From an uncultured Roseburia sp. (GTDB lineage: Bacteria > Bacillota > Clostridia > Lachnospirales > Lachnospiraceae): a stretch of 46,059 bases of DNA. Positions within the stretch are counted from its first letter, which is position 1; every line of letters starts with the position of its first letter. The position numbers were made by a program, and so were the translations under genes. The DNA lies in NCBI GenBank assembly GCA_945787015.1, contig CALZGM010000025.1, positions 1 through 46,059 on the forward strand. Direction: 5' to 3'. The notes under the pieces were generated by a model, which worked only from the letters and a program-made list of their open reading frames with translations, ran no database searches and was not told the origin of the DNA. This document shows, in pieces, positions 1-46,059 of this stretch.

Positions 1-53
1 TCTCTTCCTCAATATACGAAACTATAAATTCAAATTTTGGACTAAATATCTAT
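1..53. repeat. End of a third palindromic element (one arm only)
   Basis: These bases match the right-hand arm of the palindromic element ending at 14489. Both read CTCTTCCTCAATATACGAAA and continue, with a few substitutions, to a shared end AATATCTATT. The left arm and core would lie before the window. As at 14489, the element ends just beyond the 3' end of a minus-strand gene (stop at 83). Assignment to the family is by eye from about 53 bases, with roughly eight differences. Confidence 0.75.
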
Positions 54-82
54 TTTGCATAAATTAACATATGCTATGATTC

Positions 83-955
83 TTATTCCTGTTCTGCAAT
101 GGCTTTGACTTCCTCTAGCGGAATTCCCAAAAAGTCTGCTATTTCCTCTACAGTACGGTTTTTCTTTAAGCAATTCATAATTAGTTCTTTCTGCTTTTTT
201 TCTTCTCCTCTTTTTTTCTCAATTTCCGCAGTCTTTCTTAACAATTCATCAATTTCCGGTTTCATTAATTCAAGTAACGCTTCACATGCCATCTCATTCT
301 CTCCCTTCATCAAATCAAACAACCTATGGTTTTCGGTTACTGCAACCTGTACAACAGAATTTGCATACGCTTTCTCATCCTTTTCCGTCAAATTACCCAT
401 TTGCAAGATAATTCGCTTTGCATCGTCCTTGTTTAAATGACTGCTTAATAAAGTCAGCCACTTCTGATTCTCTTTTGTTAATCTGCTTGATGCAATCACC
501 TGAATCGGGAAATTGCCATCCCTATCTACATAATAGATTCCCGGATATTTTTCGCAGATTTCATAACCATGTTTTGTAAACCATTTAAATAAATCTCTTG
601 GTTTTCGCTCTCTTATCAGTGTAATAGTAATGTCCTCTATGTAAATATCATTTTCATGTACTTCGCTTGCCTTATACAAACAGGCATATGCGATTACCTT
701 AATAAAAGTATCTACGTTCATTGAATCTTGAGGGGATTTATATTCCATAATATTATGTCCCCGAAAGATTTTTCCTATCTCATTTTTGATTTCGACATCT
801 TTGGATTTTTTGATTACAAGCAAATCAATCTGAATCGGTTTACTATTCAGATTATACTCGTTTTCATAATCTAAATCATCTTTGTTTTCGATCAGTTCCA
901 ACTTTACTGCTGAACAGAAAGCCGGGTGCCACTGTGTTCTGATTTCTTTTGTCAT
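83..955 (-). CDS. Rpn/YhgA-like PD-(D/E)XK nuclease-fold protein
   Basis: About 290 aa. The N-terminal half has the nuclease core pattern: an Asp in QIDLLVI, then an E-x-K in NIMEYKSP, as in the Rpn (recombination-promoting nuclease) and PDDEXK_2 families. The C-terminus is a charged helical stretch rich in Glu and Lys followed by a short helix-turn-helix-like tail (RTVEEIADFLGIPLEEV), common in the Lachnospiraceae members. The chosen ATG at 955 follows AAGGAAAGAAGG; an upstream in-frame TTG (994) has no ribosome site. Family members are linked to transposon-like spread and some to phage defence, but this protein's role is unknown. It is flanked by repeat DNA on both sides (1-53 and 1078-1196). 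Such proteins are sometimes mislabelled as dehydrogenases. Confidence 0.75.
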   Translation of the reverse strand: MTKEIRTQWHPAFCSAVKLELIENKDDLDYENEYNLNSKPIQIDLLVIKKSKDVEIKNEIGKIFRGHNIMEYKSPQDSMNVDTFIKVIAYACLYKASEVHENDIYIEDITITLIRERKPRDLFKWFTKHGYEICEKYPGIYYVDRDGNFPIQVIASSRLTKENQKWLTLLSSHLNKDDAKRIILQMGNLTEKDEKAYANSVVQVAVTENHRLFDLMKGENEMACEALLELMKPEIDELLRKTAEIEKKRGEEKKQKELIMNCLKKNRTVEEIADFLGIPLEEVKAIAEQE

Positions 956-1077
956 TCTGCCTTCTTTCCTTGTAAAAAGCAGAATATCCCTCAAAGTTCT
1001 CTCTAATTCTATTATAAAGAATCATCTGCTTTTTACAATATTGAATTGTGGGTTTGAAAAAATTTAGATATTACGAA

Positions 1078-1196
1078 TTACTGTTCACACCCGTCGGGTG
1101 CTCCAGTAACTATTACAGATTCGCATACTATGCGAACTTGACACTGTTCCAAGTGGGACAGTAAGAAACATTCATTTCAAATAACTATGAATGTTT
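1078..1196. repeat. Cluster of four consecutive hairpins
   Basis: Four inverted repeats lie end to end. 1078-1109 pairs TTACTG with CAGTAA outside CACCCG/CGGGTG. 1120-1136 is TTCGCATA, C, TATGCGAA. 1143-1162 pairs ACTGTTCC with GGGACAGT (one G-T pair). 1166-1196 pairs AAACATTCAT with ATGAATGTTT. None has a clear T-tract, so they are not ordinary terminators. The cluster lies in the gap between the Rpn-like gene and the metNIQ terminators. It could be a dispersed intergenic repeat or a structured RNA. Confidence 0.7.
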
Positions 1197-1240
1197 TGAT
1201 ATATACTTATTATAGACAAAAGTTGGTAAAAAGCAAGTAA

Positions 1241-1287
1241 AAAAGAGCTATCTCCCTAGACATTTCCGGTAGGCAAGACCGCTCTTT
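1241..1287 (-). terminator. Terminator-like hairpin, possible end of an unannotated small RNA
   Basis: On the minus strand AAAGAGC (1281-1287) pairs with GCTCTTT (1242-1248) around a 32-nt loop, followed by a run of Ts. Upstream on that strand, about 1330-1362, lies a second hairpin, AAGTGC...GCACTT. No protein gene ends here: the metQ terminators are at 1466-1532. Either it is a backup terminator or it ends a short non-coding transcript. Nothing else recognisable was seen in 1290-1465. Confidence 0.4.
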
Positions 1288-1465
1288 ATCATCTAATAAA
1301 CTATGCGAATGAATTTTGCTCGGCAAACTGGAGGTAATAAGTGCAGTATAACGAGGCACTTCTGATTATTCTACATTTACATATACCTGATTGGGCCTAT
1401 ATGCTTGTTCCACGGATAAAGGTCCAAAATGGTTGACATAATATAAAAATGATGTTTGTAAAAAA

Positions 1466-1532
1466 TAATAGAAAGTACGCTCTGCGAACTTTCTATTATC
1501 ATGAATTTTAAAGTGCCGGCTTTCGCCGGCAC
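1466..1532 (-). terminator. Tandem terminators of metNIQ
   Basis: Two hairpins follow metQ. The first, 1513-1532, is GTGCCGGC, a 4-nt loop and GCCGGCAC, then TTTAAAATT on the minus strand. The second, about 1467-1500, pairs ATAGAAAGT with ACTTTCTAT and is followed by TATTTTTTA. Both have the layout of intrinsic terminators for minus-strand transcription. Confidence 0.75.
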
Positions 1533-1570
1533 ACTAATCCATCAAATTAAATTACTGCACTAAATACCCC

Positions 1571-2386
1571 TTATTCAAACGGAATCACAGAACCATCATA
1601 GGTATTCTTAATATACTCTTTAATTTCGTCTGATTTCAATACTTCTACCAATGCTTTAATCTTTGCATCGTTTTCATTTCCTTCTTTTACTGCAATGACG
1701 TTTACATAAGTCTTTGCCGCTTCGGAGTCGGAAAGTTCGTAAGCGATGGCATCTTTTCCTACAGAGAAGCCTGCCTGAAGTGCATAGTTACCATTTAATA
1801 CAACATAAGCAACCTCATCTTTTACACGAGCAACCTGCTCTGCTGCTAATTCCTGGAAGGTAATGTTGTATGGATTATCAATAATATCATTAATGGTCGC
1901 GGTTAAACCTGCATCAGATGCTAAGGTTAATAATCCATTGTCCTGTAATAGTAAAAGTGCACGAGCTTCATTTGTGGTATCGTTTGGTATTGCAATGACA
2001 TCACCATCTGCAATGTCAGATAAGCTTGCTTTCTGTCCCGGATAGATTCCGAACGGCTCATAGTGAATACCGCCGGCATTTACTAAATGGGTACCTTTTT
2101 CTTCATTGAAGCTTTCCAGATATGGAATGTGCTGGAAGTAGTTTGCGTCCATTTCACCGCTTTCTACGACTTCATTTGGAATCACATAATCATCAAAAAC
2201 AGTAACCTCTAAGGTGTAGCCTTTTTTCTCTAAAAGTGGTTTTGCCTGCTCTAAAATTTCTGCATGTGGTGTGGCTGATGCGCCTACCTTAATTACCTTA
2301 TCGTCTGCGTTTTTGCTACCGCATCCTGAAAGCACTGAAAGTGCCAAAACGGATGCTAAAATTGCTGCTAATACTTTCTTTTTCAT
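1571..2386 (-). CDS. metQ: MetQ, methionine ABC transporter substrate-binding lipoprotein
   Basis: 271 aa, usual length for the NlpA/MetQ family. A lipoprotein signal (MKKKVLAAILA... with lipobox LSGC, acylated Cys22) is followed by a periplasmic-binding-type domain with KVGASATPHAEILE near the start, diagnostic of MetQ. It captures methionine, possibly the D-isomer too, at the cell surface and hands it to MetI. Last gene of metN-metI-metQ, 20 bp after metI, with GAGGGAAAAG as ribosome site. Tandem hairpins follow its stop. Confidence 0.95.
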   Translation of the reverse strand: MKKKVLAAILASVLALSVLSGCGSKNADDKVIKVGASATPHAEILEQAKPLLEKKGYTLEVTVFDDYVIPNEVVESGEMDANYFQHIPYLESFNEEKGTHLVNAGGIHYEPFGIYPGQKASLSDIADGDVIAIPNDTTNEARALLLLQDNGLLTLASDAGLTATINDIIDNPYNITFQELAAEQVARVKDEVAYVVLNGNYALQAGFSVGKDAIAYELSDSEAAKTYVNVIAVKEGNENDAKIKALVEVLKSDEIKEYIKNTYDGSVIPFE

Positions 2387-2406
2387 AATCTTTTCCCTCT
2401 TTTTCT

Positions 2407-3066
2407 TTATTTTCTCTTATCGAGATTACTTGCAATCTTCATACCAATGGTTTGGAAGATTTGGAACAAAATAATTAATAATGCGACTGTCACCAGCATG
2501 ATATCAGTCTGCCATCTGTGGTAGCCGTAGCGGACTGCAATGTCACCAAGTCCACCGCCTCCAACGGTTCCTGCCATGGCGGAATAACCTAAAATCGTGC
2601 CGATGGAAATCGTAGCTCCTATGATTAAGGAGGTTCTGGCTTCTACCAGCATTACTTTAAAAATAATATCAAAATTGGATGCTCCCATGGAGCGCGCTGC
2701 TTCTATGACACCGGGGTCTACTTCTTTTAAAGAAGATTCCACCATTCGTGCTATGTATGGTGCTGCTGCAACCACAAGCGGCACGATGGTAGCTGTGGAG
2801 CCATAGCTTTTTCCTACCAAAAATCTGGTAAACGGAATGAGCAAAATCAGTAAAATCAAAAATGGAACGCTTCGTACCATATTTATCACAACATCCAGCA
2901 CTTTATACACCGGTGCGTTTGGCTTGATGCCGTCTTTGTCTGTTACGGTAAGCAAAATGCCCATCGGCAGTCCGAATAAGTATCCCAGCAGAGTAGATGC
3001 TAAGGTCATATACAAGGTATCCCGGATTCCCTCTAACAACATGTTAATAATTGTGCTATCAAACAT
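2407..3066 (-). CDS. metI: MetI, methionine ABC transporter permease
   Basis: 219 aa with about five membrane segments and the BPD_transp_1 EAA-type loop (EAARSMGASNFDIIFKV, about residues 142-158) that docks on the ATPase MetN. Its start overlaps the end of metN by 8 bp, implying translational coupling, and GAGGAGGTGA lies just upstream. Length and motifs are normal for MetI. It forms the channel that moves methionine across the membrane. Confidence 0.95.
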   Translation of the reverse strand: MFDSTIINMLLEGIRDTLYMTLASTLLGYLFGLPMGILLTVTDKDGIKPNAPVYKVLDVVINMVRSVPFLILLILLIPFTRFLVGKSYGSTATIVPLVVAAAPYIARMVESSLKEVDPGVIEAARSMGASNFDIIFKVMLVEARTSLIIGATISIGTILGYSAMAGTVGGGGLGDIAVRYGYHRWQTDIMLVTVALLIILFQIFQTIGMKIASNLDKRK

Positions 3067-4093
3067 CTCCGGTCACCTCCTCGATTTCTAAGCCTTTTTC
3101 CTTTAAGTATGCTTCAATATCGACCTGCAAGTGTCTGTCATCCGGCAGGCCTAAAATCATTTCACCCTTTGCATAACCGCCAACGTTCTTGGTGTCTGCT
3201 CTTAAAATATTTACAGGTGTATTGAATTTTAAAATCATATTGGCAATAACCGGTTCAAATGCGGAGTTCTCTGAAAATACGATTCGAAGTTTCCGATCCG
3301 TCTGAATCCGTTCCGGCAATTCCGGTATATTGACATTTTCGCCAAGCTCCGGTAAATCGCGTAAAATCAATTCCCTTGCTGCCTGTGACTTTGGATGGTT
3401 GAAAATGTCTTCGACCAATCCGTTTTCCACAAGTACGCCATGTTCAATAATGGCTACTCTGTTACAGATTTCACGGATGACCGCCATCTGATGTGTGATA
3501 ATCACAATCGTAATGCCAAGGTCTTTATTAATCTGTTTTAACAAATCCAAAATGGATGCGGTTGTCTGCGGGTCCAATGCGCTGGTGGCCTCATCGCAAA
3601 GCAGAATCTTTGGATTGGATGCCAATGCTCTCGCAATCGCTACTCTCTGCTTCTGCCCTCCGGATAACTGCGCCGGATAAGCTTTTTCCTTTTCAGACAA
3701 GCCAACAATCTGTAATAGTTCTCTGGCTCGCTCCCTTGCCTCCTTTTTATTTACTTTCTGAATCAGTAATGGGAAACACACATTATCCAATACATTCTTC
3801 TGCATCAGCAAATTAAAATGTTGGAAAATCATCGCGATATCGCTTCTCTGCTTGCGCAATTCTTTTTCGCTTAATGCTCCCAAATCCTGTCCGGCAATAA
3901 TCACCTGACCGTCTGTCGGTTTCTCTAAATAATTTAAACATCGTACCAATGTACTTTTTCCTGCGCCGGACATACCAATGATTCCATAGATGTCGCCGGC
4001 TTCAATGTTTAAATTGATATCCTTTAATGCTTCCACCACAATTCCCTTTTGTTCAAAGGTTTTCGTTAAGTGTTTTACTTCTATTTCGCTCAT
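3059..4093 (-). CDS. metN: MetN, methionine ABC transporter ATPase
   Basis: 344 aa. Walker A is GMSGAGKST (about residues 40-48), the signature LSGGQKQR and Walker B ILLCDEATSALD follow, then the H-loop TH in IVIITHQM. The last 90 or so residues form the NIL domain, which in MetN binds methionine and shuts down transport (trans-inhibition). First gene of the metNIQ operon. The leader of about 40 nt is too short for a SAM or T-box riboswitch. A palindrome upstream points to LysR control instead. Confidence 0.96.
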   Translation of the reverse strand: MSEIEVKHLTKTFEQKGIVVEALKDINLNIEAGDIYGIIGMSGAGKSTLVRCLNYLEKPTDGQVIIAGQDLGALSEKELRKQRSDIAMIFQHFNLLMQKNVLDNVCFPLLIQKVNKKEARERARELLQIVGLSEKEKAYPAQLSGGQKQRVAIARALASNPKILLCDEATSALDPQTTASILDLLKQINKDLGITIVIITHQMAVIREICNRVAIIEHGVLVENGLVEDIFNHPKSQAARELILRDLPELGENVNIPELPERIQTDRKLRIVFSENSAFEPVIANMILKFNTPVNILRADTKNVGGYAKGEMILGLPDDRHLQVDIEAYLKEKGLEIEEVTGDV

Positions 4094-4135
4094 AGTGCAC
4101 CTTTCGCTTGTTTTTCTGTTCTTAAGACATTTTTC

Positions 4136-4165
4136 ATTATATCGTCTGTCATATAAAAGTGTTAA
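4136..4165 (-). promoter_or_regulatory. metN promoter
   Basis: On the minus strand TTAACA (4160-4165), an 18-bp spacer, then TATAAT (4136-4141). This gives a start site near 4129, about 36 nt before the metN ATG. The -35 box is 9 bp from the large palindrome at 4175-4215. Confidence 0.7.
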
Positions 4166-4174
4166 TATAGAAAA

Positions 4175-4215
4175 CCTTGACCTTGCTATAGGTTTATCCT
4201 ATAGCAAGGTCAAGG
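4175..4215 (-). promoter_or_regulatory. 18-bp perfect inverted repeat: lysR terminator and probable LysR operator of metNIQ
   Basis: CCTTGACCTTGCTATAGG (4175-4192), a 5-bp loop and its exact complement (4198-4215). Read on the minus strand it lies 11 bp after the lysR stop and is followed by TTTTCTAT, so it can terminate lysR. Its centre (4195) is about 66 bp upstream of the predicted metN start site, the classic position of a LysR-type recognition site. The inner core TATAGG-N5-CCTATA resembles the streptococcal MET-box for a LysR methionine regulator (known from the literature). The dual role is inference. Confidence 0.65.
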
Positions 4216-4226
4216 CAAAAGAATTT

Positions 4227-5132
4227 TTACATTACATTGTTTTTATACTTCTGCAATTCCTTCACATAAAGCTCTCCGATATGGCTGAGTTTTGCGCCTT
4301 TTCGTTTCAGATACCCGATCCGCATTTTTTCTGTTTCAAGCAACGGAACTGCCAGATACTCGCTTCCGTTTAACTCCTCGCAGACAATGCCGGAACATAA
4401 GGTGTAGGCATTTAACCCCTTCATCATATTAAGAAGTGTCGCTCTGTCATTTGCCTTAATCAACCGCTTATATTCATAAGTACTCTTCATCTCTTCTGCA
4501 AAATAGAAGGCATTGTTTTTCCCCTGTTCAAAAGCCAGGCACGGATACTCATCCAGTTCACTCATGGAAATGACATCCTTTTCTGCCAAAGGATGCCCTG
4601 CCCACAAATAAACATAAGTATCACAGGTAAACAGCTCTACAAATTCAAGTCCATATTCCTTAAAAAGTTTTGTCAGCACCTTCTCGTTAAAATCATTTAA
4701 GTACAGGACACCGATTTCGCTTTTAAAATTCTTCACATTCTCAATCACATCTGCTGTCATGGTCTCATGTACGGCAAACTCGTAGCGGTCCATTCCGACC
4801 TGCTTTACCGTTTCTACGAATGCCTTTACCGCAAAGGTATAATGCTGCGTCGACACATCAAATTTTTCTTTTGCCACTTTATCAATGTACTTTGCCTGTA
4901 AAAGTCCAAACTGCTCTGCCACCTCTCTGGCATAGCCTAAAAACTCTTCCCCTTCCGGTGTAATAATAATTCCCCGGTTGGAACGTAAGAAAATATCAAA
5001 TCCGATTTCATTTTCCAATTCTTTCATGGTTTCTGACAGACTCGGCTGTGAGATAAAAAGATGCTTTGCCGCCTCATTCATGGAACCACAGTCTGCAATG
5101 GTAATTGCGTACCTTAACTGTTGTAATGTCAT
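4227..5132 (-). CDS. LysR-family regulator, probable control of metNIQ
   Basis: 301 aa with an N-terminal winged HTH (MTLQQLRYAITIADCGSMNE, then ISQPSLSETMKELENEIGFDIF) and a C-terminal effector domain of PBP type. Its ribosome site AAAGGAGG overlaps the stop of the upstream esterase, so the two are probably co-transcribed. The neighbouring metNIQ operon lies immediately downstream in the same direction behind its own promoter and a palindrome placed like a LysR site. I infer it senses sulfur or methionine status, as MetR/CmbR-type proteins do. Effector specificity cannot be read from the sequence. Confidence 0.9.
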   Translation of the reverse strand: MTLQQLRYAITIADCGSMNEAAKHLFISQPSLSETMKELENEIGFDIFLRSNRGIIITPEGEEFLGYAREVAEQFGLLQAKYIDKVAKEKFDVSTQHYTFAVKAFVETVKQVGMDRYEFAVHETMTADVIENVKNFKSEIGVLYLNDFNEKVLTKLFKEYGLEFVELFTCDTYVYLWAGHPLAEKDVISMSELDEYPCLAFEQGKNNAFYFAEEMKSTYEYKRLIKANDRATLLNMMKGLNAYTLCSGIVCEELNGSEYLAVPLLETEKMRIGYLKRKGAKLSHIGELYVKELQKYKNNVM

Positions 5133-5142
5133 ATAGCCTCCT

Positions 5143-5961
5143 TTACCAGGCTCTCTTCTTTAACCATGTCTGCACTAAGCTAAGCCAGCTTGTACACTCC
5201 GGCTGAAGCCCGGTGCCATCACTGTTCTGTGAGAGTTCGTCTGCGGTAGAAAGTCCGTGTTTTCCGACCGGATACATGTGAAATTCTACCTCTACTCCAT
5301 ACTTGTGTAACTCACTTACAAAGAGAAGTGAATTTTCCACCGGAACGCTGGCGTCTGATGCCGTATGCCAGATAAATGCCGGAGGTGTCTGCTCTGTCAC
5401 ATGCTTTTCCAGGGAAAGTTGCTCTAACAGTTCCTCGCTCTCCTGTCCTTTCATGAGCATATCAAAGGAGCCCCTGTGTGCAAACTCACCCGATGTGATT
5501 ACCGGATAACATAAAATCATGCCGGCCGGGCGCAGCCACTCTTTTTTCACACCGGATTTTTCGGAAAGCCATGCTTCCTGCCAGAATACCCCAAGGGAAG
5601 CTGCAAGGTGACCGCCTGCGGAGCAGCCTAACACAAAAATCTTCTCTTCTATTACATTCCATTCCTCTGCATACTCATGCACCAGCTTCATTGCAGCCGC
5701 CAGTTCCAGAAGCTGTGTCGGGAAGACCGCCGGCGTTACTGAATAACGCAATACTGCTACATGCATACCCATGGCTAAAAACCGGACTGCCAGAGGCTCT
5801 GCCTCGCGGTCTGACACATGATTATAACCACCGCCCGGGCAGATAAGAATCAACGGGCGTTTTTTCACCATCAGGCTTGCGCTTGCATCCTGAATATATG
5901 TATATAATTTCGCTCCCTGCACGGAGCCTTCTGCATGCAGATCAAAACATTCTGTTAACAT
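5143..5961 (-). CDS. Alpha/beta-hydrolase, esterase/lipase of the acetyl-esterase type
   Basis: About 272 aa. It has the oxyanion-hole motif ICPGGGYNHVS near residue 40, the nucleophile elbow GCSAGGH (Ser near 118), and a late Asp and His (SDASVPVE, GKHGLS) completing the triad. No signal peptide, so cytoplasmic. The ATG at 5961 is preceded by GAGGGGAGAG; an extension to 6030 begins with TTG without a ribosome site. Family members remove acetyl or other short acyl groups from sugars. It is first in a two-gene unit with lysR, but a functional link to methionine is not obvious. Confidence 0.85.
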   Translation of the reverse strand: MLTECFDLHAEGSVQGAKLYTYIQDASASLMVKKRPLILICPGGGYNHVSDREAEPLAVRFLAMGMHVAVLRYSVTPAVFPTQLLELAAAMKLVHEYAEEWNVIEEKIFVLGCSAGGHLAASLGVFWQEAWLSEKSGVKKEWLRPAGMILCYPVITSGEFAHRGSFDMLMKGQESEELLEQLSLEKHVTEQTPPAFIWHTASDASVPVENSLLFVSELHKYGVEVEFHMYPVGKHGLSTADELSQNSDGTGLQPECTSWLSLVQTWLKKRAW

Positions 5962-6106
5962 AAAATATCTCTCCCCTCTCTGTAAGACTTTCTCTGTTCT
6001 TATCATATGGAACTCTTGTGCATTTTTCAATAAAAAAGTGGAATTCTTTTCTTTCTTATGCTAAATTAGTAAAGTAATTACACCTAAGCAGGAAAGGAAA
6101 CAGACT

Positions 6107-7528
6107 ATGTATCAATGTCCAAACTGTGGTGGTGAAATGAGATTTGACATTCCATCACAAAAGCTAAAATGCGGCTATTGCGAGTCGCTTATGAAACCAA
6201 CAGAGCACCCCTACTTAAAAGGTGCCGAGGAAGAGACAGAATTTGAGTTAACTGCTTTTCTCTGTCCGCAATGCGGTGCAGAAATTATGAGTCAGGATAA
6301 TACTGCCGCTGCCTTCTGCAGCTTCTGCGGTGCTTCTACTCTTTTGACCAGCAGGGTTTCCAAAGAAAAAAAACCGGATGCCATCATTCCGTTCCAAAAA
6401 ACCAAGGAGGACTGTATCAAAGCTTATCGCAAGGTGATGCAGCATGCACTATTCGCTCCAAATGACTATAAGGACGAGAAATGTATCGAAAGCTTTCGCG
6501 GTATCTACATGCCATACTGGGTGTACGATGTAAAACACAGCGGGCGTTTCTGCCTTCACGGGAAAAAATATTCTCGCAAAGGTTCCTATGATATCACAAA
6601 GCATTATGACTTAACCGGTGAAATGGATGCCCAATACAATGGCATCACGCATGATGCTTCCAGAGAATTTGCCGATGATATCAGTGAAAGCATGGCTCCT
6701 TATGATGTAAAGGAAATGCTGCATTTTCATCCGGCCTACTTAAGCGGATTTTATGCAGATATCCAGGACGTGGACCCAACCATTTACGAAAAAGATGCCG
6801 AAACGATTGCAAGTGATGCTACCTTAGAAGCTCTGAAAAGCTATCCGGTGTACAGGGAGTATGACATCACCGTATCGAACTCCAAATCCTATTCGTCTTA
6901 TCAGACAACCATGGAGCAGCCGCACTATGCATTATTTCCGGTCTGGTTTATGTCCTATCGAAAAAATGACCGTGTTGCTTACGTTGCTATCAATGGTCAG
7001 ACAGGGAAGGTGGCAACTGACATTCCGATTGATTATAAAAAATATGTATTTGGTTCGTTGCTCTTAGCGCTGCCGATTTTTTTCTTATTAAACTTTATGC
7101 TTTCGATTACGGCAAAAACTGCCATGATTCTTACCCTGGTCCTGGCAGCCGTCATGAGCCTCTTTGCCATGTCTGAGCTACTGCAGATTTTAGAAAAAGA
7201 TGCCGGGAAATTGGACCGTGGAAGGCTTCGCTATGATGGAAAAAAACGCCATGCAAGGCCGCAGAAATTATCAAATGAATTAAAGAAACGCTGGCAGGAA
7301 AAGAAAGGAATCTGGGGACTGATTTTAGCAGGAATTGCTGCTGTCCTTTCCATTTTGATCCTAATTATCAATCCTGTCTCCGACTATATTTATTATGGTG
7401 GTGCCCTTTTTTCTATCCTTGCAGTATTGTTGCTTGTCAAGGATATCATGAAGGACTACAACATACTGGCAACGCGCAAGCTTCCGCAGTTTAACAGAAA
7501 GGGAGGTGATGACCGTGTCCGCTCGTAA
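6107..7528 (+). CDS. Membrane protein with two TFIIB-type zinc ribbons
   Basis: 473 aa. Two N-terminal zinc ribbons are visible: CPNCGGE...CGYC (residues 4-24) and CPQCGAE...CSFCG (about 53-74). A long soluble region follows, with tryptophan/tyrosine-rich motifs such as IYMPYWVYD, then two membrane hairpins near residues 309-350 and 402-450. Similar proteins are common in Lachnospiraceae, where they are named only 'zinc ribbon'. The next gene, a TPM-domain protein, overlaps its end, so the two are translated together and probably act together at the membrane. Function unknown. Confidence 0.85.
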   Translation: MYQCPNCGGEMRFDIPSQKLKCGYCESLMKPTEHPYLKGAEEETEFELTAFLCPQCGAEIMSQDNTAAAFCSFCGASTLLTSRVSKEKKPDAIIPFQKTKEDCIKAYRKVMQHALFAPNDYKDEKCIESFRGIYMPYWVYDVKHSGRFCLHGKKYSRKGSYDITKHYDLTGEMDAQYNGITHDASREFADDISESMAPYDVKEMLHFHPAYLSGFYADIQDVDPTIYEKDAETIASDATLEALKSYPVYREYDITVSNSKSYSSYQTTMEQPHYALFPVWFMSYRKNDRVAYVAINGQTGKVATDIPIDYKKYVFGSLLLALPIFFLLNFMLSITAKTAMILTLVLAAVMSLFAMSELLQILEKDAGKLDRGRLRYDGKKRHARPQKLSNELKKRWQEKKGIWGLILAGIAAVLSILILIINPVSDYIYYGGALFSILAVLLLVKDIMKDYNILATRKLPQFNRKGGDDRVRS

Positions 7529-8282
7529 AAAAATTTCAGCATTTATTCTTATTCTATGTATATTGCTGATACCTGCTAAAAACTGTTTTGCCGACCAGTC
7601 TACTACAAACAGTGAAACCGGTTATCGTTCTGTTTTGGTTGATGAAGCTGATTTACTTAGCGTCGAGGAAGAAAGTGAATTACTTGCCATTATGCAGGAT
7701 TCTTCCGCATACGGAAATGTGATGTTTTTATCCGTAGACTCACATGATTATTCCACCACCTATCGACTGGCGGAGTCCCGTTTTGAAGAAACATTTGGTT
7801 ACAGTAACGGTGTCATTTTTGTCATTGATATGCAGAAACGCATGCTTTGGATTACCGGAATGGATCAGACGCAGTATATCATTACAGATAATTATTGTGA
7901 TACCATCACCGACAATATCTATACCTATGCAAGTGATGGTGACTACTTCACCTGCAGCTGCATAGCCTTTGAACAGATTTATGCTGTTTTACAGGGGAAA
8001 AGCATTCCAATGCCGATGAAGTATATCTGTAACTTTTTATTAAGCATTGCACTCGCGCTGGTGATGAATTACTTTGTTGCTATGTTCCTTAGCAGTAAAA
8101 CAAAGGCATCCAAAAAGGAAATCCGGACGAATATGATTTCCCATTTCCGCATTATGGACCCAAAAGCGGAATTCACCCATGAAACGAAGGTCTACAACCC
8201 AAGCTCCGGTGGCAGCGGTTCTTCCGGCGGAGGAGGCGGCGGTGGCGGCGGTGGTTCCTCAGGAGGAGGACACAGCTTCTAA
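7515..8282 (+). CDS. TPM-domain (YgcG/Psb32-like) membrane protein
   Basis: About 255 aa. A signal sequence (KKISAFILILCILLIPA) leads to an extracytoplasmic TPM domain (residues about 38-160, with VDEADLLSVEEESEL), then one membrane helix near residues 175-195. The Ser/Gly-rich tail ends in GGGHSF, the hallmark of YgcG-type proteins. The best start is GTG 7515: GGAGGTGAT lies 8 bp before it, while an ATG at 7509 is too close. It overlaps the previous gene by 14 bp. TPM proteins are tied to photosystem repair in plants and to membrane stress in bacteria; the bacterial role is unclear. Confidence 0.88.
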   Translation: MSARKKISAFILILCILLIPAKNCFADQSTTNSETGYRSVLVDEADLLSVEEESELLAIMQDSSAYGNVMFLSVDSHDYSTTYRLAESRFEETFGYSNGVIFVIDMQKRMLWITGMDQTQYIITDNYCDTITDNIYTYASDGDYFTCSCIAFEQIYAVLQGKSIPMPMKYICNFLLSIALALVMNYFVAMFLSSKTKASKKEIRTNMISHFRIMDPKAEFTHETKVYNPSSGGSGSSGGGGGGGGGGSSGGGHSF

Positions 8283-8290
8283 GCCGGTAT

Positions 8291-8340
8291 AAAAAAACAG
8301 GAATTCCTGCTTATATGAAGACAAGAGTTCCTGTTTTTTT
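8291..8340. terminator. Bidirectional terminator
   Basis: AAAAAAACAGGAA (8291-8303) pairs with TTCCTGTTTTTTT (8328-8340), giving A and T tracts on both sides. It lies between the converging TPM gene and truA, whose stop is at 8341. Confidence 0.9.
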
Positions 8341-9081
8341 CTAATAGTCCACACTCATAAGGCACAGTCCCTGTGCCGGTGCAGTAAATCCTGCCAGCGC
8401 CCGGTTTTTTGCCTCAAGTAATTCCGTCATGCTTTCCGGCGTCCGTTTTCCCCAGCCTACCTCAAGCAGTGTTCCTACAAGAATCCGTACCATGTGATGC
8501 AAAAATCCATCCCCGTGAACAGTAATCGTCAAATAATTCCCGCGCCTTGTAAGTTCCACCTGATCCACTGTGCGCACCGTAGATTTTTTCTTCTTTTTAT
8601 TCGCGCAAAAACCGGCAAAGTCATGCGTTCCCTTAAGGCATTCTGCTGCCTGCCTCATCTTCTCTACATCCGGAAGTTTTTCCAATGTATACACATACTT
8701 CCTATCGAAAACCGGCTTGGAATCACCCACATAGCAGGTATAGCAATAGGTTTTTCCTGTCGCATGGTAACGACTGTGAAAACGCTCCGATGCAATGCGC
8801 ACTTCTAAAACAGCAATGTCTTCCGGCAAATACCGGTTCAAATAAGCACAAATTTCTTCCGGTTCCAAATCGGTTGTAAGCTTTACATTGGCTGTCATTG
8901 CCTTGGCATGCACACCTGCATCCGTTCTGCTGCAGCCAATCACTTCCACCGGTTCATTAACCATCAAAGCCAATACGTTTTCCAGTTTTCCCTGAATCGT
9001 CATATCTGTATTATCCCGGCGCTCCCATCCAAAATAGCGGGTCCCGTCAAAGGATAACGTCATCTTATAATTTTTACTCAT
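8341..9081 (-). CDS. truA: TruA, tRNA pseudouridine(38-40) synthase
   Basis: 246 aa, normal length. The catalytic motif GCSRTDAGVHA has the nucleophile Asp54. FDGTRYFGWERR and GDGFLHHMVRILVGTLLEVG are also typical. The enzyme converts uridines at positions 38-40 of the tRNA anticodon arm to pseudouridine, in the cytoplasm. It is followed in transcription by the terminator at 8291-8340 and preceded by cutC, 13 bp upstream. The ribosome site is weak (GGGTGAAGC). GC content and codon use resemble the neighbours. Confidence 0.96.
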   Translation of the reverse strand: MSKNYKMTLSFDGTRYFGWERRDNTDMTIQGKLENVLALMVNEPVEVIGCSRTDAGVHAKAMTANVKLTTDLEPEEICAYLNRYLPEDIAVLEVRIASERFHSRYHATGKTYCYTCYVGDSKPVFDRKYVYTLEKLPDVEKMRQAAECLKGTHDFAGFCANKKKKKSTVRTVDQVELTRRGNYLTITVHGDGFLHHMVRILVGTLLEVGWGKRTPESMTELLEAKNRALAGFTAPAQGLCLMSVDY

Positions 9082-9094
9082 GCTTCACCCATTT

Positions 9095-9844
9095 CTATGC
9101 AGTCACTTTAAGCAGCATTTCCTTTGCCCTGCGAATGGCATCTGCATCTGTAACCATGCGCACATACTCCGAAAGCTGCGGTAATCCCATATTTACCTTC
9201 GAATTGCGATAAATCATATCACTTTCCACATCCCGTTTTCCGGACATATGAAAAACGGTAACTCCGGTCTTATGATGTAATGTCTGAATCACAGAAGCAT
9301 TTACACCGGCGCCTGCCATAATAGAAAGTATTCCGGAATTCTCCTGCAGACCTTTTAACACTTTGGCGCCCTCTAATGCTGAGGCATAGCCTCCGGAAGT
9401 TAAAATTGTGGCAATGCCGTTCTGTTTTGCTTCCTCTAAGGTCTTTGGCAAGTCTCTGCACATATCAAATGCCCTGTGAAGGTTGACTGTCATATCTCCT
9501 GCTGCATCCATGATGTGCTTCATTTTTCCCCAGTCCATATCTCCCTCTTTTGTCAGGCATCCAATCACTATGGCATCTGCTCCGGCTTCTTTGAATGATC
9601 TTGCCTGTCTTATCATAAGTTCTGTCTCATCTTCATTATAGAGAAAATCTCCAAACCGAGGGCGAAGAAGCACGTGGATTGGAATATCTACTTTTTCACG
9701 AATCAGCTGATACAATTCCATAGCCGGTGTTACCCCGCCGACTGCTAAGTCACCACATAACTCCAAACGGTCTGCACCACCCAGTTTTGCATTCATTGCT
9801 GATTCTACGGAATCCACACAAACTTCTAAAATTGGTTTCTTCAT
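9095..9844 (-). CDS. cutC: CutC-family protein
   Basis: 249 aa TIM-barrel protein starting with LEVCVDSVESAMNAKLGGAD and containing RLELC, VGGVTP and HVLLRPR, all typical of CutC. It was named for copper homeostasis, but a direct copper role is disputed and the true reaction is unknown. It has a strong ribosome site (AGGAGGAAC) 17 bp after the stop of the upstream membrane gene. It probably forms a unit with truA downstream. Confidence 0.93.
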   Translation of the reverse strand: MKKPILEVCVDSVESAMNAKLGGADRLELCGDLAVGGVTPAMELYQLIREKVDIPIHVLLRPRFGDFLYNEDETELMIRQARSFKEAGADAIVIGCLTKEGDMDWGKMKHIMDAAGDMTVNLHRAFDMCRDLPKTLEEAKQNGIATILTSGGYASALEGAKVLKGLQENSGILSIMAGAGVNASVIQTLHHKTGVTVFHMSGKRDVESDMIYRNSKVNMGLPQLSEYVRMVTDADAIRRAKEMLLKVTA

Positions 9845-9861
9845 TTGCGTCTGTTCCTCCT

Positions 9862-11241
9862 TTAGCCGATAATCATCGCAAGCAATTCGGGAATCTGAGC
9901 AATAAAGTTAGCAATTCCCATCACTATTAATAATGCTACATATAAAATTCCCAAATTTTTTTTCTGTAATCTTTCCAACAATACTAAAACGAGAAACATC
10001 AGCATCAAGCCCGTCAGGAAAAACACACGCTCTCCCGAAGAATAGATTGTCGGTGATAAAATCATAACCGCTTCACTGGCAATTGCTCCCAGATAAGTAA
10101 ATAACGCAATTCCATTTCTATCTGTAATTTCCCATAATACGAAAAATGTAACAATCAAAGCCACGAGCCAGTAAACCATGACCAGCCACTGACCTGTTCC
10201 AAGCATATCTGCAGAAGGAACCTGTGTAACACACCCCGTCATTTCAGACAGTTTCAAACCCAAATTCGTAATCCCTTTGAATCCCAGTTTAGATGCCAAA
10301 ACAACCAATATACCTACCATTGAAAATCCGAGATAAAACAGAATTCGTATCCGTTTTGCACCTTCTGTGTCTTTTACTCTGCCATACAAAATAAAAATTG
10401 CTCCCACCCAGATTGCTGCCAGGAAAACTGCATTTTCGTTTGCATAAGAAGAAAGAAGCCACTGTATCAATACAAAAAACCGCTCTCCGAATGTCAATGT
10501 TTCAAACTGTGGAAAGTAAGCTTCTATAGATTCTGCTACACGCAATGCATTTCCCGGGGCTGTGCTTGATACGACAAATGCCAATACCGTCATAGCAGTC
10601 TGTATTATCAGCATCTTAGAAATGTTCTTTTTCTGCAAAAGAAGCGCTAACATACAAAGTCCTTCAAATGCCAGTATCACTGCTCCCATCTGTTCAGAAG
10701 ACATTGCAGCAATAATACCGGCCGGTATCGCAATTACTTCTAACCAGCCGGTCTTTTTCTCACTTAAGAAACCTGTCACTGCGCAAAGTGCAATAAGTCC
10801 GCACACATCCGACCACAGATAATTCATCGAACCGGTAATCCAAATACAGGAATACCCCAAAGTCCGAATATCCATCAGAAGGAAAATCGTTATGGAAGCT
10901 ACCGCGCACAGTAACATGCTTTCCCCTGCCGATACTTTTTTTTGTAGTAGCGTTAAAAGCAATGGCAATGCCGCAATCATGCCTGCATTCACAATCCGCC
11001 ATGCCCATAAATCCATATTAAAAAATACATGCAACAAAGCTTCTGATATCACACGTCCTGACCATGTTTCATAGCGCCATTTTATATATTCTCCCAATTT
11101 CATTGAGGTACAAAACTGATAAAAGTAACTGTCGTCCCCATCCGAATAGGAAATAAAAGACAGTAAAAACAAGCTGCTTACAAAAATCAGAAACAGCAGT
11201 ATTCCTATATACCATTTTTCTCGTTTTTTTTCTAAAATCAT
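9862..11241 (-). CDS. DUF6056-like multi-pass membrane protein
   Basis: 459 aa with around ten or more hydrophobic segments. The region after the first helix, SYSDGDDSYFYQF and later YETWSGRVISE, matches what I know of the DUF6056 family, thought to resemble GT-C glycosyltransferase or polysaccharide-modification membrane proteins. It starts 3 bp after the acyltransferase-like gene ends, so the two are one operon. No catalytic motif can be named with confidence. A role in cell-surface glycan building is only inference from neighbours and topology. Confidence 0.75.
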   Translation of the reverse strand: MILEKKREKWYIGILLFLIFVSSLFLLSFISYSDGDDSYFYQFCTSMKLGEYIKWRYETWSGRVISEALLHVFFNMDLWAWRIVNAGMIAALPLLLTLLQKKVSAGESMLLCAVASITIFLLMDIRTLGYSCIWITGSMNYLWSDVCGLIALCAVTGFLSEKKTGWLEVIAIPAGIIAAMSSEQMGAVILAFEGLCMLALLLQKKNISKMLIIQTAMTVLAFVVSSTAPGNALRVAESIEAYFPQFETLTFGERFFVLIQWLLSSYANENAVFLAAIWVGAIFILYGRVKDTEGAKRIRILFYLGFSMVGILVVLASKLGFKGITNLGLKLSEMTGCVTQVPSADMLGTGQWLVMVYWLVALIVTFFVLWEITDRNGIALFTYLGAIASEAVMILSPTIYSSGERVFFLTGLMLMFLVLVLLERLQKKNLGILYVALLIVMGIANFIAQIPELLAMIIG

Positions 11242-11244
11242 ACG

Positions 11245-12006
11245 TTATATCATTCCTAATCCATTTAATAATTCCAGTACAAGATAAAGCACCGGCTGAT
11301 GAAACAAATACACGAGCAGTGAATTCTTTCCCAACCAGTCCAAAAACGGAATTCTTTTTCCAAGTACCTTACATTCCAACAACGACGTTTTCTTAAAAAT
11401 CCGATATAAAAAATATCCTGTTACAAATAAGAAAAACCATGGAATGAGTGAAAAATAATCCGTTGAATAAAATGCACCGGATGGCATTCCCACATATGCG
11501 GTAAAAAGATTCTGATACAGGCTTCTTGGCAAAGCTACTAAATTCCAATTTTCAAAACCTAAAAAACCACGGTTAATATTTCTTGTAAATACAAATAGCA
11601 CAATTCCTGCTACTAATCCTACTTCTGCGGGAATTTTGCAAAAAAGCGTTTCCAGCGGAATCAAAAGAAGCATGCAGGAACCTATACAAGTCAGCACACC
11701 AAAAACCACGCGGTTTTGCGGCATAACGGCAATCGTTACTGCTGTTACTAAAAGTCCGCCACCAAACACAAGCAATCCGCGTTTTAGATGCTGTCTTCCC
11801 AGTGACCAGCAAAAGCCGGACAGCAAAAGAAAGGTCCAGCAAATGCTTTGCTGCCAGATATAAGCTCCTCTGCTATGATACCATGGCCACTTCATACCAT
11901 ATAGATAAACTAAATTCCATGAGCAATGATATGCTATCATACTTAGCAATACGATGCCCCGGATACCATCCAAAAAATGATAGCGGACTCTTGTTTCAGT
12001 TTCCAT
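11245..12006 (-). CDS. DUF1624/HGSNAT-type membrane acyltransferase
   Basis: About 253 aa. It begins with YHFLDGIRGIVLLSMIAYH, the usual first motif of the heparan-alpha-glucosaminide N-acetyltransferase catalytic family (DUF1624), with a histidine in the first helix. Seven or so membrane helices follow, and the last carries LVYLFHQPVLY. Start ATG 12006 follows AAAAGGAATTGC; the codon two places earlier is TTG. Family members transfer acetyl groups across the membrane onto sugars. It is the first gene of a two-gene unit with the DUF6056-like protein. Confidence 0.85.
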   Translation of the reverse strand: METETRVRYHFLDGIRGIVLLSMIAYHCSWNLVYLYGMKWPWYHSRGAYIWQQSICWTFLLLSGFCWSLGRQHLKRGLLVFGGGLLVTAVTIAVMPQNRVVFGVLTCIGSCMLLLIPLETLFCKIPAEVGLVAGIVLFVFTRNINRGFLGFENWNLVALPRSLYQNLFTAYVGMPSGAFYSTDYFSLIPWFFLFVTGYFLYRIFKKTSLLECKVLGKRIPFLDWLGKNSLLVYLFHQPVLYLVLELLNGLGMI

Positions 12007-12120
12007 CTGCAATTCCTTTTCCTATTATTGTACTTCACTATTGACATTATCTTACCATTCTTTGCCTTCAAATACTAGTTTTTTCAGATGAGAAATCTGC
12101 CTCGTGCACATAAATATCCG

Positions 12121-12149
12121 TTGTAAAGCAATTCGCATGATGATATAAT
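12121..12149 (+). promoter_or_regulatory. Promoter of the diguanylate cyclase gene
   Basis: TTGTAA (12121-12126), a 17-bp spacer and a consensus TATAAT (12144-12149) lead to a leader of about 34 nt. GAGGAAA lies before the ATG at 12190. Confidence 0.75.
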
Positions 12150-12189
12150 TAATGTAACTATCAACTTAATTATTCAAGAGGAAATACGA

Positions 12190-13821
12190 ATGAGAAAATA
12201 TGTGAGATTCATATATGGAATCTGTATTATACTTGTATTTATTATGCTTCTGCTTTTCCACTTTCATGAAAAAACTGTTTCTGTTGTTGCGCGTGAGGAA
12301 GGCAATTATGAAATTCTAGATGACTACGAATTTACTACTTTCGATGATGAAACTGCGCCACTGGGCATTACACAGGAATATAAATGGATTCTTCAAAATA
12401 TCTCACAGCACGATGCCTGTGTTACCTTTTATCTGATTCATCAGGAAGTGGATGTCTATATTGAAGATCATTTAGTTTATAGCTTTGGACGAGAGAGTAA
12501 CCACAATTTTTCCAAGACAACCGGCTGTAGCTGGCCAGAAATTTTTTTGTCTGAAAAAGATGAAGGGAAAGAAATTCGTATCCTTATTCACCCTGTTTAT
12601 AAGTCCAGCATCTCAAATAAGTTAAAGATTTATTATGGAGATCATAGTGTTATAACTAATAATATCATTATAAGAAGTCTGCCGATTTTGGTTATTAGTC
12701 TTTTTTCCATTATCCTTGGCCTGGCTATTGTTTTATTTGTACTTTATAATATTAAAAATTTAGAAGTAGATCGCAGTATCTTCATGCTGGGTGTTTTTTC
12801 TATTGTAATAGGCGTGTGGAAAATTTCTGATATGGAAGCTGCCACTTTGTTATTCAGAGCTCCTATAACACTGTCCGCGCTATCTATTATTTCAATTACT
12901 TTGACGCTTGTTCCATTTATGTACTTTATCCGCAAACAATTTCAGCATACAAATTCTGCTCCTTGGGATTTTGTATGTATGATTGTCAATGTACTTACCA
13001 TTGGAATTGTCTTATTACAGTTATTCGGTATTGCTGATTTGAGAGAAACCCTTTGGGTCAGCCATACTACGATGGTTTCCGTTATTGCTTTTATTCTACT
13101 GATGCTGGTAAAAGAGTTCCGTGTCGGAAAAATCTCACCAAAACTTAAGCTTACATTTTTCTGCTGTATGCTCTGTGCATTTGGTGCTGTCCTGGATATG
13201 TCAATCTACTATATTTCCGGGAATACCGGTAATATGATATTTGGTATACTGGCATTCCAAATCTATGTAATAATAATGGGATATTCTACTTTGAAAGAAA
13301 CCAAGCAGTTAATGGATCGTGGAAAAGAAGCCACTCATTATCAGAAGCTTGCCATGCATGATGAGCTTACCGGTCTTTTTAATCGTGCACATTACTCTGA
13401 TTTTATATCCAATAATGATGTTTTACAAAATGATTGTTTTCTTATCATGATGGATGTAAATAACTTAAAACTATGCAACGACACCCGTGGTCATGAAGCC
13501 GGCGACCACTTGTTAATCAACAGTGCAAACCTAATCCGTCAAGCCTTTCCAAATGGTGTCTGCCATCGTATCGGCGGTGATGAATTCTGTGTTTTTCTTT
13601 GCAATTCCAGTGAAGAAGACTGCAAAACCTGTCTTCACGTTTTTGACAAATTAACGGAAGAATTCAATGCTATGCATCCGGAAGAGTTTCCTGTGCACAT
13701 TGCTTACGGCTATGCCGATCATATTGCAAAAGTTGATTTTGATTTCAGTGATACCCTGCGTCGTGCAGACCGTATGATGTATCAGACGAAGCTTGCAATG
13801 AAAACAAGAGCGACTAGTTGA
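12190..13821 (+). CDS. Membrane diguanylate cyclase (7TMR-like sensor plus GGDEF)
   Basis: 543 aa. One N-terminal helix (residues 8-24) is followed by an outside domain of about 130 residues resembling a 7TMR-DISMED2 jelly-roll, then seven membrane segments (about 160-375) and a GGDEF domain (about 390-540). The active-site loop reads RIGGDEF (near residue 462), and DELTGLFNRAHY marks the domain start, so it should make cyclic di-GMP. The positions where an RxxD inhibitory site would sit read FPNG, so product inhibition is probably absent. It probably senses an external ligand. Its stop (13821) touches the palindromic element that follows. Confidence 0.93.
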   Translation: MRKYVRFIYGICIILVFIMLLLFHFHEKTVSVVAREEGNYEILDDYEFTTFDDETAPLGITQEYKWILQNISQHDACVTFYLIHQEVDVYIEDHLVYSFGRESNHNFSKTTGCSWPEIFLSEKDEGKEIRILIHPVYKSSISNKLKIYYGDHSVITNNIIIRSLPILVISLFSIILGLAIVLFVLYNIKNLEVDRSIFMLGVFSIVIGVWKISDMEAATLLFRAPITLSALSIISITLTLVPFMYFIRKQFQHTNSAPWDFVCMIVNVLTIGIVLLQLFGIADLRETLWVSHTTMVSVIAFILLMLVKEFRVGKISPKLKLTFFCCMLCAFGAVLDMSIYYISGNTGNMIFGILAFQIYVIIMGYSTLKETKQLMDRGKEATHYQKLAMHDELTGLFNRAHYSDFISNNDVLQNDCFLIMMDVNNLKLCNDTRGHEAGDHLLINSANLIRQAFPNGVCHRIGGDEFCVFLCNSSEEDCKTCLHVFDKLTEEFNAMHPEEFPVHIAYGYADHIAKVDFDFSDTLRRADRMMYQTKLAMKTRATS

Positions 13822-13823
13822 AA

Positions 13824-14141
13824 TAGATATTTAGTCCACTAAATTATTTTGACATAAAGTAGTTGCACAATAAGAAAGAGTATCCTTTATTTTTATATGC
13901 GGTTATACATGTATAAGAAACTCTAACATTCCTATATGTAAGTTATTCAAAGCTTACGCGCCGCATCGTAGCGGAGTCCATTCCGCACGATGCTAATTAT
14001 GACCTCCCTGTCATAATTGCGCTAACCATGTAATAGGAATGAAGAGTTTCTAATGCATTCCAAAACGCATTTAAAAATAAGGGATACTCTTTTTTATTGA
14101 AATCTACTTTATGAAAATAATTTAATGAAGCTAAATACCAG
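13824..14141. repeat. Palindromic element 1 (~318 bp) with branched core
   Basis: The two ends are long imperfect inverted arms: TATTTAG at 13828 pairs with CTAAATA ending at 14137, and AAAGAGTATCC near 13875 pairs with GGATACTCTTT near 14082. The arms close on GCGC/GCGC (13958-13961, 14019-14022) enclosing two hairpins. Hairpin A (13963-13993) is GCATCGT...ACGATGC. Hairpin B (13995-14018) is AATTATGAC, a 6-nt loop and GTCATAATT. This would fold into a long stem with a three-way junction. It begins 2 bp after the diguanylate cyclase stop, so it may end that transcript. No open frame of note lies inside. Confidence 0.88.
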
Positions 14142-14170
14142 TTCTAAAAGCTTCACAAGCCCTGAAAAAC

Positions 14171-14489
14171 AAGTATTTTTCTACAGAATTTAATTTATCG
14201 TTACGTATATTGAAGAGAGAAAGAGACAGACATTTTTTCTGTTCGTTTGGGAGCATACTAGAAATTCTTTATCCATATTTCATAACACAGCGCGAAAATG
14301 ACACGACGTCATTTTCAGCATCGTGCGGAATGGACTCCGCTACGATGCGGCGCGTACGTATTAGAAAACTTTCCTATATGGATAATAGAATTTCTTGTAT
14401 GTGTACATCCGAATAGAAAAAAGTCAGTCTCTTTCTCTCTTCCTCAATATACGAAACAATAAATCTAAATTCTGAACAAAATATCTATT
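14171..14489. repeat. Palindromic element 2 (~319 bp), inverted relative to element 1
   Basis: Same plan as element 1 in the opposite orientation. Outer arms: CAGAATTTA near 14183 pairs with TAAATTCTG near 14466, and AGAGAGAAAGAGAC near 14215 pairs with the strand near 14425. They close on GCGC (14290-14293, 14350-14353). Hairpin A (14318-14348) is the exact reverse complement of the 31-nt hairpin in element 1. Hairpin B (14294-14316) is GAAAATGAC/GTCATTTTC, differing from element 1 at three base pairs with both sides changed. Its right end holds the stop codon (14485-14487) of the HTH gene. 29 bp separate the two elements. Confidence 0.88.
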
Positions 14490-14700
14490 CTTCCTCGTCT
14501 CTTTTATACTCTAAGATATCTCCCGGCTGGCAATCTAACACATCGCAGATTGCCTCTAAGGTTGAAAAGCGTATTGCATTTACCTTTCCGGTCTTTAGTT
14601 TTGATAAATTCACATTTGCCACGCCGACTCGTTCAGATAATTCTTTCAAAGACATTTTCCGGTCAGCCATGACGCGGTCTAATCTTAAAATAATAGCCAT
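14485..14700 (-). CDS. Small Cro/CI-type HTH regulator (YozG-like)
   Basis: 71 aa, almost all one HTH_3/HTH_26 domain: MSLKELSERVGVANVNLSKLKTG carries the two DNA-reading helices. YozG-type regulators are normally paired with a DUF2975 membrane protein, as here: the DUF2975 gene ends 13 bp upstream. The pair are probably translated from one mRNA starting at the promoter near 15482-15510. The stop codon lies inside the end of palindromic element 2, so the element has set or replaced the gene's terminator. Confidence 0.9.
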   Translation of the reverse strand: MAIILRLDRVMADRKMSLKELSERVGVANVNLSKLKTGKVNAIRFSTLEAICDVLDCQPGDILEYKRDEEE

Positions 14701-14713
14701 TGTTTTTCACTCC

Positions 14714-15412
14714 TTATAATGTCTCGTCTGATTCCTGCTGCAACATGGTGCCATAGCGGAAAATCATAAAGAGTAACATGATTAAAAGAATCAACAATAT
14801 TGTTGTCAAATCGATGCCGAGTATAATGTCGACATTTCCGGTCAAAAGACTGTTCATTACACTCTCTGTCAGAGTTGAAAACAGTGCCATCGGAATTAAG
14901 GAAATAGCTAAATTGCGCAGTGCTGTTACAATATCCTCTGAGAATGGTGTTTCACATTCTTTAAACTTCTTGCAAACCACACCGATGAAATGCATTACTA
15001 CTAAGCAAACGGCACAGTAAGCTGCTGCTATAAATACTGTATATGCAATATTTTTAAAATGCAGGGTATAGGCATCTGTACTTGCTTCAACTTCTACACC
15101 ATTTTCTGTCTGATGAACTTCTACGGCACCATATTCCATACCATTCACTTTAAAGGAAGAGTCAACATTACTCCCTGCAATATCGTTTTTACCATCTTCT
15201 GTAATCGCAGCTGCAATTTCCGGCATGTTTACTTCAACCGTTGCTTTGCTTTCCATATGAATCGCAATCATATCATCCGGGATGAGCATAAGAACAATTC
15301 CTGAAAGAATACAAGCCACCAATGCAATCCATAAAATAATTTTTCCTATCAGCGTAATAATCCCACCAGCATTTCCTATTTTGTTTACTTTTTCAATAAT
15401 TTCTGTTTTCAT
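14714..15412 (-). CDS. DUF2975-family membrane protein
   Basis: 232 aa. A membrane helix near residues 17-45 is followed by an external domain of about 80 residues, then three helices. The ending FRYGTMLQQESDETL is the typical DUF2975 tail. Ribosome site AAGGAG, 9 bp before ATG. Family members occur next to a small YozG-type HTH protein, and a membrane-tethered signalling pair is a common guess, but no function is proven. The external domain is larger than in the shortest members. Confidence 0.85.
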   Translation of the reverse strand: MKTEIIEKVNKIGNAGGIITLIGKIILWIALVACILSGIVLMLIPDDMIAIHMESKATVEVNMPEIAAAITEDGKNDIAGSNVDSSFKVNGMEYGAVEVHQTENGVEVEASTDAYTLHFKNIAYTVFIAAAYCAVCLVVMHFIGVVCKKFKECETPFSEDIVTALRNLAISLIPMALFSTLTESVMNSLLTGNVDIILGIDLTTILLILLIMLLFMIFRYGTMLQQESDETL

Positions 15413-15450
15413 AACATATTCTCCTTGTTTAAATGTTTTGCGAATAAAAA

Positions 15451-15534
15451 TTAACGTTAATCGTTAATTCCTTATAAACAGACTATACTACTCATAAATA
15501 TGTTTGTCAATAAGTTTTTAATGATAAACGTTAA
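15451..15534 (-). promoter_or_regulatory. Promoter of DUF2975-HTH operon between two matching operators
   Basis: On the minus strand TTGACA (15505-15510), a 17-bp spacer and TATAGT (15482-15487) form a near-consensus promoter. A 17-bp palindrome TTAACG-N5-CGTTAA occurs at 15451-15467, just downstream of the start site. A one-mismatch copy (TTAATG-N5-CGTTAA) lies at 15518-15534, just upstream of -35. Two sites about 67 bp apart around a strong promoter suggest repression, perhaps with looping, by one of the two small HTH proteins encoded next to it. Confidence 0.8.
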
Positions 15535-15554
15535 TTTTTTTATATTATATGAAA

Positions 15555-15749
15555 TTATTCTTCCCAAAACAGGTCATCCAGCGTTTTTTCCAAAGCTTTA
15601 CAGATACTCCGGCATAACTGTATGGTAGGATTGTAATCTCCTTTTTCAATCGCATTGATGGTCTGCCTCGAAACTCCGACTTTATCCGCAAGCTCCTGCT
15701 GTGATAAGTCAAGTGCCGCTCTGGCAGCCTTTAATTTTAAGTTTTTCAT
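15555..15749 (-). CDS. Small Cro/CI-type HTH regulator
   Basis: About 64 aa: MKNLKLKAARAALDLSQQEL, then the recognition helix region VGVSRQTINAIEKGDYNP and a tail ending DLFWEE. This is the very common Firmicute short Xre-type repressor. Start is ambiguous between ATG 15749 and GTG 15758; ATG fits the family and has GGTGG in front. It follows the stop of the 348-aa membrane protein by about 13 bp, so the two are an operon. It is a candidate reader of the CGTTAA operators that lie just downstream. Confidence 0.88.
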   Translation of the reverse strand: MKNLKLKAARAALDLSQQELADKVGVSRQTINAIEKGDYNPTIQLCRSICKALEKTLDDLFWEE

Positions 15750-15762
15750 ACATGCCACCAGC

Positions 15763-16809
15763 CTATTCTTCCTCTTCTTTTTCTGTCAGCTTCATGTGAA
15801 TATGCAGCACAATCGCAATCGCTAAGAGAAAAATACCGCACAACAGATTCAGACATCGAAATGTAAGCACACCGTCTACTATCATTCCACCATGGAAATA
15901 TGCCATCAGTCCGATTCCGATATTCATAACTCCCAGTGCACTGAACATGATTTTGAAACGAGAAGCACTCTCATTTAAGGAAATATATGCCTCTTTCCTA
16001 ATGCAATAAACCGCATATACGGATACACTAACGATAATACCGAAAAACAGCAGCACTTCCTCTGCAATCGGAATCTTTATTTCTGCTATATGAATCAGGC
16101 AAAGAATCATATTATAAAACAATCCTGTAAAGAAACCATATTTAAAGCCATCTCCTCTAACTTTAAGCTGGCGTTCATCATATTTTGCCTCATCACTCTT
16201 ATCAGTTTTCACATATTTAAGAATGAATGCTATAAGAATAATACCTACTGCTGCTCCAACCAGCATTCCCACCAGCAAGCCTACTTTATAAGACCCAGAG
16301 TGCAAACGTTCTACTACAAAATGATATTCCGTCTCATAGGATGTGTTTGTCGTATAAACATATTCCTCACTATCATTGCTATAGTTTATTAAGTTTGCTT
16401 CTTCTTGCAATTTCGCAAATTGTTGCTCATCCGTTATAAACTGATATTCTGCCCGGTATTCACCCGCTGTAAGTTCCAGCTCCGTTGATTCTGCTTCTAC
16501 ACTTTCTCCGGTCACGCAGAAGACAATCTCATCTGCCTGATTACGTACCGTAAAGCCGGTAATCACTCCCTCTTTAACTGCTTTCCACTCTGTAAAAATT
16601 TCATAGGTTCCATCCTCTTTCAGGGTAAACGGTATCGTATGGGAAGCCTCTTTGGCAACGCCTTCTTCTATCACATTGTCTTGTGTGTAGCGGACATCCG
16701 TTGCTACCTCACTGGCACTTCCATATGCAAATACACCCGTTGCAATTCCGAACAAAAGTAACACTGCTAATACTACTGCTACCCATTTTTTCTTCATCAC
16801 TGTTTTCAT
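15763..16809 (-). CDS. Membrane protein of unknown family, partner of small HTH regulator
   Basis: 348 aa. A signal or first membrane helix (residues 8-28) precedes an external beta-rich domain of about 150 residues, then a glycine-rich helix (VGLLVGMLVGAAVGIILIAF, about 177-196). A cytoplasmic patch YDERQLKVRG follows, then four more helices and an acidic end. The YDERQ...RG patch followed by helices recurs in Firmicute membrane proteins next to small HTH regulators, as here. I cannot assign a named family. Ribosome site AGAGGAG. It may be the sensor half of a membrane/HTH pair. Confidence 0.75.
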   Translation of the reverse strand: MKTVMKKKWVAVVLAVLLLFGIATGVFAYGSASEVATDVRYTQDNVIEEGVAKEASHTIPFTLKEDGTYEIFTEWKAVKEGVITGFTVRNQADEIVFCVTGESVEAESTELELTAGEYRAEYQFITDEQQFAKLQEEANLINYSNDSEEYVYTTNTSYETEYHFVVERLHSGSYKVGLLVGMLVGAAVGIILIAFILKYVKTDKSDEAKYDERQLKVRGDGFKYGFFTGLFYNMILCLIHIAEIKIPIAEEVLLFFGIIVSVSVYAVYCIRKEAYISLNESASRFKIMFSALGVMNIGIGLMAYFHGGMIVDGVLTFRCLNLLCGIFLLAIAIVLHIHMKLTEKEEEE

Positions 16810-16829
16810 GTCTATTCTCCTCTTAAAAA

Positions 16830-17495
16830 TTACTTTTCCTCTGCTCGCTTTTTACGGATTTCCTCCCGTTTTCTTCGGAAAGAAGCATCCATAGCTGCTC
16901 CCAGGCAAAGCCCTATTCCCATGCCCAGGCACATTCCAATTGACATTTTATCCATCGCCATACCGATTGACATCCCGATGCTTAATCCAAAACACATATA
17001 AATTGGCATCCACGCAACTTCAGCCCGCTCTTTCACAAATCGAGGACCTTCTTCGCCTTCCCCGTCAGCGACAAATTCCAGCTTTTCTAAAATTCTTTTA
17101 GATTCCATATTATCCAAAGCTGTTTCCGCTTCAATAAAATAAATCTCCTGATTTGCTCCAAATGCCCATTCCGTTAAAGCCTTTACCGCCTCTGTTGTAT
17201 AGCCGTTTCCTTCATATTCTTTTAAGATGCCATAGCCGATTTCTACCGCATTCTTCTTCTCCGGCCCCTTAAAGCCCAAATCTCCGATATAGGTACCTTC
17301 CTTCTTCAAACACATCTTCCACGGCGCATACCAGATACGATTTTCTACATCAGCTTCACAGCCGTCCAGCATTTCTTTATATGCGGCTTTTAATTCCACA
17401 TCAGTAGTTTTTAAAATGATATCTTTTATCTCTTCGTCCGTCATAGGCAAAAGAGTCAATCGTTTTGTTTTAATAATAGGTTCTTTCTTCGCCAT
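16830..17495 (-). CDS. GNAT acetyltransferase fused to Gly/Met-rich membrane segment
   Basis: 221 aa. Residues 1-155 form a RimJ/RimL-type GNAT domain (TKRLTLLPM, IGDLGFKGPEKK, VEIGYGILKEYEGNGYTTEA as the acetyl-CoA loop). Residues about 163-205 are hydrophobic with repeated GxxxG/GM steps (IGMSIGMAM, LGMGIGLCLGAAMD), followed by a basic Arg/Lys-rich end. The tail looks like a glycine-zipper membrane hairpin, not part of the GNAT fold, and would anchor the enzyme. Ribosome site AAGGAG. The acceptor molecule is unknown. It sits 20 bp upstream of the 348-aa membrane gene, so it is probably co-transcribed with it and the HTH gene. Confidence 0.82.
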   Translation of the reverse strand: MAKKEPIIKTKRLTLLPMTDEEIKDIILKTTDVELKAAYKEMLDGCEADVENRIWYAPWKMCLKKEGTYIGDLGFKGPEKKNAVEIGYGILKEYEGNGYTTEAVKALTEWAFGANQEIYFIEAETALDNMESKRILEKLEFVADGEGEEGPRFVKERAEVAWMPIYMCFGLSIGMSIGMAMDKMSIGMCLGMGIGLCLGAAMDASFRRKREEIRKKRAEEK

Positions 17496-17537
17496 TTTTC
17501 GCTCCTTATCGCTTCTCTTTTTGATTTCTTTAGCTCA

Positions 17538-17566
17538 AAAATAACACCTGTTTTACTTTTTGTCAA
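17538..17566 (-). promoter_or_regulatory. Promoter of the GNAT/membrane/HTH operon
   Basis: Minus strand TTGACA (17561-17566), 17 bp, TATTTT (17538-17543). Immediately upstream is the inverted repeat ACATT-N4-AATGT near 17575-17588, which could be a regulator site. Confidence 0.6.
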
Positions 17567-17610
17567 GTATATTTTACATTTTGTAATGTGTTTTTTAACA
17601 GCTATAAAAA

Positions 17611-17632
17611 AGGGGCTGCCAAAACAGCCCCT
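17611..17632 (-). terminator. Terminator after the 96-aa gene
   Basis: AGGGGCTG, a 6-nt loop and CAGCCCCT, followed on the minus strand by TTTTTTATAG. Confidence 0.9.
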
Positions 17633-17646
17633 AAGTACTTCTTTTC

Positions 17647-17934
17647 TTACATTCTTTCATAGCGTGACCAGATTTTATCTTCCCCGCATACATGTTTTGT
17701 ACCGTCTTCATCTTCAATGAGATAATCCCCAACTCCGATAAAGATACGTCCTCTGCGGTTCTTTACATATGGGCATACAATTGCACCATCCTCCCGCTCA
17801 ATTTTCACCAGATTTTCTGTCTCAATCCAGCCTTTTGTCACTACATCAGACCAGAGTTCAAATCCATCCTCCAGTCTCTGTCCGATTTCATATTTTTCCA
17901 CGTTTGCTGTCAACGGTGTTCTTTTACAATTCAT
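17647..17934 (-). CDS. Small protein with phage-like PGDYI-type motif, unknown function
   Basis: About 95 aa. Start ATG 17934 is preceded by TTGGAGGTATTT; the upstream in-frame TTG is part of that ribosome site. The C-terminal half GVGDYLIEDEDGTKHVCGED resembles a short beta motif common in phage and prophage small proteins (PGDWI...GE.YPCKP). No membrane segment. It is a single-gene unit with its own terminator. Function not recognised. Confidence 0.75.
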   Translation of the reverse strand: MNCKRTPLTANVEKYEIGQRLEDGFELWSDVVTKGWIETENLVKIEREDGAIVCPYVKNRRGRIFIGVGDYLIEDEDGTKHVCGEDKIWSRYERM

Positions 17935-18007
17935 AAATACCTCCAAGTTGATTTCCTTCTCTTTATACCTAGTTCTATTGTACTACATTTTCTCTGATTT
18001 TTAAATC

Positions 18008-20113
18008 CTATTTTTCTGTCACTAATTGCAAATCAGCCCGAAACTGCAATCTCCTTACTCCGTTCACATTTTCAAAGGCAATGGAATACACCTGAAACTT
18101 CTCATCCACCTCAACGATTCTGCCTTTTCCAAATATCTTGTGGCTCACCATATCTCCCACCGAAAAGCAGGTCTTTGGAAGAGCAGTTGTCACATGTGTT
18201 GCCGGTCTGATATTACTATGGTTGATGCAATGAAGCAATTCTTCTTCAATGTCTCGTAAAAAATCAGACTGTTCCACATAAAAAACACCACCCTTTGCCT
18301 CATAACTGCTAAGATACAACCGTTTTTTCGCCCGGGTCACTGCCACATAAAAAAGTCTGCGTTCCTCTTCCAGTTCGTCCTCATTGCGCAAGCGCTTGCT
18401 TGGAAACTGTCCCTCTACCAGGCCATTAACAAAGACGGTGTCAAATTCCAGCCCCTTTGCCGTATGGATGGTCATCACCTTAACCACGTCTTTTTCTACA
18501 TCATCATCCTGTTGTGAAAAAAGCGCGAAATGCTCCAGCAAATCCTCCAACGGAATCGGCTCTTTATTTTCCTCCTCCATTGCTGCAACAGTTGTAATGA
18601 ATTCTGAAATATTATCCAGTTTCGTCTGTTCCACATCATTTTGCAGTTCTTGGCGATAGCCGATGTCTAACACCAGATTTACCAAATCTTTTGCTGTCTC
18701 ATTTTGATACATCTGATGCAGTTCCATGATTCGTTCATAATAGGCAAGAAGCGCCGGTTTTTTTATCACTCCCTGCGCAATCTGTTCCCCAAGTGCCTCC
18801 ATCAGCGTAAGCCCTTTGGCACCGGCATAGTTTTTTAACATCGCAACAGATTTCTTGCCAAAGCCTCTTCTGGGATGCTGAATTGTCCAGACAAAATCCA
18901 AATCATTGAGCGAATATATCATTCTAAGATATGCCAGCACTGTTTTTATCTCTTCCGAGCCGTAAAACTGAGCCCCATTTAGAATCTTATAGGGAATCCG
19001 CTTGCGGATAAAAGCCTCCTCAAGTGCCCTGGTCTGGGAAGATGCGCGCACCAAAACTGCGTGGTCCGAAAACTTTTTTTCTTCCCCTTTTGCCATAATC
19101 GTATCTGCAATCCAAAGTGCTTCTTCCTGTTCCGTTTTCAAATGGTTATAAACAGGTTTTACGCCAGTCGGATTATTTGTAAACATTTGCTTCGTCAGAC
19201 GGTGCCTGTTAGCCTGGATTAAAGAGTTTGCCACTGCGATAATCTCCGGTGTACTTCGAAAGTTCTCACTCAGATAAAAATCCCGCACATCCGGGTAAGT
19301 ACGGTCAAAATCCACAATATAGTCTACCTTTGAGCCGCGCCAGCCATAGATACACTGATCATCATCGCCAACGACAGTCAGATTGTGGTATTTTCCGCTA
19401 AGCAGCGCCAAAAGTCGCTCCTGCTTGTCATTGACATCCTGATACTCATCACACAGAATATATTGGCATTTTTCCTGCCATGCATTAAGTGCATCCGGAT
19501 ACTGTTCTAAAATATAAATCGCAAAGTTAATAATATCATCAAAATCCAGCACATAGTTATCTCTTTGCTTTAACAGATAATGATAATATACCAAATCGAC
19601 CGGCTGCTTTGCCTTCGATAACTGCTCTAAAAGTTCTGACTTGTCTGGTCCCGCCATGTAAGACAGATAGCCGTATCCCAGCTTTCTCTCACCTATTTCT
19701 TCCATATAATGCTTTGCCGTAAAATCCTTCAGTGACAGCTGCAGTTCCTCCGCAATCTCCCGAATCAGGTCAATCTGTCCTCTTTTGTCCAATATCGTAA
19801 ACGTCTTCGGATATGACAACCGGTAAATCTCTTCCTTTAAAATCCGGTTGCAAAATCCATGAAAGGTTCCCGTAAAGCAGGTTGCTTCGTCCCCGATGAG
19901 CTGCTTTAAGCGTCTTGTCATAGATGCTGCTGCCTTATTCGTAAAGGTAAGCGCCACAATGGAAGACGGATCAATATACAATTCTTTTATCAGATAAGCC
20001 ATACGATGAGTGATACAAAAGGTTTTCCCGGAACCCGGGACTGCCCCGCAGCGAACATAGCCTTCTGTCGCCTCTATCATATTTTTCTGCTCTTTTGTTG
20101 CATCCAAAAACAT
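18008..20113 (-). CDS. UvrD/Rep-family superfamily 1 DNA helicase
   Basis: 701 aa. Walker A GAVPGSGKT (about residues 23-31), LTFTNKAAASM (motif Ia), CDEYQD (motif II), VVGDDDQCIYGWRGS (motif III), TIHTAKGLEFDTVF (motif V) and FYVAVTRAKKRLYL (motif VI) are all visible. The end carries the PcrA/UvrD C-terminal Tudor-like segment (GDMVSHKIFGKGRI). It unwinds DNA 3' to 5' in repair or replication restart. It is shorter than typical PcrA (about 740 aa), so a paralogue is possible. Ribosome site AAAGGAG. It has no neighbour that suggests a defence system; the OLD gene is 3 kb away. Confidence 0.93.
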   Translation of the reverse strand: MFLDATKEQKNMIEATEGYVRCGAVPGSGKTFCITHRMAYLIKELYIDPSSIVALTFTNKAAASMTRRLKQLIGDEATCFTGTFHGFCNRILKEEIYRLSYPKTFTILDKRGQIDLIREIAEELQLSLKDFTAKHYMEEIGERKLGYGYLSYMAGPDKSELLEQLSKAKQPVDLVYYHYLLKQRDNYVLDFDDIINFAIYILEQYPDALNAWQEKCQYILCDEYQDVNDKQERLLALLSGKYHNLTVVGDDDQCIYGWRGSKVDYIVDFDRTYPDVRDFYLSENFRSTPEIIAVANSLIQANRHRLTKQMFTNNPTGVKPVYNHLKTEQEEALWIADTIMAKGEEKKFSDHAVLVRASSQTRALEEAFIRKRIPYKILNGAQFYGSEEIKTVLAYLRMIYSLNDLDFVWTIQHPRRGFGKKSVAMLKNYAGAKGLTLMEALGEQIAQGVIKKPALLAYYERIMELHQMYQNETAKDLVNLVLDIGYRQELQNDVEQTKLDNISEFITTVAAMEEENKEPIPLEDLLEHFALFSQQDDDVEKDVVKVMTIHTAKGLEFDTVFVNGLVEGQFPSKRLRNEDELEEERRLFYVAVTRAKKRLYLSSYEAKGGVFYVEQSDFLRDIEEELLHCINHSNIRPATHVTTALPKTCFSVGDMVSHKIFGKGRIVEVDEKFQVYSIAFENVNGVRRLQFRADLQLVTEK

Positions 20114-20170
20114 CTTTTATACTCCTTTGATTGCATTATACCAAACTCCTGTTCGATTTTAAAGAGGAAA

Positions 20171-20199
20171 TTGACATACTTTTTTCATAGATATATACT
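20171..20199 (+). promoter_or_regulatory. Promoter of the alpha/beta-hydrolase gene
   Basis: TTGACA (20171-20176), 17 bp, TATACT (20194-20199), followed by GAAGAGGTG before the ATG at 20239. Confidence 0.8.
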
Positions 20200-20238
20200 G
20201 AATTTATCATATTAGTGTAATGAAGAGGTGTATCACAA

Positions 20239-21180
20239 ATGTTACTTATTATCGCTCTAATTCTCGCCATTCTAATTATTCTTCTTGGCGCATACGTCAC
20301 TTACCGTATCGCTTTTCATGCGCCAAAGCATATTACAGATGAAGAGGTTCTCCAGCATCTCCCAAGCACTCCTGTCTATCAGCGTTTTCAGAAAGAACTG
20401 AGAGCTTCCGTAGAATCGATGCTCGTCCGTTCCTTTGAGCCGGTCACCATAACTACCTTTGATGGGAAAAAACTATATGCAAGATATTACCATACAGCAA
20501 ACCATGCGCCTGTACATATCATCTTTCACGGCTATAAAGGCAATGCCGTTTTAGACTGCAGCGGAGGCACTGCCTATGCCTTAAACCTTGGACATAATGC
20601 GCTTGTGGTGGACCAGCGTTCACACGGAAAAAGTGAAGGGAATGCCATTACTTTTGGTGTGAAAGAGCGAAAGGACTGCCTTTGCTGGATTCATTATGTA
20701 CTTGACCGTTTCGGTTTCGATACGAAAATCATTCTTTCCGGTCTCTCGATGGGTGCAGCTACGGTTCTTATGGCACTTGATCAGGAGCTTCCGGAAAATG
20801 TTGTTGGCGTCATTGCTGACTGCCCTTATTCCTCTCCAAGTGCTATCATCAAAAAAGTCTGCCGGGTAGAAATGCATCTTCCTTCCGGTCTGATGTATCC
20901 GCTTGTAAAACTTGGAGCCAGACTCTTTGCCGGATTTGATTTGGAAGAAAGCAGTGCCATTGATGCCGTTAGAAACACCAAACTTCCTATCCTGCTAATT
21001 CATGGAGAAACCGACACCTTTGTTCCCTGTGATATGAGCAGAGAAATTCAAAAAGCAAATCCTTCCGTTGTCAGTCTGCTCACTATACCAAACGCAGAAC
21101 ATGCCCTTAGTTTTATTGTCGGGCCAAAACAATATGAGGAAGCGGTTACTGCATTCGTCAAGGAAGTATCAGCCTCATAA
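20239..21180 (+). CDS. Membrane-anchored alpha/beta-hydrolase
   Basis: 313 aa. An N-terminal helix (residues 2-24) anchors it, with the hydrolase domain probably outside. Motifs: IIFHGYKGN near residue 95, VDQRSHGKSEG, the nucleophile elbow GLSMGAA (Ser near 171), an Asp in HGETDTFVP and a His in NAEHALSF. This matches the BAAT/BEM46-like or S9-type hydrolases that Firmicutes carry as single genes. Substrate unknown. It stands alone between its own promoter and a bidirectional terminator. Confidence 0.88.
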   Translation: MLLIIALILAILIILLGAYVTYRIAFHAPKHITDEEVLQHLPSTPVYQRFQKELRASVESMLVRSFEPVTITTFDGKKLYARYYHTANHAPVHIIFHGYKGNAVLDCSGGTAYALNLGHNALVVDQRSHGKSEGNAITFGVKERKDCLCWIHYVLDRFGFDTKIILSGLSMGAATVLMALDQELPENVVGVIADCPYSSPSAIIKKVCRVEMHLPSGLMYPLVKLGARLFAGFDLEESSAIDAVRNTKLPILLIHGETDTFVPCDMSREIQKANPSVVSLLTIPNAEHALSFIVGPKQYEEAVTAFVKEVSAS

Positions 21181-21233
21181 AAAACTCAGGCAGGTCACTA
21201 AGTTTCTCTCTTAGTGTACTTGCCTGAGTTTTT
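21180..21233. terminator. Bidirectional terminator
   Basis: AAAAACTCAGGCA pairs with TGCCTGAGTTTTT, with an inner stem CACTAAG/CTTAGTG. It separates the converging hydrolase and AraC-family genes. Confidence 0.92.
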
Positions 21234-21239
21234 CATAAT

Positions 21240-22145
21240 TTAAGCTTTCACAACCGGAAGCCACAATTCCACATACCGTGAATCATTTACCGCATCATTA
21301 TCCGGCTCATAAAACCAGTGTGTAACTGCTATTTCCGGTGCATCCGCCAACTCATAGCCGGAAGAAGGAAGCCATTCGCTGACTGCCTTCCTTCGAAGTT
21401 CCTCCACCTGTGTAACCGGATAACGCTCCTTTTCTGTCTCACAAACCAGATAAAGTCCTGCCGGAACTGTAATTTTCTCAAAACGGTCCTTTTCCTGTTC
21501 TCCAAGAATTTCATCCAAATGATTGGTCTCCCACTCGCTCAACAATGCTGCAATGTAAAAATCGTACCCCTCATAGTCAAAGTTTGTTATTACATTATAA
21601 TTTGTGGCACAGTCCCTTGCCAGACCATGCAATGCATATTGATTGATACGCGTTTCCAGATAAAATGCTTCTTCCTGCTCGCTTCGTTTTGCCGGTGTTC
21701 CTGTGAAATGTCTTTTGTATCCTGTCAATACGAGCTCCGGTTTTTCTTCCATTTTGTAATTCATCATCTTACCGCCCTCCAAGCTTATTTTTAGCGACAG
21801 TCTTGAAAAAGAATTTAAAATTGCACCATCCATGCGCGCCTTCGATGGTGTGATTCCATGGAATTTCTGAAATGCCTTAGCAAAACTATCCGGGCTGTCG
21901 TAACCGTACTTTAATGCCACATCAATTACCTTTGCCTTTTCGGTCTGTAACTCTATCCCGGCAAGAGATAACCTGCGGTTCCTGATGTACTCACCTACGG
22001 TATAGCCGCAAAGGATGCCAAACACTCTCTGAAAATGATAGCCGGATGAATAGCTTTGTCTTGCTATCTCTTCATAATCAATCTCCTCAAGCAGATGCTC
22101 CTCGATATAGTTGATTGCGTTCTGTATTCCTGTAATCCAATCCAT
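21240..22145 (-). CDS. AraC-family regulator with GyrI-like effector domain
   Basis: 301 aa. The N-terminal AraC DNA-binding domain (residues 1-108; SYSSGYHFQRVFGILCGYTV and KYGYDSPDSFAKAFQKFHGI are the two HTH recognition regions) is followed by a GyrI/SOUL-like ligand domain (about 130-300), as in Rob and SoxS-related sensors. Such proteins often respond to small toxic or lipophilic molecules. Ribosome site AGGAGGAAAAG. No adjacent efflux gene shows what it regulates. Confidence 0.9.
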   Translation of the reverse strand: MDWITGIQNAINYIEEHLLEEIDYEEIARQSYSSGYHFQRVFGILCGYTVGEYIRNRRLSLAGIELQTEKAKVIDVALKYGYDSPDSFAKAFQKFHGITPSKARMDGAILNSFSRLSLKISLEGGKMMNYKMEEKPELVLTGYKRHFTGTPAKRSEQEEAFYLETRINQYALHGLARDCATNYNVITNFDYEGYDFYIAALLSEWETNHLDEILGEQEKDRFEKITVPAGLYLVCETEKERYPVTQVEELRRKAVSEWLPSSGYELADAPEIAVTHWFYEPDNDAVNDSRYVELWLPVVKA

Positions 22146-22230
22146 TTCTTTTCCTCCTGTCTGTCTCTATTCTAGCCGGACGGCAAAAAAGTTTCCCGAC
22201 TTTCTGTGCGAATACCTATCGGTGTTTTTA

Positions 22231-22258
22231 TTGCTTTTTATCCCGTTTTCTGTATAAT
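22231..22258 (+). promoter_or_regulatory. Promoter of the HAD gene
   Basis: TTGCTT (22231-22236), 16 bp, TATAAT (22253-22258), 44 bp before the ATG. Confidence 0.65.
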
Positions 22259-22301
22259 AATTAAAGAAGTCTTTTTATATTTTAATATGCGGAGGAAGAT
22301 T

Positions 22302-23000
22302 ATGAAATACCAGAATTATATCTTTGATTTATATGGAACCCTAATTGATATCCATACGGATGAAGAAAATCCGAAGCTTTGGGAGGCACTTGCCAGTTAC
22401 TATGGAAAGCAGGGTGCAGAATATGCTGCAGACGAATTAAAATCCGCTTACGCAACCGGTGTACGGAAATTGTTAGATATCACAGAAGAAATTCAGGTAG
22501 AAAAGGTCTTTCGTGCATTATATGAAGCAAAGGGTGTTACACCGGATGATGAGTTAGTTCTTGAAACCTGTCATTTCTTCCGGGATACCTCAACCGAATA
22601 TATAAAACTCTATCCTTGGACTCTTCCGATTTTAGATTCTTTAAAAGCAGAGGGCAAAGGTATTTATCTATTATCAAATGCGCAGCGTTCCTTTACTGCA
22701 CACGAACTGGATAAACTTGGTCTTACCAAATATTTTAACGATGTCCTGATTTCCTCTGACTGTGGAGTAATGAAACCGAATCTGACCTTTTTTAAGATGC
22801 TGTTAAAACGTTGCAATCTGGATACAAAAGAATGTCTCTTCGTCGGTAATGATGAAGTATGTGATATTTTCGGTGCTACGAAAGCTGGTATGGATTCTTT
22901 CTATATCCATTCCAACTGTTCACCGGAATTTACCGGTAAAATAAAGCCTACCTACACTGTAATGGACGCATTGGAAACAGGTGTGGTGACATTACCATAA
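22302..23000 (+). CDS. HAD-family phosphatase, YjjG-like
   Basis: About 232 aa. HAD motif I is YIFDLYGTLID (residues 5-15; nucleophile Asp8, with a Tyr where many have Asp-Gly-Asp), motif II LLSNA, motif III Lys in VMKPN, motif IV FVGNDEVCDIFGA. A cap domain lies between motifs I and II. The second Asp of the usual DxD is replaced (DLYGT), as in dehalogenase or YjjG-type members that still have IFDLYGT. Probably hydrolyses a small phosphate ester or nucleotide. ATG 22302 follows GGAGGAAG; an in-frame extension upstream overlaps the promoter and is not coding. Confidence 0.88.
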   Translation: MKYQNYIFDLYGTLIDIHTDEENPKLWEALASYYGKQGAEYAADELKSAYATGVRKLLDITEEIQVEKVFRALYEAKGVTPDDELVLETCHFFRDTSTEYIKLYPWTLPILDSLKAEGKGIYLLSNAQRSFTAHELDKLGLTKYFNDVLISSDCGVMKPNLTFFKMLLKRCNLDTKECLFVGNDEVCDIFGATKAGMDSFYIHSNCSPEFTGKIKPTYTVMDALETGVVTLP

Positions 23001-23014
23001 TTATATAATGTAAA

Positions 23015-23049
23015 AAACACCCGGTAATCGTTTTGAATACCGGGTGTTT
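23015..23049. terminator. Bidirectional terminator
   Basis: AAACACCCGGTA pairs with TACCGGGTGTTT between the converging HAD and OLD genes. Confidence 0.92.
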
Positions 23050-23062
23050 CTTCCATGCAAAT

Positions 23063-24943
23063 CTATTTAGATATGCTTAAGTCTCCTAACCTTTTCCGAC
23101 TGTCAAAGTATACAAAGGAATCAATTGCATCTAAAATATCTTTAAAATCTTCCCGTGGAGCAATCTCTAAATATTTCCGCAAGAGCTCTGTCTCCTGCTC
23201 TCGAAAACGTCCGTAAAATATATCATATAAATTATGTCCGCGCATATATATTTTGAATTCTTCAAAATGTTCTTTCAGTTCCTCAATAGATGTAATATCT
23301 TTCCCCAATACTTCTATTAAGTTCTGTCCGCTGGCGATGCGGTACAGATACTGCTGCCACTTGGCAAAAAGTATTTCCCAAAAGACCTCCTCGCTCTCCA
23401 CCACGCCAAGCTGTGCCATGACCTTCGGATTCAGGAAATAGTTTTCAAAAGAATAGTATTTAAGGATTAACACATTTTGTCTGCGAACTCTCGGCAGTTT
23501 GTCAATGTCCTGCGCATTACGCTCGCTGTAGTAACGGCAAAGCTGGTTTGCCAGTTCCTCCGGATTTTTCCCATCTCCATCGCGAATCATCAAAAACTGA
23601 TCACGTAAATAGAGCTGATTCATGTACTTTAAATTGGCATAGGTTTTGATATTCGTGCAGCTATTCGTGGTGATAATGGAGATACGGGACATGTTTCCAT
23701 CCTTATCATGTACATCCGAATAATATTTTTCCAGAAGAAGCGGCAGTCTCGATTTGTCCTGCTTTCCTTCTACGATAAAAACAAAATCCACGTTCAGGAA
23801 ATCGTTAGCACTGTAACCAAGGTCCGTTAAAATATCATCAATATCCGCATTCTGTCTCGCGGAGGAATAACCATCCTCTTCCAATACAATCTGGCAAATC
23901 TGCCCTCGAGTGAAATTCGCCACCATATTTGGCGAATGAGTCGTAAAAATCACCTGATTTTTCTTAGACAGGCGATAGAGGATTTTGCTGGCACTCTTCT
24001 GTAACGACGGATGCAAAAACAGCTCCGGATACTCCACGATGACGATACTCGGCATACGTTTTTCATCTTCCACATAGGTTTCCAGCAATGAAAGCATGTA
24101 AATACTTTTCATACCGTTTCCCAACTGTTCCACCGGACTCATGCGTTTAGACTCCTCGTGCCATGCCTCCACAGCAATGGAAAACATCTCTTCCCTGTTA
24201 CAGGATAAGGTGTAAAGAATCTCCTCTACACCACCGTTTTTACGATAGTTTTCATTCACCCTGCGGGAAAACTCACTCAGGTTCAACTGATACATTTTAT
24301 ATTCTAAAAGTCTTGCCGTCTCATGCAGCTGCAAATCCTCCGGTTTTTTCTGATTGATTAAACCGATGCATTGAAAGCAATGATTACAAGCCTTCGCCGC
24401 GTCAAAAATACAGGCATTGGAGCGGAGTTTCTCCAATTCTTCTGACTTTTGAAACATTAGGAAATCCTCCTGAAATGGTGTTAGGTTTCTGGCAGCATCA
24501 ATAAAGTGCAATTTCGGGAGTACTTCCGGAAGATAGCGGTTATTTTTGTGTGTGCCGTCATCATAGCGGATTTTGCCATTTTGATTGATACTGCAGACAA
24601 AAGCTAATTCACCTGCATCATAAGTAGGCAGCTTTTCGCAAAAATCCCTCTTCCAGGCTTCATATCTCTTATAAGAGCTTACTACACCATGTGCATGAAA
24701 TTGTTGCAAATCCTCTTCGGTTATTTGTAAGGTCATTGCAATTTCAATGTTCTGCTTTTTCTCATTGAAATCCGTTTCTTTCACGGTATAATCGCCCGTT
24801 ACCGCGCGAATTGCATCTAAAACCACTGTTTTACCGGTATTATTCTTTCCAACCAGAATCAGTGCATTTTCAATATCTGTAATGGTAAGTTCACGAATCG
24901 ATTTGAAGTTCTTAATATGTAAGGATTTAATTTGCATGGGCAA
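23063..24943 (-). CDS. OLD-family ATPase with TOPRIM nuclease domain
   Basis: 626 aa. The N-terminal ABC/SMC-like ATPase has Walker A GKNNTGKT (32-39) and a late Walker B region IVIVEYPELFLHPSLQ followed by FTTHSPNM. The C-terminal half has the TOPRIM glutamate in FIVEGKQDKS and the DxD in MIRDGDGKN. These are the features of OLD (overcoming lysogenization defect) nucleases. A cysteine group CNHCFQC near residue 180 is unusual and may bind a metal. It stands alone, so it fits class 1 OLD rather than Gabija, which needs an adjacent UvrD-like GajB. A role in phage defence or DNA repair is plausible but not shown. Confidence 0.88.
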   Translation of the reverse strand: MPMQIKSLHIKNFKSIRELTITDIENALILVGKNNTGKTVVLDAIRAVTGDYTVKETDFNEKKQNIEIAMTLQITEEDLQQFHAHGVVSSYKRYEAWKRDFCEKLPTYDAGELAFVCSINQNGKIRYDDGTHKNNRYLPEVLPKLHFIDAARNLTPFQEDFLMFQKSEELEKLRSNACIFDAAKACNHCFQCIGLINQKKPEDLQLHETARLLEYKMYQLNLSEFSRRVNENYRKNGGVEEILYTLSCNREEMFSIAVEAWHEESKRMSPVEQLGNGMKSIYMLSLLETYVEDEKRMPSIVIVEYPELFLHPSLQKSASKILYRLSKKNQVIFTTHSPNMVANFTRGQICQIVLEEDGYSSARQNADIDDILTDLGYSANDFLNVDFVFIVEGKQDKSRLPLLLEKYYSDVHDKDGNMSRISIITTNSCTNIKTYANLKYMNQLYLRDQFLMIRDGDGKNPEELANQLCRYYSERNAQDIDKLPRVRRQNVLILKYYSFENYFLNPKVMAQLGVVESEEVFWEILFAKWQQYLYRIASGQNLIEVLGKDITSIEELKEHFEEFKIYMRGHNLYDIFYGRFREQETELLRKYLEIAPREDFKDILDAIDSFVYFDSRKRLGDLSISK

Positions 24944-25023
24944 GACTCCTTTTCATTCCGTCATACGATCTGTACTATTGCAGAAAATAGTATAACGCTT
25001 CTGATTTTATTGTTCAAGAAAAA

Positions 25024-25055
25024 GAGCCCGCCACAATTTTTTGTGGCAGGCCCTC
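25024..25055 (-). terminator. Terminator of the oleate hydratase gene
   Basis: CGCCACAA pairs with TTGTGGCA within a longer GAGCC...GGCCCTC stem, followed on the minus strand by CTTTTTCTTG. Confidence 0.88.
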
Positions 25056-25063
25056 AAAAATCA

Positions 25064-26857
25064 TTATTTGATTAATCCGCTGTCTTTTAGCAGGAGTTCA
25101 ATATCCGTGCCTTTCACTTTTTTTAGAACAGTCTTTAGCAGTGTTTTTTCTTTAAAACTTAAAGGCAGTTCATCCACACTCTTCTTATCAACTGCATAGT
25201 AACAGGCCTTTAGCAGTTCTCTGACATCGTACTGGGAACCCCAAACCTCCGGTACTGCACGGTCTACGTTTAATAGTGTATACACAGCCTCCATTCCGGT
25301 ACGGATGGAATATTCTGTTGTAAAAATGGTGTCTCTCGGTGTTTCTGCAAACTGACCGACAAAGGCAAAGTTTACCGCTCCTTCCGGGACAACAAGCGGT
25401 CTGTCCTCCTTCTTTCTCGGTTGGAAGAAGGCATTGATGTACGGCATATAGCAGGTTGTGGTGTTACATGCATTCTTTGCTAAGTCTGCAATCTCATTTT
25501 CCGGAATACCGATATGATACAGCCATTCCCTGCAGACTTCTTCACCGGTACATTCCCTCATTGCCTTTTTCACATAATTTCCCGGTTTATTCGTATTTAA
25601 AGAGTAAACCCAAATCAGAACCGTATCCTTATCCTGTGCCTTAAACTGTGGCTGACGGTTGATTGTCCATGACAAAAACCAGTTTTCTGTGGAGTCTTTT
25701 ACTGTCACAATACCACCGGTGGTAACTTTTCCTTCACGTGGATCTCTATGGCAGACATTAATAATATGCTGAATGATTTCTTCATTTGAAGTTGCTACGG
25801 TTGCAGACATCCAGTTTGTAGCTTCTACATCACTGCAGAACTTTTCCGGATTACCATATTCGCCATGTGTAGCCTGCTTTGCGATATTCTTCCATAAATC
25901 CCAGGACTCGCCACAGCCATTTTTAATACCGGACAAATCCGGAGCATGGTCCTGATCTCCGTAGCAGGAAGTATCCGTACAGCAACCGTTTGTGATAATA
26001 ACCAAATCATCTTCTACTAAATCAATGGTTTGTTCTTTGCCATCCTTGATGTAAACAATCTGCTTTGCCACTTTCTTTTTCCCTGTACTATCAATGACCA
26101 CATTTTTTACATCCATGCCATATTCAATCTTCACTCCATGGCTCTCTAAGTATTTTACCAGTGGAAGAATCATACTTTCAAACTGATTGTATTTTGTAAA
26201 TCTTAAGGCTGAAAAATCCGGCAACCCATCGATATGATGACAATATCTGCATAAATACCGTTTCATTTCCAGCGCAGATGACCATTTCTGGAAAGCAAAC
26301 ATGGTCTGCCAGTATAGCCAGAAGTTTGTGTTCCAGAAAGAATCCGGCAGCACTTCTGAGATTTTTTTATCCTCAAGGTCCTTTTCCGGTGTCATAAACA
26401 ACTTGGATAATGCCAATGCAGATGCCTTATCCAGTTCGAATTTTTTATCCGTATGTGCGTCCTCTCCACAATGAATGGAAGCTCTGCATAAGGAATAATT
26501 CGGGTCATGCTTATTTAACCAATAGTATTCGTCCAGAACAGAAACACCTTCTGTCTCGATAGAAGGGACATCCCGATACATATCCCACATGCATTCAAAA
26601 TGGTTATCCATTTCACGGCCGCCACGCATGTAAAAACCTTTTGTAACATCTTTTCTACCATCACAAGAGCCACCGGCCAATTCCAGTTTTTCCAATAAAT
26701 GAATATGCTCACCCTTCATCTGTCCGTCTCTTACCAGATAAAAGGCAGCTGACAATCCTGCCAGTCCTGTTCCAATGATATATGCTGATTTTTTGTCTAC
26801 GCCTTCCGGTTTCTCCGGATGTGCAAATGCCTCATAAGTTCCTGCGCCATAATACAT
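25064..26857 (-). CDS. ohyA: Oleate hydratase
   Basis: 597 aa, normal for this FAD-binding family (formerly 67-kDa myosin-cross-reactive antigen). The Rossmann motif is GTGLAGLSAAFY (29-40), and RGGREMDNHFECMWD holds the conserved acid proposed to protonate the double bond. It adds water to cis-9 double bonds of free oleic or linoleic acid, giving 10-hydroxy acids, which detoxifies unsaturated fatty acids and makes host-active lipids in the gut. It is cytoplasmic and membrane-associated. A TetR-family gene lies 151 bp upstream in the same direction, the likely regulator. Ribosome site AGGAGG. Confidence 0.96.
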   Translation of the reverse strand: MYYGAGTYEAFAHPEKPEGVDKKSAYIIGTGLAGLSAAFYLVRDGQMKGEHIHLLEKLELAGGSCDGRKDVTKGFYMRGGREMDNHFECMWDMYRDVPSIETEGVSVLDEYYWLNKHDPNYSLCRASIHCGEDAHTDKKFELDKASALALSKLFMTPEKDLEDKKISEVLPDSFWNTNFWLYWQTMFAFQKWSSALEMKRYLCRYCHHIDGLPDFSALRFTKYNQFESMILPLVKYLESHGVKIEYGMDVKNVVIDSTGKKKVAKQIVYIKDGKEQTIDLVEDDLVIITNGCCTDTSCYGDQDHAPDLSGIKNGCGESWDLWKNIAKQATHGEYGNPEKFCSDVEATNWMSATVATSNEEIIQHIINVCHRDPREGKVTTGGIVTVKDSTENWFLSWTINRQPQFKAQDKDTVLIWVYSLNTNKPGNYVKKAMRECTGEEVCREWLYHIGIPENEIADLAKNACNTTTCYMPYINAFFQPRKKEDRPLVVPEGAVNFAFVGQFAETPRDTIFTTEYSIRTGMEAVYTLLNVDRAVPEVWGSQYDVRELLKACYYAVDKKSVDELPLSFKEKTLLKTVLKKVKGTDIELLLKDSGLIK

Positions 26858-26930
26858 AATTTTGTCCTCCTGTTTCTTTTGATGCCTTTATTATGTACGA
26901 TTTCAAGCCACTTTAAAATCATCAGAATTC

Positions 26931-26999
26931 AAAGTTTGACGTACTTTAAGACAGGCTACAGGCATTGGCGTAATTTACGACATTCCGGCAGAAATGTCT
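26931..26999. promoter_or_regulatory. Candidate TetR operators upstream of ohyA
   Basis: Two inverted repeats lie in the 151-bp gap between the TetR gene and ohyA: AAAGT-N7-ACTTT (26931-26947) and GACATT-N8-AATGTC (about 26980-26999). A weak minus-strand promoter (TTAAAG, 17 bp, TAATAA) lies between the first repeat and the ATG. Either repeat could be the TetR site; the second could also be a weak terminator of the regulator gene. Confidence 0.35.
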
Positions 27000-27008
27000 G
27001 ATTTTCTG

Positions 27009-27578
27009 CTATCTTTTCTCATTCCTGCTATAATTTTTAAGTGCATGCTCGATAGTTCCTTCGATTAATAAATTTAATCGTTCAATGATTTCCTGCGGTT
27101 CTTCTTTCATATCATTTTTTACCCACTCTAACACAATTGCTACAAATGCATATTTAAAAAAATCCGCTATAAACTTTTTATCTTCCTCCTGCACGACTAA
27201 CCCAACTGCTTTCTCCTCTACTACATTATAAAGAAGAGGATATACTACTTTATAAAGATAACGGTTTAACGTTTCTAAGGAGACGGAATGGTAAATATTG
27301 ATGACGAAGGGTTTGTCTTCCTTTAAAATATGAAAAATGGAAAGGAACCCTTCCTGCCAGGTATCATATGTTTTATTATCCTTCAATACTTTATCTGCAT
27401 CCGTCAGGCAAATCCATTCCACCAAATCCGTAATATCCTGAAAATGATAGTAGAATGTCTGTCGATTGATATCACATCGTTCCGTTATGTCATTAATTGT
27501 AATTTTTGTCAATGGTTTTTCTAACAGTAATTCTTTCAAGGAAGCCGCAATTGCTTTTTTCGTTGTCATGCTGCTCAT
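27009..27578 (-). CDS. TetR-family regulator, probably of ohyA
   Basis: 189 aa. HTH in residues 8-55 (KAIAASLKELLLEKPLTKIT, DINRQTFYYHFQDITDLVEW), followed by an all-helical ligand domain of the DhaS/TetR_C type. Ribosome site GAGGTGATAAAA. It precedes ohyA on the same strand. TetR regulators next to oleate hydratase are usually read as fatty-acid-responsive repressors; that is inference from position here. Confidence 0.88.
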   Translation of the reverse strand: MSSMTTKKAIAASLKELLLEKPLTKITINDITERCDINRQTFYYHFQDITDLVEWICLTDADKVLKDNKTYDTWQEGFLSIFHILKEDKPFVINIYHSVSLETLNRYLYKVVYPLLYNVVEEKAVGLVVQEEDKKFIADFFKYAFVAIVLEWVKNDMKEEPQEIIERLNLLIEGTIEHALKNYSRNEKR

Positions 27579-27636
27579 ATTTTTATCACCTCACGTTCTA
27601 TCATAACATACTTTATGTTTCAAAGTAAGATAAAAA

Positions 27637-27666
27637 GGACTGCATATCAATCCCAATATGCAGTCC
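27637..27666 (-). terminator. Terminator of hsp20
   Basis: GGACTGCATAT pairs with ATATGCAGTCC across an 8-nt loop, followed on the minus strand by TTTTTATC. Confidence 0.93.
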
Positions 27667-27686
27667 CGTATATTAAGAGGTGCCGT

Positions 27687-28151
27687 TTATCCCTCGATGG
27701 CAATGTAATTCTTTTTGTTTTCAACCGCTTTTGCTTCCTTCTTTGGAATCGTCAATCTCAGAATGCCATGTTTAAACAGTCCTTTAATATCCTCTTGAGT
27801 AACGTTCTCTCCCACATAGAAGGAACGCTCACATGCCCCGGCATAACGCTCTTTTCGGATATATTTACCTGTTGTCTTCTCCTGCTCATCCTTGTCAAGA
27901 CCTCTTGCCGCACTAATTGTCAGGTAACCATCCTTTAAGGATACCTGAATTTCATCTTTCTTAAATCCCGGCAAATCCATTTCCAATTCATAAGCATTGT
28001 CTGTTTCTTTTACGTCCGTCTTCATCATGTTCTTTGCATGATGTCCATACAGCTTTTTCTCAAGCTTCTTCATTTCCCTGTCATCAAAGAATGGGAAATC
28101 ATCCATAAAATCATCAAATAAGTTTTCTCCAAAAATACTAGGCATTAACAT
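27687..28151 (-). CDS. Hsp20-family small heat-shock chaperone
   Basis: 154 aa. Alpha-crystallin domain in residues about 42-140 (TDNAYELEMDLPGFKKDEIQ, then SFYVGENVTQEDIKGLFKHG and the beta-strand LRLTIPKKE). The N-terminal arm is short and Phe/Asp-rich, and the tail ends KKNYIAIEG, carrying an I-x-I motif for oligomer contacts. It holds unfolding proteins in the cytoplasm. ATG follows AAGGAGAG. Control is by HrcA through a perfect CIRCE site overlapping the promoter, with a 155-nt leader that contains tandem repeats. Confidence 0.95.
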   Translation of the reverse strand: MLMPSIFGENLFDDFMDDFPFFDDREMKKLEKKLYGHHAKNMMKTDVKETDNAYELEMDLPGFKKDEIQVSLKDGYLTISAARGLDKDEQEKTTGKYIRKERYAGACERSFYVGENVTQEDIKGLFKHGILRLTIPKKEAKAVENKKNYIAIEG

Positions 28152-28196
28152 AAGTCATCTCTCCTTTTCTTACTATCTCTATGCATGTTTACCTTG

Positions 28197-28275
28197 TTTC
28201 TTGGAACCTATTAGAGTTTTCTGGAACCGATTGGGGTTTCATAAAACCTATTGGGTTTCATGAACCGGATTTAGG
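28197..28275 (-). repeat. Four tandem ~20-bp repeats in the hsp20 leader
   Basis: Units begin at 28197, 28217, 28237 and 28256 (20, 20, 19 and 20 bp) with the plus-strand pattern TTTC-N2-GGAACC-N-ATTGG. In the mRNA sense several units form small AACC...GGTT hairpins. A strong ribosome-like AAAGGAGGAGGG (about 28284-28297) precedes them. A short frame MKPNRFYETPIGSRKL runs through the repeats but begins about 25 nt from that site. The array lies entirely between the CIRCE promoter and hsp20. Confidence 0.8.
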
Positions 28276-28306
28276 ATTTTTATCCCTCCTCCTTTGTTCA
28301 GTATGT

Positions 28307-28348
28307 ACTATATCACCATTATTAGCACTCGTCAATACAGAGTGCTAA
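28307..28348 (-). promoter_or_regulatory. hsp20 promoter with perfect CIRCE operator
   Basis: TTAGCACTC-N9-GAGTGCTAA at 28322-28348 is an exact match to CIRCE, the HrcA binding site. On the minus strand the promoter is TTGACG (28330-28335), 17 bp, TATAGT (28307-28312), so CIRCE covers the -35 box. HrcA bound here would block transcription until heat or misfolded protein titrates GroEL. Confidence 0.97.
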
Positions 28349-28396
28349 TAATTCTATAAAAGAACTATTACCAAATTATAAATTTTCACAGGATTT

Positions 28397-28991
28397 TTAC
28401 ACTCTCCAAACACCTTTTTTATAGAAGCCCATACACAACACTGTACCAATTACCCAGCCAATCGGCCAGGGCAGCCAAATGCCTGTCGCTTCAAATGGAA
28501 GCACTAATATATAAGCAAGTACAACCCGAAGAATCAAATCTTCGAATGTTGAAACCATAAAATACTTCATAGCTCCCGAGCCACGCAATACTCCATCTGT
28601 AGTTAGCTTCATAAAAATCATGAAATAAAATGGTGCTACAATGCTTAAAAACTCCATACCTGTCTCTAATGCAAGCGGGCTTTCTTCACTAGCTCATTAT
28701 TTTTTGCTCCAATATGTTGTGCCGTAAAGCTTGAGATTGCATTTCCAATCGTGCCGAAGCAGGTAATTGCAAAGGTATTAATCTTAATTGCAGCAGAATA
28801 TCCTGCAATCACGGAAGAGCCAAAGCCATTCACAAGGCTTTGTACAAAAATATTTCCTACCGATACAAAGCTCTGCTGTAAAATACTTGGAATTGCAACA
28901 CCGGTCACATCCCAGTGAAGACATGCCAAAAATACCCAGTAAACTGCCATAAAATTTTTCGTGGCTCCCCTGCCGTTAAATCTTTTATCAT
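28397..28991 (-). pseudogene. Decayed MATE-family efflux pump
   Basis: Pieces of one MATE gene are still in order. ATG 28991 begins MIKDLTAGEPRKILWQFTG, the usual N-terminus. After a frame change the middle reads SILQQSFVSVGNIFVQSLVN and AGYSAAIKINTFAITCFGT. After a second break near 28660 the last part reads ALETGMEFLSIVAPFYF and GVLRGSGAMKYF to the stop at 28397. Roughly 595 bp remain of an expected 1.35 kb, so large internal deletions occurred, with at least two frame changes. Not functional. Confidence 0.9.
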
Positions 28992-29139
28992 TGCCTGTAT
29001 TGCTCCTTGCCAAGTCTTTTATTTTTACACATTTTCCGAAATAAGTGAAAAAGACCTTACAGGAATCATTTCCTATAAAGTCTCCCCAACCACTCTATTA
29101 TTCAATTATTATAGTAAAATCAGCATGTAAAAACATGTT

Positions 29140-29370
29140 TTATACTGCCAATTTTTTCAGTACTTTTCCGAATTCCTTATTATCAGAATTGTATGTAACA
29201 ATCAGATTGTCATTTCCTATCAGTGACATCATGCCTAAAATAGATTTTCCGTCCACATAATACTGATACATTTCTTTTCTTACATTCACATCAGAGTCAC
29301 ATTGACTGCTGGCTAATACAAATTTTCTTGCAGAATCAATGGAGTCTAATTTAATACGTACTTCTTTCAT
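29140..29370 (-). CDS. HPr-like protein lacking His15 (Crh-like)
   Basis: 76 aa, close to HPr length. The region VDGKSILGMMSL matches the HPr Ser46 site (here Ser43), target of HPr kinase. The N-terminal site where HPr has GLHARPA with the active His reads SIDSARKFV, with no histidine. So it cannot take phosphate from enzyme I but could be a Ser-phosphorylated signalling partner, as Bacillus Crh is for CcpA. Ribosome site AGGAGCGGGAT upstream. Flanked by a dead MATE gene and a GntR gene. The Crh comparison is inference. Confidence 0.82.
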   Translation of the reverse strand: MKEVRIKLDSIDSARKFVLASSQCDSDVNVRKEMYQYYVDGKSILGMMSLIGNDNLIVTYNSDNKEFGKVLKKLAV

Positions 29371-29494
29371 ATTTATCCCGCTCCTTACATTAAAGATTCT
29401 TTTGTATTTTTATTTTTTATAAAATAGCATAAATGGTTTTATTTTTCAACCTCTAATATATTACATATTTTGATATATATATGAGAAATCGTTA

Positions 29495-29541
29495 TGCAAT
29501 ATTGCAACAATCTTGTTGAATCATCAAACATATGGTATAAA
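29495..29541 (+). promoter_or_regulatory. GntR gene promoter with two palindromes
   Basis: TTGTTG (29513-29518), 17 bp, TATAAA (29536-29541). TGCAATATTGCA (29495-29506) is a perfect 12-bp palindrome, and CAACAATCTTGTTG (29505-29518) is an inverted repeat overlapping the -35 box. These are candidate autoregulatory sites. Confidence 0.55.
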
Positions 29542-29576
29542 ATATATATGAATATATGGAATGGGAGCGCATAAAT

Positions 29577-30257
29577 ATGATTATTACTACTAAGAAAAGT
29601 CTGGATGAATCTGCGAAAGATTATGTTGCCAGACAGCTTATCTATAATATTATTCATTTCCACCTTGTTCCGGGTCAGCAATTAGACGCAACTGAATTAT
29701 GTGAATTATTCCATGTCAGCAAAATTCCCCTTCGTGAGGCGGAGTTAGAACTGGCACAGACTAAACTGTTAGAGATAAGACCAAAGGTAGGCGTTTTTGT
29801 TACCTATATTGATACGGATTTTATCGAAGAAATTCGCAGCTTAAGAAGTACGTTAGAAAGCGAACTGGTCACAATCGCCTGTGATTTATTTACCAGAGAA
29901 CAAATTGATTCCATGTGGGAAAATATTGCATTATGGAAGATGTATTTAGAGCGCAACAACGAAGAGAAAGTGTTTCAGCTTGATAAAGAATTTCACAAAA
30001 TGCTATATGAGTTCTGCAATCATCCCAATTGGTACCAATTAGTAAATAATATTTCTCCCCACTATGACCGAACCATTGTTTTAAGTTTTCGCTGTCATGA
30101 GATGAATCGAATCGTAACAGATCATGAGGAACTCGTCCGTGCTATCGAAGCGCATGATAAAGAAAAAGCGGCTCATATTGCAAGATTGCATATGACCCGC
30201 TATATAGAAAATCTTACTATTTTAAAAGAGCAGTTTGCTGATTACTTTGTAAAGTAG
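29577..30257 (+). CDS. GntR-family regulator, FCD (FadR) type
   Basis: About 226 aa. Winged HTH in residues 10-75 (LVPGQQLDATELCELFHVSKIPLREAELEL), with SKIPLREA in the place of the usual SRTPVREA. A helical FCD ligand domain follows, with metal-site-type residues (D...H in QLDKEFHKML, later H in ITDHEELVRAI and ARLHM). FCD members sense carboxylic acids or sugar acids. ATG 29577 follows GGGAGCGC. No adjacent intact operon indicates its target; nearby genes are decayed. Confidence 0.88.
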   Translation: MIITTKKSLDESAKDYVARQLIYNIIHFHLVPGQQLDATELCELFHVSKIPLREAELELAQTKLLEIRPKVGVFVTYIDTDFIEEIRSLRSTLESELVTIACDLFTREQIDSMWENIALWKMYLERNNEEKVFQLDKEFHKMLYEFCNHPNWYQLVNNISPHYDRTIVLSFRCHEMNRIVTDHEELVRAIEAHDKEKAAHIARLHMTRYIENLTILKEQFADYFVK

Positions 30258-30516
30258 CCCCATTCCCAATTTCGCATTCCTCATCACTATATCCCATACA
30301 GCCACACAAAACAGAGGTATATTCTGAAACTCTTCTTACGTGCTGCCCAGTATTTTCCGATTTGTTTTTTATAATCTGAGAAAGTGACAGAATCAAGTTT
30401 TCCTGATCTGCATATAGCTCTTTATTTTTATTTGCCAGTGTAGTGATTAGCTTTTCTAATGAGATATTACAATCATTGGTACACTTAGAACTGCAGTATA
30501 TATCACATATTTTCTT
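30258..30516 (-). pseudogene. Remnant of an HD-GYP/HD-domain protein
   Basis: An open minus-strand frame without a start reads NISLEKLITTLANKNKELYA, then NTGQHVRRVSEYTSVL and GCMGYSDEECEIG. The second block matches the first helices of HD-GYP domains (TGxHxxRV, then LGYSEEE). The frame breaks off before the catalytic HD pair, and a stop precedes the similarity. It is a fragment of about 80 residues, not functional. The next 200 bp (30520-30729) hold an open frame without recognisable similarity. Confidence 0.7.
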
Positions 30517-30732
30517 TCATTATAAAGGCAAGAAAACACCAAAGGAAATACCAGCATAATAATGGTGTAGTAAGAAAGTGTCGCATATTACAGCCCCGAC
30601 TGAGAAACCAGAATTGCTAAAATAAAGTACCTCACTCCGGTCGACCGTATCTTTAAAATATTGTAAAACAAAGTCGGCCAAACAGACTATTGATATCTTA
30701 TTAATTTTATTATAAAAGGATTTATACATAGT

Positions 30733-31470
30733 CTAGGGTTTCTCCGGAGTCGCAATCATTTTGCAGATTGCTTCGACTGTCTGATTTTGTTGTTCCTCAC
30801 TCGAAATAAAAGCATCTCCATCCTTTTTCTGAATACCATAGTTTCCAAATTGTGCATGGTTTCCGCCATCTATACAGATTTCTGTATAATCCGCGGGCAT
30901 ATACGCTCTTCCTTCCTCCAATTTATCCATATTGAGCACACCATCCTCACTTCCATAAAGCGAAACCACTGAAAAATTCTCTGCCTGCAAGCTTTTCGTC
31001 GGATAGGCTGCCAAAAGCACCAATCCCTTTAAACTGTCCAAGTGTTTGGCAGAATATGACGCCGCCATTGCACCTCCTAAAGAATGACCGCCCAGATACC
31101 AAAACTTGTATCCATAATTCTTTATGATATCGTCTGCCCTGTTCTGTTCTAAAAATGCCAGGTTGCATGGCATTTTTACTAAAAATACATCTGTTCCATT
31201 TTCAGCAATCTGGTGCATCAAAGGAACGTATGCAGTATATTCTACCTTTGCCCCGGGATAAAAAATAAGTGCCTTTTCTTTTCCCGGCCCATCTATAAAT
31301 AAACCGCTTTCTATTTCATCAATTTTTACTGTACTGCTTTCATGAAAAAATTGCTGTACACTTTCGTCGCTTTTATAATAGTCACAAACGTACCATGTAG
31401 AAGCAGCTACCAGTAAAAAGACTAATGCAGCAATCGCTACAAACCCTTTATTCTTTCTGATTTTTCTCAT
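30733..31470 (-). CDS. Membrane-anchored alpha/beta-hydrolase
   Basis: 245 aa. An N-terminal helix (residues 8-28) anchors or exports it. The elbow is GGHSLGGAMA (Ser near 133), an Asp lies in LYGSEDGVL, and the His is in GGNHAQFGNYG. This pattern matches the dienelactone-hydrolase/alpha-beta hydrolase 11 group. Its ATG overlaps the phosphoesterase stop (ATGA), showing coupling. Third gene of an operon with an amino-acid permease and a phosphoesterase. Substrate unknown. Confidence 0.86.
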   Translation of the reverse strand: MRKIRKNKGFVAIAALVFLLVAASTWYVCDYYKSDESVQQFFHESSTVKIDEIESGLFIDGPGKEKALIFYPGAKVEYTAYVPLMHQIAENGTDVFLVKMPCNLAFLEQNRADDIIKNYGYKFWYLGGHSLGGAMAASYSAKHLDSLKGLVLLAAYPTKSLQAENFSVVSLYGSEDGVLNMDKLEEGRAYMPADYTEICIDGGNHAQFGNYGIQKKDGDAFISSEEQQNQTVEAICKMIATPEKP

Positions 31471-32495
31471 TTTCTTTTCTCAACTCCACGAACCCTCGTA
31501 GACACCACCGATCCAAGCGGCACCATTCCAATCTCTACGGTTCCATCCGTTTTCCTCTCAATAAGTGTTCCACCACGCTGGATATAATTTTTTTTCATAC
31601 CATTATAGCCAAGGTAATCAATGGACATCCCATAGGTCATCTGAATGCCCTTATAAGTAAGTGACAGTGTGTTTAAATGATCATGTCCACAGAACATCCA
31701 CTTTATCACACCATTTTCCACTGCTTTATCAAAAAAAGTACCCGGGTACTTAGAAATTCCAAAGTACTCATGCTTCTCAGCAATGCTGCCATGCTGATAG
31801 ATAACACTCTTGTCGCCAAGCTTCATTTTCTCATAAGCTTCCTTAAATTCACGGAGCGGCATGTGGAAAAATGCCATAGCCTGTATGTCCGGATTCTCTT
31901 GTTTTAATATAGTAAGGCGCTCCATACACCAGTCCACCTGGTCATCCTGAATGCGGTCAAATCCACTGAAAAACCAGCCTCCCTCTCCGTACATATTAGA
32001 ATCCAGCATCACCAGTGGTAGAAGCACTTTCCCGGTATCATCCACTAATTCGATCAGAAAGTTGCCTACACCCGTAAGATTCTTCCTGCCTTCTGTGAAG
32101 ATGCAATACTTTCCTTGCTTGTACAGTTCTGCCAGGTCTTCCTTGTTACACGTCGAGCCCATCTCACAATCATGATTTCCAAAAACCAAGGTATAAGGTA
32201 TCTCAAACCTATCCAGGAATGCCATTAATTTTTTTGCCTGTTTGCGGTTATTAAGTGTTCCTGCCTTTGGCAAAAAGGGAAAAATAGAATCCCCGGTAAG
32301 CACTATCAAGTCCGGTTTTGTTTTTTCGATGATTTTTTTCACAGCATCCAGAGCAAGCTTGTCCTTCCCCTTTGATAGAACGCCAAAGCCCAAATGCAGA
32401 TCCGTCAGCTGCAGGATTTTAAAATCCCTGTCTTTTTGTATTTGTAATGTAAATGTCTCATCATCTATCTGTTTGCATTTTTCTGAAAGATACAT
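31467..32495 (-). CDS. Calcineurin-like metallophosphoesterase
   Basis: 342 aa. The metal-binding blocks are QLTDLHLGF, LTGDSIFP, VFGNHDCE, an AFFHMPL block and CGHDHLNTL. No signal peptide, so it is cytoplasmic. The family cleaves phosphodiesters or phosphomonoesters; the fungal and plant homologues of this type (DCR2-like) are phosphatases. It starts 16 bp after the permease gene and overlaps the following hydrolase by 4 bp. Confidence 0.92.
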   Translation of the reverse strand: MYLSEKCKQIDDETFTLQIQKDRDFKILQLTDLHLGFGVLSKGKDKLALDAVKKIIEKTKPDLIVLTGDSIFPFLPKAGTLNNRKQAKKLMAFLDRFEIPYTLVFGNHDCEMGSTCNKEDLAELYKQGKYCIFTEGRKNLTGVGNFLIELVDDTGKVLLPLVMLDSNMYGEGGWFFSGFDRIQDDQVDWCMERLTILKQENPDIQAMAFFHMPLREFKEAYEKMKLGDKSVIYQHGSIAEKHEYFGISKYPGTFFDKAVENGVIKWMFCGHDHLNTLSLTYKGIQMTYGMSIDYLGYNGMKKNYIQRGGTLIERKTDGTVEIGMVPLGSVVSTRVRGVEKRK

Positions 32496-32510
32496 AAATC
32501 CTGCCTTTCC

Positions 32511-33665
32511 TTAAGTTAACGGAACAAGTGATCCAATCGCCGAAATAATTGTCGAAATGACCATCAGCACCTGAAACGGCACTGTTCCTATCACACCGCA
32601 TATCGGACTCGCACCGGCTTTCCGTCTTGATTTGCCATAGGTAAGCACAAGCATGATGCTGACAAGAACCACAACACCACTCATGATTCGTGTCAGAATA
32701 ATAAAGCTGTTTACTCCAAAAATTGCAAACAGAATACATGGAATGGTAGCAATCAGCCAGCTCACACGGTTTCCAATACCGACCTGCTCATGTACCACAT
32801 CGCGCAACGCCAGAGTATTTGACCAAAAAGTCGTCAGCAGTGCAAACAGTGAAAAGATTCCAGCCAGAACAACTGCCCATTTGCCGATGCTCTCGCCCAG
32901 CTGCATATATGCCAGTTCCTTATTGATAGCCCCTTTCGTTCCAAGCAATACCGTCATTGTCACAACGAGGACAAATACAGAGGACAACCCAAAGCCTATG
33001 AATATAGACTTTCTTATCTTACCCGGATTCCCATCAAGCCCCTTCACAACCTGGATGACCGCCTGATTTGCGGAAGTGGCAAACACTACCATGCTGTAGA
33101 GCGCAAGCAGATTGTTCCAGTGAAATGGTGCCGTATACAGTGCATTTACAGGATGCATAAATGTTCCGACTGTCATGACTGCCACGATACCCATGAGAAG
33201 TACCACTGCATATTTCTGTGCAATTCCCACTGCTTTCATTCCCATGAATACCACGATTCCCGCAATCACATAGTAGACAAGCTGCGCTGCCCACATCGGC
33301 ATTCCAAACCATGTTGTGAATATCTGGGCACCACCATTAATATTGCCGCTTACACCAATCATTATGGCCAATCCATACACCACGAATACAATCCAGCTGA
33401 ATATTTTCTTTGCCACGCCATGGAACAATTCGCCTTCGAAACTTTTGACGAGCTGTACACCTCCGTTATTATAGGAAAGTTCTGCAATAATTAAATGCAG
33501 AATCACATTGACAAGATAGGCGAGCGCTACCATCCATACCACATCCAGCATACTGTTCTTCGTCGCCAGATAAGGCACTGCAATAATCCCTGTACCTATA
33601 CTGTTTCCCACAATCATGCTGATTGCTTCAAATGTAGTTAATTTTGCTTCTGATTTGATTTCCAT
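32511..33665 (-). CDS. Amino-acid permease (APC superfamily, aromatic amino acid/serine type)
   Basis: 384 aa with about eleven membrane helices. MIVGNSIGTGIIAVPYLAT in the first helix is the unwound substrate-binding segment of this fold. The overall length fits the short HAAAP/spore-germination-like permeases of anaerobes. Ribosome site AGGAGAT. First gene of the permease-phosphoesterase-hydrolase operon; the AraC gene upstream ends 118 bp away and no promoter was obvious in that gap. Specific amino acid unknown. Confidence 0.85.
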   Translation of the reverse strand: MEIKSEAKLTTFEAISMIVGNSIGTGIIAVPYLATKNSMLDVVWMVALAYLVNVILHLIIAELSYNNGGVQLVKSFEGELFHGVAKKIFSWIVFVVYGLAIMIGVSGNINGGAQIFTTWFGMPMWAAQLVYYVIAGIVVFMGMKAVGIAQKYAVVLLMGIVAVMTVGTFMHPVNALYTAPFHWNNLLALYSMVVFATSANQAVIQVVKGLDGNPGKIRKSIFIGFGLSSVFVLVVTMTVLLGTKGAINKELAYMQLGESIGKWAVVLAGIFSLFALLTTFWSNTLALRDVVHEQVGIGNRVSWLIATIPCILFAIFGVNSFIILTRIMSGVVVLVSIMLVLTYGKSRRKAGASPICGVIGTVPFQVLMVISTIISAIGSLVPLT

Positions 33666-33783
33666 CTTTTGTATCTCCTATGATTTTCTTCTTCCGTGTA
33701 ATCTTCCACGTGCTCTTTGCATATCTCCGTGTATCCTTCTTCGCCCTCACCAAAAATACAAGGGTCTGTGCAAGGTAACAATA

Positions 33784-34731
33784 CTATGCCTGCATTTTCT
33801 GGTACTGCCTTGGTGAGATTCCATATTCCTGTTTAAACGCCCGGTAAAAGGTAGAATACTCTGCAAAGCCAACGCGCTCGCTCACCTCGTCCATGGCTAC
33901 TCCATCCAGAATCATACTTTTTGCAGCAATGAGCCTTCGCTGCGTAAGAAAATGATGAAAGCTGACATCCATTTTCTTACGAAACGTCTGGCTAATGGTA
34001 CTTTCACTAACCCAGAAGCGTTTTGCCACATCCTCGAGTGTAATTTTCTCACCTAGGTTTGCTTCCATATAATTCATAACCTCGTCAAGAAGTTCCGGCT
34101 TTTCTGCACCAAAAGACGCATTCCCTCTATCTTTTAGCGCCCGTTCGAGCATGACAAGCAATTGGATTGTATTGCCACACAAAACAGCCTGCCATCCATA
34201 TGCACGTTGCTCGGCTTCTTTTACTCCCATATCAAAGTAATCTCCCAATACCTCCCATCGCGTTCCTGCAGTTCTAAGCAATGCATGGTGCTTCTCCCAC
34301 TTCGGCGCACTCCCCTCGAACATCGGCGTGATTTCCCTCACGAACTCTGGGCTCATCCAAAGGACCTCTCTGCGATAAGGCTCTGCCATCTTAGCCTCTA
34401 AAATGGGTCTGTGCCCTACTCCGGGCGGTACAAACACAATATCGCCCCTCTGCAGACGATAACGCTCGGTCCCCACCAGATACTGAATTCCGCTGTTACT
34501 CTTACAATAAAGTACCTCATAAAAATCGTGGCTATGCAGGTTTAGCTTGTCGTTCGCATAGCTGACATCCCGATGTGAATCCACAAAACGAGAACGCATC
34601 TCCATCTCCTGATAGAGATTTCCATAATCATAGCCCATCTCTGTCAAAAGCTTTTCCATGCGCTTGATATCTACCTTTCCTTCACGCACATCTATCTCTT
34701 TTAATATACGATGCAATTCGTCTAATTTCAC
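33784..34731 (-). CDS. AraC-family regulator with cupin sensor
   Basis: 315 aa. After a helical lead, a cupin-like domain (about 55-135; NLHSHDFYEVLYC and LQRGDIVFVPPGVGH) binds the ligand. The AraC double HTH is at the C-terminus (about 215-315; SESTISQTFRKKMDVSFHHF and VGFAEYSTFYRAFKQEYGIS). Start is GTG 34731 after AGAAGGGC. It is divergent from the GPH/creatininase/esterase operon, with TTGCAA direct repeats between, so it probably activates that operon when its substrate is present. Confidence 0.92.
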   Translation of the reverse strand: MKLDELHRILKEIDVREGKVDIKRMEKLLTEMGYDYGNLYQEMEMRSRFVDSHRDVSYANDKLNLHSHDFYEVLYCKSNSGIQYLVGTERYRLQRGDIVFVPPGVGHRPILEAKMAEPYRREVLWMSPEFVREITPMFEGSAPKWEKHHALLRTAGTRWEVLGDYFDMGVKEAEQRAYGWQAVLCGNTIQLLVMLERALKDRGNASFGAEKPELLDEVMNYMEANLGEKITLEDVAKRFWVSESTISQTFRKKMDVSFHHFLTQRRLIAAKSMILDGVAMDEVSERVGFAEYSTFYRAFKQEYGISPRQYQKMQA

Positions 34732-34787
34732 AAAATACGCCCTTCTTTTTTATATATTTTGTCATTATTTTATCATTTTATTACTGA

Positions 34788-34879
34788 TTTTGCAATGTTT
34801 TATCCCAGTATTGCAATTTTATTTGCATTCTCTTTTTGTTATGATAATAGTATCAGGAAAAGGTTGCCATTTTGCAACC
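34788..34879 (+). promoter_or_regulatory. Divergent control region with TTGCAA direct repeats
   Basis: TTGCAAT occurs at 34790 and again at 34811, 21 bp apart (two helix turns), with a related TTGCAT at 34823. This is how AraC half-sites are usually spaced. A weak promoter TTGCAT (34823), 16 bp, TAATAG follows. Near the transcript start, GGTTGC-N6-GCAACC (34862-34879) is a perfect inverted repeat that could be a second operator. Confidence 0.6.
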
Positions 34880-34908
34880 GCAAAATACATTTCGAGGAGG
34901 AAAATGAA

Positions 34909-36303
34909 ATGGGAAAAAAATCTACTAACACCGGCCTGACCAAAAAACATTGGATTGGCTACATGCTCGGTGACTTTGGCGGCTGTATGACATTTGCGCT
35001 CATGGGCTCCATGGTTACCCGTTACTACACCAATATTTTACAGGTAAATACTGCAGTTCTTGCAATTCTTCTGCTTGTATGGAACGTGTGGGATGCCGTA
35101 AATGACCCTATGATGGGCGCACTGATGGATAAAATGTTTGCAAAGCATCAGCACAAGCAGGGCAAGTTCCGTCCATGGTTACTTCGCGCCACACCGCTTC
35201 TTGCGATTACTTCCATTGTCTTTTGGACCGTTCCAACCTACTTTGAAGGAACTGCAATGATTTGCGTATTGTTTATTTGCAAGATTTTATATGAAGGCTG
35301 TTACACAATGTTCAATATCCCGATGGGATCCCTTTTATCTGCAATGGCAAATACCGATGAGGAACGTGCTTCTCTTTCCTCTGCCCGCGGCTTCGGTTCT
35401 ATGGTTGGTAACATTATTCCGATGATGATTTTTCCAATTCTTTTGGAAGTTTTCCATGATTCTGCAAAGGGATATGCCCTCGGAGCTACCATCTGTGCAT
35501 CAATCGGCTTTGTTATCTGTTTCTTACACTACTATCTGACAGAAGAACGCAATATTGTTGCAAGCAGACCGGAAGACGCTGCTAATATCAAGTTTACTGA
35601 TATTCTTGGTGTATTTAAGAAAAACCGTGCTTTCCTTGCGCTGTGTCTCCATGGTATCTTCATCTGTACCAATCAGTATGTCGCTTCTACCTTAGGCACA
35701 TACATGTACGCAGATGTTCTCGGAAGTATCGGTATGATGAGTATGGCTTCTGCGATCTCCATGCCTTTGGGAATTCTTACCCTGATTATTGCTCCAAAGA
35801 TTGCCAAGAAATTAGGCTTGGAGAGAATGATTCGTTATTGCTTATTGATTAGTTCTGTTCTGTATTTTGGTCTCTTTGCAGCTCACATGCTGATAAATGT
35901 GAATGTCTGGGTTCACATCATCTGGAGCGGTGTTGCAATGAGTTTTGCCAGTGTATCCATCTACATGCAGTGGGGTATGGTCGGCGAAGCCATCGACTAC
36001 AACGAGTATATTACCGGAAAACGTACTGAAGGTTCCATCTACGGCACCTTTAATTTAACCCGCCGTATCGGTCAGACCATTGGTAACTCTGCCGCTGTAT
36101 TAATGCTTGGCTGGATTGGTTACGATACTGTTGCAGCAAGTGCAGGGCTTGCACAGTCAGCAAGTGTTATCGTTGGCATTAAGGTTCTTTGTGTATTGTT
36201 ACCTGCCATCTTTATTCTTGGTTCCTGGGCTGCCTTTAAGTTCGTATGGAATATTACGCCGGAAATTCGCGAGGAAATGGCACGCAAAAAAGCCGGAAAC
36301 TAA
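34909..36303 (+). CDS. GPH-family (glycoside-pentoside-hexuronide) cation symporter
   Basis: 464 aa, twelve membrane helices. The N-terminus LTKKHWIGYMLGDFGGCMTF and the loop WDAVNDPMMGALMDK are diagnostic of the MelB/GPH family. ATG 34909 follows GAGGAGG by 8 bp; the longer in-frame upstream stretch covers the regulatory region and is not coding. It should bring the operon's substrate in with Na+ or H+. First of three genes (gaps of 15 bp). Pairing with hydrolases rather than a glycosidase suggests the cargo carries ester or amide bonds. Confidence 0.93.
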   Translation: MGKKSTNTGLTKKHWIGYMLGDFGGCMTFALMGSMVTRYYTNILQVNTAVLAILLLVWNVWDAVNDPMMGALMDKMFAKHQHKQGKFRPWLLRATPLLAITSIVFWTVPTYFEGTAMICVLFICKILYEGCYTMFNIPMGSLLSAMANTDEERASLSSARGFGSMVGNIIPMMIFPILLEVFHDSAKGYALGATICASIGFVICFLHYYLTEERNIVASRPEDAANIKFTDILGVFKKNRAFLALCLHGIFICTNQYVASTLGTYMYADVLGSIGMMSMASAISMPLGILTLIIAPKIAKKLGLERMIRYCLLISSVLYFGLFAAHMLINVNVWVHIIWSGVAMSFASVSIYMQWGMVGEAIDYNEYITGKRTEGSIYGTFNLTRRIGQTIGNSAAVLMLGWIGYDTVAASAGLAQSASVIVGIKVLCVLLPAIFILGSWAAFKFVWNITPEIREEMARKKAGN

Positions 36304-36318
36304 ACGGAGGAACATCAT

Positions 36319-37161
36319 ATGGAAATGCGTACACGTATTTTAGGAAAAATGTTAAATTCCGAAGTACAGGATTATTTGAATCACAATGACATCATCATTG
36401 TTCCGGTCGGAACCACAGAAATGCATGGTGGTTTTCCACTGGACTGCGAAACGGTCATCAGTGAGGCCTATGCAGTAAAAATGGCCGTGGCATGTGATGG
36501 ATTGGTTTTAACAGGGCTTCCTTACTTTTATGCAGGTGCTACCGCATCCGGGCGCGGCACAGTGCAGGTTTCCGTTCGCCAGGGTATCGATTACCTTGGC
36601 GCAATCGCCCGCAGCCTGCTTCGCCTCGGCTTTAAACGTCAGGTCTATATCAGCTTTCACGGACCTGCACACATGACCATCTGTCCGATGATTCGTGATT
36701 TTTATGATGAGACAGGTGTGCCGATTCTGTATATGGATTCTATGATGAATGTAGGAAAAAATCAGGATTTGCTTAAAAATTTTATGGATGACTTCCACTG
36801 CATCACGGTAGGCGCTTATCAGATTATGAACCGCTTGGATGACGTTCCTCTTGTGACAGGTTATTCACACAGTGAGCCGCAAAGCTGTGCACCTTTTAAT
36901 GACTTGTTTGGTCTCGGCTATCAAAGTGCTGCTGTCGGTTACTGTTTTGGTGAAAACAAAGATCATATGTCAACGCCGGACATCCCGGATATCGAAACGC
37001 GTGACCGCATGGCGAAAACCGGGGCTGAACTCATCAGCAAGATGGTGGAACGTATGGATATGCCTCATGTGGTGGAGCAATTACGCAAATTGGAAGCATA
37101 CGGATTGGAAAATGAAGAAAAATATCCATGGATGCCAAGCACGTACAACAAGAAAAAGTAA
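36319..37161 (+). CDS. Creatininase-family metal-dependent amidohydrolase
   Basis: 280 aa. Metal-site motifs are visible: GTTEMHGGFPLDCET (Glu34, His36, Asp42) and HSEPQS (His184, Glu186, the place of the family's HAxExS). The usual NGHGGN loop is replaced by SFHGPAH (His114, His118). So the metal centre is probably intact, but the substrate loop differs from true creatininase. The family includes creatinine, FAPy and mycofactocin-peptide amidohydrolases. Gap to the symporter 15 bp, ribosome site GGAGGAA. The substrate is probably the compound taken up by the symporter. Confidence 0.88.
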   Translation: MEMRTRILGKMLNSEVQDYLNHNDIIIVPVGTTEMHGGFPLDCETVISEAYAVKMAVACDGLVLTGLPYFYAGATASGRGTVQVSVRQGIDYLGAIARSLLRLGFKRQVYISFHGPAHMTICPMIRDFYDETGVPILYMDSMMNVGKNQDLLKNFMDDFHCITVGAYQIMNRLDDVPLVTGYSHSEPQSCAPFNDLFGLGYQSAAVGYCFGENKDHMSTPDIPDIETRDRMAKTGAELISKMVERMDMPHVVEQLRKLEAYGLENEEKYPWMPSTYNKKK

Positions 37162-37176
37162 GCTAGAGGGAAAATT

Positions 37177-38592
37177 ATGTCAACTATCATCAACACACCA
37201 TGTGGACAAATAAAGGGAACCACCTGCCAGTGGCAGGGTGTTACCGTCTACAAGGGCATCCGCTATGCCACAGCCAAAAGATGGGAATATCCTGTGGCAG
37301 TCACGCACTGGGATGGTATCTACGATGCCACCGGGTATGGCAATTGCAGTTACCAGCCAAGAGCCTTTTATAATGAAGAGGATGTTCCGGAAAAAGCATT
37401 TTATTTTAACGAATTCCGTCGTGGTGAAACTTATACCTACAGTGAGGATTGCCTCTTCTTAAATATCTGGGCACCGGAAGGTGCCGATGAAACCTCCGGG
37501 CTTCCGGTTCTTTTCTACATCCACGGTGGTGGTTTTACCGGTGGCTGCGGGCATGAAAAACATTTTGACGGGCCGATCTGGCCAACTAAGGGTGTAATCG
37601 GTGTAACCATCAATTACCGACTTGGTCCACTCGGCTTTGCCTGTCTGCCTGAGCTTACCAAAGAAGCCGGGCATACGGGAAATTACGGTCTCTACGATCA
37701 GGTAACCGCTTTAAAATGGGTGCAGGATAACATCGCCTCTTTTGGCGGTGACCCATCCAACGTCACAATCATGGGGCAGAGTGCCGGAGCCATGAGCGTA
37801 CAGCAGCTTTGCCTCTCACCGCTCACAGACGGACTCTTTTCTAAGGCTGTCATGAGCAGCGGCGGCGGTGTCAGCAAACTGCTCAGTGTTCCTCCTGTCG
37901 AAATCAATTACGACTTCTGGCATGCAGTGATGGAGGATACCGGTTGTAAAACCATTTCCGATTTTCGCACTTTGCCGGTGGAGAAGCTTTTCACTTCCTG
38001 GCAAAAGTTAAAGGCAGCAAACCGAAAATATGCCATGGTATGCTCGCCTTGTCTTGACGGCAAACTTATCACCCAAAATGGTGTTGATGCCTTAGCCGTA
38101 GGCAAGCAGAAAAATATTCCATATCTTGTTGGTTCCACCAGCCATGACGTTATGCCGCCGATAATTTTTAAAATGGCAAAAGACTGGTGTAAGGCGCAGG
38201 CCACACAAAAAAGGCCGGAAAGCTTTGCATGGTTTTTCGACCGCAAGCTTCCGGGCGATAACAATGGTGCATGGCATTCCAGTGACTTGTGGTACTGGTT
38301 TGGCACACTCGCAAATGGCTGGCGTCCGTTTACCGATCAGGATTATTCGCTGAGCGAGCAAATGACGGACTACCTGACAAACTTTGTAAAAACCGGCAAT
38401 CCAAATGCCGTTAAGGCCGCCTCCGGTGACGCGACTGATTTGCCGTCTGACGGGACTCTTCCGGTGTGGAATCCGATTACAACAGAGCAAGGAAAAGTTC
38501 TTCGTATCGGCGAGGGGGATACCCGCATGGGCAATGTAAACATGTTAAAATTAATTTATACGATGCTGACAAATAAAGCCGTTGGGGAATAA
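37177..38592 (+). CDS. Type-B carboxylesterase (para-nitrobenzyl esterase family)
   Basis: 471 aa. Family signature EDCLFLNIWAP (90-100), oxyanion loop HGGGF (116-120) and nucleophile elbow GQSAGAM (Ser202) are present. No signal peptide, so it acts inside the cell on an imported ester. It is shorter than many (about 500 aa), with compression in the central region. Third gene of the operon, 15 bp after the creatininase-like gene, with a weaker AGAGGG ribosome site. Its stop is followed by a strong terminator. Confidence 0.92.
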   Translation: MSTIINTPCGQIKGTTCQWQGVTVYKGIRYATAKRWEYPVAVTHWDGIYDATGYGNCSYQPRAFYNEEDVPEKAFYFNEFRRGETYTYSEDCLFLNIWAPEGADETSGLPVLFYIHGGGFTGGCGHEKHFDGPIWPTKGVIGVTINYRLGPLGFACLPELTKEAGHTGNYGLYDQVTALKWVQDNIASFGGDPSNVTIMGQSAGAMSVQQLCLSPLTDGLFSKAVMSSGGGVSKLLSVPPVEINYDFWHAVMEDTGCKTISDFRTLPVEKLFTSWQKLKAANRKYAMVCSPCLDGKLITQNGVDALAVGKQKNIPYLVGSTSHDVMPPIIFKMAKDWCKAQATQKRPESFAWFFDRKLPGDNNGAWHSSDLWYWFGTLANGWRPFTDQDYSLSEQMTDYLTNFVKTGNPNAVKAASGDATDLPSDGTLPVWNPITTEQGKVLRIGEGDTRMGNVNMLKLIYTMLTNKAVGE

Positions 38593-38596
38593 ATAT

Positions 38597-38635
38597 AAAA
38601 ACCGCAAGTCCTTATTACCGGACTTGCGGTTTTTT
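38597..38635. terminator. Bidirectional terminator
   Basis: AAAAACCGCAAGTCC pairs with GGACTTGCGGTTTTT, with A and T tracts on both sides. It ends the esterase operon and also lies just after parA on the other strand. Confidence 0.94.
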
Positions 38636-38650
38636 ATTTATTGCAACTAT

Positions 38651-39412
38651 TTATTTTCCTATCAATTCTTCTGCAAATGCTTCATAATCCTGCATACTGG
38701 TACATTTCGGTGCATAGTCAATCAACAGCTTTCTGGCATCCTGTGCCTCTTTCGTCTTGACACATTCACGGATTGCTGTCGCAAACACTTTCGTTCCCAG
38801 CTCCTTCGCCTGCTGCTGTAATTCTTCTTTTACTCTTCTTTCCAAATTAGAGCGTCCGGAAAACTTTACTAAAAGCAGCCCTGCAATCTTTAATGTAGGA
38901 TTCTGTCTTCTCTGTACGGCTTTAATGGTATCGCATAACTGCTGCAATCCCTGCATTGAGTAAGCATCTGCTGCCATCGGAATGATTACCTCATCCGCTG
39001 CAATCAAACTATTGTACAAAATAACATTCAAAGATGGTGCCGTGTCAATGACAATATAATCATAACCTTCTAGCACTTCAATGGCATCCTTCAGTCGGTA
39101 TAATCCTTCCACATCTCCGTCTAATATTTTTTCTGCCTTGCTAAGCAATGGGTCAGATGCCACGATATCGCCATTTGGAAGATTCTGGATGGCATCTTCA
39201 AGAGGGAGCATGTCTGAATCTACCATAACATCATATAAGGTTGCCTGGTCTTCAATGACTGCCTGATAGGTTGCGCTGCTGTTTCCCTGCGGGTCCGCAT
39301 CAATTAGAAGCGTTTTTCCTTTTCTTGCTAAGATTCCTGCCATAGCGGTCGCTGTCGTTGTCTTTCCGATACCGCCTTTTTGATTTGCCACTACATATGT
39401 AATTGTTTTCAT
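38651..39412 (-). CDS. ParA/Soj-family ATPase, solitary
   Basis: About 253 aa. The deviant Walker A is KGGIGKTTT near the N-terminus, DADPQGNSS is the A' motif and VIDTAPSL Walker B. No signal or HTH. ATG 39412 follows GAAGGATGAAT; the upstream extension lacks a ribosome site. No parB gene or parS-like site lies nearby. Its operon partner is a DUF6465 protein. It might position another cargo or be a remnant partition gene. The usual chromosomal ParA-ParB pair near the origin is not what is seen here. Confidence 0.9.
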   Translation of the reverse strand: MKTITYVVANQKGGIGKTTTATAMAGILARKGKTLLIDADPQGNSSATYQAVIEDQATLYDVMVDSDMLPLEDAIQNLPNGDIVASDPLLSKAEKILDGDVEGLYRLKDAIEVLEGYDYIVIDTAPSLNVILYNSLIAADEVIIPMAADAYSMQGLQQLCDTIKAVQRRQNPTLKIAGLLLVKFSGRSNLERRVKEELQQQAKELGTKVFATAIRECVKTKEAQDARKLLIDYAPKCTSMQDYEAFAEELIGK

Positions 39413-39460
39413 AATATTCATCCTTCTTCCTATGTAACTTATCAAAAATTCTTTTGTATT

Positions 39461-39715
39461 CTAAAATGGGATCTTTCCCTGTATTTTCTTATTTGCAACA
39501 TAGAACACGGATGATTCTTCCGGTTTAATATAAATATTTACCTCTTCTATTTCTTCATCTTTCATACCCTGACGCAGAATATCCTTGCGAATCTGATCGA
39601 AAAGCCCCTGCTCCATCCGTTCTCTTCCCTGGTACTGAATGACTACATTCTTCTTGGCTGTTGCAAAACCGCCAGCCATTCTGCTGGCTCTTTCCATACT
39701 ACTTTTTAATGCCAT
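39461..39715 (-). CDS. DUF6465-family small protein
   Basis: About 84 aa. KKNVVIQYQGRE, EEVNIYIKPEESSVFYVAN and the end KIQGKIPF match the DUF6465 pattern known from Lachnospiraceae (basic N-terminus, beta domain with YVKPE..A.YYV). Start ATG 39715 follows AGAGGAATGG. It precedes parA by 48 bp on the same strand. Function unknown; a DNA- or ParA-linked job is a guess from position. Confidence 0.82.
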   Translation of the reverse strand: MALKSSMERASRMAGGFATAKKNVVIQYQGRERMEQGLFDQIRKDILRQGMKDEEIEEVNIYIKPEESSVFYVANKKIQGKIPF

Positions 39716-39802
39716 AATCCATTCCTCTTTCAAATAAAATATAATCTTTTTGTTATCAACATATTATTTTACCATATTATAGAAAAAAGCCAAGGAGATT
39801 TC

Positions 39803-39973
39803 TTAAATTGCGATTACCACAACCAGAACAACCAAAATTCCCGCCACAATCAATGTTGTCCCAACTACCTTTTCTACAACATATGTATCAACAACATCCG
39901 CATAGCAGGTAGTGCTAAGTAAAAGAACAGCCAGTGACAGAAATGTTAAAAATTCTTTCATACGTTTTTTCAT
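39803..39973 (-). CDS. Small exported or membrane protein
   Basis: About 56 aa. A signal sequence (MKEFLTFLSLAVLLLSTTCYA, cleavage after CYA likely) leads to a short loop and a C-terminal helix ending IVAGILVVLVVVIAI. Ribosome site AAGGAG before ATG 39973. No known family. It lies directly after a decayed MFS gene and may be an orphan. Confidence 0.6.
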   Translation of the reverse strand: MKKRMKEFLTFLSLAVLLLSTTCYADVVDTYVVEKVVGTTLIVAGILVVLVVVIAI

Positions 39974-39989
39974 AAGACAACACACTCCT

Positions 39990-40340
39990 TAAAAAATATA
40001 AGATTGCCGGTATGCCAAAAACAGGGCTCTCAAAGGCGAATAAAAGGCAAATTGCTGACACCGAAAGGGAAATCACAGCTATTTTTTTAAATCCGATTCT
40101 ATCGCCTATCACTCCACCAAGCATTTTGCCAAACACAACAGCAAATATCGAAAGGAGAGCCAACCAAAAACGGAAGCATCCACACCAAAAGCCTCAAAGC
40201 TCGGAAATCCGAATGCTATGGCAACTAACAGGCATCCCCTGTCCCATTCTCTGTGTCACTAGATTTGTTACCAAAATTGCACAGGCCAAATCCACAATAA
40301 AATGGATGGTGCTGTATATTCCTACGATTTTATATTTCAT
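39990..40340 (-). pseudogene. Decayed MFS transporter
   Basis: ATG 40340 starts MKYKIVGIYSTIHFIVDLAC, an MFS N-terminus, which soon stops. In other frames, FGFPSFEAFGVDASVFGW and then FGKMLGGVIGDRIGFKKIAV and SLSVSAICLLFAFESP follow. At least two frame changes and a large deletion leave only about 350 bp. Confidence 0.85.
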
Positions 40341-40344
40341 AGTG

Positions 40345-40859
40345 ATTTCCTTTTTTATATCATATGCGTTGTGGCAGAAAGGACAGATTCTCTGATGTGA
40401 ACCATCAAAGCTTCCACCGCAGTTCTTACACTCTACTTTCTTAATTGAAAACCCGGCATCGTTAGGTGTTGAAATTTTTTCGCCACCTGCAGCATTATCT
40501 TTTCTCTCTTTACTTTCATCTTATTGTTCACAAAGTAGGTGTTACATAAAAGAACACTCATATTAAGTTTTACCACATCTTCAGTTGTCTCTATCTCTTT
40601 TAAGGCCACTGCGCCCTGATAACCCATATCTACCAAATCGCTGTAAATCATCTGAGCACTTGTATTCAGTTCATTATTAAACATAACTGGCAATAGCTGC
40701 AATCTTCTTTGTTCCCGTAGAATCAAATATCATACTTGGAACAGGAATTCCCTTATATGTGGAAACCAGTCTAATCTGATCCATAATGTTTTCCGCAAAC
40801 CCTGTAAGAATCTGTTTCATCTCATCTATATGCTCAAATATACTCTTCTTTTTGGACAT
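40345..40859 (-). pseudogene. Frameshifted gene with C-terminal zinc ribbon
   Basis: Three frame segments join into one protein. The first runs MSKKKSIFEHIDEMKQILTG to KKIAAIASYV (stop near 40677). The next continues MFNNELNTSAQMIYSDLVDM and LLCNTYFVNNKMKVKREKI (stop 40433). The last gives VECKNCGGSFDGSHQRICPF with CxxC pairs of a zinc ribbon (about 40345-40440). Each junction needs a one-base shift. Family not recognised. Read as a dead gene, unless sequencing errors are involved. Confidence 0.75.
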
Positions 40860-40920
40860 CATACTTGAAATCATATGAAAATTATTTTGCAAAAGAAAAA
40901 TGCCGGGAGGCAAGTGCAAT

Positions 40921-40969
40921 AAAAAGGGAGGCAGAATCGGACACAAGTGCTCTTTCTGCTTCCCTTTTT
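40921..40969 (-). terminator. Terminator of the GMP synthase subunit gene
   Basis: AAAAAGGGAGGCAGAA pairs with TTTCTGCTTCCCTTTTT (one mismatch), followed on the minus strand by TTTTTATTG. Confidence 0.93.
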
Positions 40970-40995
40970 ATTTTATCGCCTGCTCTTCTCTTAGC

Positions 40996-41979
40996 TTACT
41001 CAAACTCGACCGTTCCAGTTGGTTTTGGTGTAAAGTCGTAAAGTACTCGATTGATTCCAGGAACTTCATGAGTAATACGATCTGTGATGTGACACATTAA
41101 ACCGTATGGAATATCTGCTACACTCGCAGTCATAACGTCAATCGTATTTACTGCACGGACGATACAGCACCATTCGAAAGCTCTCTTTTCATCCTTAATA
41201 CCGGTAGAACGAAAATCTGGAACTACTGTGAAATACTGCCATACCTTTTCACCCAGCCCGTTCTTTTCAAACTCTTCACGAAGGATAGCATCTGATTCAC
41301 GAACTGCTTCCAAACGATCTCTTGTGATTGCTCCTGGGCAACGAACCCCAAGTCCTGGTCCTGGGAATGGCTGACGGTAAACCATACCGTGTGGAAGTCC
41401 TAATGCTTCACCTACGACACGAACTTCATCCTTGAAAAGAATACGTACTGGTTCAACAAGTTCAAAGTTCATATCTTCTGGAAGTCCACCAGCATTGTGA
41501 TGCGCTTTAATTCCGTTTTCTGATTCTAAGATATCCGGCCAAATAGTTCCCTGTGCAAGGAATTCAATACCATCTAACTTTCTAGCTTCCTCAGCGAATA
41601 CTTCGATGAATTCGCCACCGATAATTTTTCTCTTTGTTTCAGGGTCTGAAACACCTGCGAGCTTGTCAAGGAAACGGTCTGTGGCGTCTACATAAATTAA
41701 GTTTGCCTTCATCTGATTACGGAATACTTCGATTACCTGTTCTGGTTCCCCTTTTCTAAGCAATCCATGATTTACATGAACACAAACAAGATTCTGTCCG
41801 ATTGCCTTAATTAATAAAGCCGCTACCACAGAAGAGTCAACCCCTCCGGAAAGTGCTAAAAGAACTTTTTTGTCTCCAACCTGCTCTTTCATGCGTTTTA
41901 TCTGCTCTTCGATAAAAACATTGGCAAGTTCTGGGGTGGTGATTCTAACCATATCATCTGGTCGTCTATCCATTGTCAT
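40996..41979 (-). CDS. guaA: GMP synthase ATP-pyrophosphatase subunit without glutaminase domain
   Basis: 327 aa. The PP-loop is SGGVDSS (44-50), and the C-terminal dimerization domain (YRQPFPGPGLGVR, DFRSTGIKDEKRA, ITHEVPGINRVLYD) is complete. Normal bacterial GuaA is about 515 aa with an N-terminal glutamine amidotransferase; here the protein starts at the linker. A strong GGAGGTAGC ribosome site and a promoter lie right before the ATG, so it is not a simple deletion artefact. It would make GMP from XMP using ammonia or a separate glutaminase subunit, as archaeal GuaAb does. No such partner is in the window. Confidence 0.93.
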   Translation of the reverse strand: MTMDRRPDDMVRITTPELANVFIEEQIKRMKEQVGDKKVLLALSGGVDSSVVAALLIKAIGQNLVCVHVNHGLLRKGEPEQVIEVFRNQMKANLIYVDATDRFLDKLAGVSDPETKRKIIGGEFIEVFAEEARKLDGIEFLAQGTIWPDILESENGIKAHHNAGGLPEDMNFELVEPVRILFKDEVRVVGEALGLPHGMVYRQPFPGPGLGVRCPGAITRDRLEAVRESDAILREEFEKNGLGEKVWQYFTVVPDFRSTGIKDEKRAFEWCCIVRAVNTIDVMTASVADIPYGLMCHITDRITHEVPGINRVLYDFTPKPTGTVEFE

Positions 41980-42012
41980 TTTGCTACCTCCAAAAGTATA
42001 ATTTATTTTTCT

Positions 42013-42040
42013 AATATATCACAATATGCCGCAATTGCAA
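42013..42040 (-). promoter_or_regulatory. Promoter of the GMP synthase subunit gene
   Basis: Minus strand TTGCAA (42035-42040), 16 bp, TATATT (42013-42018), about 34 bp before the ATG. Confidence 0.55.
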
Positions 42041-42076
42041 ACAACTATAGGAGCATGCATAGCGAATAGAAGGTAT

Positions 42077-42607
42077 CTAATCCCATTTAATCCATTCTTC
42101 AACTTTATCATTTGACAACTCATTGATATTTTCTGAAAATCCATTGCTTAATTCAACAAGTATTGTTGTACAAATTCGAACCTTTTCAAGAACCTCAGAA
42201 AAACTCTCCGATACAAAGGAACCGGAAAAGACATCCTTACCCTCATTACCGGTTACCATAAAAGTATATTTTCCTTTTTCCACAGTCACATGGGTAAACA
42301 AGATAACACCGAAGTTTTCTATTTTAAAATCAATCGTCTTTGCAACCAGATGTACCATGTCGGAATGGTTTTTGAACAGGTCCGCATATGCTCCTGTATG
42401 GTTTTTACAATAGCTTTCAACCAACGCTCTGATGCAATCATCATCTGTCAGAATATCTCCGGCAGCAGCTGTTCTTTCAGATACAACCTTCTCATCAAAG
42501 TAAAAGGTAAATTGTCGCGCCAAATCGCAATGCTCAGCAACTGCTTTCAGCCTGTGATTTTTCATTGTAAAAACGTATTCAACCTTAATTGGTGTCATTT
42601 TACTCAT
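42077..42607 (-). CDS. Protein of unknown function
   Basis: 176 aa, soluble, acidic, no membrane helix. N-terminal beta-rich part (YVFTMKNHRLKAVAEHCDLA) and a C-terminal mixed part (FGVILFTHVTVEKGKYTFMV) look like a compact alpha/beta fold. Not a family I recognise. It has a good promoter and GAGGTAGTAAC as ribosome site, so it looks like a live single gene. Confidence 0.75.
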   Translation of the reverse strand: MSKMTPIKVEYVFTMKNHRLKAVAEHCDLARQFTFYFDEKVVSERTAAAGDILTDDDCIRALVESYCKNHTGAYADLFKNHSDMVHLVAKTIDFKIENFGVILFTHVTVEKGKYTFMVTGNEGKDVFSGSFVSESFSEVLEKVRICTTILVELSNGFSENINELSNDKVEEWIKWD

Positions 42608-42653
42608 ATGTTACTACCTCGCCATCTCCTTCGTACCATAGTATTATATACTC

Positions 42654-42682
42654 ATTGTAACATACTATATAGCAAATACCAA
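42654..42682 (-). promoter_or_regulatory. Promoter of the 176-aa unknown gene
   Basis: Minus strand TTGGTA (42677-42682), 17 bp, TACAAT (42654-42659). Confidence 0.6.
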
Positions 42683-42719
42683 ATATATATTTATTTGTGA
42701 TAATTTCCTGTCTATTGTG

Positions 42720-43008
42720 TGTGTAACCTAACGGAGCATTTTTTGCTCCATGGAAACAAAGTTTTCTATCAGCTATTCACATATGCTGATATTTCCTGCA
42801 TTTGGGGCACTTCTATTTCTCGATATATCGCTCTTTTCGCATCATTTTCAAAATTTTTAGTAGCAAATTGGTTGCAGTATCTGCTCCGGCAATTTTTCCA
42901 TCGGCTTGATATAATCTACTTTTTTATTACTCACAATGAATAAATTCATGTGGCTGTCAGGTTATCTATTACGCCTGCTGCCACAGCCAAAACGAAAGGA
43001 GCATTACT
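42720..43008 (+). other. Non-coding stretch with hairpins before mobile-element remnant
   Basis: No gene is seen here. GGAGCA-N5-TGCTCC (42733-42749) is a small hairpin, ATGAATAAATTCAT (about 42936-42949) a palindrome, and TGGCTGT (42951-42957) pairs with ACAGCCA (42983-42989) in the leader of the next gene. AAAGGAGC precedes the ATG at 43009. The last hairpin could control translation of the mobilization gene. Confidence 0.5.
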
Positions 43009-43389
43009 ATGAGCAATCAACATAAAAATCCAACCATCAGCTTCAGAATTACTGATTCTGAACGAAAACAAATCGAAGCCCGTATTCTTGCCAGTGGACT
43101 GATGAAGAAAGATTACTTCGTCCGTTCCTGCATCTACAACCGCATCTGCGTTGTCGGTAAGAAGGAAACGATATATCCTTTGGTATAGACCATAAATGCA
43201 TTGTATCTGCAATTACTTGAAATGCAGAAGGCATTTACCACAGCTGGTGACATTCAAGATACACTTCCTTCTTCAGAAGACATAAGAGAATTACAAACTG
43301 AATACACCAATATGCTAACAGCTATTATTGACCTACTGGATGGTGCAAAATATCTGTGGGGGGGAGATCGCCATGAACAACAATCTTAA
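43009..43389 (+). pseudogene. MobC-like mobilization protein split by an amber stop
   Basis: The first 59 codons give an RHH-type mobilization protein N-terminus: PTISFRITDSERKQIEARIL, then SGLMKKDYFVRSC. A TAG at 43186-43188 interrupts, and the same frame continues at once as a plausible C-terminus (TINALYLQLLEMQKAF, ELQTEYTNMLTAIIDLLDGA) to a TAA at 43389. Such proteins from integrative elements are about 110-125 aa, matching the joined length. It is either a nonsense mutation or, less likely, readthrough. Confidence 0.8.
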
Positions 43390-43623
43390 TTTTCATTTCG
43401 GTATGTACGAACCCGCCACAGACTCCATTATCATCAATACCGGCGAGAACGCAATTCTTGTTATCTGTTGCAAAGAATGTAATTCCTCTGTTATCTTTGA
43501 TGACCCGGCTGATATTGTATATCTATACCGGTTGGCAGAAGAAGCACCTCTACTATATGCCAAGCTAGCATTGAAAGAAAAGGATTGCAGGATTATGTGG
43601 ATGCGATGAATGAATTTAATTAA
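43373..43623 (+). pseudogene. DUF6061-like small protein with a frameshifted end
   Basis: ATG 43373 (after GGGGGAG) starts MNNNLNFHFGMYEPATDSI; LYRLAEEAPLLYAKLALKE fits the DUF6061 pattern (Y...PL.YA.L.L). The frame ends early at 43609. With one extra A in the AAAA run near 43578 it would continue GLQDYVDAMNEFN to a TAA at 43621-43623, the expected family end. So a one-base loss in a homopolymer is likely. DUF6061 genes are usual cargo of Firmicute integrative elements. Confidence 0.72.
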
Positions 43624-43659
43624 TTATTCCCCAAGTTGGGAAAACATTTTACTTTAGTC

Positions 43660-43710
43660 AGTCTCATCTTAGTCTCACCAGTCTCATAGTAATTTGAGAC
43701 TAGTGAGACT
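43660..43710. repeat. Iteron-like AGTCTCA repeats in inverted array
   Basis: AGTCTCA occurs at 43660, 43671 and 43680, and its complement TGAGACT at 43694 and 43704, mostly 9-11 bp apart. The arrangement makes an 18-bp near-perfect inverted repeat (TAGTCTCACCAGTCTCA against TTGAGACTAGTGAGACTA). No T-tract follows. It lies just after the mobile-element remnant and may be a Rep/relaxase-type binding site left from it. Confidence 0.7.
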
Positions 43711-43764
43711 ATAATTAGTTCTATTTGCTTTTACCTTATCAATTCTCTTTTATATTATCCGCAA

Positions 43765-43796
43765 AAACGGCCACAACATATAAGTTGCAGCCGTTT
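43765..43796 (-). terminator. Terminator of the oxidative-stress operon
   Basis: AAACGGC and CAAC pair with GTTG and GCCGTTT around a 6-nt loop; the minus strand continues TTTTTGCGG. Confidence 0.85.
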
Positions 43797-43818
43797 ACAT
43801 ATCAATCAAGACATATCA

Positions 43819-44193
43819 TTATGATTTCCATAATCCATGAAGGTTGCAGTAAGCATATACAGCTTCTGCTTCATCGCCTTCAGAAATGGCAAAGCATACT
43901 TCTGGTGCATCACCTGGCTTTAACACCTTTCTTTGATTTCCGGACTTTGTCTGTAAAGATACCCATTCAATATAATGAGCTTCTACCATTGGATGCTCTA
44001 CTGAACCAACAGAAACCTTTACTGTATTACCTTCCACAGTCCATTCTGGAAGATGCTTTTCTACTGCACCATCAGATGTACCAGGAATAATCTCTGTCAT
44101 TTTCTGACCACAGCACATTACCGGTACACCAGAGTCCTTTACCATTGCAATAATATTCCCACAATGCTCACATATATAAAATCTTTGTTCCAT
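43819..44193 (-). CDS. dfx: Desulfoferrodoxin (superoxide reductase)
   Basis: 124 aa, full class I form. The N-terminal desulforedoxin domain binds one iron through ICEHCGN and MCCGQK. The catalytic iron site uses His in EKHLPEW and EHPMVEAHYI, plus Cys and His in CNLHGLW at the end. It reduces superoxide to peroxide without making oxygen, taking electrons from rubredoxin. Last gene of the operon with rubredoxin and rubrerythrin genes, 26 bp after the fusion gene. Confidence 0.96.
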   Translation of the reverse strand: MEQRFYICEHCGNIIAMVKDSGVPVMCCGQKMTEIIPGTSDGAVEKHLPEWTVEGNTVKVSVGSVEHPMVEAHYIEWVSLQTKSGNQRKVLKPGDAPEVCFAISEGDEAEAVYAYCNLHGLWKS

Positions 44194-44219
44194 AAATTAT
44201 ATCTCCGTAAATTCATTTT

Positions 44220-45404
44220 TTAGTAATTCTCTGCATTTACTTCAAAGTATGACTGTGGGTGTGCACATACAGGGCAAACCTCAGGTGCCTTTGTGCCAAC
44301 TACGATGTGACCACAATTACGGCACTCCCATACCTTCACTTCACTCTTTTCAAATACCTGTGCAGTCTCAATATTCTTAAGAAGTGCGCGGTATCTTTCC
44401 TCATGATGTTTCTCGATAGCACCTACCATACGGAATTTTGCTGCAAGAGCTGTGAATCCTTCCGCTTCAGCAGTTTTAGCAAAATCTTCGTACATATCTG
44501 TCCACTCATAGTTTTCACCGTCAGCCGCTGCTTTTAAGTTAGCAGGTGTATCGCCTAAACCATGCAATTCCTTGAACCACATCTTTGCGTGTTCTTTTTC
44601 GTTGTCAGCTGTCTTTAAGAACAATGCTGCCATCTGCTCATAGCCTTCCTTCTTAGCAACAGAAGCAAAATATGTATACTTGTTTCTTGCCTGAGATTCT
44701 CCTGCAAAAGCAGCCTCAAGATTTTTCTCTGTCTGAGTTCCTGCATAAGGATTTTTCTTCTCTTCTTCCATCAGCTTAAACTTTTCCTTTGGCTGTTTGC
44801 AAACAGGGCACTGCTCCGGTGCTTCCTCTCCTTCATGAACATAACCACATACTGTACATACCCATTTCTTCATAGTCTTTACCTCTTCTTTCTTCATATT
44901 ATTTTTTTCGTTGTTTGGAATCATTTCTAATAACTTTCTTGCAGCATCCACCGGAAAATCTTTGGTCGGCGGATTTGCAATCAAATCTTCTAAAAGTTCA
45001 TGTGTATTATTACTCTGTGGAAGCATGTATCCAGCTTCTCTCAAAATGTCTTCAGCTACCAGTCTCTCTGATTTTGCTACCGCCTTCATCAAACGGTACA
45101 GTCCATCTCTATCAGTTGCTTCCGCTATTTGAAGTGCTTCCTTTTCCTCATCCGCTTTTGCCTGTGCAGTCTTATTCAGCACTGCTTTCACCTGATTTGT
45201 CTTTGGCTGTTGTGCAGGATATTCCTTTGGCACCATGGAAATTGCACCACTCGGACAAGCCTGTGCACACATTCCGCAACCGATACACTTATCTACATCA
45301 ATCACACTGTTTTCTGTGTCTGTAGCTCCAACAGGGCAAACATAAAGACATAGACAATCTTTTGTACAAAGTCTTAGATTTCTTACAGCTACTTTTTCAT
45401 CCAT
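44220..45404 (-). CDS. Ferredoxin-rubredoxin-rubrerythrin-rubredoxin fusion protein
   Basis: 394 aa. Residues 1-55 hold two 4Fe-4S motifs: C13-x3-C-x-C-x3-CP (unusual spacing) and a standard [12 protein letters not shown] (40-51). A helical linker (about 75-170) follows. From residue 178 a complete rubrerythrin begins: rubredoxin centre CTVCGY/CPVC (183-202), diiron domain ([35 protein letters not shown]) and C-terminal rubredoxin centre (361-380). It would pass electrons from ferredoxin clusters to a peroxide-reducing diiron site in one chain. An internal ATG (44873) has AGAGGT 8 bp before it, so free rubrerythrin may also be made. Second gene of the operon. Confidence 0.93.
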
Positions 45405-45406
45405 GA

Positions 45407-46042
45407 TTATGCTCTCCCTTCTATTTTCTCAAATTTCCAGTCAGGAACCTTACACACCGGGCAAAGTTCCGGAGGTGTATCGCCTATGTAAACAAATCCA
45501 CATGTTGTACATACCCAGATATTGGTATCTTTTAACATGGCTTCACCCTCATTCAAATAACGATTCACTAACGATGAAAGCATTCTTGTAACCTTTTCAC
45601 CCCATACACATACTCTTGCAGCACCCCTGTCTGCATTTGCATCTGCGGTAGCTCTTACAGCTGTATAGTTTTCTGCATCTGTCTGAAGTTCCTTGGCAAG
45701 TTTTTCAACTGATGCATCATTTACCGCCGGTACAACTGCGGTAAAATAATCTGCTAACTGCTTAAATAAATCTGCTTCTTCCTGCTTATACTGTTTCTCA
45801 CAGCCTCTGGCAAGATTGGAACAAAGTGCTGCCAATTGTCCTGCTGAAAGCTTCTCTAAATCTGCTTCCACCTGCTCTATGGCTGTAACAACTTTCTTTT
45901 CGTCACCATTTACTTCCGGTTTAAAATCTGATTTTGCCGCACCACATAGTGGGCATTTCCAATCATTCGACAATTCTGCAAATGGGACTTTTTCTTTGGC
46001 ATCATCGTAGACATAGCCACAAATCTGACAAATGTACTTCAT
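45407..46042 (-). CDS. Two-rubredoxin protein with helical middle
   Basis: 211 aa. An N-terminal rubredoxin (CQICGY at 5-10, CPLCGA at 30-35 with the typical [10 protein letters not shown]) and a C-terminal rubredoxin-like centre (CTTCGF, CPVCKVP) flank about 120 residues of acidic helix. Strong AAAGGAGGT ribosome site. The stop is 2 bp before the fusion gene, so the two are coupled. It probably carries electrons to superoxide reductase or rubrerythrin. First gene seen of the operon; a promoter would be beyond the window end. Confidence 0.92.
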
Positions 46043-46059
46043 AGAAAATACCTCCTTTT

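Follow-up and report, generated by a model that had tools for sequence, protein, structure and literature searches.

Core inversions and candidate CsrA-docking loops in palindromic TwoAYGGAY elements

Our study showed that the window, by which we mean the whole 46,059-nucleotide stretch of Roseburia sp. DNA analysed here, holds two complete palindromic elements in opposite orientation (13826-14144 and 14170-14489), that both belong to a family already known, Rfam RF01731 (TwoAYGGAY), and that the core of such elements is inverted between collinear flanks in 8 of 25 orthologous elements from two species pairs. We think it probable that these are CsrA-docking RNA elements carried by invertible palindromes, with arms that evolve in concert through copying at the DNA level. 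In this model, a three-way junction set within long inverted-repeat arms would present GGA-containing, CsrA-type loops on two hairpins. The parts of the two copies are as follows.

13826 to 14144, RNA strand minus: element 1, palindromic TwoAYGGAY (fold z -14.0), ends set by comparison with the genome's other copies
13902 to 14065, minus strand: RF01731 core of element 1 (cmscan, 90.3 bits; gathering score 43)
13826 to 13959: outer arm on the RNA 3' side of element 1, pairing with 14019-14144 and with an approximate inner boundary
13963 to 13993, minus strand: hairpin A of element 1, RNA-strand hexaloop AUGGAC (with GGA)
13995 to 14018, minus strand: hairpin B of element 1, RNA-strand loop AGGGAG (with GGA)
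14019 to 14144: outer arm of element 1, RNA 5' side, from the inverted repeat and the fold
14145 to 14169: spacer that separates the two tail-to-tail elements; other copies of the genome, for example L049, L019 and L020, have one that by eye looks similar
14170 to 14489, RNA strand plus: element 2, palindromic TwoAYGGAY (fold z -15.9), ends set by copy comparison
14246 to 14409, plus strand: RF01731 core of element 2 (cmscan, 105.1 bits; gathering score 43)
14170 to 14293: outer arm on the RNA 5' side of element 2, with an approximate inner boundary
14294 to 14316, plus strand: hairpin B of element 2, loop ACGAC (without GGA)
14318 to 14348, plus strand: hairpin A of element 2, hexaloop AUGGAC (with GGA)
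14349 to 14489: outer arm of element 2, RNA 3' side, ending in CAAAATATC at the stop codon of the HTH gene

The RNA 5' ends of elements 1 and 2 face each other. Both copies lie between convergent genes and, as the first-pass annotation had noted, abut their ends: the GGDEF gene on the left (12190-13821, plus strand) stops at 13821, and the stop codon (14485-14487) of the HTH gene on the right (14485-14700, minus strand), which is followed by a DUF2975 gene, lies within the last bases of element 2. Across the family at large we saw no clear preference for gene ends. For the window copies, the region 13780-14540 has four promoter-like sites against 2.9 expected in shuffles, and the hairpin core has none.

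The branched palindromes described in the first-pass annotation are real. The arms are inverted repeats, and either strand of both elements forms on its own a long hairpin that branches at a three-way junction, at energies far below those of shuffled sequence: -128.1 kcal/mol for the RNA strand of element 1 and -133.8 (z -15.6) for its opposite strand, -136.9 and -138.8 (z -13.1) for those of element 2, with none of 100 shuffles as stable in any of the four folds. The 31-nt hairpin A is indeed identical in the two copies, in reverse orientation (0 such matches expected in shuffles), and hairpin B does retain its 9-bp stem (AATTATGAC/GTCATAATT in copy 1, GAAAATGAC/GTCATTTTC in copy 2), three pairs differing between the copies and each of them on both sides. 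Tested for loops of the AYGGAY type, the window holds two GGA loops in element 1 and one in element 2, the hairpin B of which may once have presented a GGA loop as well.

The window copies share sequence, the two hairpins and the external stem with RF01731, score far above its cut-off and match no other Rfam family at gathering score. As anticipated, further copies exist: this genome (G000) has 14 RF01731 matches, hairpin A recurs 19 times with up to three mismatches, several times at contig ends, and the arms give 73 and 75 matching rows, in which palindromic copies are counted more than once. Five contigs of the assembly (C11, C19, C31, C44 and C51) end inside TwoAYGGAY elements, and copy number is probably underestimated as a result. 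The family was found in 24 of 60 genomes of the genus (in some of which all 38 scored candidates matched), in 21 of 150 genomes drawn from the taxonomic family, each of a different genus, in 32 of 341 drawn from the class, 23 of these above the family cut-off, and in none of 14 control genomes; the family and class draws have at least four genomes in common, including two carriers. A published table entry lists TwoAYGGAY as probably an RNA and probably not cis-regulatory, present in the human gut, gamma-Proteobacteria and Clostridiales (PMC2864571), whereas Rfam types it as Cis-reg. The long palindrome, the tail-to-tail pairing and the inversion seen here do not figure in that entry.

Two properties of the core point to an RNA. 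First, its stems covary. In an alignment of 38 sequences (the window's two and 36 of the 52 best-scoring elements, which biases the set towards canonical copies), pairing holds in 91.6% of cells, against 60.7% for shuffled sequence, and two-sided changes occur in 238 cells, against 65.7; such changes affect 19 of the 21 core pairs (15.2 in shuffles, 3 of 500 of which reach 19), and further pair types number 57 against 50.5 (20 of 500). Only six cells show a one-sided change that keeps pairing, so that the pattern is strictly Watson-Crick. Second, of the 280 distinct elements taken from 28 genomes, to which close species contribute orthologues, 268 carry GGA in an inner-core terminal loop on the RNA strand, 215 of them in two or more loops, and only 18 do so on the opposite strand. 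Among the frequent core loops are GCCAUGGACGGC and ACAUGGAUGU. The earlier view that these elements are more than a decaying transposon is supported, and neither of two findings that would have spoken against it, a lack of further copies or a clean target duplication beyond TA, was made. For the core, the excess of paired changes and the one-strand GGA loops favour an RNA; the covariation of the arms and the three changes in hairpin B, to which we return below, need not reflect selection on folding.

In the literature searched, CsrA binding is the sole functional guess that we found for RF01731: TwoAYGGAY was predicted to bind CsrA, whose target sites are GGA motifs in hairpin loops that tend to come in twos, a prediction that its authors call unvalidated (PMC4333381). 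This guess gains support from the one-strand GGA loops and from the co-occurrence of the elements with CsrA. Ignoring kinship, CsrA was detected in 21 of 21 carriers of the family draw, against 82 of 150 genomes overall (Fisher p 1.1e-6), and in 27 of 32 carriers of the class draw, against 111 of 341 (p 2.8e-10), or 19 of 23 when class carriers above the family cut-off are taken (p 4.4e-7). Counted by genus, the figures are 22 of 22 for carriers and 71 of 203 (p 7.8e-12). The class carriers with no detected CsrA (G386, G427, G466, G484 and G528) are less than 90% complete in three cases and more than 90% in two, and for all five another sampled genome of the same genus has CsrA. Within the genus of the window, CsrA is present in 56 of 60 genomes and 23 of 24 carriers, the exception being 68% complete; it is thus near-universal there, which makes the comparison within the genus uninformative. 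CsrA goes with flagella, and flagella could be the real correlate of element carriage instead of CsrA. Several genomes also have divergent CsrA-like genes besides the main one (about 40-65 bits), with five matches in all in G198.

The genome of the window encodes a single CsrA of 72 codons. Its gene lies immediately downstream of fliW, and the first 52 residues of the protein can be aligned with CsrA chains of solved structure. If the RNA strand is transcribed, the GGA loops would most likely dock CsrA, and many copies may act as CsrA-binding RNAs or as decoys in 3'-UTRs. TwoAYGGAY resembles CsrB/CsrC and RsmX/Y/Z in having GGA hairpin loops, generally paired, and in that most carriers have CsrA; it differs from them in a core with at most two or three GGA loops, in its many dispersed copies and in the presence of FliW in this genome. 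FliW is anti-correlated with BarA-UvrY, the activator of CsrB/C, and control of CsrA in common gut bacteria is thought to be exerted by FliW and not by a decoy RNA (PMC4682653). A search for CsrA together with Lachnospiraceae gave nothing relevant in the literature covered. The one-strand loops and the co-occurrence make the CsrA guess testable in common gut bacteria.

At some orthologous loci of related species, the TwoAYGGAY core points in opposite directions. We compared 30 loci of G165, a genome in a single contig, with 29 loci of G163, and the loci of all 15 hits in G185 with those of all 15 in G200, and found the core inverted between collinear flanks at 8 of 25 orthologous elements, five of 18 in the first species pair and three of seven in the second. 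Both flanks were matched in all eight cases and are 93.6-98.5% identical. Four loci (L280, L286, L287 and L388, all in the same orientation) and each of the two elements of the L380 pair were matched on one flank, one row mispairing members of the L380/L299 pair was left out, and G201, G153, G203 and G199 were unusable, giving two locus pairs that share a flank at about 75% identity. Each of the eight flipped orthologues gains more than 100 in alignment score from one inversion of 220-290 bases, and no inversion tried improves the alignment of the remaining 17. In base-level alignments of three flips (212-266 bases), the breakpoints fall within the arms.

In the literature and with the terms searched, we found no report of TwoAYGGAY inversion, nor anything relevant on palindromic repeats or inversion in Roseburia or E. 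rectale, and the inversion of the core, as read from these alignments, appears to be a new observation; among structured RNA elements such behaviour would be new. In invertons, an intergenic core between inverted repeats is invertible. The elements described here likewise have a core between inverted repeats and both orientations at orthologous loci, but the part that flips is an RNA element, and the arms are long and vary from copy to copy. We suggest that the arms pair or recombine as inverted repeats at the DNA level, by template switching or arm-to-arm recombination, and that this would both flip the core in place and copy changes from one arm to the other, keeping each copy self-complementary while the arms diverge between copies.

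In seven genomes (G165, G163, G086, G037, G143, G008 and G115), the arms of the same copy are.70-.85 complementary, and the identity of arms between copies is only.29-.44, with.16-.33 for shuffled arms; in G165, G086, G163 and G143, for instance, complementarity within copies is.85,.84,.82 and.82, and identity between copies.34,.44,.31 and.42 (shuffled.21,.33,.20 and.24). In G066, G122 and G060, arms are shared between copies (.70-.92) and are more alike between than within them, which nearly holds for G042 too; G000, G042 and G170 are intermediate in arm sharing. Among the predicted pairs of the 25 orthologues, 2490 are unchanged and 35 have changed on both sides and still pair, while 59 have changed on one side to a standard pair, 74 are unpaired and 60 gapped. 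The two-sided changes form 30 clusters, 26 of them single pairs.

These data bear on the alternative that the pairing of the long arms is maintained solely by selection for RNA folding, the whole 320-nt hairpin being a functional RNA. It is a possibility that we view with some doubt. It would account for the very low folding energies and the strong covariation of the core, for a mild tilt towards G-U between orthologues (at one-sided changes, G-U against A-C is 24 to 12 in one direction, p.065, and 15 to 11 in the other, p.56, in a count that covers only about half of the predicted base pairs of the 25 orthologues, some profile hits starting late) and for the greater divergence of unpaired sites between G000 and G170 (28 of 149, against about 25 of 484 paired sites, a contrast inflated by the use of a single sequence of the two to define the pairing). 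However, selection on RNA stems should favour G-U intermediates and copying should not, and the isolated mismatches of the outer arms show no clear excess of G-U (144, against 122 A-C, p.20). We counted isolated mismatches since the unfiltered tally, which favours A-C (564 against 426), is inflated by conserved internal loops counted once per copy. Of the 35 two-sided changes, 24 are double transitions, but 11 include a transversion and are therefore not obtainable by a G-U step. Paired bases of the 25 orthologues change at about 3.8% per base, nearly like the flanks (4.5%; unpaired bases about 5.9%), and single elements at tandem genes occur in both orientations.

At the orthologous locus of G170, both window elements keep their orientation; the gene on the left is shared, but the DNA on the right bears no relation to that of the window. 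The same three pairs of hairpin B that distinguish the window copies differ together there in copy 1 and read as in copy 2, as expected of exchange or copying and not of three separate compensations. Together with the G-U and A-C counts and with the near absence from the core of one-sided changes that keep pairing (six cells against 238), this means that the covariation in the arms and in hairpin B need not be the mark of folding selection. The arm data are thus nearer to copying, possibly with a weak contribution of selection at the RNA level, given some G-U tilt and the lower rate of change at paired sites; as evidence for RNA selection the covariation of the arms is weak, and arm-to-arm copying explains it about as well. 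Template switching creates and mends hairpins and inverts loops (PMC8794818), and it produces multi-base, two-sided stem changes in one step together with loop inversion, as here, although it was described there for the stems of RNA genes and the segment that flips in TwoAYGGAY is 220-290 bases long. Strong covariation in long stems may accordingly arise from copying between arms in the DNA and would not by itself prove selection on an RNA fold.

A second alternative is that TwoAYGGAY is a MITE-like mobile element, a palindromic DNA moved by a transposase acting in trans, with incidental RNA features. The family is multi-copy with closely similar subfamilies (the 19 hairpin A matches and the 73 and 75 arm-match rows given above), many copies bear terminal inverted repeats, and terminal motifs are shared, CTAAATAYC in this genome and GGTGTCAAAA in G122, G042 and G060. 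Yet the termini vary between genera and the core is conserved, the GGA loops lie on one strand, and the arms of different copies are barely alike in the seven genomes named above. No clean target duplication beyond TA was seen at the outer-end junctions of six copies of this genome: TA is present in L003, L004 and L005, and L019, L020 and L049 have no direct repeat. We consider this alternative unlikely as an account of the elements as a whole. Of eight relatives of the HTH gene within the genus, only L127 and L129 show the side on which the element would lie, and the element is absent there; their neighbours differ from those of the window locus, and we rejected them as clean empty sites.

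It is improbable that the observed flips are errors of assembly at inverted repeats. Each comparison does involve at least one draft (G163, G185 and G200), but G165 is a single contig, the arms are imperfect, with a longest exact match of 56 bases among the 25 orthologues and of 13-51 in the flipped ones, and the eight flips come from two species pairs with closely matching flanks.

Elements that lie close together are mostly arranged as in the window. Of 36 pairs with a gap below 700, 31 are -+, three ++, two -- and none +-, in a set that includes some partial hits, counts two orthologous loci twice and was drawn from loci chosen for holding hits; eleven wider pairs are mixed (five ++, three -+, two +- and one --). 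Were each element free to flip, close pairs would not be expected to hold to one arrangement, and this tells against the favoured reading. Single elements (n=197) lie between convergent genes in 48 cases, divergent in 37 and tandem in 112, and those between tandem genes are sense in 60 cases and antisense in 52, for which we rejected a fixed cis-regulatory orientation. This count took open reading frames of at least 100 codons, not curated, as genes and dropped 42 elements at contig edges or with no such frame within 900 bases; a cruder one that includes paired elements gave 32 and 33 (110 elements, 22 at edges dropped).

A bolder extension of the favoured reading is that the flip is an orientation switch for CsrA docking, by which read-through RNA from the gene next door would lose both of its GGA loops. 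We regard it as rather unlikely. Were it correct, gut Lachnospiraceae would redistribute CsrA decoys among their transcripts one copy at a time, and the tail-to-tail pairs would be a flip-proof form offering one sense copy to transcription from either side. We think it very improbable that the elements are DNA cruciforms or bidirectional terminators between convergent genes: such genes do flank both window copies, and 12 paired elements (n=41) lie between convergent genes against three between divergent ones, but 26 are at tandem genes, the single elements are spread over all three arrangements, the GGA loops are confined to one strand and terminator-like sites in the window copies number 0 against 0.5 expected, on which the terminator reading was dropped.

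Pairs with a similar spacer occur at several loci of this genome, some with their cores deleted. One of them, L049 (G000:C14:37854-38122), is a tail-to-tail pair that has lost both cores and kept its outer ends, beside which the flanks contain the small inverted repeat CTGTAG/CTACAG. L004 (G000:C24:28934-29249) is a hybrid in which hairpin A lies between two 3'-type arms, one like that of element 2 and one like that of element 1, which looks like the outcome of recombination between the two hairpin A copies of a tail-to-tail pair with loss of the intervening part. L020 and L033 (G000:C3 and C40) combine arms like those of element 2 with a different core, both loops of which are AUGGAU in L020, and the core thus seems to be exchangeable between arm families. 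Lastly, a recurrent TTAGA...TCTTA in the inner arms of many copies, noted by eye, leaves U-U mismatches about ten pairs apart within otherwise complementary arms.
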